Origin: Nitrospirota bacterium
GTDB taxonomy: Bacteria; JACPQY01
Direction of reading: 5' to 3'
Length of the DNA: 64,000 nucleotides
Assembly (NCBI GenBank): GCA_016190245.1
Contig: JACPQY010000083.1
Span: forward strand, 11,899 to 75,898
This document shows positions 1 through 64,000 of this stretch, one piece after another; the stretch's first letter is position 1; the number at the start of each line of letters is the position of its first letter. Below the pieces are notes generated by a model. The model saw only the letters and a list, made by a program, of their open reading frames with translations. It did not search any database and was not told where the DNA came from. The position numbers and the translations under genes were made by a program.

Positions 1-147
1 GTCCGCGACCTCACGCTGGATGTCCGCCTGCCACGCCGCTTCGGCGGCTCGCACCGGATGGAGGCCACCCTCGAATGGGGCGAGCGCCGCGAACGCCTCC
101 ACTTCGACGCGGAGCACGAAACCTGGTCTTCCGGGGGCAAATCTTGA
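1..147 (+). CDS. C-terminal end of an unidentified protein (cut by window edge)
   Basis: Frame 1 is open from the first base to a TGA at 145-147 and encodes the last 48 residues of a protein whose start lies outside the window. The tail is charged (LEWGERRERLHFDAEHE) and shows no motif I recognise. Its stop overlaps the TTG start of the next gene by four bases (TTGA), which suggests translational coupling and a shared operon. Function cannot be assigned. Confidence 0.55.
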   Translation, partial: VRDLTLDVRLPRRFGGSHRMEATLEWGERRERLHFDAEHETWSSGGKS

Positions 148-1166
148 GCCGCGCTCATGTATCCGGCCTCGCCCTCTTGCTGCTCATGAGTTGTGCCGAG
201 GGCGAGTCGCCCAGGAAGCTGATCCCCGTGATCCGGAACGACGCGTTCAGGAATAACACCGCCATCACTCTCCTCCGGTCTGAAGGTCAACCCCTGAACG
301 ATCACGGCCTGATCCAAGACTCGCGCGGAACCTGGCATCTGTTTGCCATCGCCAGCAAAACCGACGGTGGCTTCTCCCTCGGAAACTCGCTCGAAAGCGG
401 ACTGGCCCACGCAACGGCGCCCTCGATCCCGGCCGAAATGGAACGCCATCAGGACGTCCTCATCGCGAAAGAGTTTGACTCATGCAGCGTGTGGGCGCCT
501 CACGCCATCGAGCACCAGGAAACCGTGTACCTCTTCTTCACCGACGCCCAGATCTGCGAAAACGCCGCCGCACACGTGTTCAAGATGAAGCTCGCCACGG
601 CCTCGCCGGACAATCTGTTCGACTGGACTCTCGTGGGAACTGTGTTTGAAGACATCGGCTTCACGCGCGATCCCTTCCTTCTTCGCGATGAAGCCAAGGG
701 GCTTTGGAGGATCTACTACAACCGCAAGATCGAGCCGGATGTTCCCGGCGGAATGACGGCGGTATCGTTCAAGACCTCTACCGATCTGATCCATTGGTCC
801 GAAGAAACATTCAACATCATGGACGACATCCCCGATACCCAGATCTTCGCGGGCGCGGCCGAATCCCCGCAGGTCATCTACAACGCCGGCTACTACTATC
901 TGTTCTTCACACATCCCGCGATGCCCGCGACGGCCGACACCTACACCGAAACGGCGGTCTATCGCTCGCAGGATCCCACGTCCTTCGGCTCCTTCATGGA
1001 TCGGATCGCAACGGTGTGGACCCACGCACCCGAAATCCTCCGACTCGGGAACGACTGGTTCATCACGCACACCGGCGATCCCGGCACGATCCCCGGCGGG
1101 GTGCCGGGCTTTCGGGTCCCCGGCGTTGAAATGGCTCCGCTGGATTGGATCCCTGATCCGCGCTGA
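144..1166 (+). CDS. Lipoprotein with GH43/GH32-like five-bladed beta-propeller fold
   Basis: I place the start at TTG 144 because the protein then begins MSRAHVSGLALLLLMSCAEG, a signal peptide with lipobox LMSC, so the mature protein should be a membrane-anchored lipoprotein. The rest looks like a five-bladed propeller of the glycosyl hydrolase 43/32/68 type. It has repeated blade motifs: a WAPHAI segment, TRDPFLLRDE (acidic residue after a strand), and ESPQVIYNAGYYYLFFT. Such proteins hydrolyse or bind plant or microbial polysaccharides, but substrate and catalytic status cannot be read here. It overlaps the upstream partial gene by 4 bp. The family is inferred from motif style, not from a search. 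Confidence 0.6.
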   Translation: MSRAHVSGLALLLLMSCAEGESPRKLIPVIRNDAFRNNTAITLLRSEGQPLNDHGLIQDSRGTWHLFAIASKTDGGFSLGNSLESGLAHATAPSIPAEMERHQDVLIAKEFDSCSVWAPHAIEHQETVYLFFTDAQICENAAAHVFKMKLATASPDNLFDWTLVGTVFEDIGFTRDPFLLRDEAKGLWRIYYNRKIEPDVPGGMTAVSFKTSTDLIHWSEETFNIMDDIPDTQIFAGAAESPQVIYNAGYYYLFFTHPAMPATADTYTETAVYRSQDPTSFGSFMDRIATVWTHAPEILRLGNDWFITHTGDPGTIPGGVPGFRVPGVEMAPLDWIPDPR

Positions 1167-1435
1167 AGGTCAGGCCGGCAGTTCGTATGACACGTGTTGG
1201 CGAGATCTTCTCCTCATGAGATGGCTTCGCTTGCTACTCTGCGACTATGCTCTGCGACCCGTTCTCCATAGCAGTAGTCTGCTACTGCGAAGGGTGAAAG
1301 CGCTACGCATGGCAGAGAGCGCTGCGTAGCACGAGTCGCTCGCAATGACAGGGGAGTGGCGTCATTGCGACGGAGGCCCCGCCATCCGGCGGGGACGACC
1401 GAAGCAATCTCGGTCCCGAGCTACCCTACAAGCCA
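1167..1435. repeat. Intergenic region with dispersed palindromic repeat
   Basis: No gene is seen between the convergent genes. The segment around 1345-1425 contains the motif GTCATTGCGACGG followed by GCCCCGCCATCCGGCGGGG and CGAAGCAATCTC, and the complementary motif CGCTCGCAATGACAG lies just upstream. This is the widespread 'CATTGCGA...GAAGCAATC' type of dispersed repeat that folds into a hairpin. It may also terminate transcription from both sides. Confidence 0.5.
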
Positions 1436-2827
1436 CTACTCCTTCAGGATCTCGCGCATTTCGCGCTGGACGCGCTTGCCGTCGGGGCTCTCCTCGCCGA
1501 AGAGGGCAATCGATTTCTTGTAGTGCTCGGCCGCCTTCTCCGGTTCGTCGATCGAGAGGTAGTAGCGCGCCAGGGAGTAGTGGGCCGGACCGAGCTTCTC
1601 ATCCCTCCCCAGAAGAACACCGAGCTGATAATTGGCCTCGGACGAATAGGGATTGCGGTCCACGGCCTTCTGGTAGGCGGCGATCGCCTCCTGGGTGAGC
1701 CCCTTCGCCTCGTAGCACCGGGCGAGATAGTGCCAACTCAGGTAATCGTTGGGGAAGAGCCGCGTGGACGTCTGAAGAGTCGGCAGCGCCTGGTCCGGTG
1801 CGCCCATGTCGAGGTAGGCGCGCCCGAGATCGCGCTCGATGTCGGGAAGGGCGCGAAACTCCTCTGACAAGCCCTTGAGCTGTTCGGCCGCCTGCGCCGG
1901 TCGCCCCGCGGCCAACTGCGCGATACCGAGGAGATAGCGTGAGTGATCGCCCGGCTGTTTCTCGGCCTCTTCTCGATAGGCCGCTTGTACCACCTCCGAC
2001 GAGGGACTGTAGCGCACACGAATGGTGGTGCGGAACTTCTCGAACGGCAGGGGCGGGCTTTCGGGCGCCGGCGGCCCGTCCTCCGGCGGCGTGGCCGCGG
2101 CGCGAATACGGTCCTCCTCCAGCGGATGGGTAAGGAGGTACGGAGGGAGGTTGGTCGGATTCAGCCGGGTGGCCTGTTTCATCTTCTCGAAGAGCGTCTG
2201 GATCCCTTTCGGCTTGTACCCCGCGGCCCTCATCATGCGCAGGCCCTCCTTGTCGGCCTCCCGCTCCTGCTGGCGGCTGAAGGCGTACTTGGCCTGGAGG
2301 TTCGCCCCCGCCGCGCCCGCCATGATCCCCATCGCGGCCTTGGGATTGTCCGGGACCAGGAACATGCCGCCGAGCATGGCGGCAAACATGCCGATATCGA
2401 GCAGGCTCCCCTTCGAGAGACTCTGGGAGGCGTGGCGGCGGTTCACGTGGGCGACCTCGTGCGCCATCACCGCCGCCAACTCGTCCGGCGTGTCGATGAT
2501 CGAGAGGAGACCCGTGTTGAGATAGATGTAGCCGCCGGGGACCGCAAAGGCGTTGATGTCATCGTCCTCAATCACCACGAACCGGTAGAAGAACGGCTGC
2601 GGCTCGACGGTGCGGACGAGCGAGCCGCCGATCTTCTCCACGTAGTCCTGCACGTCCGGATCCCGACTCAGCCGGAGATATTCGCGCACCTGGGAATGGA
2701 ACCGCCGGCCCACCTGCTCCTCATCAGCCCGCGTCAGCCGGTTCCACCCACCCCACGTCGCCTGGGGAAATAGGCCGGCGGCAAGGGCCATCAGCCCAAG
2801 TCCGCGAAAAAATGAACCGGCCCTCAC
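1436..2827 (-). CDS. Periplasmic M48 family metalloprotease with TPR repeats (BepA-like)
   Basis: The 463-residue protein has an N-terminal signal peptide (cleavage near TWG, about residue 26). An M48 protease domain follows, with the zinc motif HEVAH at residues 123-127 and the downstream ligand segment EREADKEG. The C-terminal half (about 270-460) is a set of tetratricopeptide repeats. This is the architecture of BepA/YfgC, a periplasmic protease and chaperone that supervises outer-membrane protein assembly. An outer-membrane quality-control role is inferred from architecture. It is convergent with the upstream lipoprotein and about 100 bp from the next gene. Confidence 0.85.
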   Translation of the reverse strand: MRAGSFFRGLGLMALAAGLFPQATWGGWNRLTRADEEQVGRRFHSQVREYLRLSRDPDVQDYVEKIGGSLVRTVEPQPFFYRFVVIEDDDINAFAVPGGYIYLNTGLLSIIDTPDELAAVMAHEVAHVNRRHASQSLSKGSLLDIGMFAAMLGGMFLVPDNPKAAMGIMAGAAGANLQAKYAFSRQQEREADKEGLRMMRAAGYKPKGIQTLFEKMKQATRLNPTNLPPYLLTHPLEEDRIRAAATPPEDGPPAPESPPLPFEKFRTTIRVRYSPSSEVVQAAYREEAEKQPGDHSRYLLGIAQLAAGRPAQAAEQLKGLSEEFRALPDIERDLGRAYLDMGAPDQALPTLQTSTRLFPNDYLSWHYLARCYEAKGLTQEAIAAYQKAVDRNPYSSEANYQLGVLLGRDEKLGPAHYSLARYYLSIDEPEKAAEHYKKSIALFGEESPDGKRVQREMREILKE

Positions 2828-2928
2828 GACGATGGATCCCCCTGTGCACGATAGTAGACCATTCCCCTCACCCTGTCACACTCCCTCCCGATTGTGAATA
2901 CGGGCCGAGTTGGCACGCTTGGCCGTTC

Positions 2929-3636
2929 TCAGCGTGCGCCCGACCTGCCCTCCGGCCGACCCAGTTCCCGGACGTCGCGGTCAACAAGGCTCGGAATGGG
3001 CAGCAGAGGGGCGAGAGGGCATGCCTCGCAGCGGGGGCGGGAACGGCAGTATTCCTTTCCGACCCGCACGATGAGGGCGTGGTACTCGTTGAAGAGACGG
3101 ATCTCGGCGGGCAGTCCGCCGGCAAAGATTGACTGGAGTTGTGCGTAGTCCGCCTTCGGTCCGGCCCAGCCATGGCGGGCAAAGATGCGCCGCGTGTAGG
3201 CATCCACGACAAAGATGGGCTTGTCGAGGGCATAGAGGAGAATGCTGTCGGCCGTTTCGGGTCCGACACCGTGTACATCGAGTAGTTCCTGCCGAAGCTC
3301 CGGCAGGGGTTGGCGCGCCATCTTCCTCACGCTCCCACCGTAGCGGGCGACGAAGTAGCGAACGTAGGATCTGAGGCGCCGCGCCTTGACACGGAAGTAT
3401 CCCGAGGGGCGGATCAGGGAAGCCAATCGGCCCAGCGGAGCCTCGGCGATCCGCCGCGGGTTCAGCATGCGCGCGCGCTTGAGGTTGGCGATCGCCTTTT
3501 CGACGTTGCCCCAGTTCGTATTCTGGGTGAGCACGGCTCCGACCATCACCTCGAAGGGCGTCTCCCCGGGCCACCAGTGCTGCGGGCCGAGACGATCAAA
3601 CATCAGGCGGTAGATCTTGAGCAGAGGGGGCTTCAT
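2929..3636 (-). CDS. Endonuclease III-related DNA glycosylase (HhH-GPD family)
   Basis: About 235 residues from the internal Met at 3636, where family members usually begin (MKPPLLKIYRL, then FEVMVGAVLTQNT); the longer ORF start at 3711 would run into the queA promoter region. It carries the helix-hairpin-helix GVGPETADSIL and the catalytic Asp in VVDAYTRR. The lysine of bifunctional EndoIII is replaced by Glu in GPET, as in the COG2231-type branch, which suggests a monofunctional glycosylase. The C-terminus keeps three cysteines (CRSRPRCEAC), and I see no fourth one, so an intact 4Fe-4S cluster is doubtful. Likely role: removal of damaged bases from DNA. Divergent from queA. Confidence 0.8.
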   Translation of the reverse strand: MKPPLLKIYRLMFDRLGPQHWWPGETPFEVMVGAVLTQNTNWGNVEKAIANLKRARMLNPRRIAEAPLGRLASLIRPSGYFRVKARRLRSYVRYFVARYGGSVRKMARQPLPELRQELLDVHGVGPETADSILLYALDKPIFVVDAYTRRIFARHGWAGPKADYAQLQSIFAGGLPAEIRLFNEYHALIVRVGKEYCRSRPRCEACPLAPLLPIPSLVDRDVRELGRPEGRSGAR

Positions 3637-3712
3637 CCGGCGCAGATTACCCGGTCCATGGAGTGTGATAAAGAAGAAATCCTCCGGGCCGACGGCGACC
3701 CGCGCCCACATC

Positions 3713-4801
3713 GTGGCCGACCGATCACCTGCAAAGGAACACGGCGGGGAGGACCTCGACTACGTGCTCCCCCGGGAGAGGATTGCCCTGGTCCCGCCCG
3801 ATCGCCGAGAGGACGCCCGTCTCCTGGTGCTCGACCCTCCCACCGGCGCGATCGAGCACGAGGAATTCCCCCGCCTTGTGAACCGGCTGGTCGAAGGGGA
3901 CGTTCTCGTGCTCAACGACACGCGCGTCATCCCCGCCCGGCTCCGGGCGCGCAGACCGTCCGGAGGGGCGGCCGAGATTCTCCTGCTTCGGCGCGAGCGC
4001 TCCGAGTCACGATGGTATGCGCTCGCCCGCCCTCGGAACCGCCTTCGGTTGGGCACCACCCTCACGCTCCCGGGCGAGGCATCGGCCCGGGTCGTTGAAC
4101 GGGGACCGAGCACGGTCCTGGTCGAACTGGACACAAAGGACCGACCCATCGAGACCTATCTTGACCGGTGGGGCGAGCCCCCGGTGCCTCCGTATGTGCG
4201 CCGGCGTGAGGGCGATCCGAGGATCCAATTGGACCGAGAACGCTACCAGACAGCGTACGCCAAGAACCCCGGCTCCATCGCGGCGCCCACGGCGGGTCTC
4301 CACTTCACGCCCGAGATCCTCGCGGCCCTCCACGCGAAGGGCGTGGAGACCTGCTTCATCACCCTCCACGTCGGCCGTTCAACGTTCTTGTCCCTCGACG
4401 ATCTGCCGCCCGGCGCGACCACACTCCCCCCCGAGATCTACGACATCCCCGAAGAGACCGCCCACAGCATCGCCCGCGCCGCCGAGGAGGGGCGGAGGGT
4501 CGTGGCGGTGGGCACGACCGTGACGCGCACCCTCGAGGATGCGTTCGCCCACCACGGCTCGGTTCCGCCGGGCCGGGCCGAGGCCTCGATCTTCATCCGA
4601 CCGGGCCATCGCTTCAAGGTCGTGAGCGCCCTCCTGACCAACTTCCACCAACCGCGCACGACCGTTTTTGCACTCGCCTGCGCCTTCGCGGGGACGGATT
4701 TCCTCAAACGTGCCTACGCCGAGGCCATCGAGAAGAAGTATCGTTTTCTTTCGTACGGGGATGCCGTGCTCATGCTGCGGCCGCAGGCCGCAGGGCCGTG
4801 A
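3713..4801 (+). CDS. queA: S-adenosylmethionine:tRNA ribosyltransferase-isomerase QueA
   Basis: Converts preQ1 in tRNA to epoxyqueuosine using the ribosyl group of SAM. The family N-terminus (DLDYVLPRERIAL), NDTRVIPARL, AAPTAGLHFT, the HVG segment and LLTNFHQP are all present. The reading frame extends upstream to 3617, but family proteins start just before the DxxLP motif, so I chose GTG 3713; GTG 3665 is also possible. The last codons (LRPQAAGP) come from a GC-rich palindrome GCGGCCGCAGGCCGC, apparently a repeat overlapping the gene end. It stands alone, divergent from the glycosylase gene. Confidence 0.92.
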   Translation: MADRSPAKEHGGEDLDYVLPRERIALVPPDRREDARLLVLDPPTGAIEHEEFPRLVNRLVEGDVLVLNDTRVIPARLRARRPSGGAAEILLLRRERSESRWYALARPRNRLRLGTTLTLPGEASARVVERGPSTVLVELDTKDRPIETYLDRWGEPPVPPYVRRREGDPRIQLDRERYQTAYAKNPGSIAAPTAGLHFTPEILAALHAKGVETCFITLHVGRSTFLSLDDLPPGATTLPPEIYDIPEETAHSIARAAEEGRRVVAVGTTVTRTLEDAFAHHGSVPPGRAEASIFIRPGHRFKVVSALLTNFHQPRTTVFALACAFAGTDFLKRAYAEAIEKKYRFLSYGDAVLMLRPQAAGP

Positions 4802-4925
4802 ACCAAGGAACCCGTGAGCCGGCAGGAGGGTGTCCCGCGTGTTCTCGGATTCACCGGTTCACCAATTCAGCGTCCCTTCCACTGCGCCGGGCGTTTCTGG
4901 AAGGCCGTCCGCGGCCTTTCAGAAA
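4798..4925 (-). repeat. Repeat carrying a remnant of an enoyl-CoA hydratase gene end
   Basis: On the minus strand, 4867-4902 encodes FQKRPAQWKGR and a stop. This nearly matches the last residues of the intact echA gene at 10008 (FFQKRPPQWKGR). Downstream of both stops lie similar 'GGAACCCGTGA ... TTCACCGGTTCACC' sequences that form hairpins. The segment is therefore a duplicated echA 3' end plus terminator-like repeat. It now forms the 3' end of the Phd-type antitoxin gene. Confidence 0.6.
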
Positions 4926-5159
4926 TCGCGTGGACGCAGTTGTCCTGCCTCTCTCTTTTCGGACGAGTGAGACGAGTCCCTGCGTCGTCACTCGTACTTT
5001 GATGGAGGGAACATCCAGTGGGGACATTTGTGTACGTTCGGGCGCAAGCGCAAACGTCCGCCCGTCTTTCCGTCGGATCAGGACTTTTCCGGAAACTTCG
5101 GCTTTGTCCAGCACGCTGGCGAGTTTCTGTCGAGCTTCGGAATATGTGTAGACCTGCAT
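4851..5159 (-). CDS. Phd/YefM-type antitoxin with aberrant C-terminal extension
   Basis: Residues 1-75 read as a Phd-fold antitoxin (MQVYTYSEARQKLASVLDKA, then LIRRKDGRTFAL and SPLDVPSIKV). The last 25 or so residues (RFLKGRGRPSRNARRS...) are translated from the echA-derived repeat in another frame and are unlike any antitoxin tail, so the gene seems to have lost its native stop. The gene follows the PIN toxin by 3 bp, the reverse of the usual antitoxin-first order. It should bind and neutralise the PIN RNase and repress the pair. Confidence 0.75.
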   Translation of the reverse strand: MQVYTYSEARQKLASVLDKAEVSGKVLIRRKDGRTFALAPERTQMSPLDVPSIKVRVTTQGLVSLVRKERGRTTASTRFLKGRGRPSRNARRSGRDAELVNR

Positions 5160-5162
5160 GGT

Positions 5163-5555
5163 TCACACCTCCAGAACATGGATGCCCATCTTCCCGGCCG
5201 CTCGTCTGAGCGAGCGATCCAAGGTCAGCAACGGCGCGGCATGTCGTGCCGCGCAGTCCAGGAAGTACGCGTCGTACGCGTACAAGTGGTTTGCATGAGC
5301 GATGGACACGGCATTCTCCAGATCCACCGCCAAGTAGCGGATGGGGATGGACTGGAAAATGGTCAGCCCCCGCCTGGCCTGTTCAAGACCCAGGCGATGC
5401 TGTTTCAGCATCGCCGAGAACGCGTTTCCGATTTCCCACGGGATGGACCCTGGTCCCACCAGGTTATGTCCCGTAGTGACCTCGACAACACGATCCCGTT
5501 CCGGTTCACCAACCACCACGGCGAGAACGGCTGAGGCATCGATCACAATGTCCAT
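5163..5555 (-). CDS. PIN-domain RNase toxin (VapC-like)
   Basis: About 130 residues starting at the internal ATG 5555, which has AAAAGGAG six bases upstream. It has the PIN acidic residues: D in VIDASAV near the N-terminus, E in PWEIGNA, D in YDAYFLDCA and D in LTLDRSL. PIN toxins cleave RNA using Mg2+ and so stop translation. It is paired with the downstream Phd-type antitoxin. The pair sits next to the integron array but no attC site is visible around it. Confidence 0.85.
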   Translation of the reverse strand: MDIVIDASAVLAVVVGEPERDRVVEVTTGHNLVGPGSIPWEIGNAFSAMLKQHRLGLEQARRGLTIFQSIPIRYLAVDLENAVSIAHANHLYAYDAYFLDCAARHAAPLLTLDRSLRRAAGKMGIHVLEV

Positions 5556-5715
5556 CACAACTCCTTTTCCATACCACATGGACAATTGTACAATGCAGGG
5601 TCACGATGTCAATCTCTCTTGGCAAACATTCGCAATCCGGCTGCGACTGGTCATGCCCGGGTTGCCGGCCACTCTTGAAGAGCGTGGATGCCTCTGCTGG
5701 AATCCGATTGAGACT

Positions 5716-5889
5716 ATGACCGTTTCCGCGCTCGCCCAAACTATCCGCCACCTTCCTACCCCGGACCGGATCAAGCTTTTCGATCGGCTTGGCCCGACGC
5801 TGGAAGACTACCTTCTCACCAAGATAGTCCACGACCGCTTCAGGAAGGCCTCCTACAAGCGGATTCCCTGGGCAGATCTCAAACCCTGA
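5716..5889 (+). CDS. Small antitoxin-like protein next to a decayed relE
   Basis: A 57-residue ORF (MTVSALAQTIRHLPTPDR...) ending RIPWADLKP. It lies directly before the remains of a RelE toxin in the same direction, and its size and charge fit the short antitoxins found before RelE/ParE genes. No clear DNA-binding motif is seen. The assignment rests on position; with the toxin broken it may be a relic. Confidence 0.45.
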   Translation: MTVSALAQTIRHLPTPDRIKLFDRLGPTLEDYLLTKIVHDRFRKASYKRIPWADLKP

Positions 5890-5890
5890 G

Positions 5891-6034
5891 GTTTTGCCAG
5901 GTCGAATTCCTCGAGGAAGCGGCGACTTCCGAATCGTCTACAGCGTGAACGAGAGGACCAAGACGGTCGAAGTTGGAGTCGTCTGCCACAGGTCGCAGGT
6001 CTACCAAATCGCCCTCCAGCGCCGCCTCGCCTGA
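5891..6034 (+). pseudogene. C-terminal remnant of a RelE/ParE-family toxin
   Basis: The open frame from 5891 to the TGA at 6032-6034 encodes the C-terminal half of a RelE fold: SGDFRIVYSVNERTKTVEV followed by HRSQVYQ. The N-terminal 40-50 residues and a start codon are missing, so the gene is truncated by deletion. It ends 7 bp before the outermost attC site, so it marks the boundary of the integron array. Confidence 0.7.
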
Positions 6035-6041
6035 ACCTCCA

Positions 6042-6094
6042 GCCTAACGCTCGGCATCAGCGGCGCGGCGAGCCGCGTCCGCTGCAACCGGTTG

Positions 6095-6100
<6 letters not shown>
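6042..6100 (-). other. attC recombination site (59-base element), brnTA cassette
   Basis: Boundary motifs GCCTAAC (6042-6048) and GTTAGCG (6094-6100) enclose an imperfect palindrome: AACGCTC, TCAGCGGC, a GC spacer, then GTCCGCTGCAACC. This is the R''-L''-L'-R' plan of integron attC sites. Length is 59 bp. On the minus strand the core site reads GTTAGGC. The brnA stop codon (6095-6097) lies inside the R'' box, as in compact cassettes. Confidence 0.85.
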
Positions 6101-6623
<523 letters not shown>

Positions 6624-6643
6624 TCATATCATGGGTTCCGTCA

Positions 6644-6701
6644 GGCGAACGCTCGCGATCAGCCGCCGCGATTTGCGGTCGGCTGCATCGCGTGGTTAGA
6701 T
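6644..6701 (-). other. attC recombination site, mazEF cassette
   Basis: The plus strand shows GGCGAAC (6644-6650, slightly degenerate) and GTTAGAT (6695-6701) bounding AACGCTC, TCAGCCGCC and GTCGGCTGCA arms. These are arranged as in the neighbouring attC sites, with the same TCAGC/GCTGCA inner boxes. 58 bp. The mazF stop codon (6696-6698) lies inside the R'' box. Confidence 0.8.
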
Positions 6702-7034
6702 TCCGATGATTTCATTGAGGCCCTCGACGACCTGCGCAATCTCCTCGGGCGAGGCGTGCTTGAGTCTTGCCCCGATGCGCTCGGCGGCAACCGTGCGAAT
6801 CTGGCTGATTTTGACCCACGAACGCTTCGGCAGCTTTGGCGCCTGAAGCTCTAGGGTCAGCGGAAAGCCGGCGCGCTGAGGCTGACTCGTCAACGCCACC
6901 GCGATGACGGTCCCCGAGCGCTCGTTGAACACGTCGTGGCTGAGAACCAGCACTGGGCGCAAGCCCGCCTGCTCGCGGCCGCGTACCGGGTTAAGGTCGG
7001 CCCACCGGATCTCGCCCCTCAGTATTCGGGCCAA
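6696..7034 (-). CDS. MazF/PemK-family endoribonuclease toxin (integron cassette)
   Basis: A 112-residue MazF family protein: [28 protein letters not shown], a hydrophobic [11 protein letters not shown] strand and the [13 protein letters not shown] segment. It should cleave mRNA at short sequence motifs. It overlaps the end of the upstream antitoxin gene by 16 bp. The operon fills one integron cassette between attC sites at 7315 and 6644. Confidence 0.88.
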
Positions 7035-7261
7035 GCGTCGATCTCCTGCCCCAAGCCTTCTTCAGCAAGCGCTTTCTCGAAGTTGGGATCCAGCTTTGCA
7101 CATTCGATCGCCAAACGGTCGCGCTCCATCCGCGTGAGCTTTTCGGCCACGGCCGATTGGATGGCCCGGCTACGGTTGGGATAGACCTTTTTTGCAACGA
7201 GGCCATCGACGCGCTCCAACGTTCCGCTGTCGATGGTGATGGCAACTTTGATACTGCTCAT
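7019..7261 (-). CDS. Ribbon-helix-helix antitoxin of the MazF toxin
   Basis: An 80-residue protein with an N-terminal ribbon-helix-helix ([18 protein letters not shown], then [12 protein letters not shown]). The acidic C-terminus ([19 protein letters not shown]) fits toxin neutralisation. The start ATG 7261 is preceded by TTGGAGG. A perfect palindrome at 7275-7295 lies just upstream and is the likely binding site for autorepression. Confidence 0.85.
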
Positions 7262-7274
7262 GGCGCACCTCCAA

Positions 7275-7295
7275 GGTATGACAATTTATCATACC
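7275..7295 (-). promoter_or_regulatory. Operator palindrome of the mazEF cassette
   Basis: GGTATGA and TCATACC form perfect 7-base arms around a 7-base centre 13 bp before the antitoxin start. The minus strand reads TATGATAAAT here, which can serve as a -10 box, so the operator would overlap the promoter. The cassette thus seems to carry its own promoter, as toxin-antitoxin cassettes usually do. Confidence 0.65.
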
Positions 7296-7314
7296 TCATG
7301 GGCGCGCGCAAGGA

Positions 7315-7376
7315 ATCTAACGCTCCGGTTCAGCGGCGGGCCGCGCAGCGCCGTCCGCTGCATGCTGTTGTTAGGC
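7315..7376 (-). other. attC recombination site, TIGR02391 cassette
   Basis: ATCTAAC (7315-7321) and GTTAGGC (7370-7376) are perfect matches to the RYYYAAC and GTTRRRY boxes. Between them lie AACGCTC, TCAGCGGC, a GC-rich loop and GTCCGCTGCATG. 62 bp, and closely similar to the site at 6042. Confidence 0.88.
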
Positions 7377-7391
7377 CGCGCAACCCGCGCC

Positions 7392-8195
7392 CTATGTTGC
7401 CGCACGGCGCTTTGCCTCCTCCACCCGATAGGCAAGTAGGCTCAAGAGGGAAATGTACTCTATAGCCCTCTGTTCTGGGCCTTCCGGAAACGCGTGACCG
7501 CCAGGGTTCCGAATGCCCAGCACAGCGCCCTCGAACAAGTGCATCATGCCTTCTTGCTCGTCGAGGTCGGTCGGAGTCGCGAGGTCGTTGAAAAACAGAA
7601 CGGGGTCCTTCCGCGAGAACACCGCCCGGACAAGTGCCGCTCCGTCGACGTCATGACGACCGGAGCGTTCCTTGACGTAGTTGATCAGGGCCTTTGCACC
7701 AGCAAAGACGGCCTCCCAGGGATGCCCATCAAGAAAAAGGTCACGGGCGACGTCCGCGATCCTTGGATGCAGGTTGAGCTTATCGAAATACGACTTCGGC
7801 GCTGGAACCACACCCTGCTCCAAGTCCTGGCGTTTCTCGTAGAGTCGCGCAATGAGACCGTTCAGGATTCCGATAACCTGAGTACGCCCGCGCTGCTTAC
7901 CTTCGACGATCTCGCTCGAATGCATTCCCATGTACAATCCGCCCGCCCAGATATCGATGTGTTCGTGTTCCCGGAACTCTGGCGAGTTGGGGCCGAAGAC
8001 TTCGCGGATCGAGTCGCGAACGTTGCTCCTGGCAACATCCACGGCGCCGGTGTCATTGAACACGGCGGCGGGGATGTCCAGCTGCTCCAGTTCTTCGATC
8101 CTCCGTCGGAGTTTCGCGATGCCTCGCTCGATCTCCTCTACGGATCGAAATTCCCGAGGCTCGATCGCCGGAGGCTCTGGTCGTTTCCTTGCCAT
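7392..8195 (-). CDS. TIGR02391-family protein (integron cassette)
   Basis: A 267-residue protein. The N-terminal 60 residues form a charged helix (EEIERGIAKLRRRIEELEQL). The C-terminal part has the TIGR02391 (Ymh-like) pattern: LHPRIADVARDLFLDGHPWEAVFAGAKAL split over residues 140-170, then EQEGMMHLFEGAV and IRNPGGH. The biochemical role of this family is not known to me; members often occur near restriction or defence genes. It stops just after an attC site and starts 17 bp from the next attC core, so it is one cassette. It probably relies on an upstream promoter because little leader DNA is present. Confidence 0.75.
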   Translation of the reverse strand: MARKRPEPPAIEPREFRSVEEIERGIAKLRRRIEELEQLDIPAAVFNDTGAVDVARSNVRDSIREVFGPNSPEFREHEHIDIWAGGLYMGMHSSEIVEGKQRGRTQVIGILNGLIARLYEKRQDLEQGVVPAPKSYFDKLNLHPRIADVARDLFLDGHPWEAVFAGAKALINYVKERSGRHDVDGAALVRAVFSRKDPVLFFNDLATPTDLDEQEGMMHLFEGAVLGIRNPGGHAFPEGPEQRAIEYISLLSLLAYRVEEAKRRAAT

Positions 8196-8211
8196 GGTGG
8201 ATGCTCTGTCG

Positions 8212-8305
8212 GCCTAACGCCGGAGCTGACTGGCGGTGGCGCGAATTGCGGGGCCGCAGGCCCCAGCAAGGCGTGCCACCGACCGGTCCAGCGATTCTGT
8301 TCGAG
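8212..8305 (-). other. attC-like site with long stem, first cassette
   Basis: It begins with a perfect core GCCTAAC (8212-8218). The far box GTTCGAG (8299-8305) is degenerate. Between them a long imperfect stem can form (CTGGCGGTGGC against GCCACCGACCGG), tipped by the perfect hairpin GGGGCCGCAGGCCCC. At 94 bp it is longer and more diverged than the other three sites. Confidence 0.65.
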
Positions 8306-8554
8306 GCGCGCGAGTCAGCGCGCGACGCGAACAGTTCTTATCGCTGGCCGGGCGGAGCCAGGCAGCTCCAGCGTTCGCGGAGCGCGCAGCGCGCCGCGAA
8401 CATCTCCTTTTAACCTTATTCTGCTGCGTGGCTGAAGGCTAGGGGAATCAGGCTAGGTTGTCAAGTCTGATGGTCTTGGAAAGAGCATGGGAATGGGGTA
8501 TTCTCTACTTTGTAGTTAGAAATATGTGATTATGCGGAGGCAACCCATTCGTAG
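8306..8554 (-). other. ORF-less structured cassette and probable attI region
   Basis: Two similar hairpins lie in tandem at about 8299-8340 and 8370-8404, each with GTTCGCG and CGCGAAC-like arms and CGCTGGA on one side. No convincing gene is present; a 17-codon minus-strand ORF with GGAG is the only candidate. TTTTAAC at 8408-8414 could be the junction of attI with the first cassette. The AT-richer stretch 8415-8554 up to the integrase start should hold attI, the cassette promoter and the intI promoter, but I cannot place these exactly. Confidence 0.45.
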
Positions 8555-9850
8555 ATGAGAACTACACTCAAGGGTTTTGAGGTGTATCTGGCACGATCCG
8601 GCACCGCAACGGCTCATCAGCTCCCCTACTACCTCAAGTGGGTCGCAGACGGCTACACCTTCCTGGAACTGGACGAGAGCGTACCCCTCAACACCGATCA
8701 GAAACGCCGGTTCCTCTCCCACCTCGCCAAGTCTCACGAAGACTGGCAGGTGAGGCAGGCAGAAACGGCCATGCGCCACTACCAGTACTTCCTCAGCGGG
8801 CAGCAGGAGAAGACCCCGGCCGAGGCGGCGGCCTCGGACGAGTGGCAGGCCCTCGAATCGCGCATGCGTGAGGCCCTTCGGCTCCGCCACCGGTCGCTCA
8901 GCACGGAGAAGACGTACCTCATCTGGCTGCGCGGGTTCAGGTCCTTCCTGCGGACCAAGGACCCCGGGGCGGTGGACGGCAAGGATCTCCAGAACTACCT
9001 CAGCCATCTCGCCGTCGAGAGGAAGGTTTCCGCCTCTACTCAGAACCAGGCGCTGAACGCGATCGTGTTCCTGTTCCGCCATGTGCTCGACCAGAACATC
9101 GAGGGCGAACTCGACGCGGTGCGCGCCTACCCGCGCAGGCGCCTCCCCGTGGTCCTCACGCCGCGCGAATTGCACTCCCTCTTCGACCAGCTCAAGGGAT
9201 CGCACAAGCTCATGGCCAGGCTGATCTACGGCTGCGGTCTCCGAATCCAGGAGTGCCTGGATCTCAGGATAAAGGACGTTGATCTCGAACAGAACGTGGT
9301 GATCGTCCGGGCCGGGAAAGGCGACAAGGACCTGCCTGCCCGCCACAACCGGCACGGCGGGCCTGCCGAAGCGGCGCAGGCAGGCCGCCGGACCGTTCTC
9401 CCCGAGTCGCTGAAGGACGACCTGATCCGGCACATCGCCCAGGTGAGAAGCCTGTACGAAGGGGACCGGGCAAAGGAGCTAAACGGGGTCTATCTGCCCG
9501 AGGCGCTGGAACGGAAATACCCGAATGCCGGAAAGGAGTGGGCGTGGTTCTGGCTGTTCCCTTCGAGGTCTCTTGCCGTCGATCCCCGCGCGAACGTTGT
9601 GAGGCGGCATCACATCCATATCGCGGCGCTCCAGAAGGCGTTCAAGGCGGCCATCGGCAAGGCGGGCATCGCGAAGCACGCAACCGTGCACACGCTGCGG
9701 CACAGTTTCGCCACGCACCTGCTGGAAAGGGGCTATGACATCCGGACGATCCAGGAGTTGCTCGGGCATCGCAATCTCCAGACGACGATGATCTACACGC
9801 ACGTGGCGACAAAGAACATCCTCGGGGTGAAGAGCCCGCTGGATGGGTGA
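8555..9850 (+). CDS. intI: Integron integrase IntI (tyrosine recombinase)
   Basis: A 431-residue tyrosine recombinase with catalytic R230 (GCGLRIQEC), K255 (GKGDKD), H379 and R382 (HTLRHSF), H405 (LGHRN) and Y414 (IYTHV). The integron-specific insert is present at about 315-355 ([27 protein letters not shown]), which separates IntI from XerC/D. Residues 106-431 parallel IntI1 of about 337 residues. The first 95 or so residues are an extra domain resembling a second core-binding helix bundle. Residues 260-278 are an in-frame insertion encoded by a palindrome. The enzyme excises and inserts cassettes at attC and attI. It is divergent from the cassettes, the standard layout. Confidence 0.95.
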
Positions 9851-9904
9851 GCGGGAAGGCCCGTCGCGGGGGCAAAGTCTTGCCTTTGCGCGTCCCAGAC
9901 GGCG

Positions 9905-10007
9905 CGATTCGGCGGCCGCCGAATCGTGAGCCCGTGACCCAGGGAACCCGTGAACCAGAGAGACTGGTTTCGCGGTCTCGGGATCACGGGTTCACGGCGT
10001 CACACTT
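9905..10007. repeat. Hairpin repeat between convergent intI and echA
   Basis: GGAACCCGTGAACC and GGATCACGGGTTCACGG form an inverted repeat with GAGACTGGTTTCGCGGTCTC nested inside. The same type of sequence follows the echA remnant at 4800. It lies between two convergent genes, so it may act as a bidirectional terminator, but its presence in several places marks it as a dispersed repeat. Confidence 0.55.
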
Positions 10008-10805
10008 CTACCGTCCCTTCCATTGCGGCGGGCGCTTCTGGAAAAAGGCCATGACCCCTTCCACCATGTCCTCGGCCAAGCCGTTGATCGTGAGCGCACC
10101 GTTCATGTATTCGAGGCCTGACTCAAAATCCATGTCGCTCATGGCGTAGAACGCCCGGCGCCCGAGGCGCAGGATGACGGGACTCTTGGAGGCGAGCTTC
10201 TGCGCGAGTTCCGTCACGGCCTCGTCGAGCTTCTCCGGCGGCACCACCCGGTTGACCAACCCGATGGCCTTGGCTTCGTCCGCGCCGATCCGGTCGCCGG
10301 TCAGCACCAGCTCGAGGAGCTTCTTGCGCGGCACGCTGCGCGAGAGCGTGACCAGGATAACGTAGGGGAACAGGCCGATGTTGATCTCCGGCGTGCCGAA
10401 CTGGGAGTTCGACGAGGCCACCACGAGGTCGCATCCCGCCATGAGCCCCAGGCCACCCGCCAGGGCGTATCCGTTCACGCGGGCCACGATCGGCTTGGAT
10501 AGATCGCGCATCTTGAGAAAGAGGCGCACGAACGAACGGCTCATTTCGTGCCGCTGGATCGGCGTGGGCATCTCGCCGGACATCCCCCCCCCCATGAGGT
10601 CGGCCCCGGCGCAGAACGCCTTGTCGCCCGCGCCGGTGAGCACCACCACCCGCACGTCCGGCTGGCGCTCCGCTTCCTCGAAGGCCAGGTTCAGCTCTTC
10701 AATAACCTTCGGCGAAAGCGCGTTGCGCGCCTCCGGCCGGTTGATGGCGATCGTCGCGATGCCGTCGCGGACGGACCAGAGGAGGGTCTCAAACGTGGTT
10801 GTCAT
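10008..10805 (-). CDS. Enoyl-CoA hydratase/isomerase family protein
   Basis: A 265-residue crotonase-fold protein starting at ATG 10805 (MTTTFETLLWSV), preferred over the longer ORF start because it matches the family N-terminus. It has INRPEARNALSP, the oxyanion-hole segments AFCAGADL and ARVNGYALAGGLGL, and FGTPEINIGLFPY. The C-terminal KRPPQWKGR is typical. Glu residues near GLGLMAGCDL are not the pair used by classic hydratases, so the exact reaction on the acyl-CoA is open. It is followed by a dispersed repeat and preceded 61 bp away by an SCP2 gene in the same direction, consistent with a lipid-metabolism operon. Confidence 0.85.
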   Translation of the reverse strand: MTTTFETLLWSVRDGIATIAINRPEARNALSPKVIEELNLAFEEAERQPDVRVVVLTGAGDKAFCAGADLMGGGMSGEMPTPIQRHEMSRSFVRLFLKMRDLSKPIVARVNGYALAGGLGLMAGCDLVVASSNSQFGTPEINIGLFPYVILVTLSRSVPRKKLLELVLTGDRIGADEAKAIGLVNRVVPPEKLDEAVTELAQKLASKSPVILRLGRRAFYAMSDMDFESGLEYMNGALTINGLAEDMVEGVMAFFQKRPPQWKGR

Positions 10806-10866
10806 GGTCACCCAGAAGGCAGACTCCCCCCGCCGCACGGGGGAAAGTCCGCTTCGAAGCCTTCGG

Positions 10867-11307
10867 TCAGCTCGTACCCAGGATGGAGCCGAGCCTCATG
10901 GCCAGGCTCATGTCGCCCTGGATGCGCAGCTTGCCCTGCATGAACGCGGCCTGGGGATTGAGGGTGCCCGCGTTCATGGCCTTCCAGTCGTCGGCCTTCA
11001 TGGAAATCGTGCACTGGGCCGGGTCGGGAGTGCCGGACGTGGTCGTCAGGTTTCCATCAGCCAGCTTGATCTGCCACTGGCCACCGCCTTCGCCGTCGAT
11101 GTTGAACTGGTAGACGGCCTTCACGCCCTTCAGCTTCTCCGCAGCCTGGGGATTCTTCGAGTATCCATAGGGAAGGATGACCTCGAAGACCTGCTTGGGC
11201 GTGGCATCCTTCGACTTGGCGCGCAGCGCGGCACGGTCCGTGCCGGCACCGTCGATGATCTGTTTGATCTCGTCCGCAGACGATTGGGGGGTAATCACAT
11301 CAGCCAT
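10867..11307 (-). CDS. SCP2 sterol-binding domain protein
   Basis: A 146-residue protein with the SCP2 pattern: GVKAVYQFNIDGEGGGQW early, TISMKADDWKAM in the middle and AFMQGKLRIQGDMSLAMRL at the end. SCP2 domains form a hydrophobic cavity that binds lipids or acyl-CoA. It is upstream of echA in the same direction, so the two are probably co-transcribed and handle fatty acyl substrates. Start ATG 11307 has GGAGGC just upstream. Confidence 0.88.
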   Translation of the reverse strand: MADVITPQSSADEIKQIIDGAGTDRAALRAKSKDATPKQVFEVILPYGYSKNPQAAEKLKGVKAVYQFNIDGEGGGQWQIKLADGNLTTTSGTPDPAQCTISMKADDWKAMNAGTLNPQAAFMQGKLRIQGDMSLAMRLGSILGTS

Positions 11308-11673
11308 GTTGCCTCCTTATCTCGGGCCTGACTATCATCGGTCCAAGAGCTTGTCAAGAATCCCGGGCAGGATTCAGAAAGTGCCCCACTTGCACCGATA
11401 GCCCCCTGTGGAAATTGCTTCTCCGCCGGCCGGCGGATCGCCATGACGGCTTCTTCTTGTCATCGCGAGTCAGCCATCGACGGAAAGGGGCAGCCTGTCC
11501 GCCCACTGGCGGATGGCGATCTCAAGTTGGGGAATCTCAGGGCGGGATTGGCCAACCGGACAGATTGACCCGCAGGGGCAGAACGCTTACGATTCCCGCC
11601 AGGAGGCAACGCATGGCCCCCCTCCGCGGCGGAGGCGGGTCGCTGAGGCGGTTTCCCCCAGACCCTTGCACTG
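11308..11673. other. Intergenic region between divergent genes
   Basis: 366 bp without a credible gene. It should contain the divergent promoters for the SCP2/echA operon and for larC. Short GC palindromes are visible (TCCGCCGGCCGGCGGA near 11423 and GTCCGCCCACTGGCGGAT near 11497), members of the dispersed TCCGCC-GGCGGA repeat type seen elsewhere in the window. Confidence 0.4.
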
Positions 11674-12909
11674 GTGAAAGTCCTTTATCTCGATTGTTTC
11701 TCCGGCCTGAGCGGCGACATGTTCCTCTCGGGCTTGGTGGATCTCGGCCTTTCCCCTGCCGTGTTGGAGGCTGGGTTGCGCAAACTCAAGCTGGGGCCCT
11801 TCCGGATGCGCTTCCCCCATGTTCACCAGAAAGCCATCCGCGCACGCCGCCTCAACCTCCGGCTCCCACACTCCACTTCAACGCACCACGGTGCAGGCGA
11901 CCATCTCGGGCACACCCACCGCTCGCACCGATCCATCGTAGCCCTGATCCGTCGCAGCGGATTGGCGAAAGGCGTCCAGGAGAAGGCCCTCGCGGTCTTC
12001 CGCGTGCTGGCGGAAGCCGAGGGGAAAGTACACGGACTGGAGCCGCACCGTGTTGAGTTCCACGAAGTGGGAGCGATCGATTCCCTGATTGACATCGTCG
12101 GGGCGGCGATCGGGCTGGAAGAACTCGGGATCGAGAAGGTCTATGCCTCACCCCTCCCGCTCGGCTCGGGGCTGGTGGAAACCCGCCACGGCACATACCC
12201 GGTCCCGGCCCCTGCAACGCTCGAGTTGATGCGAGGCCTGCCCACGCGGAACCACCCCGAGCCGGGAGAGTGGACGACGCCGACGGGCGCCGCGCTCGTT
12301 CGCGCGCTTGCCGAGGTGACCCCCGCTTTTCCCACCTTCCGTATCGAGCGGATCGGATACGGTTCGGGAACGCGGCCGGGACGCGCGCTTCCCAATGTGG
12401 TCCGAATGGTCTTGGGCACCGAACCGGCTCGCCCGGGCGCCACCGACCTCGAACGCGACGAGGTCTGGGTGCTCGAGACGAATCTGGACGATCTCAGCCC
12501 GGAACTGGTCCCCGCCGTCACGGACCGCCTCTTCCAGGAGGGCGCCCTGGACGTGCAGATCTTCTCCACCCACATGAAGCACGGGCGCCCCGGCTTCATG
12601 ATCCAAATCCTGGCCCACGCCGGGGCGCGGGACGCCCTTGCGCAACTCCTGTTGGAGGAAACGCCCACGCTGGGCGTGCGATTCCACCGCGCGGAACGGA
12701 TCAAGTTGAAAAGGCGGCACGTGCGCGTCACCACCCGCTTCGGTGAGATCCGTGCCAAGGTTTCGGCGCGAAACGGGGAGATCCTGACGGTGAAGGCCGA
12801 AGTCGAGGACCTCGCGCGGGCGGCCTCCAGTGCCGGTCTCCCGCTGCGGCGGGTGAGGGACGAGGTGGACCGGCTACTCGCGGCGCGCTTCAGTCCCAGG
12901 CGCCCGTGA
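11674..12909 (+). CDS. larC: LarC, nickel insertion protein for the pincer cofactor
   Basis: A 411-residue protein with the LarC/DUF111 signature: YLDCFSGLSGDMFLSGLVDLG at the start (DCFSGxSGDM), a His-rich stretch (THHGAGDHLGHTHRSH), RVEFHEVGAIDSLIDIVG, EWTTPTGAAL and VLETNLDDLSPE. LarC uses CTP to insert nickel into the pincer nucleotide cofactor of LarA-type enzymes. Both halves are in one frame with no frameshift, unlike the split larC1/larC2 of Lactobacillus. GTG start. A LarA-family gene occurs at 62529, far away. The last four bases overlap the sensor-kinase gene. Confidence 0.92.
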   Translation: MKVLYLDCFSGLSGDMFLSGLVDLGLSPAVLEAGLRKLKLGPFRMRFPHVHQKAIRARRLNLRLPHSTSTHHGAGDHLGHTHRSHRSIVALIRRSGLAKGVQEKALAVFRVLAEAEGKVHGLEPHRVEFHEVGAIDSLIDIVGAAIGLEELGIEKVYASPLPLGSGLVETRHGTYPVPAPATLELMRGLPTRNHPEPGEWTTPTGAALVRALAEVTPAFPTFRIERIGYGSGTRPGRALPNVVRMVLGTEPARPGATDLERDEVWVLETNLDDLSPELVPAVTDRLFQEGALDVQIFSTHMKHGRPGFMIQILAHAGARDALAQLLLEETPTLGVRFHRAERIKLKRRHVRVTTRFGEIRAKVSARNGEILTVKAEVEDLARAASSAGLPLRRVRDEVDRLLAARFSPRRP

Positions 12910-15836
12910 GAGCTTCCCCACTTCCCCTCGGCGCGGACCAAGCCATCGCCGCCCGGGTCGCCGTGGCCGTGCGACTCGGCGTGGCCACCGGTATGCTCGG
13001 CCTCTTCTTCCTCGCCCAGGCCGTGCGGATCTCCGGCCTCCCCACGTGGGCCTCCTTCTTCCCCTACTACTACTGCGCCTACGCGCTTGCCCAGCTCTAC
13101 CCACTCAGGTGCTCCCGGCGCGGGCGCCGCCCCCACTCGCTCTTCCAGGCCTTCAACCACACCGTAGACTCGGTCGCCCTGACGCTGCTCGTGTTCTACA
13201 CGGGGGGCCTGTACAGCCCGTTCCTGTTCGTCTACATCCTCGGCTACCTCGCCGCGTCCATCCTCGAGCGCGCACGAAGCGCACTGCTCATCGGCCTCGT
13301 CCAAGGCCTTCTCTTCACGCTGATGGGGATCGGTCAGACGTTGGGCTGGTTACCCATCCACGCCCTCCCCAGGGTGGACCCGGAGGCCACGAACGCGCGC
13401 ACGGCCTTTGCCTTTCTGATGGTGTTCTTCCTGGGCGCTGCGAACCTTGTGGTCGTCTATTTGTTCCGCCGGATAAGACTCTCCGAGGCACATAGCACGA
13501 GGCAGTACCAGAAGCTGAACACCCTCTACGCGCTGACCCGCACCCTCCTCGGGGAGCAATCCCTGGCCCAGAAGACGGAACGCATCTGCGAGACGGTGGC
13601 CTCCGGGCTGGGTTTCCAGTTCGGGTGCATCTTTCTCTACAACGAAGAACGCGACACGCTCGACTTCTGCTCCTGCTCGCCCCCTGCCTACAAGGACTGG
13701 ATGGAGGGTGTGCTCGGCATGTCCCTCCCCCGCATGCGCGTGAAGCTGGACCGCACCGACCACCTCCTCGTTACGGCCGTTCAGAACAGGACCTTCTACG
13801 CGACGCGCGACATGCGCGAGCTCCAGGCGGTGGTCGAGCCCCCGGTGCCCGAGTCCGCCTATGAGGCGCTCCTCAGCGGCCTGGGACGCGCCCAACTCTA
13901 TGCGGTTCCTCTCGCCGAAGGCGAGCGTTTGATCGGCGTTCTCGGTTGCATCGGCTCGGATGCGCCCCTGGCGCCCGAGGACCGCGACACGCTGATCTCC
14001 TGCGCCGACGCCGCGGCCCTGGCCATCGGCAACGCCCAGACGATGCACAACCTGCGAACCAGTCATCGGGAACTGGAGGAAAGTCTGGAAGACCTGTGGG
14101 TCACCACGGACAAGCTCAAGGCGTCCCACGAGCGGATCCATGCCCAGTCCCGCGATCTGGTACGCTCCCAGCATGAGGTGGAGGAATCCGAGCGGGAGTT
14201 GGAGGGGGTGTACCGTTCCCTCGAACTGAAGCACCGGCATTTCCAGTCCGCCGTGGATATCGCGCAGAGCCTCCACGCCCTCACGGACCCCGACCATCTC
14301 GCAGCCGAGTTCGCCACCCTCCTCAGCCGCGTCTTCCCCGGTTGGAAATCCGCCGTGTTCCTGAATCGGAATCACCGATTCGTCCCCGCGGGTGCAGCCG
14401 GGTTCGACGGCCACGCGCTTCCTGAGATCCTTGAATCCGAAGTCCACGAAGCATTGGGGTCCGCACCGACCGGAGAGGTGCTCGAAATCCACGCCGACCA
14501 ATGGAACGGCCGACTCCCCGTGACTCCGGGCACGGATTCCGGGTGCGCGATGCCGATCCGGATCGCCTCCGAATGGATGGGTCTCTTTTATTTCGAGGGC
14601 GGGCAGAAGGCCGAGTGCGGTGAGGACGAAAGGTCGCTCCTCCTCCTTCTGGCCCACCAATTCGGCCTCGCCCTCAAGAACGCCCTTCACCTCGGGCAGG
14701 CGCTCTTCTACAAGAACTACCTCGAGAACCTCCTAGAGAACGCGCGAGCCGTCGTCCTCGTTCTGAACCACCAGGGACGCGTCCAACTCTTCAACCGCTA
14801 TGCTGAAGAACAGACCGGCTACCGCCGAGACGAGGTGGTCGGCAAGCACGCCGCGCGGCTGTTCGTCGCAGAGGATCGGCGTGAGGACTTCATGCAGAGG
14901 TTCACGGATCTGGTCCAGGCCAAGTCCCTGGGCACCCTGCAGGGGGAATTCCGGACCAAGAGGGGCCGGACGCGCAAGACCGTCATCACCATCATCCCCG
15001 TGCTCGACGCGCAGGGCGAGGTGCAGCAGACCATCCTCATGGGGGAAGACCTTACGCGCATCCGGGAGCTCGAGCAGCAGGTGATCGAGGCGGGGCGCCT
15101 CGCCGCCCTGGGCCAGCTCGCCGCCGCGGTGGCCCACGATCTGAGCAATCCCATCACGGTCATGAGTTCCCAACTGGAGCTGTTGAAAGACGACGTGGCG
15201 GCACACCTCCCCAAGGCCTCGGGCCGGATCCAGAAGGCTCAGGCTGCCTCAGAACACGTCCGGCTCCTCATCGACAATCTCATGAGCTACGCGAAGCCCG
15301 GCCTCGAACGCCGCCTCCGCCTCAGTCTCAACGAAGTTGTCCGCGAGGCGCTCGCCTTGTCCGACTACGAGATTCGCCGTGGCGGGGTCAAGATCAAGCC
15401 GGAGCTGGATGAGAGCCTCCCCAGAGTCTCCGGTGTCAAGGGCGAGCTCCAGCAGGTCGTTCTGAATCTGCTCGTGAACGCCAACCGCGCCATCCGCGAG
15501 TTCGCCTCGCAGGCCAGGAAAAACGAACATCACGGGGAGATCGGCGTGAGGACCCGGCGCATGGATGAGGCTCACGTCTGCCTGAGCGTGGAGGACAACG
15601 GGATCGGCATCAAGGCCGACCTTCTCGAGAGGATTTTCGAGCCGTTCTACACGACGTGGTCCACCGGGGAGGGCAGTGGCCTGGGGCTCGCCGCGGTCCG
15701 CCGGATCGTGGAGCGCCACTCGGGCCGTGTCGAGGTCGAGAGCACCCATCTCAAGGGAAGCCGGTTCGACGTCGTTCTCCCGATCGAAGGCGCCCCGTCG
15801 CCCACCCCTGTTGACAAGCCGGCCGGGGCGGGGTGA
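12906..15836 (+). CDS. Multidomain sensor histidine kinase (membrane, GAF, PAS)
   Basis: 976 residues from GTG 12906, overlapping larC by 4 bp. In order: five or six predicted membrane helices (about 15-190), a GAF-like domain (about 210-385), a coiled coil rich in Glu/Leu (about 385-450), a second GAF-like domain (about 455-600), a PAS domain (about 610-720), a dimerisation helix with phospho-acceptor His in AAAVAHDLSNPI (about 740), and a kinase ATPase domain (N box LLVNANRAI, DNGIGIK, GEGSGLGLAAVRRIV). It should autophosphorylate in response to an unknown signal. No response regulator gene is adjacent, so the partner is elsewhere. Coupling to larC may be only positional. Confidence 0.88.
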   Translation: MRASPLPLGADQAIAARVAVAVRLGVATGMLGLFFLAQAVRISGLPTWASFFPYYYCAYALAQLYPLRCSRRGRRPHSLFQAFNHTVDSVALTLLVFYTGGLYSPFLFVYILGYLAASILERARSALLIGLVQGLLFTLMGIGQTLGWLPIHALPRVDPEATNARTAFAFLMVFFLGAANLVVVYLFRRIRLSEAHSTRQYQKLNTLYALTRTLLGEQSLAQKTERICETVASGLGFQFGCIFLYNEERDTLDFCSCSPPAYKDWMEGVLGMSLPRMRVKLDRTDHLLVTAVQNRTFYATRDMRELQAVVEPPVPESAYEALLSGLGRAQLYAVPLAEGERLIGVLGCIGSDAPLAPEDRDTLISCADAAALAIGNAQTMHNLRTSHRELEESLEDLWVTTDKLKASHERIHAQSRDLVRSQHEVEESERELEGVYRSLELKHRHFQSAVDIAQSLHALTDPDHLAAEFATLLSRVFPGWKSAVFLNRNHRFVPAGAAGFDGHALPEILESEVHEALGSAPTGEVLEIHADQWNGRLPVTPGTDSGCAMPIRIASEWMGLFYFEGGQKAECGEDERSLLLLLAHQFGLALKNALHLGQALFYKNYLENLLENARAVVLVLNHQGRVQLFNRYAEEQTGYRRDEVVGKHAARLFVAEDRREDFMQRFTDLVQAKSLGTLQGEFRTKRGRTRKTVITIIPVLDAQGEVQQTILMGEDLTRIRELEQQVIEAGRLAALGQLAAAVAHDLSNPITVMSSQLELLKDDVAAHLPKASGRIQKAQAASEHVRLLIDNLMSYAKPGLERRLRLSLNEVVREALALSDYEIRRGGVKIKPELDESLPRVSGVKGELQQVVLNLLVNANRAIREFASQARKNEHHGEIGVRTRRMDEAHVCLSVEDNGIGIKADLLERIFEPFYTTWSTGEGSGLGLAAVRRIVERHSGRVEVESTHLKGSRFDVVLPIEGAPSPTPVDKPAGAG

Positions 15837-16122
15837 AATACGCAGGATGGCTGTTCGTATGGATGCCGCCGCTCGCCACGCCCCCACGACGTGAGCATTC
15901 CCTCCCCCCTCGTTTGCGTTCTGTGAAGTCCGCCTACCTCCCGTGCGGGGCAACCCGCATCGTTTCCGTTGATGATGTGCGGTCCGCGGGGTCCCTTCCA
16001 CAACCGGGGGGAAGAGTACGGAGGGCCACGCCCCGTCGTGGACTGGTCGGACGCGACGGAGCGCGTCCATCCAGAAACCCCGGGCACGTCTTTCAGCCCC
16101 ACCGTCGCGCGCGAAATGACTG

Positions 16123-16196
16123 GGGCGATTAGCTCAGTTGGCTAGAGCACTTGCTCGACACGCAAGGGGTCAGAGGTTCAAGTCCTCTATCGCCCA
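16123..16196 (+). tRNA. tRNA-Val (anticodon GAC)
   Basis: A complete cloverleaf: acceptor GGGCGAT pairs with ATCGCCC, D arm GCTC/GAGC, anticodon stem CTTGC/GCAAG around loop TCGACAC (anticodon GAC), and T arm AGAGG/CCTCT with loop TTCAAGT. 74 nt including the discriminator A. CCA is not encoded. The 286 bp between the sensor kinase and this tRNA hold no gene I can support. Confidence 0.95.
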
Positions 16197-16294
16197 TCCT
16201 CCGTCGCTCGCCGATCCCGATCGCTCACAGCCGCTCATGAGTCGAACACTTTGAGCACGCCACTCCCGAGCCACAATCGCGTGCGCGTCTGACG

Positions 16295-18073
16295 ATGCCC
16301 TCCACGCCCGAGAAACCCATCTGGCAGGGTGACGTCCAATCCTCCTCGGAGGTGGACACCATGCGCCACAGCACGTCGCACGTGCTGGCCCAGGCCGTCC
16401 TCGCCCTCTACCCCGGCACGCGCCTCGGCATCGGGCCCACGATCGAGAACGGGTTCTACTACGACTTCGATCTCCTGCAACCCATCACGGATGAAGACCT
16501 CCCTCGCATCGAGGCGAAAATGAAGGAGTTCATCGCGCAGGACCTCCCGATCGTCCGGAGCGAGCTCCCGCGCGAGGAGGCCCTCGCCTTTTTCCGCGAG
16601 CGGGGACAGAACTACAAAGTCGAGATCATCGAGAACCTTCCGGACGGCAAGGTCAGCCTTTATCGGCAGGGGGATTTCGTGGATTTGTGCCGCGGCCCTC
16701 ACCTGGCCGGCACGGGCCGCATCGGCGCCTTCAAACTCCTGCACACGGCCGGCGCCTATTGGAGGGGCGACGAGAAGCGCAAGATGCTGCAACGGATCTA
16801 CGGCACGGCATTCCCGGCCCAGAAGGAACTGGACACCCACCTCCACCTGCTCGAAGAGGCCCGCCGGCGCGACCATCGCAAGCTGGGCAGGGAACTCGAC
16901 CTCTTCAGCATCCACGAGCAGGTCGGCGCGGGGCTCATCCACTGGCACCCGAAAGGCGCGATGGTCCGCATGTTGATGGAAGACTACTGGAAACGGCTCC
17001 ACCTGCGCCGCGGCTACCAGTTCGCCTACACCGCCCACATCGCCAGCGAGGAGCTCTACCGCACAAGCGGCCATCTCGAAGCTTTTTCGAAGGATATGTA
17101 CGCGCCCCTCGAGATCGAAGGCCGCCCCTATCGCGTGAGGCCCATGAACTGCCCGGGCCACATCATGATCTACCGGACCGCCAAGCGGTCGTACCGCGAG
17201 TTGCCGCTGCGCCTGGCCGAATTAGGCACGGTGTACCGTTTCGAAAAATCCGGCGTTCTCCACGGCCTGATGCGCGTGCGGGGCTTCACGATCGACGATT
17301 CGCACATCTTCGTCGCGCCGGAGCAACTCCCCGCCGAGCTGGACGCCGTGTTCGGCCTCATGAAAGAGTTCCTCCATGCCTTCGGGTTCGAGCGATTCAC
17401 GGTCACCCTCTCGACGCGCCCCGAGACGTCGGTGGGCAGCGACGAGCTTTGGGCGAGCGCCGAGGGCGCCCTTCGGGCCCTGCTCGAGCGGACGCGGACC
17501 GAGCACGTCCTCGACGAGGGCGGCGGGGCCTTCTATGGACCCAAGATCAGCGTCGAGGTGCGGGACGCCCTCAACCGCTCCTGGCAGTGCTCCACGGTGC
17601 AGGTGGATTTCAACCTGCCCGAGCGCTTCGGAATCGAATACGTCGGGACCGACGGCGCAGCCCACCGGCCGATCATGATCCACCGGGCGCTCATGGGCTC
17701 GATCGAGCGGTTCTTCGGGATGCTCATCGAACACTACGGCGGGGCGTTCCCGGCGTGGCTCGCGCCGGTCCAAGTGAGACTGGCCACCGTCCACCCCGAC
17801 AACGAGCCCTACGCCGAGGGCGTGGCGCGCCGTCTCGAAGCCGCCGGCGTGCGCGTTGAGCGCGGCTTCTCGAACGATACACTCGGCTACAAGGTCCGCG
17901 ACGCGCAACTCATGAAAGTTCCCTACATCGCCGTCATCGGCAAGAAAGAGCAGGCCAACGGAACCGTTCGCCTGCGCGATCGCTCCGGAAAGGACCTGGG
18001 CGAGATCGTCCCGGAGCGCCTGATCGAACGGGTCGGAGAAGGCTCGCCCGACCGACCGGAAAAGGAGGCGTGA
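16295..18073 (+). CDS. thrS: Threonyl-tRNA synthetase lacking the TGS domain
   Basis: 592 residues. The protein begins almost directly with the N2 editing domain (MRHSTSHVLAQAVLALYPG at residue 23, later RDHRKLGRELDLF), followed by the class II catalytic core (RPMNCPGHIMIYR with the zinc Cys, FRFEKSGVLHGLMRVRGFT, PIMIHRALMGSIERF) and the anticodon-binding domain. The usual 60-residue N-terminal TGS domain is absent, and no in-frame upstream start restores it before the tRNA. It charges tRNA-Thr. First gene of the thrS-infC-rpmI-rplT-pheST cluster. Confidence 0.94.
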   Translation: MPSTPEKPIWQGDVQSSSEVDTMRHSTSHVLAQAVLALYPGTRLGIGPTIENGFYYDFDLLQPITDEDLPRIEAKMKEFIAQDLPIVRSELPREEALAFFRERGQNYKVEIIENLPDGKVSLYRQGDFVDLCRGPHLAGTGRIGAFKLLHTAGAYWRGDEKRKMLQRIYGTAFPAQKELDTHLHLLEEARRRDHRKLGRELDLFSIHEQVGAGLIHWHPKGAMVRMLMEDYWKRLHLRRGYQFAYTAHIASEELYRTSGHLEAFSKDMYAPLEIEGRPYRVRPMNCPGHIMIYRTAKRSYRELPLRLAELGTVYRFEKSGVLHGLMRVRGFTIDDSHIFVAPEQLPAELDAVFGLMKEFLHAFGFERFTVTLSTRPETSVGSDELWASAEGALRALLERTRTEHVLDEGGGAFYGPKISVEVRDALNRSWQCSTVQVDFNLPERFGIEYVGTDGAAHRPIMIHRALMGSIERFFGMLIEHYGGAFPAWLAPVQVRLATVHPDNEPYAEGVARRLEAAGVRVERGFSNDTLGYKVRDAQLMKVPYIAVIGKKEQANGTVRLRDRSGKDLGEIVPERLIERVGEGSPDRPEKEA

Positions 18074-18074
18074 G

Positions 18075-18665
18075 ATCCAAACGAAAGAACCCCGTGTCAA
18101 TCATCAAATCCGCTCCAGCGTGGTGCGGCTCATCGACGAGGCCGGCAAGCAACTCGGAATCCTAACCCTCAGCGAGGCCCTCAAGGAGAGCGAGATAAGG
18201 GGCTACGACCTCGTGGAGGTGGCGCCCGGCGTTCATCCGCCGGTGTGCCGGATCATGGACTACGGACGCTATCGCTACCTCCAAAAGAAGAAGGAGAAGG
18301 AACAGCTCCGCCACCAGCGGCACGTCCAGCTCAAGGAGATGAAGTTCGGGCTCAAGATCAAGGAGAACGACCTGGCCATCAAGGTGGGCCACGTCCGGCG
18401 GCTCCTCCAGGCTGGTCACAAAACGAAAATTACTGTATATTTCCGCGGTCGCGAAATCGTTCACCCCGAGTTCGGCTACGATGTGGCCAACAAAGTCGTG
18501 CAACGGTTGAACGATGTCGGGCACGTGGACGTCCCCCCGAAGCTGGAGGGTAAGCTGATCACGATGGTGATCGCGCCGACCGGTCAGGAGGGAGCCAAGC
18601 CCGCCGCGCGTGGTGAGCCGGCGAGGGCCCCCAACGGGGGAACCCCTCCCGCCGCCAACACCTAA
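18075..18665 (+). CDS. infC: Translation initiation factor IF-3, AUC start codon
   Basis: The first in-frame GTG (18120) would cut off the conserved RVNHQIR N-terminus. The frame extends to ATC at 18075, which lies six bases after AAAGGAGG and one base past the thrS stop, giving [15 protein letters not shown] take ATC as the start. IF-3 discriminates against non-canonical starts, and enterobacterial infC uses AUU for autoregulation, so this is functionally sensible. Family motifs [36 protein letters not shown] and FRGREI are present. The C-terminus has a Pro/Ala-rich tail. It acts on the 30S subunit. Confidence 0.9.
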
Positions 18666-18676
18666 GGAGGACGAGG

Positions 18677-18877
18677 ATGCCCAAGATGAAGACGCACCGG
18701 GGAGCGAAGAAACGCTTCCGGGCGACGGGTACGGGCCGACTCAAGCGCGACCACGCATACACGAGCCACATCTTCTCGGGTAAGACGCGCAAGACCAAGC
18801 GGCATCATCGGTCGAGCGCGATCGTGTCCGAGCGCGACGAGGCCCGGATGAAGCGGCTCCTCCCCTACGCAGATTAG
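18677..18877 (+). CDS. rpmI: 50S ribosomal protein L35
   Basis: 66 residues, the normal length: [20 protein letters not shown], then [15 protein letters not shown]. The start is preceded by AAGGAGGACGAGG. It lies between infC and rplT in the classic IF3-L35-L20 operon, which is often autoregulated by L20. Confidence 0.97.
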
Positions 18878-18899
18878 GTGAGGGAGAAGGGAGAGCTCC

Positions 18900-19277
18900 A
18901 TGCCTAGAGCAAAAGGCGGCTACAAGACCCGCCGAAGACGCAAGAAACTTCTTCAACGAGCCAAGGGCTTCTGGGGGCGCCGCAAGAACACCTACAAGGT
19001 GGCCAAGGAGACCGTTCACCGCTCGCTTCGGTACCAGTACCGGGACCGCCGGCGGCGGAAGCGCGAGTTCCGAACGCTCTGGATCCAGCGCATCAACGCC
19101 GGGGCGCGCGGCCACCACATGACCTACGCCCAGCTCATGCACGGCCTCCGCCTGAGCGGATCCCTACTCGACCGGAAGGTGCTGGCCGACCTGGCCGTCA
19201 ACGACAGCGCCGGGTTCCAGAAGCTGGTCGAAAACGCGCGCCAGGCCCTCAAGCTGCCCCCACCCCCCGCCGCCTGA
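18900..19277 (+). CDS. rplT: 50S ribosomal protein L20
   Basis: 125 residues starting MPRAKGGYKTRRRRKKLL, with AKGFWGRRKNTYK and LWIQRINAGARGHHMTYAQLM. It binds 23S rRNA early in 50S assembly and represses the infC-rpmI-rplT mRNA in several bacteria. The start follows GGGAGAGCTCC. It has a slightly long Pro-rich C-terminus (LPPPPAA). Confidence 0.97.
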   Translation: MPRAKGGYKTRRRRKKLLQRAKGFWGRRKNTYKVAKETVHRSLRYQYRDRRRRKREFRTLWIQRINAGARGHHMTYAQLMHGLRLSGSLLDRKVLADLAVNDSAGFQKLVENARQALKLPPPPAA

Positions 19278-19302
19278 TCGGCGGCCCACCAAAGGACGGA
19301 GG

Positions 19303-20319
19303 ATGGAGGAGCGGATCGCGGAACTCCGCCGCCTCGCCGAGCGAGAAATCTCGGCCGCCCCGAGCCTGGACGCGCTCGAAAGACTTCGGATCAAGCTGTT
19401 CGGGCGAAAAGGGGGCGCTTTCACCGAGCTCACCAAGTCCGTCGCGACGCTTCCAGTGGAGGCCCGCCCCCTCAACGGCCGCCTCCTCAACGAGGCGAAG
19501 AACAGCGTCACGAATCTACTCGAGACGCGGCACCGCGAGTTGAGCCGGGCGCTCGCCACCGGTCCGACGGCGCCCCAGATCGACACGACCTTCCCCGGCC
19601 GACGCCCGCACATCGGCCGCCGACACCCCCTGACGCTCACGATGGATCTGCTGTGCGATGTATTCCTCCGGATGGGCTTCCAAGTCCGCCAGGGCCCGGA
19701 AATCGAGACCGACTACCACAACTTCGAAGCCCTCAACATGCCCCCGGACCACCCGGCACGCGACATGCAGGACACGTTCTACATCGCCGACGACAAGGTC
19801 CTGCGGACCCACACCTCGCCCGTCCAGATCCGCACCATGCTCGCCGAGCGCCCCCCCATCCAGATGATCGCTCCCGGCCGGGTCTTCCGCCGGGATTCGG
19901 ACCTCAGCCACTCCCCCGTCTTCCACCAAGTCGAGGGGTTGATGGCCGATCGCGGCATCCACATGGGTCACCTCAAAGGGATCCTCCAGCGCTTCGTGGA
20001 AGACGTGTTCGGCACGGGACTCGCCCTCCGCTTCCGGCCCAGCTTCTTTCCCTTTGTGGAGCCCGGGGCCGAAGGGGACATGCAGTGCGTTGCCTGCCGC
20101 GGCGCGGGTTGCGGCGTGTGCGGCGGGAGCGGCTGGGTGGAAATCCTGGGCGCCGGCATGGTCCACCCCCGTGTCTTCGAGAACGTCGGCTACGACCCGA
20201 AGAAAATCACCGGCTTTGCCTTCGGCATCGGCGTTGAGCGGATCGCGATGCTCCTTCACAATGTGGGTAACATCCGCCTGTTCTATGAAAATGACATGCG
20301 GTTCCTGGAGCAGTTCTAG
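19303..20319 (+). CDS. pheS: Phenylalanyl-tRNA synthetase alpha subunit
   Basis: 338 residues. N-terminal coiled coil (ERIAELRRLAEREI), then the class II core: RRHPLTLTMDLLCDVFLRMGF, FEALNMPPDHPARDMQDTFY, FHQVEGLMAD, FRPSFFPFVEPGAE and GFAFGIGVERIAML. A cysteine cluster CVACRGAGCGVCGG is present, as in some PheS proteins. It forms the alpha2beta2 enzyme with PheT. The TAG stop is the first triplet of a palindromic element inserted immediately after the coding sequence. Confidence 0.97.
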   Translation: MEERIAELRRLAEREISAAPSLDALERLRIKLFGRKGGAFTELTKSVATLPVEARPLNGRLLNEAKNSVTNLLETRHRELSRALATGPTAPQIDTTFPGRRPHIGRRHPLTLTMDLLCDVFLRMGFQVRQGPEIETDYHNFEALNMPPDHPARDMQDTFYIADDKVLRTHTSPVQIRTMLAERPPIQMIAPGRVFRRDSDLSHSPVFHQVEGLMADRGIHMGHLKGILQRFVEDVFGTGLALRFRPSFFPFVEPGAEGDMQCVACRGAGCGVCGGSGWVEILGAGMVHPRVFENVGYDPKKITGFAFGIGVERIAMLLHNVGNIRLFYENDMRFLEQF

Positions 20320-20473
20320 GCTCTGTTTGAAAACGACCATAAGGGGATCGACCATGGGCAGGGCGGTTCCTCGTAGGGGCGGGTCCTTGGACCCGCCCGA
20401 GGGGAGGGAGGGTGCAAGCACCCTCCCCTACAAGGATTGCGGTGGCCGGCGAAGGGTTTTCAAACAGAGCCTA
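20317..20473. repeat. MITE-like element with 18 bp perfect terminal inverted repeats
   Basis: TAGGCTCTGTTTGAAAAC at 20317-20334 is repeated in exact inverse at 20456-20473. The 157 bp element contains nested hairpins (GGGCGGGTCC/GGACCCGCC and GGGTGCAAGCACCC) and no gene. It separates pheS and pheT, normally adjacent, and supplies the pheS stop codon. Its 18 bp ends suggest mobilisation by a transposase acting in trans. The remaining spacer to 20610 has another TCCGCC-GGCGGA palindrome. Confidence 0.75.
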
Positions 20474-20610
20474 AATGGCCATCAGCGGTCAGTCCGCCTC
20501 AGGCGGATCAGCGATCGGCCTCGGACACGGAACCAGATGAGGTCATGGGAGATCTTGTTTCTCATTCTGAAGCCGACAGCCGAACGCGGATGGCTGAAAG
20601 CCTGTTCTAA

Positions 20611-22722
20611 ATGAAAGTCCTCTGGAGCTGGCTGCGCGAACTGGCCGACGTGGAAGCCAGGCCCGATGACGTGGCGCACCGTCTTACCTTCGCGGGCCTG
20701 GAGGTGGAGGAGATCAAGCCGATCGAGGAACCGACTCCGACCGTCCCCGCTGCCCCCCCCCCGGCCGGGCCCGACCACCTTCTCGAGATCAACGTGACCC
20801 CCAACCGCGCCGACTGCCTCTCGGTCTTCGGCCTCGCGCGCGAGGTGCGCGCCCTACTCGGCCGTCCCCCCCGGAACTCCCGCCCCGCGCGGATCGCCGA
20901 GCAGGGCCCCTCCCTCGAAGGCGAGATCGAGGTGAGCGTGGTCCATCCCGACGTCTGCCCAAGGTACATGGGCCGTCTCGTCCTGAACATCCGCGTCGGC
21001 GAGTCGCCCGAATGGCTCCGGTACCGGCTCCGGCACATGGGCCTGCGCCCCATCAACAACGTGGTGGACGTAACGAACTACGTCCTGCTCGAGTATGGAC
21101 AGCCGCTCCACGCCTTCGACGCCGATCGCCTCGCGGGCCGCCGCATTGACGTCCGCCGCCAGGAGGGCGAGGGTCACCTCCTCACACTGGACGGACAGCG
21201 CCGCAGCCTGCAGAACGGAGATGTCTTAATCTGCGACGGCGAGCATCCCATCGCCCTGGGCGGGATCATGGGGGGCCTCAACACGGAGATCCACCCCGAG
21301 ACCCGTAGTGTGTTCATCGAGAGCGCGTACTTCGACGCCTCCACGATCCGGCGCACCTCGAAGCGCCTGAAGTTGCAGACGGAATCCTCCTACCGCTTCG
21401 AACGCGGAGTGGATATTCAGGGCGTTCCGAAAGCCCTCGATCGCTGCGCCTCGCTCATCCGGGAGATCGCCGGCGGGGAGATCGCCCAGGGAAGGATTGA
21501 CGCTTACCCGCGCCGCGTCTCCCGACGCAAGATTCTCTTCGACCCCTCCTCCGTCAAGCGCCACACCGGCGTCCGCGCGACGGCGGCCGAATGCGCGGCG
21601 ACCTTCGAGCGGCTCGGCTTCGCCCTGAGGCGCAGGCCGCGCGGGCGGCTGGATGTCGCCGCTCCGAGCTGGAGGGTGGACATCGAACGCGAGATCGATC
21701 TCGTGGAGGAGGTCGTCCGGGTGAAGGGCTTCGAACACATCCCCGCCGTATTGCCCGCGGTTCGCCTCGTACCTCGCGCGCACGCGGCCGAGCCGTCACG
21801 ATCGGCCGAGGGTCTGGTGCGCGACATCCTCGTTTCCGCGGGGTTTCAGGAAGTGGTCTCGCTCCCCTTCGTCTCGGCCCAGATTCTGCACGTATTCGGA
21901 TCGGGGGGGGAAACGCCGGCAGGGGCCGTGGGGATCCTCAATCCGCTGAGCGAGGACCTCCACTATCTGAGACCGAGCCTCCTCCCTTCGCTTCTCCAAG
22001 CCCTGGCGACCAACGTACACCACGGCCGCCGCTCGTTGGAAATCTTCGAGGTGGGCTCGATTCATACGGGAGGCACGGGGGCCTCGACGGAGCCCTCGGA
22101 AATCCCGATGGCGGCGGGCCTCCTCGCGGCCCCCCCCCGCCCGAAACGCGAGGCCTTCCTCGAGGTCAAGGGCTTCGTGGAAACGCTGCTGGAGAGGCTC
22201 AACACGTCGGATGCGGCGCTCGTCGCGGGGTCTCTCCCGCCCTGGTACGTGGAGGGCGAAGGACTGGTCGTCACGGTGGGGAAAAACCCGATCGGATGGC
22301 TGGGCTCCGTTCGAAGCGAGATCGCCGCGCGCTATGACGCGACGGGCCCCGTTCTCGCTTTCGAACTCCGACTCGAACCGCTTCTGCAAAGGCGCGAGGT
22401 GCCGCGCAAGGCCCGACCCCTCGCTCGCTTCCCCTCGGTCGTTCGCGACCTCTCGTTCATCATCGACGAGGGCACGACCGCCGAATCCATCCGGCAGGGG
22501 ATAGCTTCCCAGAGAATCGCCTGGCTCGAGGAGGCGCAGCCTTTCGACGAGTACCGCGGCCCCCAGATCGGTCCCGGGAAAAAGGGCCTCACCTTCCGTC
22601 TGCGCTTCCAACATCCCGACAAAACGCTGACCGAGGAAGAGGTGAACGGAGCCCTGCTTCAGGTTCGTGAGCACCTGCAGACCATCGGAGCCAGTTTACG
22701 TGAGGCTGAAAGCGGGATATAA
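20611..22722 (+). CDS. pheT: Phenylalanyl-tRNA synthetase beta subunit without the tRNA-binding (B2) domain
   Basis: 703 residues instead of about 790-800. It starts MKVLWSWLRELADVEARPDD and passes from GLEVEEIKPIEE through a short Pro/Ala linker straight to EINVTPNRADCLSVFGLAREV. The EMAPII-like OB-fold that normally sits at about residues 40-150 is therefore absent. B3/B4 editing segments, B5 (RRKILFDPSSVKRHTG), catalytic-like B6/B7 and the C-terminal FDX-ACB domain (RFPSVVRDLSFI) are present. The frame is uninterrupted, so the absence is a real short form and not decay. Confidence 0.93.
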   Translation: MKVLWSWLRELADVEARPDDVAHRLTFAGLEVEEIKPIEEPTPTVPAAPPPAGPDHLLEINVTPNRADCLSVFGLAREVRALLGRPPRNSRPARIAEQGPSLEGEIEVSVVHPDVCPRYMGRLVLNIRVGESPEWLRYRLRHMGLRPINNVVDVTNYVLLEYGQPLHAFDADRLAGRRIDVRRQEGEGHLLTLDGQRRSLQNGDVLICDGEHPIALGGIMGGLNTEIHPETRSVFIESAYFDASTIRRTSKRLKLQTESSYRFERGVDIQGVPKALDRCASLIREIAGGEIAQGRIDAYPRRVSRRKILFDPSSVKRHTGVRATAAECAATFERLGFALRRRPRGRLDVAAPSWRVDIEREIDLVEEVVRVKGFEHIPAVLPAVRLVPRAHAAEPSRSAEGLVRDILVSAGFQEVVSLPFVSAQILHVFGSGGETPAGAVGILNPLSEDLHYLRPSLLPSLLQALATNVHHGRRSLEIFEVGSIHTGGTGASTEPSEIPMAAGLLAAPPRPKREAFLEVKGFVETLLERLNTSDAALVAGSLPPWYVEGEGLVVTVGKNPIGWLGSVRSEIAARYDATGPVLAFELRLEPLLQRREVPRKARPLARFPSVVRDLSFIIDEGTTAESIRQGIASQRIAWLEEAQPFDEYRGPQIGPGKKGLTFRLRFQHPDKTLTEEEVNGALLQVREHLQTIGASLREAESGI

Positions 22723-22767
22723 GGGGATGGAACCGGCTGAGGTTTTTCAGACAAAGGAGGCGCTGAA

Positions 22768-23061
22768 ATGGCTAACACGTTGACCAAAGCGGACCTCATC
22801 GAGGGCATCCACCAGACCGTGGGGTTGGCGCGCAGCGAGTCCGGCCGGATCGTCGAAAAGACGCTGGATGTGATCAAGCGGACGTTGGAAACGGGCGAGA
22901 AGGTCAAGATCTCCGGCTTTGGCACATTCGAAGTTCGTCACAAGAAGGCCCGCAAGGGCCGGAATCCCAAGACCGCCGAGACCATCATCCTGCCCGCCCA
23001 TCGCGTGGTGGTGTTCAAGGCCAGCCATGTGCTTCGCAAGTCCCTCAACCGCGCGGCCTGA
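22768..23061 (+). CDS. ihfA: Integration host factor alpha / HU-family DNA-binding protein
   Basis: 97 residues of the HU/IHF family (MANTLTKADLIEGIHQTVGL, VKISGFGTFEVRHKKARKGR, NPKTAETI, FKASHVLR). The alpha-subunit assignment rests on its position after pheT, the usual place of ihfA. It bends DNA in replication, recombination and transcription. Strong AAAGGAGG before the ATG. Confidence 0.93.
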   Translation: MANTLTKADLIEGIHQTVGLARSESGRIVEKTLDVIKRTLETGEKVKISGFGTFEVRHKKARKGRNPKTAETIILPAHRVVVFKASHVLRKSLNRAA

Positions 23062-23133
23062 GACACGCGTGCCGTTGCCGCATCCTGAACCGGGCGAACA
23101 CCCCCGGGAATAGGCGCCTCGACCGCCGGCACC

Positions 23134-23487
23134 ATGCCCGCCAAGCGTCTGCCGGACAAGATGTTCTACCGCATCGGAGAGATCAGCCGCTACACCGGGC
23201 TCGAGCCTCACGTCCTCCGGTACTGGGAGACGGAATTCGAGCAGCTCGCGCCCAACAAGAGCGGCAGCCGCCAACGTCTCTATCGCAGGCAGGACGTGGA
23301 TCTCATCCTCAAGATCAAGGGCCTGCTCTACGATCAGGGCTATACCATCCAAGGCGCCAAGAAAGCCTTGGGCCGGGCACGCGCCCGAAACGCAGACGCC
23401 CCGCCGCTGCCGGAGGCGGTTCGCGAGGATCTGCGCAGCCTGCGCCGCGAGATCGAGAGCCTGGTCGAAATTCTCAAAGAAACGTAG
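23134..23487 (+). CDS. MerR-family transcriptional regulator
   Basis: 117 residues with an N-terminal winged HTH (FYRIGEISRYTGLEPHVLRY, WETEFEQLAPNKS, RQRLYRRQDVDLIL). A short coiled-coil C-terminus has no sensor domain or metal-binding cysteines. This MerR type commonly follows ihfA in Gram-negative bacteria; its targets are unknown. The start is ATG 23134. Confidence 0.88.
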   Translation: MPAKRLPDKMFYRIGEISRYTGLEPHVLRYWETEFEQLAPNKSGSRQRLYRRQDVDLILKIKGLLYDQGYTIQGAKKALGRARARNADAPPLPEAVREDLRSLRREIESLVEILKET

Positions 23488-23532
23488 TAGAGTCGCCCCA
23501 CCTGCCCAGATAGCACATTCGGAGGTACGCGC

Positions 23533-24555
23533 ATGGCGAAAACCAAAATCGGAATCAACGGGTTCGGTCGAATCGGGCGTTGCATCCTGCGCATCCTTTC
23601 CAAGGAGCAGCGGGACATCGAGCTCGTGGCCATCAACGACTTGTTCGACCCCAAGGTCCTCGCGCACCTGCTCAAGTACGACACCGTCCACGGCCGCTTC
23701 ACGAAACCCGTGAAGGCCGAGGCCGACGCGCTTCAAGTGGACGGGAGCCGCATCGCGATCAAAGCCGAGAAGGATCCCGCGCAGATCCCGTGGGGCAAGC
23801 TGGGCGTGGACGTCGTGCTGGAATGCACCGGCCTCTTCACCGGCAAGGACCAAGCGGAAAAACACCTCAAAGCCGGTGCCAAGGCGGTGATCATCTCCGC
23901 CCCTGCCAAGGACCCGGACGGCACCTTCGTGATGGGCGTGAACCACCGCTCGTTCGATCCCGCCAAGCACCGGATCATCTCGAACGCCTCGTGCACCACC
24001 AACTGTCTCGCCCCCGTGGCGTGGACGCTGCTGAAGAACTTCGGCATCGTGCGCGGCCTCATGACCACCGTTCACTCCTACACCAACGACCAACGCCTGC
24101 TCGACCTGCCACACAAAGACCTCCGCCGTTCCCGCGCAGCCGCAGGCTCCATGATCCCGACGACGACAGGGGCGGCCAAGGCCGTCCACCTCGTGATCCC
24201 GGAGCTGGCCGGCAAGATGGACGGTCTGGCCATCCGCGTCCCCACGATGAACGTCTCGGTCGTGGACCTCGTCGTCGAAACCGAGAAGGACGCGACGGTC
24301 GAGGCGGTCAATCAGGCACTCCGCACCGCGGCGGAAGGCGAGCTCAAGGGGATCATGGGCTACGAGTCGGAACCCCTGGTCTCGGTGGACTTCAACGGCG
24401 ATCCGCGCTCCGCGATCGTGGATGCCTCCTCCACGTTCGTCACCGGCAAGCGGCTGGTAAAGGTGCTCGCGTGGTACGACAACGAGTGGGGCTTCTCCAA
24501 CCGCATGGTGGATCTGACGGAACATGTCGCCCATCAAGTATCTGGACGAAATTGA
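23533..24555 (+). CDS. gap: Glyceraldehyde-3-phosphate dehydrogenase, type I
   Basis: 340 residues. NAD-binding motif [14 protein letters not shown], catalytic cysteine in [34 protein letters not shown] and [15 protein letters not shown]. It oxidises GAP to 1,3-bisphosphoglycerate. First gene of a gap-pgk-tpiA-secG-gph operon. The C-terminus overlaps the pgk start by 32 bases. Confidence 0.97.
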
Positions 24556-25774
24556 GATCAAGGGCGCGCGGGTCCTGATCCGCGCGGACTTGAACGTCCC
24601 GGTGGACGGGAACGGCCGCGTCACGGACGAGTCCCGCATCGTGGCCTGTCTCGACAGCATCCGATACTGTCTCAACCGGCGATGCAAGGTCACCGTGTGC
24701 TCGCACCGAGGCCGGCCGAAGGACGCGCCCGACCCCAAGCTCAGTCTCCTTCCAGCCGCCGACACCATGGCCCGCCTCCTCGGCATTGACATGATCCTGG
24801 CGGATTCACCCGGCGGAGCGGCCGCGCTGCAACAGTCGCTCGCCCTCAAGCCCGAACAGGTCCTCCTTCTCGAAAACCTGCGTTTCCATCCGGGCGAAAA
24901 GAAGAACGACCCCGCCTTTGCCGAAATGCTGGCGAAGTTCGGAGAGGTGTACATCAACGACGCTTTCGGCGTACTTCACCGGGCCCATGCCTCGGTGGTC
25001 GGCGTCACGGGCCTCGCGAAGAAGGCCGTGGGCGGGTTTCTGGTCAAGCGCGAGGTGTACAAACTGGGGCGGCTCCTGGCGGATCCGGAGCGGCCTTATC
25101 TCACTATCCTGGGGGGCGCCAAGGTGTCCGACAAGATCGGGCTCATCTACAACCTCGCCGAGAAGGTGGATACCATCATGATCGGCGGCGCCATGGCCTA
25201 CACCTTCCTGGCGGCGCAGGGCATCCCCGTGGGGAAGTCACTCGTGGAACAAGACAAGCTGGGCGTCGCCGAAGAGATCATTCACCAATGCCGCCAGCTC
25301 GGGGTAAACGTCCTCTTCCCGGTGGACCACCTCGTTACACCGCGCATCGAGGATCCGGGGAAGGTCGAGGTCACCCGCTCGGCCGACGTGCCGGAGGGCA
25401 TGATCGGCGTAGACATCGGCCCGCGAACCATCGAGCTGTTCTGTCGCCACATCGCGCGCGCCCGCACGGTTTTCTGGAACGGCCCGATGGGCCTTTTCGA
25501 GGTGCAGGCCTACTCTCGCGGATCGGTTTCGGTCGCGCGGCGCATCGCGGAGTGTATGGGCTACACCGTGGGCGGCGGCGGCGATACGCTGGCGGCGATC
25601 CGCCAGGCCGGCATGATGGCATGGTTCACGCACCTCTCGACCGGCGGCGGCGCGGCGCTCGAAATGCTCGAAGGCGCCTCGCTTCCCGGGCTGCTCGCGC
25701 TCGGCGACGCGGCCCAGCGAATGGCCCCACCCGCCACGGAGGAGGCCGCGCTCGCGCGGTCTCGACCGGCGTGA
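24524..25774 (+). CDS. pgk: Phosphoglycerate kinase
   Basis: 416 residues: [84 protein letters not shown] and the C-terminal [13 protein letters not shown] and [13 protein letters not shown]. It makes ATP from 1,3-bisphosphoglycerate. The ATG at 24524 gives the family N-terminus, so the 32-base overlap with gap looks real. No other in-frame start keeps the first strand. Confidence 0.97.
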
Positions 25775-25835
25775 GCCCCACCCCTGTCCTTGACCGCCTA
25801 AACTGCGACATGATGGCCGACATCCCAGGTGTTGC

Positions 25836-26600
25836 GTGAAACCCGTCCCGCTCGTCTCTGGGAACTGGAAGATGGTCCCCTCGCTCCGGGAATCGTCGGA
25901 GCTCGCGCTCGTCCTCGGCCGATCCGTCCAGGCCGGACTCAAGACCCGGGTGAGCATCCATCCGCCGTTTTCCGCATTGACCGAGGTGAAAACAGCCCTT
26001 GCGGGCGCTCCCATCGCGCTCGGCGCGCAGGACGTCTACTGGGAAGAAAAGGGTGCGTACACCGGCGAGGTCTCCACGGGCATGCTCAAAGAGGCCGGAT
26101 GCGAGTACGTCATCATCGGTCACTCCGAACGCCGCCGATATTTCGGCGAGACGGATGAAACGGCCTCGCGAAAAGTTCGGGCCTGCGCGGCGCGCGGGCT
26201 CGTCCCCATCCTCTGCGTCGGCGAAACGATGGAGGAGCGCAAACGCGGCCAGACCCTCGGGCGCGTGGAGTCCCAACTGCGCGGCGGGCTCCAGGGCCTG
26301 CCGGGGAACGGCACGCCTTTCGTCATCGCCTACGAGCCCGTATGGGCGATTGGCACCGGTGTCACGCCGACGCCGGAGGAGGTTCAGGAGGTGCACGCCA
26401 TGATTCGGCGCACCCTTTCGAGCATCGTGGGCAGCGGTGCCGGTGAGGTGCCGATCCAGTACGGCGGCAGCGTCACTCCGGAGAACGCCTCAACCCTCTT
26501 GGCCCTCGCCGACGTGAACGGCGCCCTGGTCGGCGGGGCCAGTCTGAAGGCCGAGGGCTTCATGAAGATCATTCGGGCCGCCGAGGAGAACGCTGCATGA
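25836..26600 (+). CDS. tpiA: Triosephosphate isomerase
   Basis: 254 residues from GTG 25836. Lys in SGNWKM, catalytic His in IIGHSERRRYFGE, catalytic Glu in AYEPVWAIGTG and the phosphate loop IQYGGSVTPENA. It interconverts DHAP and GAP. 61 bp after pgk and overlapping secG by 4 bp. Confidence 0.97.
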   Translation: MKPVPLVSGNWKMVPSLRESSELALVLGRSVQAGLKTRVSIHPPFSALTEVKTALAGAPIALGAQDVYWEEKGAYTGEVSTGMLKEAGCEYVIIGHSERRRYFGETDETASRKVRACAARGLVPILCVGETMEERKRGQTLGRVESQLRGGLQGLPGNGTPFVIAYEPVWAIGTGVTPTPEEVQEVHAMIRRTLSSIVGSGAGEVPIQYGGSVTPENASTLLALADVNGALVGGASLKAEGFMKIIRAAEENAA

Positions 26601-27022
26601 CCGCTGTACTGATCACCATTCACGTCCTTTCGGCCATCCTGCTCGTGCTCAGCATCCTTCTTCAACCGGGCCGCAGCTCCGGCTTCAGTCTCACCTTCAG
26701 CGAGACCGCAACCGCCATCTTTGGCGGGCGCGGTGCGCTCAGCTTCCTGGAGAAGTTCACCGCCGGCGCGGCCACGCTTTTCGTCATCACGTCGCTTTTT
26801 CTTGCGATGCGCTTCGGGCACGGGGGTGGCGGTACCGTCATGAAAGAGGTGCCTGCGCCTGAGGCGGAAGTCGGGCCCGCCGAGACCGCGCCCCCGCTGC
26901 CGCCTGCAACGGAATCCGCGCCAAGCCCGGCCCCCACGCCGGCGCCGTCCGGCGCTCCCCGCGAGGCCGCTCCACCGTCCACCGTCCCGCTTCCCCCGCC
27001 GCAGGAAACCAAGACGCCCTGA
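26597..27022 (+). CDS. secG: Preprotein translocase subunit SecG
   Basis: 141 residues. Two membrane helices (about 3-22 and 55-75) flank the SecG signature LLQPGRSSGFSLTFSETA. A long Pro/Ala/Glu-rich tail (about 85-141) makes it longer than most SecG proteins. It is an accessory subunit of SecYEG. Its position after tpiA is the common one in proteobacteria. Confidence 0.9.
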   Translation: MTAVLITIHVLSAILLVLSILLQPGRSSGFSLTFSETATAIFGGRGALSFLEKFTAGAATLFVITSLFLAMRFGHGGGGTVMKEVPAPEAEVGPAETAPPLPPATESAPSPAPTPAPSGAPREAAPPSTVPLPPPQETKTP

Positions 27023-27026
27023 CGCG

Positions 27027-27737
27027 GTGGCGCCTTCGGGTGGCGGAATCACATCCGGCAGCACCCCCGCCTGCCGACCGGTCCGCGCCATCGTCTTCGA
27101 TCTCGACGGCACGCTCATAGACTCCCGCGAAGACCTCGCCAACGCGGTCAACCACACCATCGAGCACTTCGGATACCGGCCCCTTTCCCCGGAGACCATC
27201 TACGGGTTCATCGGGCGCGGCGTGGGCCCTCTCCTCCAGGACACACTCCAAACCGCAGGCGTGGATCTCTCCCGCGTGGACGGGGCGCTCATCGAACAGG
27301 GCCGAACCGTCTTCCTCGACTACTACTCGCGCCACCTTCTCGATCACACCCAGCTCTATCCCGGCGTGAGGGAAGTGCTCGACCACTTCAGCTCGAAAAC
27401 GCTGGCCGTGCTCACCAACAAGCCGGAGGAGCAGTCCAGAAAAATCCTCGAGGGACTCGGTGTGGCGCAACGTTTCTCAAGGATCTTCGGCGGCGACACC
27501 CTGCCCTATCGAAAGCCCGATCCCGAAACTCTCCTGGAGGCGCTGAGAATCCTCGGCCATGCGCCGGGCGACGCGGCCTTCATCGGCGACAGCCTCATCG
27601 ATCTCGAGACCGGGCGCCGGGCCGGGGTGTTCACTTGCCTCGTGTCCTACGGCCTGGGCGCCCGCGAGGATCTGGTGAAAGGCAACCCGGACCTGATGGT
27701 TGAAAAGCCCCTCGACTTGATCCACTACCTCGCATAG
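27027..27737 (+). CDS. HAD-family phosphatase (phosphoglycolate phosphatase-like)
   Basis: 236 residues from GTG 27027. Motif I FDLDGTLIDSREDL, motif II VLTNKP, the lysine in PYRKPDPETLLEAL and motif IV FIGDSLIDLETGRRAG. Cap domain at about 30-95 (GFIGRGVGPLL). This is the Gph-like branch that removes 2-phosphoglycolate, but specificity in this family is broad. Last gene of the glycolytic operon. Confidence 0.88.
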   Translation: MAPSGGGITSGSTPACRPVRAIVFDLDGTLIDSREDLANAVNHTIEHFGYRPLSPETIYGFIGRGVGPLLQDTLQTAGVDLSRVDGALIEQGRTVFLDYYSRHLLDHTQLYPGVREVLDHFSSKTLAVLTNKPEEQSRKILEGLGVAQRFSRIFGGDTLPYRKPDPETLLEALRILGHAPGDAAFIGDSLIDLETGRRAGVFTCLVSYGLGAREDLVKGNPDLMVEKPLDLIHYLA

Positions 27738-27758
27738 AGACCCGCCGGGAGGGCGCTT

Positions 27759-27900
27759 GGTGTCAGGTCTTGCATTCATTCATCGGTGAGAGCGGTAGGA
27801 TGTGCTCAGGGCGAGGCCGTCGCGTGCTTATTGTTCGACCGTGAGCCGACGGCTACGGGAGTTCGAGAAGGCGAACTGAATGAATGCAAGACCTGACACC
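27759..27900. repeat. MITE-like palindromic element with 24 bp perfect terminal inverted repeats
   Basis: A 24-base sequence starting GGTGTCAGGTCTTGCATTC at 27759-27782 is exactly inverted at 27877-27900. The 94 bp between contain a weaker internal dyad and no gene. The TGTCAGGTCTTGC end type is known from small palindromic elements mobilised in trans. It lies at the left edge of the accessory island. Confidence 0.8.
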
Positions 27901-27962
27901 AACAGCTCGCGCTTGTGGCGCCCCTCGACTTGTCCCTGTGCTCCTATCTTGAGGGGCCCTTT

Positions 27963-28091
27963 GAGATGCATGACGCGCTGATCGTGGCCACTGCCAAGAG
28001 AGTATCCTACGAAATAGGCCGCCCCGTTGCCGTGGTCACGCGCGACCGTGAGATCACAGAGTCCGGCGCGGTCGATGTCCTGTGGGCGTGA
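27963..28091 (+). pseudogene. C-terminal remnant of a PIN-domain toxin
   Basis: The frame EMHDALIVATAKRVSYEIGR, then VAVVTRDREITESGAVDVLW and a stop at 28089-28091, is the C-terminal third of a VapC-type PIN protein, including the acidic residues in HDALI and TRDREI. The N-terminal part is missing; upstream is the MITE-like element. Confidence 0.7.
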
Positions 28092-28101
28092 CTGACTCGT
28101 T

Positions 28102-28166
28102 TCGACCTCCTCGGGCGACACGAGCACGGCCGAGGGCCTGCCGTTGCGCGTGATGATCGCGCTCTG
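28102..28166 (-). pseudogene. Fragment of a Phd-type antitoxin gene
   Basis: The minus strand encodes IITRNGRPSAVLVSPEEVE, the same residues (one difference) as the intact antitoxin at 37567-37815. The DNA is about 90% identical over 59 bp. No start, no stop and no C-terminal half are present. It is a relic, and with the copy at 37673-37731 forms same-orientation repeats at both edges of the island. Confidence 0.65.
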
Positions 28167-28222
28167 TCAGCCGCAAGCGGACGGGGCCCTGCGGGTGAAC
28201 CGGTGTCGGAAAGATTGATGAT

Positions 28223-28420
28223 TCAGGCAGCGCGCAGAAGTCGGCGCTGAAGGGGTCTGACGACCTGCTTCAACTCCCGGGAGGCGTTCAGTATCTCGAC
28301 TCCCGGAAGCCGACCCTTGGAGTCCGGTTCAAGCGAAATGCCTGGGGCCACCTCGACCGCCTCGTGCTCAACCCCGGAGCGAGCGAGGTAAAGAACGTCC
28401 TCGCGCTCGTCGCAGTGAAC
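28223..28420 (-). pseudogene. DUF2283-like gene without a recognisable start
   Basis: The frame reads VHCDEREDVLYLARSGVEHE, then VEVAPGISLEPDSKGRLPG and VEILNAS, the pattern of small DUF2283 proteins. Upstream in frame there is a TAG and no ATG, GTG or TTG, so it appears to have lost its start. DUF2283 genes are often next to toxin-antitoxin genes. The 200 bp from 28421 to 28634 show no further gene. Confidence 0.55.
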
Positions 28421-28634
28421 ATTCCTTCTTCGATCCTATGCCCATCTTCCTGATGCCACTCTATTCTCCCTCTGACCGGTCCTCGACAGATGCCCTGATC
28501 CCAGCTTGATCCCTTCCCGGCTCCCCCTTGCCTTGCCTCGAATCGGCCCATGGGATCGGAGTGACCCACCGCACACCTGGGACACTGCCTGTCCAGGTAG
28601 CCTGGTAGGGTGGTGCACAGAAGGAGGTGATTCG

Positions 28635-28994
28635 ATGAAACGAGGGATCATGATGATCGCAGTGGCGGTGCTCGCGGCGGCGTGCGTCTCCTGGCCCCGC
28701 GGCAAGGTCTACAAGACCGCCCCGCAGCGCTGGGACTACGAGGAATTGGGGCCGGTCAAGGACACCGGATTCGGCTGGACGAGGGAACAGGCCGTCAACC
28801 GCGCCGCGCTCGACCTGTACCACAAGTCCGTGGACAGGGGCGGTGATGGTGTGGTCGCAACCGAACTCGGGGAGCCGAGGTGCTACTACTTCTGGTCCAC
28901 ACTGCTCTCGGCTCTCATTTTCCCGCCCTGCTGGGTGGAGGCAAGAGGCGTGGCCGTTTCGTTCAAGAGCAAGGGAGGTGACCGTGAAGAATAG
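28635..28994 (+). CDS. Small hypothetical lipoprotein
   Basis: 119 residues from ATG 28635, which has AAGGAGGTGA upstream. The signal peptide ends in lipobox LAAAC (about residue 16). The mature part has TGFGWTREQAVNRAALDLYHK and a short hydrophobic stretch (YFWSTLLSALIFPPCW). No family recognised. It is the first gene of a run of small envelope proteins and overlaps the next gene by 11 bp. Confidence 0.65.
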   Translation: MKRGIMMIAVAVLAAACVSWPRGKVYKTAPQRWDYEELGPVKDTGFGWTREQAVNRAALDLYHKSVDRGGDGVVATELGEPRCYYFWSTLLSALIFPPCWVEARGVAVSFKSKGGDREE

Positions 28995-29748
28995 GGCGAA
29001 CGCCAGCGCGGGAGAGAGGAAAAGCGTCGCCGATATGCGTGAATGCATCCAGAACGGAGAGATGCTGCGGCGCGTCGGCAAGGCCCAGTTGGCGATGCAC
29101 ACCTTTGCAAGGGGAGCCCGGGAATTTCCGGACGCGCGCTGGCAATTCCTGTACTACATGGGTTCCTGCTGCCTGGATCTCGGCAAGTACGAAAAGGCGG
29201 CGAAGTTCTACTTGCAGGCATGGACGCTCAATCCTGGCTGCGCTGGTGTCTGGGCCGCCGTGGCCGAGTGTGCGATCCACTTCAACCAATTGGAGGAGGC
29301 CGTGGAGATGATCTCGCACGCGCTCCGGCTCGATGAGCGATGCGCCAACGCCTGGATTGCGTGGGGCGAGCTCCATGAGGCGCGGGAGGAGTTCGAGAAG
29401 GCGGCGAAATGCCACGAGACGGCTCTCAAAGTGGACCCCGACTGCACGCGGGCGCTGGCAAGGGCTGGTTTTGCCCTCCGAAGTCTTGGGCTCGCTACCG
29501 GCGATAGAGGCTGCTTCGAGCGAGCCGAGACAATGTTTCGGGCCTACCTGGAGCATTGGCCCGGGGATGAATCACAGCTTTTCAACCTGGGGCTCGTGTA
29601 TGGGAACCTCGGGCGGTTCAAGGAGGCCGCCGAGACGTTCGCGAAGATTATCGAACTGAACCCGGAGGACCTTGAGGCGAAGAAGTACCAGGACCTGTCC
29701 CTCCAGGATCTTGCCCAAATTGAGGCGGGCCATGTTTCCAATGTTTAG
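28984..29748 (+). CDS. Tetratricopeptide repeat protein
   Basis: 254 residues from GTG 28984 (GGGAGGTG just before). Most of the protein is TPR units: YYMGSCCLDLGKYEKAAKFY, ECAIHFNQLEEAVEMISHAL, LHEAREEFEKAAKCHETALK and FNLGLVYGNLGRFKEAAETF. No signal peptide. TPRs mediate protein contacts; partners may be the neighbouring lipoproteins. Overlaps both neighbours. Confidence 0.8.
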   Translation: MKNRANASAGERKSVADMRECIQNGEMLRRVGKAQLAMHTFARGAREFPDARWQFLYYMGSCCLDLGKYEKAAKFYLQAWTLNPGCAGVWAAVAECAIHFNQLEEAVEMISHALRLDERCANAWIAWGELHEAREEFEKAAKCHETALKVDPDCTRALARAGFALRSLGLATGDRGCFERAETMFRAYLEHWPGDESQLFNLGLVYGNLGRFKEAAETFAKIIELNPEDLEAKKYQDLSLQDLAQIEAGHVSNV

Positions 29749-30226
29749 GCGTGGTTGTACCGATGGTTCCATGCGCATCTGTGCCTGGACCGCTGCGGTT
29801 TTCGCAGTGGCCGGTTGCAACAGTGCCTTTTGGGACGGGTACTACCGGACCGACGAATCGGCTTACTCCACTCCCCCTCCGCATACGGCGACATCGGCTG
29901 AAAAAGAGTACCGGGTGCATCGTGTGATGGACGGGGCGACGCTGGAGGTCTGGAACAAGGGGCGGATCGAGACCGTGCGGTTGGAGGGTGTCGTAACCGC
30001 GCCGACCGACACCACCTGGGGCAAGAGCGCAAGGGACGCGCTCCGGTATCTGGAGGGGAAGTCGGTGACCATCGACGCCTGCCCCAAGAAGGATCGGGAA
30101 GGGCGGACCGTGGGCGGGGTCTTCTACAAGGGGGAGAACATCGCTGAAAAACAGCTCAAGAAAGGGAGGGTGGGGCCGGATAGGTCCTCCCGACCGTGCT
30201 CACTGAGCAACCAAGCTCTCAAATAG
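29732..30226 (+). CDS. Lipoprotein with staphylococcal nuclease-like (SNase) domain
   Basis: 164 residues. A signal peptide with lipobox VAGC is followed by an SNase/OB-fold domain: YRVHRVMDGATLEVWNKGRI, VRLEGVVTAPTDTTWGKSAR, LEGKSVTID and GRTVGGVFYKGENIAEKQL. The usual catalytic Arg/Glu positions are hard to confirm and the domain is short (about 100 residues), so nuclease activity is uncertain. The start at 29732 overlaps the TPR gene; ATG 29771 gives a more compact signal peptide and is also possible. Confidence 0.65.
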   Translation: MFPMFRRGCTDGSMRICAWTAAVFAVAGCNSAFWDGYYRTDESAYSTPPPHTATSAEKEYRVHRVMDGATLEVWNKGRIETVRLEGVVTAPTDTTWGKSARDALRYLEGKSVTIDACPKKDREGRTVGGVFYKGENIAEKQLKKGRVGPDRSSRPCSLSNQALK

Positions 30227-30244
30227 TGGAAAGGAGGATGTATC

Positions 30245-30523
30245 ATGAGTAGTTGGAAAGCAATCGTTCCGATTCTCTTCTCCCTGTTGACCGTAACCGG
30301 GGTTGATTTCGTGTCCTGTGGGGAGGATTCGGACAAATCGGAGTGTGAGAAAGCATGCAGCCGAATGTTTGACCTGTGCGGGGAGGCCGTCAAGAACGAG
30401 TATGGAAATGTGCGGAATTGTGCGGCTGATTGTGAGGACGACAGCGACGGCGATACGGGCACACCTGAGGAATTGATCTGTATTCAGGCAGCGAACTCCT
30501 GCTCCGATGCTGCCAGGTGTTGA
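30245..30523 (+). CDS. Small cysteine-rich secreted protein
   Basis: 92 residues with AAAGGAGG before the ATG. N-terminal signal sequence (WKAIVPILFSLLTVTGVDF) ending near VSCG, which may be a lipobox. The acidic mature part has nine cysteines, giving CEKACSRMFDLCGE, NCAADCEDDS and C-terminal CSDAARC, so several disulfides are likely outside the cytoplasm. No family recognised. Confidence 0.65.
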   Translation: MSSWKAIVPILFSLLTVTGVDFVSCGEDSDKSECEKACSRMFDLCGEAVKNEYGNVRNCAADCEDDSDGDTGTPEELICIQAANSCSDAARC

Positions 30524-30717
30524 GAGTGAATCTCGGAGGTGGCGTTGACCACTCGGCTGGTAGCCCGGGAGTGACCGCGTTCCACTTGACCACCGCGTGG
30601 AGGATCGTGATCTGGCCGATCAAACTCTTACTCTGGGCGACCGGCCTTTACCTGATCTGGCGCGGCATCACGGGCTGCGGCGATCGGACGGAAAAGGGGG
30701 GTGTCGTGTGGCCGTGA
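30517..30717 (+). CDS. Possible small membrane protein
   Basis: 66 residues with one strong membrane helix (WRIVIWPIKLLLWATGLYLI) near the middle. It overlaps the previous gene by 7 bp. The start is uncertain; GTG 30526 is an alternative. No family recognised, and it could be non-coding. Confidence 0.4.
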   Translation: MLRVNLGGGVDHSAGSPGVTAFHLTTAWRIVIWPIKLLLWATGLYLIWRGITGCGDRTEKGGVVWP

Positions 30718-30779
30718 CAAGCCGACATTCTGTATTGCAAAGATCGGAACACCGCCCTACGCTACGGCCCATAGCGAAC

Positions 30780-31751
30780 ATGCGGATGGCGAAACCTGCT
30801 CTGGAAAGATTCCTGTACATCGACCAGAAGCTGCGGTCCGGGGTGTACCCCTCCACCTCGGAACTCGGGCAGGAGCTCGGGAAATCCTACAAGACGATCC
30901 AGCGGGACATTGACTTCATGCGCGACCGGCTCTCCGCACCCATTGACTACGATGTTTCGCGCAAGGGCTGGTACTACACGGAGCGGGCCTACGCCTTCCC
31001 CTTTCCCAAGTTGACGGAATCCGATGCGAGGACGATCCAGGCCGCGGCGGCGGTCCTGGATGGGCTGGGACCGCTTCCCGGCCTCGAGGGCTTCATGCAA
31101 TTGGCCCGGGGCCTCCGGGCGGCGGCGGAAGAACCTTCATCGGCGGTCTCTGTCGGATTCGGCCCTCAGAGGATACCGGCACCACGAGTCCTTCCCATGA
31201 TCCAGAAAGCCATCGAGAGGCGGGAGACCTTACGGGTCCGGTACCGGAAGCGGCCGCAGGCGGTCCCGGAGGATAGGTTGATGGACCCCTTGCACCTTCG
31301 ATTCCAGGGAGGCGACTGGTTCCTGGCCGCAAGGGACCACCGCTCCGGTCAAGTAAGGGTCTTCGCCGTCCACCGGATGATGAGCGCCGAGACAACCGGA
31401 AATGCCTTCACCCCTGCGCCGCAGTTCTCATCGAAAACATTTTTCGGTGACGGGATCGGGATCGAACGCGGGAAGAAAGGCCACAGGGTTGTGTTGAAAC
31501 TGACGGGCTTCGCGGCCCAGATCGCCCAGGAGACCAGCTTCCATCCGAGCGAAAAGAGAACTCTGTGCAAAGACGGTTCCGTCCGGCTCGAAATGACCGT
31601 CTCCGGCCTCACCGACGTCGCCATGTGGGCGATGGCCCGTGGCCCCGAGGTGGAAGTGTTGGAACCGAAGGGCTTGAGGCAGATGGTGGCAGATGAACTG
31701 ACGAGGGCGGCGACGCTATACCGGAGGAGGTCACGTGGCACACGCAATTGA
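30780..31751 (+). CDS. WYL-domain transcriptional regulator (module copy 1)
   Basis: About 323 residues from ATG 30780 (ATG 30786 also possible); the longer ORF upstream has no family-like sequence. The N-terminal HTH reads YPSTSELGQELGKSYKTIQR, followed by DIDFMRDRL. The WYL domain is at about 140-210 (LRVRYRKR, WFLAARDHRSGQVRVFAVHR). The C-terminal WCX-like extension ends MWAMARGPEVEVLEPKGLRQ. WYL proteins are ligand-sensing regulators often found with defence genes. The last 17 bases overlap the nuclease gene. A remnant of a second WYL C-terminus lies at 34203. Confidence 0.88.
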   Translation: MRMAKPALERFLYIDQKLRSGVYPSTSELGQELGKSYKTIQRDIDFMRDRLSAPIDYDVSRKGWYYTERAYAFPFPKLTESDARTIQAAAAVLDGLGPLPGLEGFMQLARGLRAAAEEPSSAVSVGFGPQRIPAPRVLPMIQKAIERRETLRVRYRKRPQAVPEDRLMDPLHLRFQGGDWFLAARDHRSGQVRVFAVHRMMSAETTGNAFTPAPQFSSKTFFGDGIGIERGKKGHRVVLKLTGFAAQIAQETSFHPSEKRTLCKDGSVRLEMTVSGLTDVAMWAMARGPEVEVLEPKGLRQMVADELTRAATLYRRRSRGTRN

Positions 31752-32892
31752 AATTGAAATAGATCAAAAGGGAGAAGCCATATGCCAGTCTCTTCCGTAC
31801 AAGGACGAGGCGGAACTTCAGAAACTCCTGGCAGACCACCCGTCCATAATCCCGGTCGGCCAGATTTGGCGGCATTCCAGTGCGCTCTGCTTGGTCGAGA
31901 GAGAACAGGAGACCGGGGCAGGTCCTGTGGATCTAACCTTTGTTGATGAAAACGGTCGGATTCTTGTCGTCGAGTGCAAACTCGCAAGCGATGGTCGAGC
32001 TCGGAGGGAGGTTGTCGCTCAAGGGTTGGAGTATGTCGCGCACCTAGTGCGGCAGGGACCTGCAGGGATCTTGGGAAAGCAAGAAACCGCCTCTCGCGGG
32101 CAGGAGAGTCTTCTAGCCAGGTTTTGGCAGCGCGGCCTGGACACCCATCAAAAGTGGGTCGAGAGATTCGACAGCCGTGAAGCCTGGACCAGGGTTTTCA
32201 AGAAGAACATGGAGATGTACTTGCGAGACCCCGAAAAACTTGTGGATCGCCAGGGTGTAGCACTCCTGCTGGCGGCAGATTCCGTTCCGGATTCCGCTCT
32301 GGTGCTGTCCGATTTTGTAAATATCCTCTGTCGGCGTCGGAAACGTCCTCTTGTTTACTGCATGGAAGTTCGCAAGTTTCTCATTGGAGACCGACAGGTA
32401 TGCGTGGCAAACGTCCGCGCGGCGGCCCTCCTGAAGGTGGAACCCGTTGCTCAGGAACAGTTCAGTCTCGAAGACTGGCTCCTCGGCAACGTGGACGACG
32501 AAGATAGCCAGAAGTATGTTGAACTGCGGCGGAAGATCCATGAGGCCCTGGTTCAAATCGCATCCGAGAAGAGGCACTCAGTGGAAGTTGAAATGGGGAC
32601 GAAAGTTCTGATGCTGAAGTGGAGAATTGGCCCGGAAACAAAGACGCTGGCTTGCTTCGATCAGGTGGGACTCGACATGGTGCTGGCCTCCTGGTCGCAC
32701 ACGCTTGCAATACCTTCAGAAATCGAAGCGCTGCTGGCCGACCTTTCCGACAGTTGCGGCTTGAGGTTCGAGAGAGGTAAACACCGTTCGATCGCGCACT
32801 ACGAATCGTTCAGGGACCATACCAATGCCGTAGGAGCGCTGAGGGATGCGCTCGACCGCTTCATGACACGACTTGAGAACCGGCGGTCATGA
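31735..32892 (+). CDS. PD-(D/E)XK-like nuclease, first copy of the WYL module
   Basis: 385 residues from GTG 31735, with GGAGGTCAC upstream. The N-terminal 120 residues look like a restriction-type nuclease: KDEAELQKLLADHPSIIP, VDLTFVDENGRILVVECKLA (D...E-x-K) and a helix RARREVVAQGLEYVAHL. The C-terminal 260 residues are unique. It is coupled to the WYL gene by overlap. The family is inferred from the motif pattern; it resembles DUF91/NucS-like or Shedu-type domains but I cannot decide between them. Confidence 0.65.
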   Translation: MAHAIEIEIDQKGEAICQSLPYKDEAELQKLLADHPSIIPVGQIWRHSSALCLVEREQETGAGPVDLTFVDENGRILVVECKLASDGRARREVVAQGLEYVAHLVRQGPAGILGKQETASRGQESLLARFWQRGLDTHQKWVERFDSREAWTRVFKKNMEMYLRDPEKLVDRQGVALLLAADSVPDSALVLSDFVNILCRRRKRPLVYCMEVRKFLIGDRQVCVANVRAAALLKVEPVAQEQFSLEDWLLGNVDDEDSQKYVELRRKIHEALVQIASEKRHSVEVEMGTKVLMLKWRIGPETKTLACFDQVGLDMVLASWSHTLAIPSEIEALLADLSDSCGLRFERGKHRSIAHYESFRDHTNAVGALRDALDRFMTRLENRRS

Positions 32893-32920
32893 TCACGCTT
32901 ACCAAGGAGAGAGACCCTTG

Positions 32921-33124
32921 ATGAAGAACCGTGTGTCCCCTGACGACCTAGTCCGCCGCGCGACAGGCGGGAAGAGTCTGGACAAAGACCGGATGCTCCG
33001 GCCGTCCATGACCTACCATGGAATACTGGTTCCAGCCGGCCAAAGGGTAATCTGTGAAGCGAAGGAGGGACCATGGGATTCAGATTCTTTCAGAGCGTCG
33101 GTATTGGCAAGCACCTCCGGGTGA
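32921..33124 (+). pseudogene. Truncated 5' end of a TM0106-type nuclease gene
   Basis: From ATG 32921 (AAGGAGAG upstream) the first 33 residues contain DLVRRATGGKSLDKDRM and RPSMTYH. These match the intact nuclease at 35154 (DLLRRATGEKRLDRTRM, RPSMTYH). After that the similarity stops and an unrelated tail runs into the next gene. This is the leftover of the third gene of module copy 1, cut where the DUF4236 gene begins. Confidence 0.75.
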
Positions 33125-34158
33125 ACCTCGGCAAGAGTTTGCTCCCGTCTCTTACCGGGCACGCAAAAGGCATCAGTCTGAACGTAGGGAAATCGGGGTT
33201 ACGCGTCATAGGCACCATTCCGGGGATGGGTATTGGTTATTCCGTCACGACCAAAGGCCTTACTCGAACATTTAAGAAAGTAGGAAAGCAGCTCGCGCGT
33301 GACTGGGCAGATCTGGGCAAGGGAGGGGTGAGCGCCGCAAAATGGCTTGTCGAAAAAGCCGCGCAGCAGAGCCAAGTCCCGGCAGCCACGACTCTTCAGA
33401 CGCCCAAGGCAAGCGTGGTTGACCCTCAAACCTCGGTCTTCCAAACGGCGCTCGAACTGTTTTCCAAGAAAGAGTTCGGTCTTTCGTTGGGCAAGCTAAG
33501 TACGTTACAGGATCATCCCGATGCGTTGTTCTTGGCGGGACTCATTCAGTACCATTCGGGGAAGTATGACGCAGCAAAGAAGAGCCTCGACAGGGCGCTT
33601 TCGGGTGCCGACCACGGCTCGCTGTTCTCGAAGGTCGGCGCGGGAATCGCGGTTGAAATACCGCTAACCCCCGAAATCGGCGCTGAAGTCGCGCCGACGA
33701 CGGCGGGCCTGAAGCTCATGCTGGTGGAGGTACTACAGGCATCGGGCGAATTCGAAGGCGCTCTCGGTCTCCTGCGCGCCCTACAGCAAGAGCTACCCGA
33801 AAGCCCTGTCGTGAAATTGTCCCTCGCGGAACTTCTGGCCATAGGCAGTCAGCACAAGGAAGTCGTCAACGTCCTTGAAGGCGTCCAGAACAACGGCCCC
33901 GTCGAAACCGCCTGCTTGCTTTACCGGGGTCGCGCCCTGAAGGCCCTCCGCCTGAATGACGCCGCTTATCAAACCTTCGCTCCCGCCCTTTATCGGACGA
34001 AGGACAGGCCACCGAGCCTTCTGCGGGACATCCGCTACGAGAAGGCCGTCTGTGCCGAGGAGCTTGGGAAGAAGGCGGAGGCGAAGAAAGAGTTCGAGCG
34101 CATCTACGCCGAGGACCCGCGCTTCAAGGACGTGAAGGCGCGGCTGGACCTTGCATGA
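33073..34158 (+). CDS. DUF4236 domain protein with TPR-like C-terminus
   Basis: 361 residues from ATG 33073 (GAAGGAGGGACC upstream). The N-terminal 70 residues fit DUF4236 (GFRFFQSVGIGKHLRVNLGK, then GISLNVGKSGLRVIGTIPG). Residues 120-355 are helical repeats of TPR type (LFLAGLIQYHSGKYDAAKKS, EFEGALGLLRALQQELPES, KKAEAKKEFERIYAEDP). The function of DUF4236 is unknown to me. The gene is inserted between the two halves of the duplicated nuclease module. Confidence 0.75.
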   Translation: MGFRFFQSVGIGKHLRVNLGKSLLPSLTGHAKGISLNVGKSGLRVIGTIPGMGIGYSVTTKGLTRTFKKVGKQLARDWADLGKGGVSAAKWLVEKAAQQSQVPAATTLQTPKASVVDPQTSVFQTALELFSKKEFGLSLGKLSTLQDHPDALFLAGLIQYHSGKYDAAKKSLDRALSGADHGSLFSKVGAGIAVEIPLTPEIGAEVAPTTAGLKLMLVEVLQASGEFEGALGLLRALQQELPESPVVKLSLAELLAIGSQHKEVVNVLEGVQNNGPVETACLLYRGRALKALRLNDAAYQTFAPALYRTKDRPPSLLRDIRYEKAVCAEELGKKAEAKKEFERIYAEDPRFKDVKARLDLA

Positions 34159-34202
34159 GGCTGCGAAGAGGGTGTCCCAATCCATGCGTGGTGACAACGC
34201 CG

Positions 34203-34336
34203 GATGACGGCACGATGTGGGCGATGGCGCGGGGGCGGAGGTCGAAGTGCTCGCACCGTCGGCGTTGCGGGAAATGGTGCCTCGAGAACTGGGTCAAGCG
34301 GTGAAGCTCTACCGAAAAGGAGGCAAGAGGAAATGA
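34203..34336 (+). pseudogene. C-terminal remnant of a second WYL regulator
   Basis: DNA here encodes MWAMARG, then after a one-base shift in a G run AEVEVLAPSALREMV and ELGQAVKLYRKGGKRK. It parallels the end of the intact WYL protein at 31751 (MWAMARGPEVEVLEPKGLRQM, TRAATLYRRRS). The stop overlaps the next start as ATGA, so the original operon coupling is preserved although the regulator is gone. Confidence 0.75.
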
Positions 34337-35157
34337 AACAGGATTCTGACAGTGGACTTGCGCATGTGGTCAATCCTCGGATCGAGGTCTCTTGGTTCGA
34401 GGTTGGCGCGAAAGACGTAATGAGTAGGGTTGAGCCGCCCACCGCGGTCAAGCCCGACGAAATCGTGAAGTTCACATCATCGGAGGGCGAACTCACGGAG
34501 GTCATCGCGAAGAACGGCAAGGCCTTGTTCAACATTGATCTCAAGCTGAGAAGCGCGGATCCGAAGGGAAGCGGAGGTGCCGACATCGTTTGGATCGGCC
34601 CTGACCATCGCAAGTGGCTTTGCGAGTTGAAGGCGGGATGGGTCACTGCGCCGGTTGTGGGGCAGGCCGTGGGCTACCTCTTCGAACACATGCCAAGGGA
34701 CGGCAAGAAGCCGAGTCACTATCAGATCCTAGCCGGAGGATTCCGTGTGAATCACCAGGCGTGCGGGCTTGCGGATCTTCTCACCTCGTCGGGTCTCTCG
34801 ATCGTGATATTCGAGCTGGCTGAGAGAAAAAGGGAAAAAGACGGTGAGAGATTGCTCAGACTACGAGTGTTCCGTTTCGATGGGAAGGGAATAAGAGCGA
34901 ACTTCAAGCCGGGCATGGTCTTGTATGACGCCATCAATGTGAACTGGGCGGGTCACACAGGATACCTCGAGATCCAGAACATTGGCCCGAGGGGAGAGTG
35001 CGGCGTGCAGATGGTGAAGGAGGAGAAGGGGAGCGAGGGGAGCCCCGGCGCCTTCAAGCCTGCACATGAGATCAAGATGGCGTCGACACTCGTGCACCTG
35101 GAGGTTGTTCCCCGGTCCAGCAAGACCGGAGGCAACGAACCGAAAGAGGGAGGGTGA
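34333..35157 (+). CDS. Putative PD-(D/E)XK nuclease, second copy of the WYL module
   Basis: 274 residues from ATG 34333 (AAAAGGAGGCAAGAGG upstream). Core motif GGADIVWIGPDHRKWLCELK (D, then E-x-K) followed by a helix VGQAVGYLFEHM, which suggests a restriction-like nuclease. A beta-rich second half (LLRLRVFRFDGKGIRANFKP) follows. Outside this core it shows no clear similarity to the first-copy protein, so the middle position of the module varies. Overlaps both neighbours. Confidence 0.6.
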   Translation: MKQDSDSGLAHVVNPRIEVSWFEVGAKDVMSRVEPPTAVKPDEIVKFTSSEGELTEVIAKNGKALFNIDLKLRSADPKGSGGADIVWIGPDHRKWLCELKAGWVTAPVVGQAVGYLFEHMPRDGKKPSHYQILAGGFRVNHQACGLADLLTSSGLSIVIFELAERKREKDGERLLRLRVFRFDGKGIRANFKPGMVLYDAINVNWAGHTGYLEIQNIGPRGECGVQMVKEEKGSEGSPGAFKPAHEIKMASTLVHLEVVPRSSKTGGNEPKEGG

Positions 35158-36653
35158 GGACTCCGTTGCTGAAACCCGATGCAGGCGACCTGCTACGCCG
35201 GGCGACTGGCGAGAAACGTCTCGATCGGACACGGATGTTCAGGCCGTCCATGACCTATCATCTCCTGAAGGACCCTTTCTGGATCTGGTGCGGGTACCAT
35301 GCGCCGAGGGAGGAGGCCGTGGAGGAGGAGTCCCGCTACGACGAGATGAAGATGCAGCGCGGCTCGGAATATGAGGAGGCCTGGGTCAAGGAGCACTACC
35401 CCAACGCCGTCAAGGTGCAGCCCGAGTTCGGACTCGCCGCACTTCAAGATACGATCCGTCTCATGCTCGAAGGCACACCTGCCATCTACCAGCCACAGCT
35501 ATGGCACCTTCGCGGCGAAATGTATGGGAAGGGCGACCTTCTCGTTCGCGACGATTCGCGCCCCTCAGACCTGGGCGACTTCCACTATCGAGTGAAGGAA
35601 ATCAAGCATTCGAAGAAACTTCAGCCGTACCACACGCTTCAGGGGGCCTGCTACAACTGGATGCTGGGAGTCATCCAGGGGTACAAGCCCGAGACTGTGA
35701 CCGTGGTCCTCAAGGAGACTGAAGAGGCGGTGTCCTATGAGCGCGCGCGTGAGGATCTCGAAAGCCACCTTTCGACGTGGTCCGATCTGCGTGACGGCAA
35801 GCTGCGCCCGGGCCCCACAGCGATGGACTGCACGGACTCGCCCTGGCGCGTGTACGCAAACAAGCTCCTGCTTGAGAAGCTTGACCTTACGCTTCTTCCC
35901 GGTGTGGGCCCGGCCGGTCGCGAGCACCTCCGGGCGGCTCTCGGCGTGACCGGCATCCGCGAGCTCTACGAGTTCTCGCTCGACCACCTGCGCCGCGCGC
36001 TCGGGGAGAAATCGGGGACCGACATCTACCGACACGCCCAATCCTACAAACTCGGCCGTCCCATCCCGAGGAACAACTACCCGTTTCACGTCCCGCGTGC
36101 CAAACGCAACATTCACTTCGATTTCGAGACGTCGGACGAGGTCCATCCCTCGGAGCCGCCGCATATCTACCTCATCGGCGCGTTCGACGAGGAACGCGAA
36201 CGCTTCGCGTACTTCCTGGGCAAGGGGGCGGCGGAAGAGGAGAAGATCTTCCACGACTTCCTCGAATACGCGGGCGACCCCCGCGACGTCTGCCTCTATC
36301 ACTGGACCGACTTCGAGATCGGTGAGATCAAGGGCGTGGAGAGGCGCTATCCCCTTCTTGCAGGCCGGCTCGAGGCCCTCCGTGGATCCTGCGTGGACCT
36401 CAAGGAGGCCGTGCGGCAGCAGTTCTACCTAGCCGTGCCGACCTACTCCATCAAGTCCGTCGCGCCCTTTCTCGGATTCAACTGGCGGCAGAAGGACGTC
36501 GGTGCATTCGAGTCCATGGTCCTCTACTGGGACTACCTGGAGGGCGACAACGAGGGCATCAAGAAAGCCATCATGTACAACGAGGACGACGTGCTGGCCA
36601 TGGTCCACATCCTGCGAGTGCTCTCAGGACTTCGCCCCGGCGCGCTGCGATGA
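35154..36653 (+). CDS. TM0106-family RecB-like nuclease with RNase H-like domain
   Basis: 499 residues from GTG 35154 (GTGA overlap). The N-terminal half has RecB/Cas4-like features: RPSMTYHLLKDPFWIWCGYH, GKGDLLVR, DFHYRVKEIKHSKKLQPYH (E-x-K) and LQGACYNWMLGV. A helix-hairpin-helix-like LLPGVGPAGREHLRAA is in the middle. The C-terminal half is a YprB-type RNase H fold exonuclease: NIHFDFETSDE, LYHWTDFEIGEIK and AIMYNEDDVLAM with the acidic residues. Domain pairing is that of TM0106 proteins. Probable role: DNA or RNA degradation. I see no four-cysteine iron-sulfur motif. Confidence 0.82.
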   Translation: MRTPLLKPDAGDLLRRATGEKRLDRTRMFRPSMTYHLLKDPFWIWCGYHAPREEAVEEESRYDEMKMQRGSEYEEAWVKEHYPNAVKVQPEFGLAALQDTIRLMLEGTPAIYQPQLWHLRGEMYGKGDLLVRDDSRPSDLGDFHYRVKEIKHSKKLQPYHTLQGACYNWMLGVIQGYKPETVTVVLKETEEAVSYERAREDLESHLSTWSDLRDGKLRPGPTAMDCTDSPWRVYANKLLLEKLDLTLLPGVGPAGREHLRAALGVTGIRELYEFSLDHLRRALGEKSGTDIYRHAQSYKLGRPIPRNNYPFHVPRAKRNIHFDFETSDEVHPSEPPHIYLIGAFDEERERFAYFLGKGAAEEEKIFHDFLEYAGDPRDVCLYHWTDFEIGEIKGVERRYPLLAGRLEALRGSCVDLKEAVRQQFYLAVPTYSIKSVAPFLGFNWRQKDVGAFESMVLYWDYLEGDNEGIKKAIMYNEDDVLAMVHILRVLSGLRPGALR

Positions 36654-36952
36654 AGCGGGTCACAATCCTCGTGCCAGACACGATCCGTCTTACCCAGGGC
36701 GGCTTCCGTTCAAGTAGGACGTGTGATGTCCCTGTTTCAGGTGAGGCCATCACAAACGCTCTGGAGATAGTCGACTATCACGAGCAATATTCCTTCGCGC
36801 AGGGGTCCGTGTTCGTGGAGCAGATCGAGGAGTTGGATGTCGGGGCCGGCGATGAGAACATGAAGCTCTGGGAGCAGTTGGAGAAGAAGGCCTCAGACTC
36901 GCGTTTTGTTCCAAGTCGTCCCGATAATCCGTCCGCAACAAGGAAAACCTGA
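36650..36952 (+). CDS. Small hypothetical protein coupled to the nuclease
   Basis: 100 residues; the ATG overlaps the nuclease stop (ATGA), so it is probably translated with it. It has a mixed charged sequence (MKRVTILVPDTIRLTQGGF, QIEELDVGAGDENMKLWEQL) and no recognised domain. It may be an accessory or regulator of the module. The region 36953-37115 beyond it shows no gene. Confidence 0.5.
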   Translation: MKRVTILVPDTIRLTQGGFRSSRTCDVPVSGEAITNALEIVDYHEQYSFAQGSVFVEQIEELDVGAGDENMKLWEQLEKKASDSRFVPSRPDNPSATRKT

Positions 36953-37115
36953 GTCGGGCGGACCTCGGTGCGTCATTTTGGCGCTGGGGAAGAGGCGGGC
37001 CTCCATGCCCGCCTCAGAGTCAGGAAAGAAACGTCACCACCGGGCGCGGAACCGGCGGGCGGGTCGGACGGGGGTGGCGGCTGTTGATGCTGTCGGGCTG
37101 ACGCGCGCGGCCGGA

Positions 37116-37298
37116 TCAAACGCGATAGACCTCGCGCCGATGGCCGACGGTCAAGACCAGTACCGTGTTGAACAAGTCTTGGAGCAGATCGAAAAAGGGC
37201 AGGTTCTCGTCAACACGGTACATACGCCCCGCCCCTATTCGGGAATTCGAACGGAGAGCGGGGCTACCGCACGGCGACAGAGCCGGAAACTGCTCCAA
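37116..37298 (-). pseudogene. C-terminal remnant of a RelE-type toxin
   Basis: The minus strand encodes GAGRMYRVDENLPFF, then VLVLTVGHRREVYRV and a stop. This is the typical last strand and helix of RelE/ParE toxins. It is in the same direction as, and downstream of, the RelE N-terminal piece at 37448-37570, so the two may be halves of one toxin gene split by inserted DNA. Confidence 0.6.
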
Positions 37299-37447
37299 GA
37301 ACTCATCAACGCCGTACTAGGACCAGCAATTCGGATTTTCTGATCTTGTACTGGCCTTTGGCACATTTGTTTGAGCGTAACACCTTGACATGACACGGAT
37401 CGTTCAATATCGCACCGATCCCATCCGGCAAGGGATCGAAACGAAAT

Positions 37448-37570
37448 TCAGGACGCGGGCATAAAGCCCGCGACTACAGCCTGTGTCTTCCGGACGCGCT
37501 CCTTGACCGGTCCATCGAGCCTGCGGATCCGCCGTGCCGCCTCCTCCGCGTACAGAACGCGGTAGGTCAC
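37448..37570 (-). pseudogene. N-terminal remnant of a RelE-type toxin
   Basis: Starting at GTG 37570, overlapping the antitoxin stop as GTGA, the frame reads VTYRVLYAEEAARRIRRLDG, then PVKERVRKTQ. This is a RelE start. It then runs into GTCGCGGGCTTTATGCCCGC, a common palindromic repeat, and stops after 40 codons. The repeat insertion appears to have broken the toxin. Confidence 0.65.
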
Positions 37571-37815
37571 CTGAAAACGGCTTCGTGCTCCACCAAACGC
37601 CCCGCACGCTCCTCCTCCTCGGCCCTCAGAAGGGAAAGCATCAGTCTCTTGTCGGCGAGGATCTCGAGAGTTTCGATCTCCTCGGGGGACACGAGCACGG
37701 CGGACGGCCTGCCGTTGCGCGTAATGATCACCCGCCCTCGTTTCTTTCTGCCGAGATCGGCCACCAAGGAGGGAAGGTGCGCGCGCACGTACGATACCGG
37801 AAGGATTCTATCCAT
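37567..37815 (-). CDS. Phd/YefM-type antitoxin (orphaned)
   Basis: About 82 residues from ATG 37815, which has GGAGG nine bases upstream (ATG 37821 has too short a spacing). It reads MDRILPVSYVRAHLPSLVAD, GRVIITRNGRPSAVLVSPEE and an acidic C-terminus LRAEEEERAGRLVEHEAVF. It should repress its own operon. The partner RelE is disrupted, so this antitoxin survives alone. Confidence 0.8.
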   Translation of the reverse strand: MDRILPVSYVRAHLPSLVADLGRKKRGRVIITRNGRPSAVLVSPEEIETLEILADKRLMLSLLRAEEEERAGRLVEHEAVFR

Positions 37816-37915
37816 TCGCATGAACCTCCGACAACATGGTACGGAACTATGTACATGTGTGCCAACCCGTTTCGTCCTTGAAAAAATGCCCGACCTGGCC
37901 CACCATCTTCCCCTG

Positions 37916-38842
37916 ATGAACGAACGCAAAGTGGTCATCATCGGATCTGGCTGCGCCGGCCTCTCCGCGGCCATCTACTCCGCGAGGGCCAACCTGAGCC
38001 CGCTCGTGATCGAAGGCATCCAACCGGGCGGCCAACTCGGGACGACCACCACCGTCGAGAACTACCCCGGCTACGAGCACGGCGTCCAAGGGCCGGACCT
38101 CATGGCCATCATGAAGGCGCAGGCGGCACGGTTCGGCACGGAGTTCCTCATGGACGAGGTGACCGCCGTCCGGCTCGACCGCCGCCCCTTCGAGATCGAG
38201 GTCGGCGGTCAGACCCTTCGCACCGCGAGCCTCATCATCGCCACCGGTGCCTCCGCACGCATGCTCGGCCTGCCCAACGAAGCCAAGCTGATCGGCCGAG
38301 GCGTCTCCACGTGTGCCACGTGCGACGGCGCCTTCTTCAAGGGGCGCCGGATCGTCCTCGTCGGGGGGGGGGACTCGGCCATGGAGGAAGCCCTCTTCCT
38401 GACCCGCTTCGGGGAATCGGTGAGTGTCGTTCACCGCAGGGACAAACTCCGGGCCTCCCGCATCATGCAGGATCGCGCGCTGAAAAACCCCAAGATCAGG
38501 TTCGCGTGGTACAGCGTGATCGAGGAGATTCTCGAGAAGGACGGGAAGGTCGGCGGGGTCGTGCTCCGCAACGTGCAGACGGGCGAGAAGACCGAGTTGC
38601 CCTGCGAGGGCCTTTTTGTCGCCATCGGCCACGAGCCCAACACCAAGCTCTTCCGAGGCGCCCTCGACACGGACGAGGTGGGTTATCTCAAGACGGTCAA
38701 TGGGACCACGGCGACGAAAATCCAGGGCGTTTTCGCCTGCGGGGACGCGGTGGATCACCGCTACCGCCAGGCGGTGACCGCGGCAGGCAGCGGCTGCATG
38801 GCCGCGATCGACGCCATCCGCTACCTGGAAAGCCTGGAGTAA
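37916..38842 (+). CDS. trxB: Thioredoxin-disulfide reductase
   Basis: 308 residues from ATG 37916 (ATG 37886 is an alternative that adds ten unrelated residues). FAD site VVIIGSGCAGLSAAIYSARA, redox active CATCDGAFF, NADPH site IVLVGGGDSAMEEALFL and the C-terminal FAD motif GVFACGDAVDHRYRQAVTAAG. It transfers electrons from NADPH to thioredoxin. It stands next to pheA in the same direction, 27 bp apart. Confidence 0.95.
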   Translation: MNERKVVIIGSGCAGLSAAIYSARANLSPLVIEGIQPGGQLGTTTTVENYPGYEHGVQGPDLMAIMKAQAARFGTEFLMDEVTAVRLDRRPFEIEVGGQTLRTASLIIATGASARMLGLPNEAKLIGRGVSTCATCDGAFFKGRRIVLVGGGDSAMEEALFLTRFGESVSVVHRRDKLRASRIMQDRALKNPKIRFAWYSVIEEILEKDGKVGGVVLRNVQTGEKTELPCEGLFVAIGHEPNTKLFRGALDTDEVGYLKTVNGTTATKIQGVFACGDAVDHRYRQAVTAAGSGCMAAIDAIRYLESLE

Positions 38843-38869
38843 ACGCGTTATCTTCCGAGCATCGGCTCC

Positions 38870-39739
38870 ATGCAGGTAGCGACCAAACGGGTAGCCTTCT
38901 TCGGCGAGGCAGGGAGCTTCGCTCATGCCGCGGCGGTCCGGCGTTTTGTGGGCGCAGGCCGGTCGGCGGAACTGCTGCCCGGACACACCGTTTGGGAAAC
39001 CCGCCGGATGATGGTGGAGCACCGGGCAGATTTTGCCGTCGTCCCATTCGAAAACACAACCGGCGGGCCGATCGACGAGAGCCTGGAGATGTTCATGAGG
39101 CCGGATTTCGGGAGACACGGGGAAACCATTTGCGAGTTGCTGGTCTATCCGGTGGTGCTGAGCCTGCTGGCGAATTGTCCCAGGAGCGATATCCGCCGCG
39201 TTTACTCGCATCCCTTCGCCGCGGGCAAGGCGGCTCCCTGGCTGGAGGAGCATCTGCCTGGGGCCAAGATCGTGGAGGTCTTGTCCACTGGAACCGCCGC
39301 CAGAAAAGCCGTCAAACTGCGTCGCGCAGCCGCCGTGGCGGGCGCGCACGCGGCGAAACTCTATGGCCTGCGCGTCCTGGCCACGGATCTGGGTGGGTTG
39401 CGCCGGGGCAGGCCCAACTACACCATCTTCGCGGTCCTCGGGAATCACCCGTCGGAACTCCACAACGGGCGAGGCGAATGGAGGACATCACTCGTCGTCC
39501 GCCTCCGTCACAGAGCGGGATCACTCTACAAGGCCATCAACCCGATCGGACAATTGGGGATCAACCTGACGAAGATCATGTCCTTTCCGATTGCCGAGAA
39601 ACCCAGCGAATACCGATTCCTGCTGGAGATGGCGGGATCGACGCGAGAGCGCGAGGTCCAACTCGCCGTTCGCAAGGTGAAAGCTCAGTCCCTCGAACTC
39701 AAGCTCTTGGGCTCCTACCCGTTCTACGTGCTGAAGTAG
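38870..39739 (+). CDS. pheA: Prephenate dehydratase
   Basis: 289 residues, a monofunctional enzyme without a chorismate mutase domain. The dehydratase part shows VAFFGEAGSFAHAAA, VVPFENTTGGPIDES, HPFAAGKAAPWL, AARKAVKLRRAAAVAGAHAA and NYTIFAVLG in place of the usual N-x-TRF. The C-terminal ACT domain reads HRAGSLYKAINPIGQLGINL, but the Phe-binding ESRP motif is MSFP here. It converts prephenate to phenylpyruvate for Phe synthesis; Phe feedback may be weak or absent. Confidence 0.88.
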   Translation: MQVATKRVAFFGEAGSFAHAAAVRRFVGAGRSAELLPGHTVWETRRMMVEHRADFAVVPFENTTGGPIDESLEMFMRPDFGRHGETICELLVYPVVLSLLANCPRSDIRRVYSHPFAAGKAAPWLEEHLPGAKIVEVLSTGTAARKAVKLRRAAAVAGAHAAKLYGLRVLATDLGGLRRGRPNYTIFAVLGNHPSELHNGRGEWRTSLVVRLRHRAGSLYKAINPIGQLGINLTKIMSFPIAEKPSEYRFLLEMAGSTREREVQLAVRKVKAQSLELKLLGSYPFYVLK

Positions 39740-39742
39740 GCC

Positions 39743-42712
39743 TCAGTCGCAGGTCTTCCCGTCTGCGCGGCGGATGTCGGGGGCGATGTTCGGAGGGGTC
39801 CAGCCGTCGCCCTCGAGATCGAGATAGATCGGACCCGTCACGGCGAACGGAATGGCGCCGGGATAGACGGGATCGAGCGTGTTGGCCGCCTCCGTGCCCG
39901 CCCGCGCCCGGGCCTCGATGTTGTACCAACTGTCCACTTTCGGATTGACGAGGGACCCTGAACAGTCGTAGCGAACCACGTTGCTTCCTGCGCCCACGGC
40001 ACACCCGAGCTTCGAAGCGTCGGCCGTTGAATACAGAACCTTTCCGTTCTCGTTCACCCGGAAGTCCAGGGGGCCCATCCAGCTCGGCGCAAGGATCTGA
40101 AAACTGAGCCCGGCAAAGCGAGCCTTGACCGTCTCCCCAATCCCCTTGCGGTTGCCGAAGGAGTCGGTGGCCTCGGCCCGGATGAAGGGCCCGCCGGAGA
40201 TCACGATATTGCCCCTCTTGATGGCCGCGGCCAGTGCGTCCCCATTGAAGGCCGGCACGTTGGCCACGGACGGCTCCACGCCGATGTAGGTTCGACCGTA
40301 TCCCGGCTCGTCGTCCAGCCGCTGGTGGCTGTCACTCACGCCGACGCCCCCGACCGCCCGCCCGAAGTTGAGGTGCCCATACCAGATCGTGAGCTCGCTG
40401 TTCCAGTTGTCCTTGCCCTTCCCGTTGATGATCTCCATGAGATCGTAGTCGGCGGAATACTTCGGATCGGCCGCCGTGTTCGCGGCCGGGTCGTACTGCC
40501 GCCAGCAGAAATAGCCGTCGTCGCCGCCGTGATTGATCTGCACCAGCTTGGCCTGAAGTTTCTCCCGCGCGTACTTGAAGATGCGAGCCGGATCCCACTC
40601 GGGTTTCCACCAAGGCGGAGCGCCTGCGTTGACCACGCCGCCGAGCGGGACGACCGGGAAGGGATTGAAGTGGCCGTTGAACTCCTTGGGTTCGCCGTTC
40701 ACCTCGCCGAATCCCGCCGTCGAGATCTCCACGCTGGGAAACGCCACGATCCGCTCCTTGAGCCCGAGTGCGTCGAGGATGCTCCCGTAGTCGGTCACGA
40801 TGTCGTGGTCGCTCGAGGCGAAGGCGAAGAGCCCTTCGGCGAGGTTCGTGATGACGGAATCCTCCACGCGCGTCTCCCCGTGGTTGCTCGGTGCGGCGTG
40901 ACGGTGGGAATCTATCGAGACGTAGACCCACTTGCCGCTCATGTCCTTGAGCTCGATCGCGCGCTTAAGCGTGAAGGTGAGATCGTAGGACTGGCCACCT
41001 TCGAAGGTGAGCGTCTGGCTGTCCGTTTCGTACTCGAACCCCTGGGATGCCGTCACGACGTACTCGCCGACTTCGATCTGGGTCTGAAAACTCCCGTCCG
41101 TCGTCCAAACGACTTTCTCCGTATTGGGGTACGGCGTCTTTACCCAGAGCTTCGCGCGCCGCTTGGCCTCCTCTTCGTCCACCTTTGGCGACTTGGCGTA
41201 GCGGAAACTGATCTTTGAGGGGAGCGCGGTCCCTTGGGAATCCTTGACCGTCCCCTTGAGGGCGGCAGCGGGTTTGACAGCGAGATCCTGCGTCGCGCCG
41301 CCGCCCGCCGGAACGTTCACGGCCGCCTCCTCGCTTGCCCCGTATCCAAGGGCGAGGCGGCTCACGAAGGAATAGCCGGGCGGGTACATGATGTCTTCCC
41401 CCTCGCCGTCGCCGGTTGCGACCACACGCCAGTCACCCGCCGAGAGATTCATGGAGTAGGCCCCGTCGGAGTCGGACACGGCCATGGAGCCGTACTTCCC
41501 CTCAGAGTCCAGAGCGTGAACGCGGGCGCCGGCCACGGCCGGTCCGCCCTCCCCGGCGCGAACGGTGCCCGAGAGCGTGCCCATTTCCGCCCCTGCCCCC
41601 TCCAGCCGCGACGCGTTCACTTCCGCCACGTCTTTTCCCACCGCGAGATAGCGCACGAAGGTCTTCTCCTCGCCCGGCTCCAGCTCGATCGCGGCCGTGT
41701 AAGCTGCGTAGATCATGAAGTCGCCGGTAGTGCCGGGCCCGACCAGCACGTTGATCGGCTCGCCCCCACCTTGAAAGTAGCCGTACGCCACCTCGTTGCG
41801 CTCGCCGACGGCCCCGAGCATCGCCGTGGTATTGGACGGTGTCTCTGCGCCCGCCGTCAGGAGGCTGACGATCCCCGGGATGTTCGTGATCTCCTTCCGG
41901 TCGAATCCCACACCGAGCATGTAGGGATCGGCTGCGTGGTCGGTGAAGATGAGGGCGTCGCCCACGGTGCGCTTGAGCGTCTCGGTCCCCGCCAGGGTGG
42001 CCACTGCCCGGCGCAACGCCAGCCGCTCAGGCCCACCAAAGAACGTCTGGAGCATTTGGAGCAAGGAGGTGATCTCGATCGGCCGCGGCCAGTGCTCGCT
42101 CCCACCGTTCTTCACCACCGTTTCGATCTTGAGGGCGTTCTTGGAGGGCTCGAGAATGTAGCGCGTCGTCACTTCCAGCTTTTGAGAGCGGGAGAGATCG
42201 AGAGCCGTGAAGAGCGACGCCAACCCACCCGCCGTGGCTCCCAAGGCGGCCGCAAACTCCACTGTGCCATCGCTCCCCGTGGCTTCCACGATGGCCGCCC
42301 GCCCCGGCCCCCCGGCATCCACCACTTTCACTTTCTTGACCTCGTGCAGGCGCAAGAGCCCGAAGATCGGCGAGTGCTCCTTGATCATGTCCTGCCCCGG
42401 CTCGCCCTCCGGCCGAACGAGATCGGCGTCCACGATGGCGCCGCCGTTCTGGACGTAGCCGTCCGACGGTTTCTCGTTGTGAATCACGAAGGCCACCCGC
42501 TCGTTGTAGATCTTGAAGTCGCCCACCGCCGACTCGGCGGCCGGCCCACCCACGAGCGCCGCGTCGCTCGTGATAAGGCCCGCGCGGACTTCGCCCGGTT
42601 GCGCGGCCTGGGCCGTATCTATAGTGGGCACCGCGGTCTCGCCATCGCCGTCGCCGTTGCAGGCCGCGACGGCGAGCGTCAGAAAGGTCCCGATCAGCCT
42701 CCGGCTCGTCAC
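39743..42712 (-). CDS. Large lipoprotein, CehA/McbA-like metallohydrolase
   Basis: About 989 residues from GTG 42712, where the protein starts with a signal peptide and lipobox VAAC. The long ORF start at 42883 would run into gltA. The first half contains beta-rich domains, including carboxypeptidase-regulatory-like repeats (GTVRAGEGGPAVAGARVHAL and GTVKDSQGTALPSKISFRYA). At about 630-860 lies a PHP-type hydrolase: DSHRHAAPSNHGETR, FAFASSDHDIVTDY, a Trp/His-rich segment and GVSDSHQRL. CehA/McbA enzymes hydrolyse esters or amides using bound metals. The substrate is unknown. It faces away from pheA. Confidence 0.78.
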   Translation of the reverse strand: MTSRRLIGTFLTLAVAACNGDGDGETAVPTIDTAQAAQPGEVRAGLITSDAALVGGPAAESAVGDFKIYNERVAFVIHNEKPSDGYVQNGGAIVDADLVRPEGEPGQDMIKEHSPIFGLLRLHEVKKVKVVDAGGPGRAAIVEATGSDGTVEFAAALGATAGGLASLFTALDLSRSQKLEVTTRYILEPSKNALKIETVVKNGGSEHWPRPIEITSLLQMLQTFFGGPERLALRRAVATLAGTETLKRTVGDALIFTDHAADPYMLGVGFDRKEITNIPGIVSLLTAGAETPSNTTAMLGAVGERNEVAYGYFQGGGEPINVLVGPGTTGDFMIYAAYTAAIELEPGEEKTFVRYLAVGKDVAEVNASRLEGAGAEMGTLSGTVRAGEGGPAVAGARVHALDSEGKYGSMAVSDSDGAYSMNLSAGDWRVVATGDGEGEDIMYPPGYSFVSRLALGYGASEEAAVNVPAGGGATQDLAVKPAAALKGTVKDSQGTALPSKISFRYAKSPKVDEEEAKRRAKLWVKTPYPNTEKVVWTTDGSFQTQIEVGEYVVTASQGFEYETDSQTLTFEGGQSYDLTFTLKRAIELKDMSGKWVYVSIDSHRHAAPSNHGETRVEDSVITNLAEGLFAFASSDHDIVTDYGSILDALGLKERIVAFPSVEISTAGFGEVNGEPKEFNGHFNPFPVVPLGGVVNAGAPPWWKPEWDPARIFKYAREKLQAKLVQINHGGDDGYFCWRQYDPAANTAADPKYSADYDLMEIINGKGKDNWNSELTIWYGHLNFGRAVGGVGVSDSHQRLDDEPGYGRTYIGVEPSVANVPAFNGDALAAAIKRGNIVISGGPFIRAEATDSFGNRKGIGETVKARFAGLSFQILAPSWMGPLDFRVNENGKVLYSTADASKLGCAVGAGSNVVRYDCSGSLVNPKVDSWYNIEARARAGTEAANTLDPVYPGAIPFAVTGPIYLDLEGDGWTPPNIAPDIRRADGKTCD

Positions 42713-42771
42713 GTGTCGGATACTAACTCTGCCCGCGCGAAGCGTCCACCAGGCGACGCAGGAGCCCCCGC

Positions 42772-44094
42772 TCACCCGCCCCGGCGCTCTCCAATCGGCA
42801 CGTAGGAGCGCTGATCCGGGCCCGTGTACACCTGGCGCGGGCGCGCGATCTTCTGCTCCGCGTCGGTCAGCATCTCCTCCCATTGGGCCAGCCAGCCGGG
42901 CGTGCGCCCGATGGCAAAGAGGACAGGGATCATCGAGACCGGGAACCCCATGGACTGGTAGATGAGGCCCGAGTAGAAGTGGACGGTGGGGAACAGCCGG
43001 CGCGAGACGAAGTAGTCGTCGTTCAGGGCGAGCCGTTCGATTTCGAGCGCGATGTCGAGCAACGGGTTCTTCCCCGTGACTTCGAAGACTTCGTCGGCGA
43101 GCTTGCGGACAATCTTCGCGCGCGGATCGTAGTTGCGGTAGACACGGTGCCCGAACCCCCAGAGGAGCTCCTCACCGGTCTTCACGCGCCGGATGAAATC
43201 GGGGACGCGATCCCGGGAGCCGATCTGCGTGAGCATCCTGACCACGCCCTCGTCGGCGCTCCCCTGGAGTTGGCCGTAGAGCGCCGCGCAGCCGCCGGCG
43301 ATGGCGGAATACGGGTCCGCGTGCGAGCTCCCGATTCCGCGCACGGCCGTCGTGCTGCAATTCTGCTCGTTGTCCGCATGGAGCACGAACAGGCTGTCCA
43401 GCACCCTTTCGAACACCGGGTCTGGACGATAGCCGTGATCGCCGACGTTGAACATCATGTTGAGCAGATTGCCGGCATAGGAAAGGTCATCGCCAGGGTA
43501 GACATAGGGAAGACCTGCGGCGTGGCGGTAGGCAAACGCTGCGAGCGTGGGCATTTTCGCCAGGACCCGAACCATGTGGCGCCGGCGCTCAGCCGGATCG
43601 CGAATCTTCTTCGCCTCGGGGTAGAACGTGGATAGCCCCGCCACCGTACCGACAAGAATGCCCATAGGGTGCGCGTCGTGGCGGAAGCCGTCTATGAATT
43701 TCTTCAGGTTCTCGTGGATGAAGGCGTGCGACAGAACGTCGCCGGTCCAGGCTTTCAGTTCCGCGCGGCTCGGGAGCTCTCCATGGATGAGAAGGTAGGC
43801 CGTCTCGAGAAACGTGCTGTGGGTCGCCAGTTCCTCGATGGGGTATCCGCGATAGCGAAGGATGCCTCGTTCCCCATCGAGAAACGTGATCCGGCTTCGG
43901 CACGAGGCGGTGTTGGAGAACGCCGGGTCGTAGCACATGAGCCCAAAGTCATCCTCCGAGACTTTGAGTTTCCGCAGTTCGCCGGCGGGAATGCCCGCGC
44001 TTCGATCGGGGTAGGTGCCGTACTGGATGGGGATTTCAATGGCTTTTCCGGTCCTGTTGTCCCGGATCGTCAACGTGTCCTTGCGATCGGTCAT
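42772..44094 (-). CDS. gltA: Citrate synthase
   Basis: 440 residues from ATG 44094 (MTDRKDTLTIRDNRTGK), which matches family N-termini better than the ORF start at 44139. Catalytic His in VLHADNEQNCSTTAVR, His in GFGHRVYRNYDPR and the Asp further on. The loop usually GGANEAV is GSADEGV. It condenses acetyl-CoA and oxaloacetate in the TCA cycle. Divergent from the YggU gene with a 62 bp spacer. Confidence 0.95.
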   Translation of the reverse strand: MTDRKDTLTIRDNRTGKAIEIPIQYGTYPDRSAGIPAGELRKLKVSEDDFGLMCYDPAFSNTASCRSRITFLDGERGILRYRGYPIEELATHSTFLETAYLLIHGELPSRAELKAWTGDVLSHAFIHENLKKFIDGFRHDAHPMGILVGTVAGLSTFYPEAKKIRDPAERRRHMVRVLAKMPTLAAFAYRHAAGLPYVYPGDDLSYAGNLLNMMFNVGDHGYRPDPVFERVLDSLFVLHADNEQNCSTTAVRGIGSSHADPYSAIAGGCAALYGQLQGSADEGVVRMLTQIGSRDRVPDFIRRVKTGEELLWGFGHRVYRNYDPRAKIVRKLADEVFEVTGKNPLLDIALEIERLALNDDYFVSRRLFPTVHFYSGLIYQSMGFPVSMIPVLFAIGRTPGWLAQWEEMLTDAEQKIARPRQVYTGPDQRSYVPIGERRGG

Positions 44095-44156
44095 GGTCGG
44101 CAACGTGTCTCTTCTACCCCCCGCGGCTTGACGAATCAACCTCTTTCCGATGGGGT

Positions 44157-44387
44157 ATGCGGCTAGTGAAGCTGACCGTTCTCGCGAAGCCCGGCGCGCG
44201 CGAAACCCGCGTGGAGCGCGTGGACGAAAGGACGGTCCGCGTCTGGGTCCGGGAGCGCCCGGAAGGGGGCGAGGCCAACCGTGCCATCGTCCGGGCGCTG
44301 GCCGTATTCATGGATGTCGCTCCATCACGACTGACGATCCTCTCAGGCCACACCTCCCGCCGGAAGATCATTCAGGTCGGGGACTAG
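44157..44387 (+). CDS. DUF167 (YggU) family protein
   Basis: 76 residues: VKLTVLAKPGARETRVERVD, then PEGGEANRAIVRALA and LTILSGHTSRRKIIQV, which is the whole DUF167 fold. These small proteins are widespread and of unknown function. It starts at ATG 44157, divergent from gltA. Confidence 0.92.
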   Translation: MRLVKLTVLAKPGARETRVERVDERTVRVWVRERPEGGEANRAIVRALAVFMDVAPSRLTILSGHTSRRKIIQVGD

Positions 44388-44451
44388 CCCTCCGAAGAAG
44401 ACTCCGCGGCGAGCGAACCCGACCCTCCCCGCTTATGCACGGCCCTCCGCA

Positions 44452-45561
44452 CTACACCAACTTTTCCAAATACCGCGCGGCCGGCGCGACGCGGATCCCC
44501 TCCGGGCTCACGTAGTCCTTCGTGCCCGTCGCGGAAATCTGCCAGGCCTCCGCCTGGGGAAACCTCGCCTTCAAGTACTTCAGACCCGTCGCGAGGGGTG
44601 CGTCGGACCATTTCGCTTCAATCAGGGCCAGAGGCCGCCCCCCCTCCAGGATGACGAAATCCACTTCGCGGCCGTCCACATCCCGAAAATAGCGCAAGTC
44701 CAAGTCGCGCCCTCGGGAGTCCGACTCGAAGTGCACCCCCTTGAGAAGGTGCATGGCCACCAGGTTCTCGAACCGCTCGCCCTCCCGCGGAACGAGGCTC
44801 CAGTCGAACTGATAGTGCTTGCGCTCCTTCTTGACCGCCCTCAAGCGCGGCGCGCCAAACGGCGGCAGGCGGACAATGGCGTACAGACGCTCCAGGATGT
44901 CGAGCCACGTCGAGACGGTCTTGTGGCTGACCTGGAGATCCTCGCACAAGGCGTTGACCGAGAGGGGGCTGCCGACGAGTTCGGGCAGCCTCAGCATCAG
45001 CAGCTCGATCCTTCCCAGGTCCTGCACTCTCTCAAGGCTCACCAAATCGTCGCGGATCAGGCGTGTGCGATACTCGCGCGACCATCTTCGGGCCTGCGTC
45101 TCCGAGCCGCCCAGGAACGGTTCAGGGAAACCCCCAAGCCTCAGCAAGTCCTTCAGGGTGTGTCCTCCTTTCGCCCCGAGCTCCGCCAGGGACAAGGGGT
45201 GCAGGCGCAGGAGGTGGTACCGACCCTGGAGGGACTCCCCTCCAAATCGGTAGAAATCGAGTCGGGCGCTCCCCGTGACCAGGATCTTCACGTGTTCACC
45301 CCGCAGGTCGTACAATCCCTTCAGGTAGTTGCGCCAAGCCCGGTACTTGTGGATCTCGTCGAACACGAGCAGCGGGGCATCGGGCAGTTCCCGCTTGAGG
45401 ATCCTCTCCCGGTGCTCCGCCGCGTCCCAGTTCAGGTATCCGCCCCGGTTGCGCAGCACCTGCAGCGCCAACGTGGTCTTGCCGACCTGCCGGGGTCCCG
45501 CCACGAACACCATCTTGCGCCGAAGGTCTCGGCGAACCTGCCCGAGAAGGTATCTCTCCAT
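44452..45561 (-). CDS. AAA-type ATPase of the DUF4143 family
   Basis: 369 residues. Walker A GPRQVGKTTLAL, Walker B LLVFDEIHKYRAW, sensor segment ILVTGSARLDFY and LHPLSLAELG. A winged-helix segment (LCEDLQVSHKTVSTWLDILE) comes before the C-terminal DUF4143 nuclease-like domain with DVDGREVDFVILEGGRPLAL and IEAKWSD (D...E-x-K). Such stand-alone proteins are common in genomes with many mobile elements; the function is unclear. Confidence 0.88.
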   Translation of the reverse strand: MERYLLGQVRRDLRRKMVFVAGPRQVGKTTLALQVLRNRGGYLNWDAAEHRERILKRELPDAPLLVFDEIHKYRAWRNYLKGLYDLRGEHVKILVTGSARLDFYRFGGESLQGRYHLLRLHPLSLAELGAKGGHTLKDLLRLGGFPEPFLGGSETQARRWSREYRTRLIRDDLVSLERVQDLGRIELLMLRLPELVGSPLSVNALCEDLQVSHKTVSTWLDILERLYAIVRLPPFGAPRLRAVKKERKHYQFDWSLVPREGERFENLVAMHLLKGVHFESDSRGRDLDLRYFRDVDGREVDFVILEGGRPLALIEAKWSDAPLATGLKYLKARFPQAEAWQISATGTKDYVSPEGIRVAPAARYLEKLV

Positions 45562-45743
45562 TTCCCGAGCATACGGGCATTTTCACCTTCAGTCAAAAGG
45601 CCACGCTCCTCTTTTCGACCCTTGTGGAAAATACCCGCACAGCTCGGCCCCGTGCCGGCCCCTCCCACCCGCCCGTGGGCCATCGAGGCCCCGCCCCCGC
45701 CACAGGGAGCGCCGTCCGCTGCCTGGCCTCGTCCGCGCATGCG

Positions 45744-45780
45744 TTGACAGACATAAGTCGTAATGCGTAAATATGCTATA
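45744..45780 (+). promoter_or_regulatory. Probable promoter giving a leaderless toxin-antitoxin mRNA
   Basis: TTGACA at 45744-45749 and TAAATA at 45768-45773, 18 bp apart, fit a sigma70 promoter. The expected start of transcription falls at or beside the ATG at 45780, so there is no room for a ribosome binding site. The bases TAATGCGTAAATATGCTATA also form an imperfect dyad that could be the antitoxin operator. Confidence 0.55.
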
Positions 45781-45998
45781 TGAGAATCACGCTCTCCATA
45801 CCCGATCAGGTTGCCAAGCGTTTCCAGTCGGCCGTGCCACCGCGGCAAAGGTCGCGGCTCGTGACCGAGTTGATCGCCCGGGAACTGAGGCGCAAGACCC
45901 ACGCCTTGGAGGCGGCATGCAAGGCCGCCAACCGAGACAAGACGGTGGAGAAAGAGATTGACCAGTGGCAAGCCTTTGAGGATGGGACCGGAGATTGA
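45780..45998 (+). CDS. Ribbon-helix-helix antitoxin
   Basis: 72 residues: N-terminal RHH (MRITLSIPDQVAKRF, then RSRLVTELIARELRR) and a charged C-terminal helix (TVEKEIDQWQAFEDGTGD) for toxin binding. It is followed with a 4-base overlap by a MazF gene. No Shine-Dalgarno sequence is seen, in line with the leaderless promoter. Confidence 0.85.
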   Translation: MRITLSIPDQVAKRFQSAVPPRQRSRLVTELIARELRRKTHALEAACKAANRDKTVEKEIDQWQAFEDGTGD

Positions 45999-46330
45999 AC
46001 ACGACTGGAATCCGACGCGGCGACATCTGGTGGGTCAACCTCGATCCCACCCAGGGATCGGAGATCAAGAAGACGAGACCTTGCTTGGTCCTGACCTCGG
46101 ACACGCTGAATCGTTTGCGCAAGACCGTCGTCGTCATCCCGCTCTCGACGGCCGCCAAGTCCCATCCCCCCATCACGATTCCGATAGCGTGCAAAGACCG
46201 GCCCACCGTCGCGATTATGGATCAGGTGCGCGCCGTGGGGAAACATCGCCTCCGGACCCGGATCGAGTCCGCATCCGCCGAGGCCATGAATTCCGTCGGA
46301 AAGGCCCTCTCCACCATCCTGGAGCTCTGA
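45995..46330 (+). CDS. MazF/PemK-family endoribonuclease toxin
   Basis: 111 residues from TTG 45995. GIRRGDIWWVNLDPTQGSEI, RPCLVLTSDTLN, VVVIPLSTAA and AIMDQVRAVGKHRL are standard MazF motifs. Overlaps the antitoxin stop. It should cleave mRNA. It is a different lineage from the integron mazF (PTQGSEIKKTRP here against [12 protein letters not shown] there). Confidence 0.9.
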   Translation: MNTTGIRRGDIWWVNLDPTQGSEIKKTRPCLVLTSDTLNRLRKTVVVIPLSTAAKSHPPITIPIACKDRPTVAIMDQVRAVGKHRLRTRIESASAEAMNSVGKALSTILEL

Positions 46331-46558
46331 GCCCGCTTTCGGAGGCCCCTTCTCCACGCCTCTCGGTCGCCGATAGGGATAGCCACCTGTTTCGGCCTGA
46401 ACTCCATCGTGGTGGTTCAAGAATCAAGGTCTGACCCTCATTCCACAAGGGCCTCCGTGTTCTCCGCGACCCAACCTCGACCCCCAAAGTGGGCGGATTT
46501 TCGGATTGACGGAAATGCGGAACCGTGGGATACTGCGGGAGGAAGAAGAGTGGAAGGC

Positions 46559-46840
46559 ATGAACACCAGACAGGTGGCTCTTGGAAAGCGCAATCAGATC
46601 ACACTGCCGCGGGAGTTCACCCCGAAGGGAATCTCCTTGTTCCAATGCGAAAAACAGGAGGACGGCACCATCCTGCTGGTTCCCCAGGTGACCGTGCCGG
46701 CCAACCAGGCGTACTTCTGGTCCAAGCGGTGGCAGGAGGGAGAGGACGGCGCCTCGGAGGATATCCGCGCCGGGAGGTTGCGCAGGCACGGCTCCGCGCG
46801 TGAGTTGATCGGGCGGCTCGATCGAAAGCGTGGGGCGTGA
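46559..46840 (+). CDS. AbrB-like (SpoVT fold) antitoxin
   Basis: 93 residues from the internal ATG 46559, preceded by GGAAGG. The N-terminal swapped-hairpin motif reads VALGKRNQITLPREFTPKG, and the acidic-to-basic C-terminal part presumably binds the toxin. It is followed directly by a RelE-type gene. The longer ORF upstream has no family-like sequence. Confidence 0.75.
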   Translation: MNTRQVALGKRNQITLPREFTPKGISLFQCEKQEDGTILLVPQVTVPANQAYFWSKRWQEGEDGASEDIRAGRLRRHGSARELIGRLDRKRGA

Positions 46841-46843
46841 CAC

Positions 46844-47137
46844 CTGGCTGTCCGGTTCAGGCTGGTCACTACGGAACATTTCGAAAAGCAGGCAACTGGA
46901 CTTCCGGACCCGGTGTACAGACAACTCAAGAGCAAGCTTCGCTTCCTCGAGACCAATCCGAGACACCCGTCCTTGGAATCCCACGCGGTAGAACGCACAA
47001 CCGGGGACTTCGGCGGGAAAGTATTCGAATCGTACGTCACTGAAAAGTACCGGATGACGTGGGAGTATGGGCCCTCCAAGGGCGAAATCACGCTTCGGAA
47101 CGTGGATAACCACGATGAGTGTTTGAAGCGTCCATAG
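46844..47137 (+). CDS. RelE-type toxin with a non-AUG start
   Basis: The frame continues upstream of the first ATG (46913) to the antitoxin stop and reads LAVRFRLVTTEHFEKQATGL, PDPVYRQLKSKLRFLETNPRHPS, GGKVFESYVTEKYRMTWEY and LRNVDNHDECL. This is a complete RelE fold of 97 residues only if translation begins at CTG 46844, since no ATG, GTG or TTG occurs in frame there. Starting at 46913 would delete the first strand and helix. The start is inference. Confidence 0.65.
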   Translation: MAVRFRLVTTEHFEKQATGLPDPVYRQLKSKLRFLETNPRHPSLESHAVERTTGDFGGKVFESYVTEKYRMTWEYGPSKGEITLRNVDNHDECLKRP

Positions 47138-47218
47138 TAAAGTCTGCGGCGTAGTTCTTGCCCCTGTCGAATGATGTCACCCCGCCCCGGTCTGGGCGGG
47201 CGCGAGGCGCAACGCACA

Positions 47219-48442
47219 TCACAGCGTGATCTGGCTGAGTTGAAGGATGGGCAGGAGGATCGAGAGGAGCAGGAAGACGATCACACCGGCCATCACGACG
47301 ATCATCATGGGCTCGAGGAGCGTCACGAGGCCGTTGATCTTCGTCTCCGTTTCGAGTTCGTAGCTCTGCGCCACCTTGAGGAGCATCTCCTCGAGGGCGC
47401 CGCTGCGCTCCCCCACCGCCACCATGTGGATGAGGATCGGCGGGAAGAGGCGGCTCTGGCGCAACGGCTCGTGCAGCGAAGCCCCCTCGGACACGCGCTT
47501 GCGCGCCTCGTCAATCGCCCCTTCCAGGATGATGTTGTTCACGACCGGCTTGGAGATTTCGAGGGCCTGGAGGATCGTGACGCCGCTCGAAAGCAGCGTG
47601 CTCAGCGTGCGGGAGAAACGCGCCACCGCGAGGTTGCGGAGGATCTTTCCGAAGAGCGGGAGCATAAGGAGGAAACGATCCACCATCAACCGGCCTCGAT
47701 GCGTGCGGCGGAACCGGCGCAGCGACTCGACCCCGGCCGCCACCGCGATCACAGCCACCCACCAGAACCGGCTGAATGCCCGCGATAGCGTGAGCAACAC
47801 CCGCGTCATAAGCGGGAGCGTCATCTCCATCTCCTCGAAGATCGTCAGGATCCGCGGGAGGAGAAACGTGAAGATCAGGAAAATGAAGACGGTGCCCACC
47901 GCCGTCATGAACACGGGGTAGTACATGGCCTTCTTCACGCGGTTCTGCACGGCAACCTGGTTCTCGAGGAACTCCGCGAGGCGCAGCAGAACCGAGTCCA
48001 ACGCTCCGCTGGCCTCCCCCGAGCGCACCATGTTCACGTAGAGCAGGTTGAAGATCTGGGGGAAAACCTGGAGCGAATCCGCCAGCGATTTTCCTTCGTT
48101 CACGCTCTGGCGCACCTGCGTGAGTGTCTTCTTCATGCGCGCCTCGTCCACCTGTTCGATGAGGGCCGTCAGGGACTCGAATACCGTGAGTCCAGCCCCC
48201 AGGAGGGTGGCCAACTGCCGGGTGATGGCGGCGACTTCCTGGATGTTCACTCTCCTGAACGGCAGCGAGATCCCTTTGCTCAGCAGGGGCCGGACCTCCC
48301 TCAGGAGTCCCTCACGCAACTCCGTAGCATAGACGCCGTCGCGCTTGAGCTTGAGGCGGGCCACGCGGGCGGTGTCGGCCTCGACGACGCCGGACATCGT
48401 CTTGCCGTCTTCGCGGTATCCCCGGTATTCGAAAAGGGGCAT
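47219..48442 (-). CDS. gspF: Type II secretion inner-membrane protein GspF
   Basis: 407 residues. Two T2SSF repeats, each followed by membrane helices: LATLLGAGLTVFESLTALI, VRSGEASGALDSVLLRLAEF, and in the second half LSTLLSSGVTILQALEISK, VAVGERSGALEEMLLKVAQS. The last helix is IVVMAGVIVFLLLSILLP. It forms the membrane platform with GspE. Last gene of the gspC-D-E-F run; no gspG-like pseudopilin follows here. Confidence 0.94.
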   Translation of the reverse strand: MPLFEYRGYREDGKTMSGVVEADTARVARLKLKRDGVYATELREGLLREVRPLLSKGISLPFRRVNIQEVAAITRQLATLLGAGLTVFESLTALIEQVDEARMKKTLTQVRQSVNEGKSLADSLQVFPQIFNLLYVNMVRSGEASGALDSVLLRLAEFLENQVAVQNRVKKAMYYPVFMTAVGTVFIFLIFTFLLPRILTIFEEMEMTLPLMTRVLLTLSRAFSRFWWVAVIAVAAGVESLRRFRRTHRGRLMVDRFLLMLPLFGKILRNLAVARFSRTLSTLLSSGVTILQALEISKPVVNNIILEGAIDEARKRVSEGASLHEPLRQSRLFPPILIHMVAVGERSGALEEMLLKVAQSYELETETKINGLVTLLEPMMIVVMAGVIVFLLLSILLPILQLSQITL

Positions 48443-48444
48443 CA

Positions 48445-48620
48445 GGATCGGGAGGCGGCAGTCGGGAGGCGGCAGTCGGAGAAGCCGTGAAGCCGGGAGG
48501 ACGGGAGGCGGGAGGCGTCGAAAAGCGAGACCGGGAGGTCGGGAGATCGTGAAGACGAGGGAGACTGAGCCGCCGGTTCGACCCCGTGCTTTCTCACGAT
48601 TTCACGACCTCACGATTCCG
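48445..48620. repeat. Short tandem and palindromic repeats between gspE and gspF
   Basis: CGGGAGGCGGCAGT occurs twice in tandem near 48450-48475, followed by several GGGAGG units. Then CACGATTTCACGACCTCACGA contains three TCACGA repeats. No gene. This repeat cluster interrupts an operon whose genes usually abut, and resembles the 'GTGAACC' repeats at 4800 and 9905. Confidence 0.55.
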
Positions 48621-48625
48621 CAACG

Positions 48626-50332
48626 TCACGCGAGTTCCAACACTTCCTCTTGGGTCACGCGGAGGATCTCCTCCACCGTCGTCTGCCCCGCCAGCACGCG
48701 GCGCGCGCCGTCTTCGCGCAGCGTCTGCATGCCCCTCGATCGGGCCAGTCGGCGGATGACGTTGGCGTCCGTCTTCTGAACGATGGCTTCCTGGATTTCC
48801 GGCCCTACGACCAGCAGCTCGAAGATGCCCGTCCGGCCGCGAAAGCCGGTGAACAGACACTCGGGACACCCCTTGCCACGGTAGAACTGCACGCCGCCCG
48901 AGGCGGAATGGGACACGCCCAATTCCACCACCTGCGAGGCGGACGGCTCGTACGGCTCCTTGCAGGACAGGCAGATCGTGCGCACCAGGCGCTGGGCCAG
49001 AACGGCCACGAGCGAGGACGAAATCAGAAACGGCTCGGTGCCCATGTCGATCAGGCGCGTGAGGGCGCCCGGCGAATCGTTCGTGTGGAGGGTGGAAAAG
49101 ACGAGGTGCCCCGTGAGCGAGGCCTGGATCGCGATCTCCGCCGTCTCCACGTCGCGAATTTCGCCGACGAGGATCACGTCCGGGTCCTGGCGCAGAATGG
49201 AGCGCAGCGCGCTGGCGAACGTAAGCTCGATCTTGGGATTCACCTGGATCTGGCCGATCCCGCGGATCTGGTACTCGATGGGATCCTCGACGGTGATGAT
49301 GTTCTTGTCCGGGGAGTTGATCTTCGAGATGGCGCCGTAGAGGGTGGTCGTCTTGCCCGATCCCGTCGGCCCGGTCACGAGGATGATCCCGTTGCTCCGC
49401 ACGATGAGCTTGTGGACGGTCTCCAGCTCCTTCCCATCGAGGCCAATTTCCTCGAGATGAAGGAGGCGCAGGCTCTTGTCGAGCAAACGCATGACGATCC
49501 GCTCCCCGAAGGCGGTGGGCACGGACGAGACGCGGATGTCCACGTCCTTCCCCGCGATGAGCAAGCGGATGCGGCCGTCCTGCGGGAGACGCTTCTCGGC
49601 GATGTTCATCCCGGCCATCACCTTGACGCGCGAGGTGATCGTCGGCTGGGCGGCCTTCGGAGGCGTGAGCACGTTGTAGAGGATGCCGTCGATCCGATAG
49701 CGGATGACCAGATCCCGCTCGAACGGCTCCACGTGAATGTCCGTGGCGCGCTGCTTGATCGCGTTGTAGAGGAGCGAGTTCACGAGCCGGATGATGGGCT
49801 GCTCGTCCGTCACGTCGAGGAGGTCTTCCGCCTCCGGGAGGGCCTCGGCATCGATCCCCAGCGAGTCCTCCTTGAGCCCCTCCATGGTCCGTCCCGAGGC
49901 CGCGAGCTTGTCGTAGATCTGGTTGATGAGGGCGACGATGCGCTCCTTCTCGGCGAGGCGCAGATCGAGCGGGCTTTCGAGGACGAGCCCGAGGTCGTCA
50001 ATCCCCTCCAGGTCCAGCGGATCGTGCATCACGGTCAGAACACTCCCGTTGAGCCTCTTCAGGGGGATGATGTGGTGCTGCTTCACGAACTGGATCGGGA
50101 TCTTCTCGGCCAGCGACACATCGAGGTCGTCGGGCGGCCGCTGGAGGAGGGGGATGTCGTATTGGCGGGCGAGCGCCTGGATGAGAAGGGTCTCCGTGAT
50201 CGCCTTCTGCTTGAGCAGGATCTCCCCCACGCGCCCGCCTTTGGCGCGCTGGGTTTCGAGAGCCGCCTCAATGGCGTCGGGCGCGACCCCGAACTCTTCG
50301 GTCAGGATCTCGCCCAGCCGCCTGGCCGTCAC
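48626..50332 (-). CDS. gspE: Type II secretion ATPase GspE
   Basis: 568 residues. N-terminal MshEN-type domain (LGEILTEEFGV, LLIQALARQYDIP), Walker A GPTGSGKTTTLYG, Asp box NIITVEDPIEYQIRGIGQIQ (first 20), Walker B ILRQDPDVILVGEIRD, His box ASLTGHLVFSTLHTND and the zinc-binding cysteines CLSC and CPEC. It powers pseudopilus assembly. The start overlaps the gspD stop (ATGA). Confidence 0.96.
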   Translation of the reverse strand: MTARRLGEILTEEFGVAPDAIEAALETQRAKGGRVGEILLKQKAITETLLIQALARQYDIPLLQRPPDDLDVSLAEKIPIQFVKQHHIIPLKRLNGSVLTVMHDPLDLEGIDDLGLVLESPLDLRLAEKERIVALINQIYDKLAASGRTMEGLKEDSLGIDAEALPEAEDLLDVTDEQPIIRLVNSLLYNAIKQRATDIHVEPFERDLVIRYRIDGILYNVLTPPKAAQPTITSRVKVMAGMNIAEKRLPQDGRIRLLIAGKDVDIRVSSVPTAFGERIVMRLLDKSLRLLHLEEIGLDGKELETVHKLIVRSNGIILVTGPTGSGKTTTLYGAISKINSPDKNIITVEDPIEYQIRGIGQIQVNPKIELTFASALRSILRQDPDVILVGEIRDVETAEIAIQASLTGHLVFSTLHTNDSPGALTRLIDMGTEPFLISSSLVAVLAQRLVRTICLSCKEPYEPSASQVVELGVSHSASGGVQFYRGKGCPECLFTGFRGRTGIFELLVVGPEIQEAIVQKTDANVIRRLARSRGMQTLREDGARRVLAGQTTVEEILRVTQEEVLELA

Positions 50333-52587
50333 GGGCCTTTCTCCGGGGCGGGGGGCTCGATGTCCGGCGGTGGCGGCTCCGCGGGACCGGGCTCCGCGGG
50401 CGGCGGTTCGGGAGGCGCCGGCGGCGCCGGGGGGGGGGCCTGAGGCCCAGGCGGGGCCGCCTCAGGCGGCGGAGGAGTCTCCCGCGGGTAACGCCCCCTC
50501 CGTTCGGGAGGTACCTCTTGCGTCCGGATCTTCTCCTGGATTTTCTCCGCCGCCTTGCGGTGCTCCTTGGTCGCCCGCTCGAGCGTGCGCTGGATCTCCT
50601 GGCTCTTGCGAATGGCGATGTCCTGCAACTCCTCGGGCGTGGTGACGATGTACGGCGTGAGGAAAATCAGAAGGTTCGTCTTGAGGAGTCGCTTCTTCGA
50701 GGAGCGGAACAGCCAGCCGATGATCGGGATATCGCCCAGGATCGGCACCTTGCTCTCGCTCACACTCGTCGTGTCCTCGATCAGGCCGCCGATAACGACG
50801 GTCTGGCCGTTTTCCACCACCACGGTGTTCTTCACCGATCGCTTGCGCGTGATGAGCCCCTGCTGGCCCACCTGGAAGCCCGTGGGTACCTGCTCGCTCA
50901 CCGCGGAGATTTCCTGGGCAATCGTGAGCCTCACGGACCCGCCCTCGCTGATCTGCGGCGTGACCTTGAGATTGATGCCCACGTCGCGCCGCTCGATGTT
51001 CTGGATGATAGGCGCTCCCGCCAGGGTGGACTGCTGGGTCTGCGTGATGAAGGGAATGTTGGAGCCGACGACGATCTCGGCGTCCTCGTTGTCCACCGTC
51101 AGAATCTGCGGCGTGGAGAGAATGTTCACGTCCTCGTCGGCCGCGAGCGCGTTGAGGAACGCCCCAAAGGTGGGGAACTTCACTTTCGACCCGCCGACAT
51201 CCAGCTCAAACCCCTCGCCGAGGATGCCCACGAACATCCCGGGCTTGGCGAAGGTGGCCAGCCCGCCGCCCGCCGCCCCACCCGCGGCGCCGAGCGGAAC
51301 GAGCGTACTGGCACCGCCCAGGTTCGTGCCGCCGAACGTGATCGTGCCGTCGGCGTTCGCCTTTCCCACGTGGGCCACGATCCCGAAGTCCTTGCGCCGG
51401 TCGAAAGAGATCTCGAGGATGGCCCCCTCCACGAACACCTGCCGGCGCCGCACGTCCAGCATCTCGATGACGTCCTCGATCGTGTCGTAGTCCTTCTGCG
51501 AGGCGATGATGATGAGTGAGTTGGTGGCCTTGTCCGCGGTGATCTTGATGTTCCCTTCGAGCGTCACGGACGGGGTTATGGCCCCCGCGGCCGGCCCGGC
51601 CGTTCCGCCCGGCGGCTTGGCCCCCGGCTGCTGGCGCGTGGGGAGCCCCGCCACGAGGTTGGCCAGCACCTGCGCCAGTTCCTCGGCGTCGGCAAAACTC
51701 AGGCCGCGCACGTGGATGCGCCCCCCCCCGGCCTCGAGCGGCCGGTCCAGCTCGGCCACGAGCTGTCGGAGCTTCTCGATCTCCAGCCTCGGGCCCACCA
51801 CGATGAGGAAGTTGAGCCGGTCGTCCGGAATGATCTTCGTGATCCCCGTTCCCGCCCCCTGCTGGGGCGTGGTGCCCGGCCGCGGTCGCCGCTGGCGCCC
51901 CGTCTGCTCCACGAAAATCTGCGAGACCTGCTGCGCCAGCACCGTCACATCCGCGAAACGAACAGGGATGATCTCCACCACGTCCTCGAAGCCGGGAATG
52001 TCGAGCGTCTCGATGATCTGCATCATCCGGCGGATGTTGGCGGACGTGTCGATAAAAATGAGGATGTTGGTCGGGGCGTAGGACTTGACCACGCCGTTGC
52101 GGGAGACCAGGTCCCGCAACAGCGCCTCCACCTCCTCGGCGGGAACGAACTTGAGGGGCACGAGGCGCGTGATCATCCGGTCCACGGGTTCGAGCTCATC
52201 GCCGGCGCCGCTCGTCGGGATCGGCTCCTGTTTCGCCTCGCTCGAGGGGATGATCTTCATGACCGGGCCGGCCGGCACGAGCGCGAACTGCCGCACCTGG
52301 AGCACGGTCTCGAACACCCGGAACGCTTCGTCCACGGTGACGGGGTCCGGTGAAATGATCGTGATCTTTCCGCGCACTCGCTCGTCCAGGACAAAATTCT
52401 TTCCCGCGAGGTTGGAGATCATCTTGGCGAAATCCTTGATGTCGAACTCGCCGTCGATGCTGATCTTCTCGCCCCCTTTGAACTTCGGACGCTCGGGTTG
52501 AGGCTGCTGGGCGGGGAGATGGGCCGGCGCCGCCATCCACAGGAACAACGCCACGAGACCGGCGAATCCTCGGTGAACAGCTCTCAT
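50329..52587 (-). CDS. gspD: Type II secretion outer-membrane secretin GspD
   Basis: 752 residues with a signal peptide (cleavage about residue 25). N0 domain (FDIKDFAKMISNLAGKNFVL), N1-N3 repeats (YAPTNILIFIDTSANIRRM, IIPDDRLNFLIVVG, ITADKATNSLIIIAS) and the secretin core (VFVEGAILEISFDRR, VNILSTPQILTVDNEDAEI, NTVVVENGQTVVIGGLIED). The C-terminal 110 residues are a Glu/Lys then Pro-rich tail. It forms the outer-membrane channel. Confidence 0.95.
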   Translation of the reverse strand: MRAVHRGFAGLVALFLWMAAPAHLPAQQPQPERPKFKGGEKISIDGEFDIKDFAKMISNLAGKNFVLDERVRGKITIISPDPVTVDEAFRVFETVLQVRQFALVPAGPVMKIIPSSEAKQEPIPTSGAGDELEPVDRMITRLVPLKFVPAEEVEALLRDLVSRNGVVKSYAPTNILIFIDTSANIRRMMQIIETLDIPGFEDVVEIIPVRFADVTVLAQQVSQIFVEQTGRQRRPRPGTTPQQGAGTGITKIIPDDRLNFLIVVGPRLEIEKLRQLVAELDRPLEAGGGRIHVRGLSFADAEELAQVLANLVAGLPTRQQPGAKPPGGTAGPAAGAITPSVTLEGNIKITADKATNSLIIIASQKDYDTIEDVIEMLDVRRRQVFVEGAILEISFDRRKDFGIVAHVGKANADGTITFGGTNLGGASTLVPLGAAGGAAGGGLATFAKPGMFVGILGEGFELDVGGSKVKFPTFGAFLNALAADEDVNILSTPQILTVDNEDAEIVVGSNIPFITQTQQSTLAGAPIIQNIERRDVGINLKVTPQISEGGSVRLTIAQEISAVSEQVPTGFQVGQQGLITRKRSVKNTVVVENGQTVVIGGLIEDTTSVSESKVPILGDIPIIGWLFRSSKKRLLKTNLLIFLTPYIVTTPEELQDIAIRKSQEIQRTLERATKEHRKAAEKIQEKIRTQEVPPERRGRYPRETPPPPEAAPPGPQAPPPAPPAPPEPPPAEPGPAEPPPPDIEPPAPEKGP

Positions 52588-52714
52588 GGATGGAACTGAA
52601 CCGCGGGGCCTTTGGGATGTGGCACGATCAGCGTCCCTGCCGGCCGTCTCTCAGGCCCTCGGCGGAGCGGGGCACGCGGAACGCCGCCGCTCAACCCTGA
52701 GCGACTGCGCCACC

Positions 52715-53620
52715 CTACCGGATGTCATAGTTCATCGCCTGAGGAGTCCCGTTGCGCTCGAGCTGCAGCGTCATCCGGTTGGCGCCCTTGAGCTGCGTGA
52801 ACGCCTTCAGAGCCTCCTCCGTGGTGGTGATGTCGAGGCCGTTGATGCTGTGAAGAACGTCCCCGTTCTTGAGTCCGATTTGCTCGAACAGGCTGCCGGG
52901 GCGGATCGAGAAAATCCTGAACCCGTCCGGCACGCCTCGATTGAAATGGGGCACCACGCGCGCCTGCGTGAGGAGAGCGCTCAGGTTGGAGAGATGCTCG
53001 TCCACGGTGGCCCGCTCGAGAACAAACCCCCCCGCCACCTCGATCGGGGGCTTGGTCTCCGGCGTTTCCGTCTGGGGTTTGGGCGCGGGCGCGGCGGCGA
53101 CCGACGGCGTCTCGGACACCTTGCGTTTCCCATCTTCGCACAGCTCAAGTTTCTCCAGGTACCCCAGCCTCTCGAAAAAAACGACCGTGCGATCCACACG
53201 CACGAGCCGCACATCGGACTTGATCAACGTGCCCACGAAGTGAAGGGAGACGTCCTTGTTGGCCATGTCCAAGTCCTGGATCGCGGCAAACGAGTGGGCG
53301 GGATCGCTGCTGACCACGGTGCCGACGAGGCACAGGTTGAGGGCCGTGTCGAGGGCCTTCTGGGCATCGATGTCCTGCTGGGAAGCCGCGTCTACGTCGG
53401 CCTGATCCACCGCGGCGTCGAAGATGTTGCGATCGAGCATCGCCGAGTAGTCCTTGGCCTGCGTCTCCGCGGGGGCGGTCGCCGACACCACGGGGAGCGG
53501 GGCCGGGCGGGACGCCGAGACCATCACACCGTCAATCACGTTCGTAATAAGGTGGGCGTTGACGTAGCCGATGAGGGTCAGAAAGACCAAATTGACCGTG
53601 GTGGCCAGTCGTCGGATCAT
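52715..53620 (-). CDS. gspC: Type II secretion protein GspC with PDZ domain
   Basis: 301 residues. One N-terminal membrane helix (VNLVFLTLIGYVNAHLITNVI), a homology region (YSAMLDRNIFDAA, then LVGTVVSSDPAHSFAAIQD) and a C-terminal PDZ domain (FRIFSIRPGSLFEQIGLKNG, DVLHSINGLDITTTEEAL). It links the inner-membrane platform to the GspD secretin. First gene of the operon; the 127 bp to gspD hold no gene. Confidence 0.92.
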   Translation of the reverse strand: MIRRLATTVNLVFLTLIGYVNAHLITNVIDGVMVSASRPAPLPVVSATAPAETQAKDYSAMLDRNIFDAAVDQADVDAASQQDIDAQKALDTALNLCLVGTVVSSDPAHSFAAIQDLDMANKDVSLHFVGTLIKSDVRLVRVDRTVVFFERLGYLEKLELCEDGKRKVSETPSVAAAPAPKPQTETPETKPPIEVAGGFVLERATVDEHLSNLSALLTQARVVPHFNRGVPDGFRIFSIRPGSLFEQIGLKNGDVLHSINGLDITTTEEALKAFTQLKGANRMTLQLERNGTPQAMNYDIR

Positions 53621-53668
53621 GTTAATCCAATAGTTTAGCTAAAATGCGGCGTTCTTGCAAAAGAGCGC

Positions 53669-54613
53669 TCACGCCCGGCGCCCAGCAGCCCAGAGGGCCA
53701 TCGCCCGCAAGGGGTCGGCCTCGCGGCCGAACGGGTGGAGGGCGCGAACGGCGGCTTTCGAAAGCTGGCCGGCGTACCGGCGCGCGGCCTCGACGCCGAG
53801 GAGGTCGGCAAACGTCGTCTTCTTCGCTTGCCGGTCCTGGCCCGCATCTTTCCCGAGCTGTTCCGGCGTCGAGGTCGCATCCAGCACGTCATCCATGATC
53901 TGGAAGGCCAGCCCCACGGCTCGACCGTAGCGATCCAGCGCCACCGCCTGTTTCTTATGTGCCCCGCCGGCGATGGCGCCGCAGACCACGCACGCCCGAA
54001 TGAGCGCGCCGGTCTTTCGTCCCTCCAGTTCACGCAGGGCGCGGGCGTCCAGGGGCGAGGAGCCGGGCACTATGTCCCACGCCTGCCCTGCCACCATTCC
54101 CTCCGGTCCTGCGGCGTGGGCGACCACGGCAACGATCTGAATCAGCGCCCCCGGTGGCAGGCGACTCGGATTGCGCACCAAGACGTCGAATGCGAGTGTG
54201 AGGAGCGCATCGCCCGCGAGGATCGCGACGGCTTCGCTGAACGCCCTGTGACACGTTGGCTTGCCGCGGCGCAGGGCGGAATCGTCCATGGAAGGCAGAT
54301 CGTCGTGGATGAGCGAGTAGGTGTGGATCAATTCGACGGCGCACGCCACCGGCAACGCACGATTTGCATCCCCTCGCACGGCGTCGCACGCGGCCAGCAC
54401 GAGCACGGGCCGCACGCGTTTGCCGCCCGCGAAGACGCTGTAGCGCATGGCCTCGTGGAGCTTGGCCACCCCCTCCGGCAACCCTGGCCGATGTCTCGGC
54501 AGCAGCCGCTGGAGAGCCCGGTCCACCCGAGTGGCGCGGACCTGCATGTAGGCTTCGGTCGGAAACGCCCCCCCCTCACCGCCTCCGGACTCGATGCGAC
54601 GATCCCTGCTCAA
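53669..54613 (-). CDS. Polyprenyl synthetase (farnesyl/geranylgeranyl diphosphate synthase type)
   Basis: 314 residues. First Asp-rich motif HDDLPSMDDSALRRGKPTCH and second DDVLDATSTPEQLGKDAGQD, with SVFAGGKRVRPVLVLAA for substrate binding. It elongates isoprenyl diphosphates. It starts 7 bp after the xseB stop, the common xseB-ispA arrangement. The first 20 or so residues are not conserved, so ATG 54547 (MQVRATRVDRAL) is an alternative start. Confidence 0.93.
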   Translation of the reverse strand: MSRDRRIESGGGEGGAFPTEAYMQVRATRVDRALQRLLPRHRPGLPEGVAKLHEAMRYSVFAGGKRVRPVLVLAACDAVRGDANRALPVACAVELIHTYSLIHDDLPSMDDSALRRGKPTCHRAFSEAVAILAGDALLTLAFDVLVRNPSRLPPGALIQIVAVVAHAAGPEGMVAGQAWDIVPGSSPLDARALRELEGRKTGALIRACVVCGAIAGGAHKKQAVALDRYGRAVGLAFQIMDDVLDATSTPEQLGKDAGQDRQAKKTTFADLLGVEAARRYAGQLSKAAVRALHPFGREADPLRAMALWAAGRRA

Positions 54614-54620
54614 GCGCCGC

Positions 54621-54935
54621 TCAGAACGGGAGGTCGTCCTTCTCCTCGCCTTCCCCCTCGTTCTCCGCCGGGCGGGAGGGGCGGCTGGAGCGCTTCTCGC
54701 CTTCCTCGAAAGGCACCGTCTTGGTCTCGCCCGATTCCGACTTCAGAAGCATCTCCACCTTCTGCTGGGCCTCGTCCAGCTTGCTCTTGCAGAGGTCCGC
54801 CAGCTTCTTCCCCTCCTCGAAGAGTTCGATGGACCGTTCCAGAGGGATGTCGCCTTTCTCCAACTCGTCCACGATCTGTTCCAGACGCTTGAGGCCCTCT
54901 TCGAAGCGGCCCAGTTTTACCTCTCGCTTGGACAT
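54621..54935 (-). CDS. xseB: Exodeoxyribonuclease VII small subunit
   Basis: 104 residues from ATG 54935 (preceded by GGAGGTAG). The XseB helix pair FEEGLKRLEQIVDELEKGDI, PLERSIELFEEGKKLADLCK and SKLDEAQQKVEML is complete. The C-terminal tail is unusually long and charged (about 35 residues). It activates XseA. 259 bp separate it from xseA, filled with TCCGCC/GGCGGA palindromes. Confidence 0.93.
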   Translation of the reverse strand: MSKREVKLGRFEEGLKRLEQIVDELEKGDIPLERSIELFEEGKKLADLCKSKLDEAQQKVEMLLKSESGETKTVPFEEGEKRSSRPSRPAENEGEGEEKDDLPF

Positions 54936-55194
54936 ACAATCTACCTCCGTCTGATCGCGCGCACCCGGCACCGGGCTGCGCTTCGCCGTACCGGCACGTT
55001 TCTCGGTATCCGTTCAGTCCCCCCCATCCTCTCCGCCACGGGCGGATTCCCCCGCCAGTCCGGTCCGCCACGGCGGACGGACAAGGGGGGAAGGGACAAG
55101 AGCAGAAGCCTCTCTCGCCCTTCTCCCCTCCCCCTTGATCCGCCGCGGGGCGGACGGGCAGGGGGGTGAACGCCCGGGCTTGCATCACCCACCC

Positions 55195-56586
55195 TCATCG
55201 GATGAGCTTGCCTTGTTTCGGATCGGCCACAATGCGGGCCGTCAACTCCCCGTCGTACAGCCTCACCTCGATGGCATCGCCGCGCCGGACACGCTTCGCC
55301 TCCGTCAGAATCTCACGCGAAGGGAGACCGTACGTGATCGAATAGCCCCGCTTGAGGATGGCAAGCGGGCTGAGCGAATCGAGGATCGCCCCCACGCGCG
55401 ACAAGGCCTGGGCCTGCCGGTCCACGCACGCCGATGTGCGTGAGACGAGACGCTGGACGAGGTGTTCGAGACGCAGCCCATCCTGGTGGACGCGGTGCCG
55501 GGGGCTCAACAGCAAGAGCGCGCGGTACGCCTCGCGCAGCCGAGACTCTCCCTGTGTCAAAAGCCACGCCTGTGCGTTTTCCATTCGAGAAAGCAGGTCG
55601 TCCAGCCGCATCATCGCATCCTCGATGCGCCGCTCGGGCGAGGCGAGCACTCGCCGCGCCTGCTGGAGGCGCGCCGCCCATCCGGCGAGCCCGGCCTTGA
55701 GGGCGCGGCCGAGCCGCGCCTCGAGTCCACCGATCTTCTCCGCCAGTTCGAGCTTGCTGCGCACCACCATCTCCGCGGCGGCCGAGGGGGTCGGGGCGCG
55801 CACGTCCGCCACGAAATCGGCGATCGTCACATCAATCTCGTGTCCCACCGCAGAGATGACGGGGATGCGCGACTCGTAGATCGCGCGGGCGACCACTTCC
55901 TCGTTGAAGGCCCAGAGATCCTCCAGCGAGCCCCCCCCCCGCCCCACGATGAGCACATCCACGTCCGCCCGACGGTTCATCTCGCGCACCGCCGCGGCGA
56001 TTTCCTCGGCGGCGCCCTCGCCCTGCACCCGCACGGGGAAGATCAGGACGGAGACATTGGCAAAACGCCGCCGAAGGACCGTGAGGATGTCCCGGACCGC
56101 GGCACCGGTGGGCGAGGTGACCACGCCGATCCGCTGCGGCAGCACCGGAAGCGGCTTCTTTCGCGAGGGATCGAAGAGTCCCTCCTGCTCGAGTTTCCGC
56201 TTGAGCTGTTCGAATCGGACGAGCAGAGCCCCCACGCCGACGGGCTGGACGAACTCGATGATGAGCCGGTACCGCCCATGCGGCTCGTACAGGCCGATCC
56301 GCCCATGCGCCACCACCTCCGTCCCGTCTTCCAGCTCGTAGCCGAGGCCGGCCTTGCGCTGCGCGAAGCGGAAAATCACGGCCTCCAGCACCGCGCGATC
56401 GTCCTTGAGCGAGAGGAAGGCGTGACCGGAGCCGTGCAGTTTGAAATTGGAGATCTCGCCGCGCACCCAGACGTCCGGGTACTCGCCCTCGATGAGATCC
56501 TTCAGCCCGCGCGTGATCTCGCTGACCGAGAAGACTTTCTCGCCCTCGGCGAGGGACGGCGAACCCGCGGGGGCGATTTCCGTCAC
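55195..56586 (-). CDS. xseA: Exodeoxyribonuclease VII large subunit
   Basis: 463 residues from GTG 56586, which overlaps the MBL gene stop as GTGA and gives the family start (VFSVSEITRGLKDLIEGEY). OB-fold DVWVRGEISNFKLHGSGHAF, then GVVTSPTGAAVRDIL, DVLIVGRGGGSLEDLWAFNEE (first 20), VISAVGHEIDVTIADFVADV and coiled coils. It degrades single-stranded DNA together with XseB. Confidence 0.95.
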   Translation of the reverse strand: MTEIAPAGSPSLAEGEKVFSVSEITRGLKDLIEGEYPDVWVRGEISNFKLHGSGHAFLSLKDDRAVLEAVIFRFAQRKAGLGYELEDGTEVVAHGRIGLYEPHGRYRLIIEFVQPVGVGALLVRFEQLKRKLEQEGLFDPSRKKPLPVLPQRIGVVTSPTGAAVRDILTVLRRRFANVSVLIFPVRVQGEGAAEEIAAAVREMNRRADVDVLIVGRGGGSLEDLWAFNEEVVARAIYESRIPVISAVGHEIDVTIADFVADVRAPTPSAAAEMVVRSKLELAEKIGGLEARLGRALKAGLAGWAARLQQARRVLASPERRIEDAMMRLDDLLSRMENAQAWLLTQGESRLREAYRALLLLSPRHRVHQDGLRLEHLVQRLVSRTSACVDRQAQALSRVGAILDSLSPLAILKRGYSITYGLPSREILTEAKRVRRGDAIEVRLYDGELTARIVADPKQGKLIR

Positions 56587-57221
56587 GCGCCGACGACGAA
56601 CGGATTCATCCGTCGCTCCTGTCCGATCGTGGTGGCGGGACCGTGACCGGGATATACAACCGTCTCGTCCTCGAGCCGCAGCAACCGCTCGCGGATGGAC
56701 GCCATGATGTCCTCGAACGAGCCGCCCCACAGGTCGGTGCGCCCGATGCTGCCCATGAAGAGCGTGTCGCCGGAGAAAAGCAGGTCGTGGTTCGAGTTGG
56801 GCAGGTGGAAGCAGAGGCTCCCCGGGGTGTGGCCCGGCGTGTGAATCGCCTCGAGCTGGATCGAACCTGCGCCAAGGGCCTCACCGTCCTTCACAAACGC
56901 ATCGATCTGCGCGGGCTCGCCGCTCCGCACGCCGAGGAGGCGCGACTGAATCGGCAGCATGCCGAACAGGAACTCATCCGCCTTGTGGAGCGTCACCTGG
57001 GCGTTGGTGGAGTTCTGGAGTGAAGCCGCCCCGCCGATGTGATCCAGGTGTGCGTGTGTGTGCAGAATGGTTTTCGTCTTGAGGTTGTGCTTGCGCAGTA
57101 CGGCCTCGATGCGGTGCACCTCATCGCCGGGGTCGATCACGAGCGCCTCATTCGTTTTCTCGTCGCCGAGAACGTAGCAATTGCATTGGAACGGACCGAC
57201 CACAAGTGTTTCAAAGATCAC
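56583..57221 (-). CDS. MBL-fold metallo-hydrolase (glyoxalase II-like)
   Basis: 212 residues from GTG 57221 (VIFETLVVGPFQCNCYVLGD). Zinc motif HTHAHLDHIGG, then IHTPGHTPGSLCFHLP, LFSGDTLFMGSIGRTDLWGG and VYPGHGPATT. This is the small thioesterase-type MBL family (YcbL-like). The 298 bp upstream, to the SPOR gene, hold no gene but are locally AT-rich and should contain divergent promoters. Confidence 0.9.
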   Translation of the reverse strand: MIFETLVVGPFQCNCYVLGDEKTNEALVIDPGDEVHRIEAVLRKHNLKTKTILHTHAHLDHIGGAASLQNSTNAQVTLHKADEFLFGMLPIQSRLLGVRSGEPAQIDAFVKDGEALGAGSIQLEAIHTPGHTPGSLCFHLPNSNHDLLFSGDTLFMGSIGRTDLWGGSFEDIMASIRERLLRLEDETVVYPGHGPATTIGQERRMNPFVVGA

Positions 57222-57519
57222 GGACCGACAGTAGCAACGAGGGTGCGCGTTTTCAAGTGCGGTCTTTGTGAGAATCCGGAGAGCTGCCGGGGACGGAGGC
57301 CGAGGCGCCACGCTCCGGCATGTGGCCATCGAACTCATGTATCTAGTTATAACTACGTGGCTATTCATTCGCCTCCCCGGCCGCGAGAAAAACCCGTTGA
57401 CGGGCTGGTGTACTCGTGAGAAAAGTGCGAAACTATGCGCGGGATAGGGAGTGGAGGTGTAGTGTTGGTGGTGCGGGTGCGAAGCGGTGTGAGCGCCAGG
57501 CGCGCGGAGGGAAATTCCT

Positions 57520-58362
57520 GTGAGAGAGGTTGATCTCACTCTTATTCGCAAGCGGCTGGCGAAGAAACTTGGCCAGTCCGCCGGGCACTCCGCGCGGCCC
57601 GTGAAAGGGCCCTACGATGTGCCGATCAAGTCGCACTCGAAGGGCTACTATCTCAAGCTGGTCGGCTCTGCCGCATTTCTCATTCTGGCCATCGGTTTTG
57701 CCGCGTACATGATGGAGCCGGAACCCGCCACGGAACCGAAAACGGAGACCTCGCGTGCCCCTTCGCCGGAGGAAGCGGCGGCGGAGAAAGCCAGCGTGCT
57801 CAGAAAGCTAGCGAGCGGCTCGCCGCGGGCGGCGGTCTCTGCGCCGATCACGGAAGAAGTTCCTTCCGGAGATTCGGTGCCCAAGGCGACCTCAACACAT
57901 CGTCCGAGCGCCGGCTTCTACGTTCAGGTGGCGGCCTATCGCAGTCTCAAGTTCGTGGACCCCGGGCGGGCCTTGATGGAGAAGGCCGGCTATCGCGGTG
58001 AGATCGTGGTGCAGGAGACTGAGTGGATCCCCCGCTACGTGGAGATCCAACCGGGCGCGGATCCCTCGGGACTGAAGGAGCGAGTCGAGCGAGCGCTGGC
58101 CGGCCTGGGACGGCCGGTGCTTGTCGAGTCCCCCGGGTCCCACAGCGCTCGTGTTGGGCCGATCTACCAAGCGGCGGCCGCCGAGGCCGCGTCCTCACGT
58201 CTGCACCGGGCCGGACTTCCCGCGCGGATCGTCACGTCCGAACCGGAGAAGATCTACATTCTGCTTCTCGGACCGCTGGAGGACGAGCCGCACGCGCGTC
58301 AGGTTCAGCAGCAGATCCGTCCTTTCGCCGCCGACGCCGAGATCGTCCGCCACGAGGGGTAG
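57520..58362 (+). CDS. SPOR-domain membrane protein
   Basis: 280 residues from GTG 57520 (GGAGGGAAATTCCT upstream). A basic cytoplasmic stretch, one membrane helix (YLKLVGSAAFLILAIGFAAY, about 48-66), a linker rich in Pro/Glu/Ala, and a C-terminal pair of SPOR-like repeats (GFYVQVAAYRSLKFVDPGRA; then VGPIYQAAAAEAASSRLHRA, KIYILLLGPLEDEPHARQ). SPOR domains bind denuded peptidoglycan at the septum, which suggests a cell-division role. Confidence 0.78.
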   Translation: MREVDLTLIRKRLAKKLGQSAGHSARPVKGPYDVPIKSHSKGYYLKLVGSAAFLILAIGFAAYMMEPEPATEPKTETSRAPSPEEAAAEKASVLRKLASGSPRAAVSAPITEEVPSGDSVPKATSTHRPSAGFYVQVAAYRSLKFVDPGRALMEKAGYRGEIVVQETEWIPRYVEIQPGADPSGLKERVERALAGLGRPVLVESPGSHSARVGPIYQAAAAEAASSRLHRAGLPARIVTSEPEKIYILLLGPLEDEPHARQVQQQIRPFAADAEIVRHEG

Positions 58363-58429
58363 AGCCCCCCCTCAACCCACCACGGTGTAGACTCGCGCCG
58401 ATCCGGGCGGACCAGCCTCGCGGTGCGGA

Positions 58430-58738
58430 CTACCCGCCCAGGTGACACGCCTCCCCCGCCACGTTGCGAAGAACGATCGGCGCCGCAATGATCGCCAAGG
58501 CCCCGATCACCCCGATCGCCAAGTACAGGCGCTTCCCCTGAAAAGCCATCAGCGCACCCACAAGAGCAAAGATGAGGGCCAGCGCCTTGCCGGGCACCCC
58601 GTCCGCGAGGGCGATCACCACGCAGGCAGTGGGCCCCTCCGGAAGGGCAGTCTGAGCCCAAGCCGCCGTGGTGCTGCCAAGAAAGGCGATGGCTATCAAG
58701 AGAAGTCCGCACCCTGCCACTCTACTCATCCGTTCCAT
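58430..58738 (-). CDS. Small membrane protein, possibly VirB2/TrbC pilin-like
   Basis: 102 residues from ATG 58738. Signal peptide with cleavage near AWAQ, then two hydrophobic helices (ALALIFALVGALMAFQG and LAIGVIGALAIIAAPIVL) joined by a short KRLY turn. This two-helix mature form of about 75 residues is like VirB2/TrbC pilins, but no conjugation genes are nearby, so the function is open. Confidence 0.55.
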   Translation of the reverse strand: MERMSRVAGCGLLLIAIAFLGSTTAAWAQTALPEGPTACVVIALADGVPGKALALIFALVGALMAFQGKRLYLAIGVIGALAIIAAPIVLRNVAGEACHLGG

Positions 58739-58959
58739 AGGCCTACCCCCTAGGGGACACGCAGAAAGGCCCCCTATATTAATTAGACTCCTGAGAGCCG
58801 CGTTTTGTTCCAAGGCCGGCGGCTCAAGTTCCCCGGCACGGGTCCGATAACTTGACAAAAGGGGTCAGAATCAAACGGCAAGCTGGATGATCGAGGAGGA
58901 ACTCTTTGTCCATCCGCCGCAGAGACAGCGCAATTTCAACTCGTTAGACAGGAGGTTAC

Positions 58960-59583
58960 ATGGAGGTTTCGATCCACGCTGAAATGCTGAAGGCGCAAGC
59001 CATTTCGACGCAGCTCGGGCAAGTCTATGGAAGGGGCCCAAGGACGGGACTTTTGCCCGGGTTGGACGCGGTGGCCGCCGCCCCGTCCTCATCGAAGTTC
59101 GAGGGGGACGGTGTGGTGGTCTCCCTATCCTACAAGAGCCTGGACATCAGCATTTCGGATGAGCCTGGCGAGGCCCCTGCCCCCGAGGAGGGGGAACCCC
59201 GCACCGCAGGGGTGCGCGGCGAGGGCACTGACGGTGAGTTGAAGATCGATCCTCAGTACACTCCGGACGCGGTAAGCACCCGGATCGTGGATTTCGTCAA
59301 GGCACTCTTCGCCCAATACCAGGACGGGAACCCGGAAGGCGACATCAGCGCGTTCGCCTCCGAGATCGCCCGCGGCGTCGAGGAGGGATTCGCGGAGGCC
59401 CGCGAGATCCTCGAATCGGTGCGGATGATGACCGATTCGATTTCCAAGCTCGTCGGAGACACCTACTCGCTCACCGTCGGGAAACTCAGCGACTTCTTCG
59501 AGTCGCTCGGCGTTGTGGTGGATGGGTTGTTCGCCCTGGCGGACCAGAACGCTCAGCCTGAGGAGTCACAGACCGTCGCCTGA
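58960..59583 (+). CDS. DUF5610-like protein
   Basis: 207 residues from ATG 58960 (AGGAGGTTAC upstream). Residues about 95-150 read YTPDAVSTRIVDFVKALFAQ, then EIARGVEEGFAEAREILES, the pattern I associate with DUF5610. No signal peptide, and an acidic protein. Function unknown. It ends before a strong terminator. Confidence 0.65.
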   Translation: MEVSIHAEMLKAQAISTQLGQVYGRGPRTGLLPGLDAVAAAPSSSKFEGDGVVVSLSYKSLDISISDEPGEAPAPEEGEPRTAGVRGEGTDGELKIDPQYTPDAVSTRIVDFVKALFAQYQDGNPEGDISAFASEIARGVEEGFAEAREILESVRMMTDSISKLVGDTYSLTVGKLSDFFESLGVVVDGLFALADQNAQPEESQTVA

Positions 59584-59649
59584 ACGCCGCCTGCCCTGCG
59601 TCGTCGGCGCGGGCAGACGCCCACGAGATTGTAGAACCGACAAGACCCA

Positions 59650-59722
59650 CGGGGTGTTCCTCAGGAACACCACCATCTGGCCCCCCTTCTCAGATCCAGG
59701 GGCGGAGGGGGGCCTTCTCTTT
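59650..59722. terminator. Two hairpins between convergent genes
   Basis: GGTGTTCC-TCA-GGAACACC is a perfect hairpin at about 59652-59671. It is followed by GGCCCCCC (about 59679) pairing with GGGGGGCC (about 59707) and a T-rich TTCTCTTT. The position between convergent genes suggests termination for the + strand DUF5610 gene and possibly for both. Confidence 0.7.
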
Positions 59723-59725
59723 GGG

Positions 59726-60769
59726 TTATTCTCTCGGGCCGCTCGGGGTGTGTGCCTGAGCTTCCCGACGGGCGCGTTGTTGTCTGAGAATGAACTGGGC
59801 AGAGTTCGCCGCTGAAGCGAACCCGATTCCGACAATCAGCCCAAACAGAGCCGCCACAAGCATCTCCACCCATCCGAATCGTTCCCTACGTTCCACCGTC
59901 TCATCAGGAGAGGTTCTCGGCTCCGGCGCCGGCTCGGCGACCGACAGGTACGCTGCCGCCAACTCCTTCACGACCTCGCGCGCATCCTCGGGACTGCCCG
60001 CGAGAACCTCGATCAAAGCCCGGGCCTCAGGCTGCTCCGATTCGCCTGGGCTGGCGGGAAAGGACAACTCGACGGCGGCCGTCCAGTTCCGTCCCCTTTC
60101 GATATCGCGCGCTTCCAGATGGCGGCCGTAGAGGTGGATCCCACCAACGGTGAAGAAGACCGTTGCCCAGATGACGTGCCGAAAGGGACCGAGCGCGGCG
60201 AAGAGGACGCGAACGTCCGGAGACAGCGTCGCTGCCTCTCCGCCCTCCGCGGGAAGCTGAGATCCGGCGGCGGCCGCCTTGAGCCGTCGTCGCTTCCGTC
60301 TGTCCTCGATCGCACTCGCGACGAGAACACCCAAAAAGAGGCCGAGCAACGACATCACTAGGGGGAGCGACCAGTTCACCTCACCCCCCACCGGAAACAG
60401 CTTCACAGGCGGGGGCTCGGCCCGAAGCCCGTCCGGCCGACCTCGCATGAAAGCCACGAAACCGACTGAACCGATGGCTTCGGCCCGTTCTCGATCGCGG
60501 GCATGAACCTCCACGTAGCAGGCTGCCGAGCGCGCGGCCTCGGAACCCGCTTCGACCGAGAGGGGGAGGCTGAATTCAACGATTGCCCCACCCCGCAGTC
60601 TCCCTTCACCAGTCCGCGGAAAAACATAGGTGCGCCAAACGCCCCAAGCGGTTGTTGCGGCGAAACAGAGGAACACGACAACCCAGTTCCGCCTGATCGT
60701 CCGGAGGATTTCGCGGCGAGGATCCCCACCGGACACACCGACGCCCCCTTCTTCGTGGTTCCCTCTCAT
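59726..60769 (-). CDS. Membrane protein with two Wzz-like TM-ectodomain-TM modules
   Basis: 347 residues with four membrane helices: VVFLCFAATTAWGVW (about 30), LPLVMSLLGLFLGVLVAS (about 140), IWATVFFTVGGIHLYG (about 200) and MLVAALFGLIVGIGFASA (about 310). Each pair frames an external segment with ...ELSFPA/EFSLPL... strands. The layout recalls Wzz chain-length regulators but doubled. It overlaps the upstream gene by 4 bp. No polysaccharide genes are adjacent, so the role is unassigned. Confidence 0.6.
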   Translation of the reverse strand: MRGNHEEGGVGVSGGDPRREILRTIRRNWVVVFLCFAATTAWGVWRTYVFPRTGEGRLRGGAIVEFSLPLSVEAGSEAARSAACYVEVHARDRERAEAIGSVGFVAFMRGRPDGLRAEPPPVKLFPVGGEVNWSLPLVMSLLGLFLGVLVASAIEDRRKRRRLKAAAAGSQLPAEGGEAATLSPDVRVLFAALGPFRHVIWATVFFTVGGIHLYGRHLEARDIERGRNWTAAVELSFPASPGESEQPEARALIEVLAGSPEDAREVVKELAAAYLSVAEPAPEPRTSPDETVERRERFGWVEMLVAALFGLIVGIGFASAANSAQFILRQQRARREAQAHTPSGPRE

Positions 60770-62520
60770 CGGACCGCCGGCGACGCCATTCCGGACTCAG
60801 GCCCCCGCCGCCTACGCTGTGCCTGCCACTCGACCGCGAGCAAGAGCCCAAGTCCGACCGCCACTCCAGCGACCAGCACCGGCCATGTGTTATGGGGGCT
60901 CCAAGGGAGGACGGCGGGCTCCACCTCAGCCCGCGCCTCGTCCCACGAGGTCCATTTCGGCGCCTTCTCGCGCGCCTTCTCAATCATGACGGCCATGAGC
61001 CTACCGCACTCCTCCTGGGAGGCCGCGACCGCTTCGAGGCGGATGCCCCAGATCCCCTGGTCTCCCCAGACGTTCGCGCCCTCCCCTCTTTCCATCTCGA
61101 GCGCGGCCAGCCATCCGCGACCGGCGGCCTTTCCCACGCGGTCCATCCTTTCGCTCGCGTACCAGTCGAGGGCCGCGAACAACATCGCTGTGAGCCAGAC
61201 CACCCACTGGCGTTTCCAGACGATCCAGAGCATGTCGCCAACCTCACGCGCGCGGGTGCGCCGCCCGTCGCTTTCCTCGACCGCTGCCGAGCGGATCCGG
61301 GGAAGACCGCCCGCCAGTCGCCGCAGCCCTTCGAGCCACAGCGCCAGGAGAAACCCGACGCCCAATCCGAGGAATGCGTACAGTTTGAAATAGCCCCGAA
61401 CATTGAGGGGACTGGCAAAGCTGTCCCACACACGCTCCTCGGGGTTCTCGCCCTCCGGCACCAGCGCCTTCACCGACTCCCGCAGAATACCGCTGGCGAA
61501 GGATCTCGCGGACTCTTTGGTGCTGCCTTGGACTTCAGAGTAGAGGCCCGCATCCATTCCGCCGGACTGCGGTACCTCCACACTCGCCGTGGCCGTCCAG
61601 CCGACCCTGTCACTCCGCTCGCGCGACAGGTACCCGATGCCGGCGAACAGGATCGCCGTAACCGTGACCAGGGGCACGTGGCGACGCCAGGCGCGCCTGA
61701 ATGTCGCCCAACGGTCCACCCGCGCAAAGGGTTCTGTCCTGAACGAGCCGGCCGCGGACTCGGGAAGCAGGCGCCCGGCGATCTCTTCATCCGTGGGGGT
61801 CACACCTTGGGAAAGCGCGTGGCTCTTGCTCCATCCGATCGCCTCAGTCACGGCCCTTGCCGCCTCGATCGCCTCGCCGATATCGGCAGGTTTCCACCGG
61901 CCATGGAGAGAGCGATGCGTGAGAACAAGATAGCCCTCATGCAGAGTCAGTTCGAGGTTGCGATCGCGGAGGGGCTGGAGGATCCGGGCGGAAGGACGGC
62001 TGAGAGAGTCGCCCCGTTTCCGAGCGGCCGGCTGATGCACCTTCACGCCCCTGATCTCGCGACCCGCCTCGTCGCGCAGGACGACGTAGTCAACCTCTTC
62101 GTCTCTTCCCCAAAACCCTCGGCGGTATTCCGGCGGGTATTCGAAGGGGAAGGAACTCCCGAAGGGCCGGAAGACATGAAGCCGCGTCCGGAAACCGCCA
62201 CCCCACTGGAGCAACAGCGCCACGGGCCGACCCTCGTACTCGCCGCGGAACAGAACCTGTTGGTGGAAGAAGCGCCACCTGCGGGTGGCCCGGAACGCGC
62301 GCTGGATGGATCGGAAGTAGGCAAGCCGGCGCTGCATCAAGAACACCATGAGGAACACCAATGCAGCGGAAAACCCGGCCAGAATCTTCCACCCCACGGT
62401 CGGGCCGCTCAGCGACAGATAACCCGGCCAAAGCGCGCTCAGCGGAAGCTCCCCCCCGACAGGCTCAACTCCGAACCGGCCACCCATCAGCCACCCGGAA
62501 AACCGGACCGCCATGGGCAT
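60766..62520 (-). CDS. Large membrane protein with Wzz-like modules
   Basis: 584 residues. An N-terminal region has one helix (GWKILAGFSAALVFLMVFLM) and a cytoplasmic domain of about 180 residues. It then holds two TM-ectodomain-TM modules (VTVTAILFAGIGYLSRERSD to LYAFLGLGVGFLLALWLEG, and VWLTAMLFAALDWYASERMD to TWPVLVAGVAVGLGLLLAV). The YLSRERSDRVG and WYASERMDRVG junctions show that the modules are internal duplicates. Paired with the smaller downstream protein. No known family recognised. Confidence 0.6.
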   Translation of the reverse strand: MPMAVRFSGWLMGGRFGVEPVGGELPLSALWPGYLSLSGPTVGWKILAGFSAALVFLMVFLMQRRLAYFRSIQRAFRATRRWRFFHQQVLFRGEYEGRPVALLLQWGGGFRTRLHVFRPFGSSFPFEYPPEYRRGFWGRDEEVDYVVLRDEAGREIRGVKVHQPAARKRGDSLSRPSARILQPLRDRNLELTLHEGYLVLTHRSLHGRWKPADIGEAIEAARAVTEAIGWSKSHALSQGVTPTDEEIAGRLLPESAAGSFRTEPFARVDRWATFRRAWRRHVPLVTVTAILFAGIGYLSRERSDRVGWTATASVEVPQSGGMDAGLYSEVQGSTKESARSFASGILRESVKALVPEGENPEERVWDSFASPLNVRGYFKLYAFLGLGVGFLLALWLEGLRRLAGGLPRIRSAAVEESDGRRTRAREVGDMLWIVWKRQWVVWLTAMLFAALDWYASERMDRVGKAAGRGWLAALEMERGEGANVWGDQGIWGIRLEAVAASQEECGRLMAVMIEKAREKAPKWTSWDEARAEVEPAVLPWSPHNTWPVLVAGVAVGLGLLLAVEWQAQRRRRGPESGMASPAVR

Positions 62521-62528
62521 GGCGCGTC

Positions 62529-63899
62529 TCAGGTCGGCAGGTGTTGGATGAGGGCGATGGAGCAGTCGCGGCCGTGGCGGGCCTCGGCGGTGGCGATGGC
62601 CTCTTCAACCGTGGCCGTCGGAACAAAACCCGCGTGGCGGATCAGGGCCGGATCCTTCGGCCCGGCCACGATAACCTGCCCGATGTGCTTGAGACGCCGC
62701 AATGGATAGCTCGCCATGAGGCCGTGCGTCGGGTGGAACGAGTAGCAGAAGCGATACTTGTAGAGGTAATCGGGCCGGTTCGCGAAATCCTCCTCGAAAA
62801 GGTCGCGCATCTCCCAGGGATCGCGCGTCACCGCCAGGACGCGCTCCCACACCTCGCGATAGGCGGCGTGATGGACCTCGTCCCACTCGTTCGGGCACGG
62901 CGTGGCCATGATCACCGTGCAACCCGGCTTGCCCATCGACTCCGAGGAGCCGCCCAGATACCCGAGGCCGGTCGAGAAGAGCGTCAGAATCGGATTCATT
63001 CTGGCAAACGTGGCATAGGGGCTGTAGGCCGGCAGGCCGTAGAGGATCACGTCCGCTTTTTCGGCATCCTTGGGCTTGGGCGGGGCGGCCTCCTGGAGGA
63101 GCGAAAGGACTTTCCGCCGCGTCGCCCCCACATCCCCGGCAAAGACGTGGGCCGCCTCGAACGGATTGGCCAGGACCGTTTCGATCTTGAAGATCCGATT
63201 CTTCCCGATGCGCGATTCGAGGAGCGCTCCCATCTCATCCAGCACGCGGTGGAGCGGATTGTTGTGCACGGCGGCGCTGAGGCCCTCCGGCGAGTGGTGC
63301 CACCGGATGCTCCGGTACGTGCTGAGGCCCACGCACACGGATTTCCATCCGCCCGTGAGGCCCCGAAGCGCGCTCCCGTTCACGTAGATCGTGAGGTCAC
63401 ACTCCGTGACGAGACGGTTCACCTCCACGTCGTACCCGTTGGGCGTCGCGCCGATGTAGGAAAGCTGGTCGCGGTCCTCCGCGTCGTGGGAGAAGACCCG
63501 ATAGCCGAACTCCTGCACGAGGTCGTCACCGATCACCCGGCCGATCTCCTGACGGGTCCACCTCCGGTGCAGGGCCGAGGCGCAGACGAGCCAGATGTCG
63601 CGCTTTTCGACCCCAGCCCGGCGCAGATCCTCAAGAACAGCCTTGATCGCCATGGCGCGGAGGGGGGCGAAGCACACCACCGTGGGATCGTCGAACGCGA
63701 TGAGGACGCGGCTTCCCTTGCGGGCCAGTTCGGTGAGCGGCGGCATTTCGAGGGGCTGGTTCAAAGCAGCGCGGATGGCGGCGGCGAGATCCGGCACGGG
63801 CCCAAGCTTCGCGGGCATCCAACTGCTGGGGACAAGACGGGTGCGATCGGGGAGTTCGGCATCCACCCATCCGTCACCGTAGGGCAACGTCATCCGCAT
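62529..63899 (-). CDS. LarA-family nickel-dependent racemase
   Basis: 456 residues. It keeps the residues that hold the nickel-pincer cofactor in lactate racemase: H111 (SALHRRWT), H138 (FSHDAED), K186 in GGWKSVCVGLST and H201/H202 (IRWHHSPEG). The early motif normally D-x-TRP is DDPTVVCFAP, lacking the Arg, so the substrate is probably not lactate. LarA-like enzymes racemise or epimerise 2-hydroxy acids. larC is at 11674 in this window; larB and larE are not seen. It ends 8 bp before the Wzz-like gene start. Confidence 0.88.
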   Translation of the reverse strand: MRMTLPYGDGWVDAELPDRTRLVPSSWMPAKLGPVPDLAAAIRAALNQPLEMPPLTELARKGSRVLIAFDDPTVVCFAPLRAMAIKAVLEDLRRAGVEKRDIWLVCASALHRRWTRQEIGRVIGDDLVQEFGYRVFSHDAEDRDQLSYIGATPNGYDVEVNRLVTECDLTIYVNGSALRGLTGGWKSVCVGLSTYRSIRWHHSPEGLSAAVHNNPLHRVLDEMGALLESRIGKNRIFKIETVLANPFEAAHVFAGDVGATRRKVLSLLQEAAPPKPKDAEKADVILYGLPAYSPYATFARMNPILTLFSTGLGYLGGSSESMGKPGCTVIMATPCPNEWDEVHHAAYREVWERVLAVTRDPWEMRDLFEEDFANRPDYLYKYRFCYSFHPTHGLMASYPLRRLKHIGQVIVAGPKDPALIRHAGFVPTATVEEAIATAEARHGRDCSIALIQHLPT

Positions 63900-64000
63900 G
63901 GAGATCCCTCTTTTTCTACCAGCCCCGGACCCTGTTGTCGAACGGTCCCTACTGCAGCGGCAAACTCAGGCGGGGTGAACCGCCCCCCCCTCCCCCCCCA
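63900..64000. other. Upstream region of the racemase gene
   Basis: No coding sequence is visible in the last 100 bases. Poly-C runs (CCCCCCCCTCCCCCCCC) at the very end may be low-quality or a natural homopolymer. Confidence 0.3.

Follow-up and report, generated by a model that had tools for sequence, protein, structure and literature searches.

Regulators of the HTH-WYL-WCX type are established both in defence (BrxR and CapW) and in the response to DNA damage (PafBC) (PMC9122601; PMC9122588; PMC11804915), and PafBC is activated by single-stranded DNA (PMC11804915). NucS/EndoMS is an endonuclease of mismatch repair (PMC5290159). On the function of TM0106 nucleases (COG2251, TIGR03491), our literature search returned nothing beyond a classification paper, which predicts a 3'-5' exonuclease activity, and nothing was found on the function of WYL proteins with DUF3883. 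The locus described here consists of two diverged, adjacent and partly broken copies of an operon in which a WYL regulator is followed by two nucleases, and the 3.3-Mb assembly contains a single such locus. We regard it as a probable DNA-defence or DNA-damage module of new arrangement. The window, that is, the whole 64-kb stretch of DNA analysed, contains the following features of the locus, all on the plus strand:

30780..31751, plus strand: WYL1, an intact HTH-WYL-WCX transcription regulator of 323 aa, copy 1 (Pfam WYL and WCX)
31735..32892, plus strand: NucA, 385 aa, with a NucS-type PD-(D/E)XK core, copy 1 (NCBIfam NucS, profile and alignment)
32921..33019, plus strand: TM0106 remnant of copy 1, the first 33 codons (DNA and amino acid match to the intact TM0106)
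33073..34158, plus strand: DUF4236-TPR gene between the two truncations (Pfam TPR_19 1e-9, DUF4236 9e-6)
~34206..34336, plus strand: WYL remnant of copy 2, the C-terminal ~38 codons with one frameshift (blastn and blastx to WYL1)
34333..35157, plus strand: NucB, 274 aa, with a NucS-type PD-(D/E)XK core, copy 2 (profile to NucS/EndoMS)
35154..36653, plus strand: TM0106-family nuclease, 499 aa, intact, copy 2 (TIGR03491, RNase_H_2, IMS_HHH_1)

The gene content and coordinates of both copies agreed with an earlier, sequence-only reading, and the matches of the remnants to their intact counterparts were collinear and far beyond chance. The TM0106 remnant of copy 1 matched the N-terminus of the intact gene in 60 of 77 nt (E 2e-10), with 19 of 25 residues identical. 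The WYL remnant of copy 2 corresponded to residues 279-316 of WYL1, with a frameshift at about residue 288 that divides the match in two; it matched the WYL1 gene in 56 of 75 nt by blastn (E 2e-9) and by blastx in two frames (E 2e-8; 17/29 and 8/10 residues identical). The DUF4236-TPR gene at 33073-34158, which the sequence-only reading did not mention, is complete and separates the truncated TM0106 gene of copy 1 from the truncated WYL gene of copy 2.

The same reading had described the junction overlaps as conserved in both copies. This holds for the WYL/nuclease junction, which overlaps by 17 nt in copy 1 and by 4 nt in copy 2, where the stop codon of the WYL remnant overlaps the NucB start (ATGA). 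The nuclease/TM0106 junction, however, overlaps in copy 2 only (4 nt, GTGA); in copy 1 a gap of 28 nt separates the NucA stop from the ATG at 32921. NucA starts with GTG, preceded by an AGGAGG site. Between the copies the flanking genes stay recognisable at 59-80% identity, a comparison that comes from short remnants (25 and ~39 aligned residues) at one locus. The module is indeed present twice with its middle gene changed. NucA and NucB, in contrast, could be aligned over a core of ~74 residues only, with 19% identity; their similarity was barely detectable (BLASTP E 0.09; profile-profile probability 94.5%), and their lengths differ (385 and 274 aa). As the middle genes are far less similar than the flanks, more than simple duplication and drift appears to be involved: the middle gene may have been exchanged, or two modules of the same kind may have been acquired separately. 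Describing the middle nuclease as exchangeable is a reasonable reading.

To characterize the middle genes, single sequences and family profiles were compared with NucS/EndoMS. NucA matched the NCBIfam NucS model with 27 bits (1.8e-6) against a cut-off of 216, over model positions 129-201 only, and a seven-member NucA profile matched NucS 2vld (E 1e-4). NucB alone had no Pfam match and no match to the NucS model, but a profile of NucB with two relatives matched NucS 2vld (E 4e-6) and EndoMS 5gke (E 6e-6). Both proteins thus carry the catalytic PD-(D/E)XK core of NucS/EndoMS with its D, E-x-K, Q motif; the core residues in the alignment are E25, D66, E80-x-K82, Q96 and Y100 in NucA and E51, D84, E98-x-K100, Q111 and Y115 in NucB. 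In contrast to NucS, an N-terminal DNA-binding domain was not detected in either, and other regions differ as well. Structures predicted for NucA and NucB (mean pLDDT 35 and 32) were of very low confidence, too low for use. Placement in an unrelated, non-nuclease family was not found, since the profiles of both proteins match the NucS-type core, and the earlier view of the middle genes as PD-(D/E)XK nucleases was therefore upheld. NucA also matched the PADLOC candidate PDC-S11 (1e-7), and relatives of NucA and NucB matched the candidates PDC-S11/S18.

The intact TM0106 protein matched TIGR03491 with 181 bits (3.5e-53, cut-off 97) over residues 77-486. It shares with the TM0106/COG2251 family a Cas4/RecB-like PD-(D/E)XK nuclease domain, a helix-hairpin-helix (IMS_HHH_1, 1e-6) and an RNase_H_2 exonuclease domain (7.7e-26). 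The predicted active-site residues of both nuclease domains, assigned by motif rather than from a structure, are present (D128, E149-x-K151 and Q163 in the first, and D323/E325, D386 and D478 of a DEDD exonuclease in the second), and the protein belongs to the family. It differs from other members in that it has no fused helicase, most of the cysteines of the CPW region (Fe-S) that the others keep are gone, it falls into a clade of its own with proteins of three other genomes (G384, G387 and G184), and it has a co-directional NucS-core partner upstream.

In WYL1 the Pfam WYL (62 bits, 5.7e-17) and WCX (55 bits, 9e-15) models both scored above their cut-offs and the HTH was weak (HTH_11, 16 bits; cut-off 25); the three domains lie in one chain, which places WYL1 among the WYL/WCX regulators. 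Among proteins of solved structure (PDB), PafBC (6sj9, 1e-13) and further WYL regulators matched it best, and CapW scored lower (7tb6, 2e-4). With BrxR, CapW and PafBC it shares the HTH-WYL-WCX architecture, and it too heads a nuclease operon. By score WYL1 is closest to PafBC, and upstream of it no clear operator-like inverted repeat was found, the best being 8 bp with one mismatch at 30760-30776; its control of the operon is putative.

The recurrence of the arrangement was investigated in ~85,000 species genomes, from which the closest 80 TM0106 loci among the matches listed were read with flanks of up to 7 kb. None of these contained a WYL, NucA or NucB relative in its flanks. Of 386 genomes, 34 carried NucA-type genes, in some cases several of them, and three of 241 carried NucB-type genes; the 29 other NucA-type loci that were read had no WYL or TM0106 gene within 1.5 kb, and NucB had no plasmid match. 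No TM0106 relative was found on viral contigs and no relative of the G384 protein in phage records. The sister genus had neither TM0106 nor NucA, and a WYL1 relative there (E 2e-44) has transposase-like genes next to it, not nucleases. The exact order WYL-nuclease-TM0106 was accordingly seen in 0/80 TM0106 loci, in 0/29 other NucA-type loci and not in the sister genus. The window operon was rejected as a common arrangement, the loci nearest to its TM0106 having no WYL gene. The adjacent WYL and TM0106 genes of another genome (G084) were likewise rejected as the same operon: the TM0106 is of the helicase type, the pair lies at a contig end and no NucS-core gene stands between. The sequence-only reading thus stood in that the module is present twice with its middle gene changed, and not in that the three-gene order recurs; in searches that were not exhaustive, the supposedly established, recurrent module was confined to a single locus of a single assembly, and other genomes had arrangements that resemble it but are not the same.

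One of these arrangements was found at the nearest TM0106 relatives. In the tree, the window protein groups with those of G384, G387 and G184 (support 100/96), with the Elusimicrobiota proteins as sister group (100/100), and outside Elusimicrobiota this clade was seen only in G000, G384, G387 and G184. The closest relatives (53% identity, G384 and G387) lie ~20 nt behind a GHKL-NOV_C gene of ~1,900 aa that resembles TmtA of the Tiamat system (E 3e-65) and is itself preceded by a SWIM-domain gene. A type I HsdM-like gene (identified by eye) is near the TM0106 gene in one of the two genomes, and an Mrr-type endonuclease gene in the other. The window, in contrast to this Tiamat-like pairing, has no TmtA-like gene, and a NucS-core nuclease takes the place of the partner. 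The G184 gene is split over two contigs and follows a non-defence gene. The Elusimicrobiota clade (~60 species) is WYL-free and has a conserved housekeeping synteny with phosphatase-like and ACT-domain-like neighbours (identities by eye), and its PD-(D/E)XK acids are replaced, mostly by N and Q.

WYL genes near TM0106 genes do recur, in another TM0106 clade and without the three-gene order. A divergent WYL gene lies beside a helicase-fused TM0106 gene in eight of the 23 distinct plasmid loci read, all eight from Alphaproteobacteria; in one of them, from Shinella, the WYL gene was called by HMM because it had no annotation. In the reverse search with WYL1, six WYL genes lay within ~0.5 kb of a helicase-type TM0106 gene among the 25 plasmid matches listed. 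The companions of these pairs vary, and some pairs lie in defence-type islands with TIR, ThiF, restriction or CBASS-like genes. They differ from the window operon in their divergent WYL, in their helicase-fused TM0106 (MkoA-like match) of another clade and in the lack of a NucS-core gene in between. Because the plasmid clade is separate from that of the window, the pairing with WYL either is ancient and has since been broken up, or arose by convergence; given the divergent WYL and the other, helicase-bearing clade, it may be convergent.

The most likely reading of the locus, which we hold tentatively, is a WYL-controlled two-nuclease module that acts on foreign DNA. Regarding its regulation, order of cutting, target and role in defence, we infer the following course. 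Two related operons of a WYL regulator and two nucleases would once have stood in tandem, and a deletion or insertion that left the DUF4236-TPR gene would have removed most of the copy 1 TM0106 gene and most of the copy 2 WYL gene. The remainder (WYL1, NucA, NucB and one TM0106, on the same strand) could still act as one set. The HTH-WYL-WCX protein would either repress the operon until a nucleic-acid signal of phage infection or DNA damage is bound by its WYL/WCX part, or activate the operon upon that binding. Cleavage of foreign or damaged DNA would begin with the NucS-core protein, and TM0106, with its Cas4/RecB-like nuclease and DEDD-type 3'-5' exonuclease, would degrade the ends thereafter. 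The choice of target would then lie with the NucS-core protein, and this would account for the swap of the middle part.

A defence role is favoured by the co-directional, overlapping or tightly spaced genes, their domains and active-site residues, similar flanks around swapped middle genes and the PDC-S11/S18 matches. It is further favoured by the patchy distribution of the TM0106 clade and of the NucA-type and NucB-type genes, the Tiamat-like, HsdM and Mrr neighbours of the closest TM0106 genes, the plasmid WYL-TM0106 pairs and the known WYL regulators. Against it stand the absence of the exact order elsewhere, the WYL-free, housekeeping-like sister clade in Elusimicrobiota, the damage to both copies, the lack of a clear operator-like repeat upstream of WYL1 and the possible convergence of the plasmid pairs, with their divergent WYL and helicase-bearing TM0106 of another clade. 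In addition, no other defence gene was detected in the window, where nine other proteins tested had no PADLOC match; PADLOC-DB 2.0.0 returned no named system's component set for the locus, but only generic WYL models, a weak Cas4 match and the single-gene candidates PDC-S11/S18.

A DNA-damage repair operon, in which a PafBC-like WYL protein, once activated by single-stranded DNA, induces two enzymes, a NucS-type endonuclease and an exonuclease, for the joint removal of damaged or mismatched DNA, fits almost as many of these facts, because PafBC responds to single-stranded DNA and NucS is a mismatch endonuclease; we nevertheless regard it as somewhat unlikely. The best solved match of WYL1, the catalytic core of the middle genes, the helix-hairpin-helix and exonuclease domains of TM0106 and the stability of the Elusimicrobiota clade all agree with repair. 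On the other hand, NucA and NucB match the catalytic core of NucS and not its DNA-binding part, a patchy distribution and a swapped middle gene are unusual for repair genes, and the nearest TM0106 relatives outside Elusimicrobiota adjoin a Tiamat-like gene.

The surroundings of the locus bear on its possible decay. Most of the window consists of housekeeping genes (tRNA-Val, secG, gph, trxB, pheA and others), and a tRNA was the sole Rfam match. GC is 0.55-0.62 across the locus and ~0.63-0.69 in the flanks, and a 9.6-kb stretch that holds the module is bordered by a Phd/YefM antitoxin gene and, on the left, a fragment of a second one; the two copies, 9.6 kb apart, are 92% identical over 60 nt. 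The GC dip and the bordering copies suggest an accessory site, not a proven island. The genes could accordingly be what is left, at a variable site, of one or two modules that were acquired horizontally and no longer work. Such decay is conceivable because both copies are broken, with one TM0106 truncated, one WYL gene truncated and frameshifted and the TPR gene in between, and the absence of TM0106 and NucA from the sister genus would agree with it. It is doubtful, however, as one WYL gene, both middle genes and one TM0106 gene have complete open reading frames, with the catalytic residues preserved. A chance neighbourhood, in which nuclease and regulator genes of no relation came to lie side by side and underwent a single duplication, is highly improbable: the exact order was seen at no other locus in the searches made and the other NucA-type loci read lack WYL and TM0106 genes within 1.5 kb, but order and overlapping or tight junctions were kept in two diverged copies, and TM0106 is found again, in other forms, paired with WYL or with another partner.

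Beyond the preferred reading of a WYL-controlled module acting on foreign DNA, a broader scheme can be drawn, which we consider rather unlikely as a whole. In a defence system under WYL control, TM0106 would be the constant end-degrader, and the gene upstream would supply one of several interchangeable partners: NucS-core endonuclease A, NucS-core endonuclease B or a Tiamat-like GHKL-NOV_C protein. A swap of the partner would change the DNA attacked, and WYL and TM0106 would have been brought together on two or more occasions. TM0106 nucleases occur widely. Together with the Tiamat-like pairs of two genomes and the plasmid pairs with WYL, this locus provides concrete gene sets that bear on whether TM0106 is a nuclease part common to several defence systems. 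As to which component determines specificity, the swapped middle gene offers a natural experiment.

Toxin-antitoxin and recombinase genes were located in the window as follows:

6699-7061, minus strand, PemK/MazF-like toxin gene
8555-9847, tyrosine recombinase (domains Phage_int_SAM_4, Phage_integrase)
27828-28158, fragment of a Phd/YefM antitoxin gene
27915-28091, PIN-toxin-like C-terminal fragment, recognized by eye
37570-37974, full copy of the Phd/YefM antitoxin gene

The Phd/YefM fragment and the full copy, which share 92% identity across 60 nt, flank a 9.6-kb accessory stretch. The tyrosine recombinase is possibly integron-integrase-like. Elsewhere, a relative of the copy 1 nuclease NucA (locus L144, genome G030) was broken up by an inserted gene that looks like a transposase.

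Relatives of the TM0106 nuclease were present in about 60 Elusimicrobiota species (L036-L095, L097), where the PD-(D/E)XK acids were replaced, the exonuclease motifs were retained and the genomic setting was a conserved housekeeping synteny. On alphaproteobacterial plasmids (L200, L202, L204-L208, L214; hosts Roseovarius, Shinella, Rhizobium, Rhodobacter, Paracoccus and Novosphingobium) a helicase-type TM0106 nuclease was recurrently adjoined by a divergent WYL gene, with companion genes that differed between loci. Matches of this pair to PADLOC-DB were limited to the helicase part (MkoA-like) and to generic WYL models.

Two genomes of one small phylum (L184 in G384, L195 in G387) share a conserved row of three genes, encoding a SWIM-domain protein, a TmtA-like GHKL-NOV_C protein about 1,900 aa long and a TM0106 nuclease. 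This row may represent a Tiamat variant equipped with its own nuclease.
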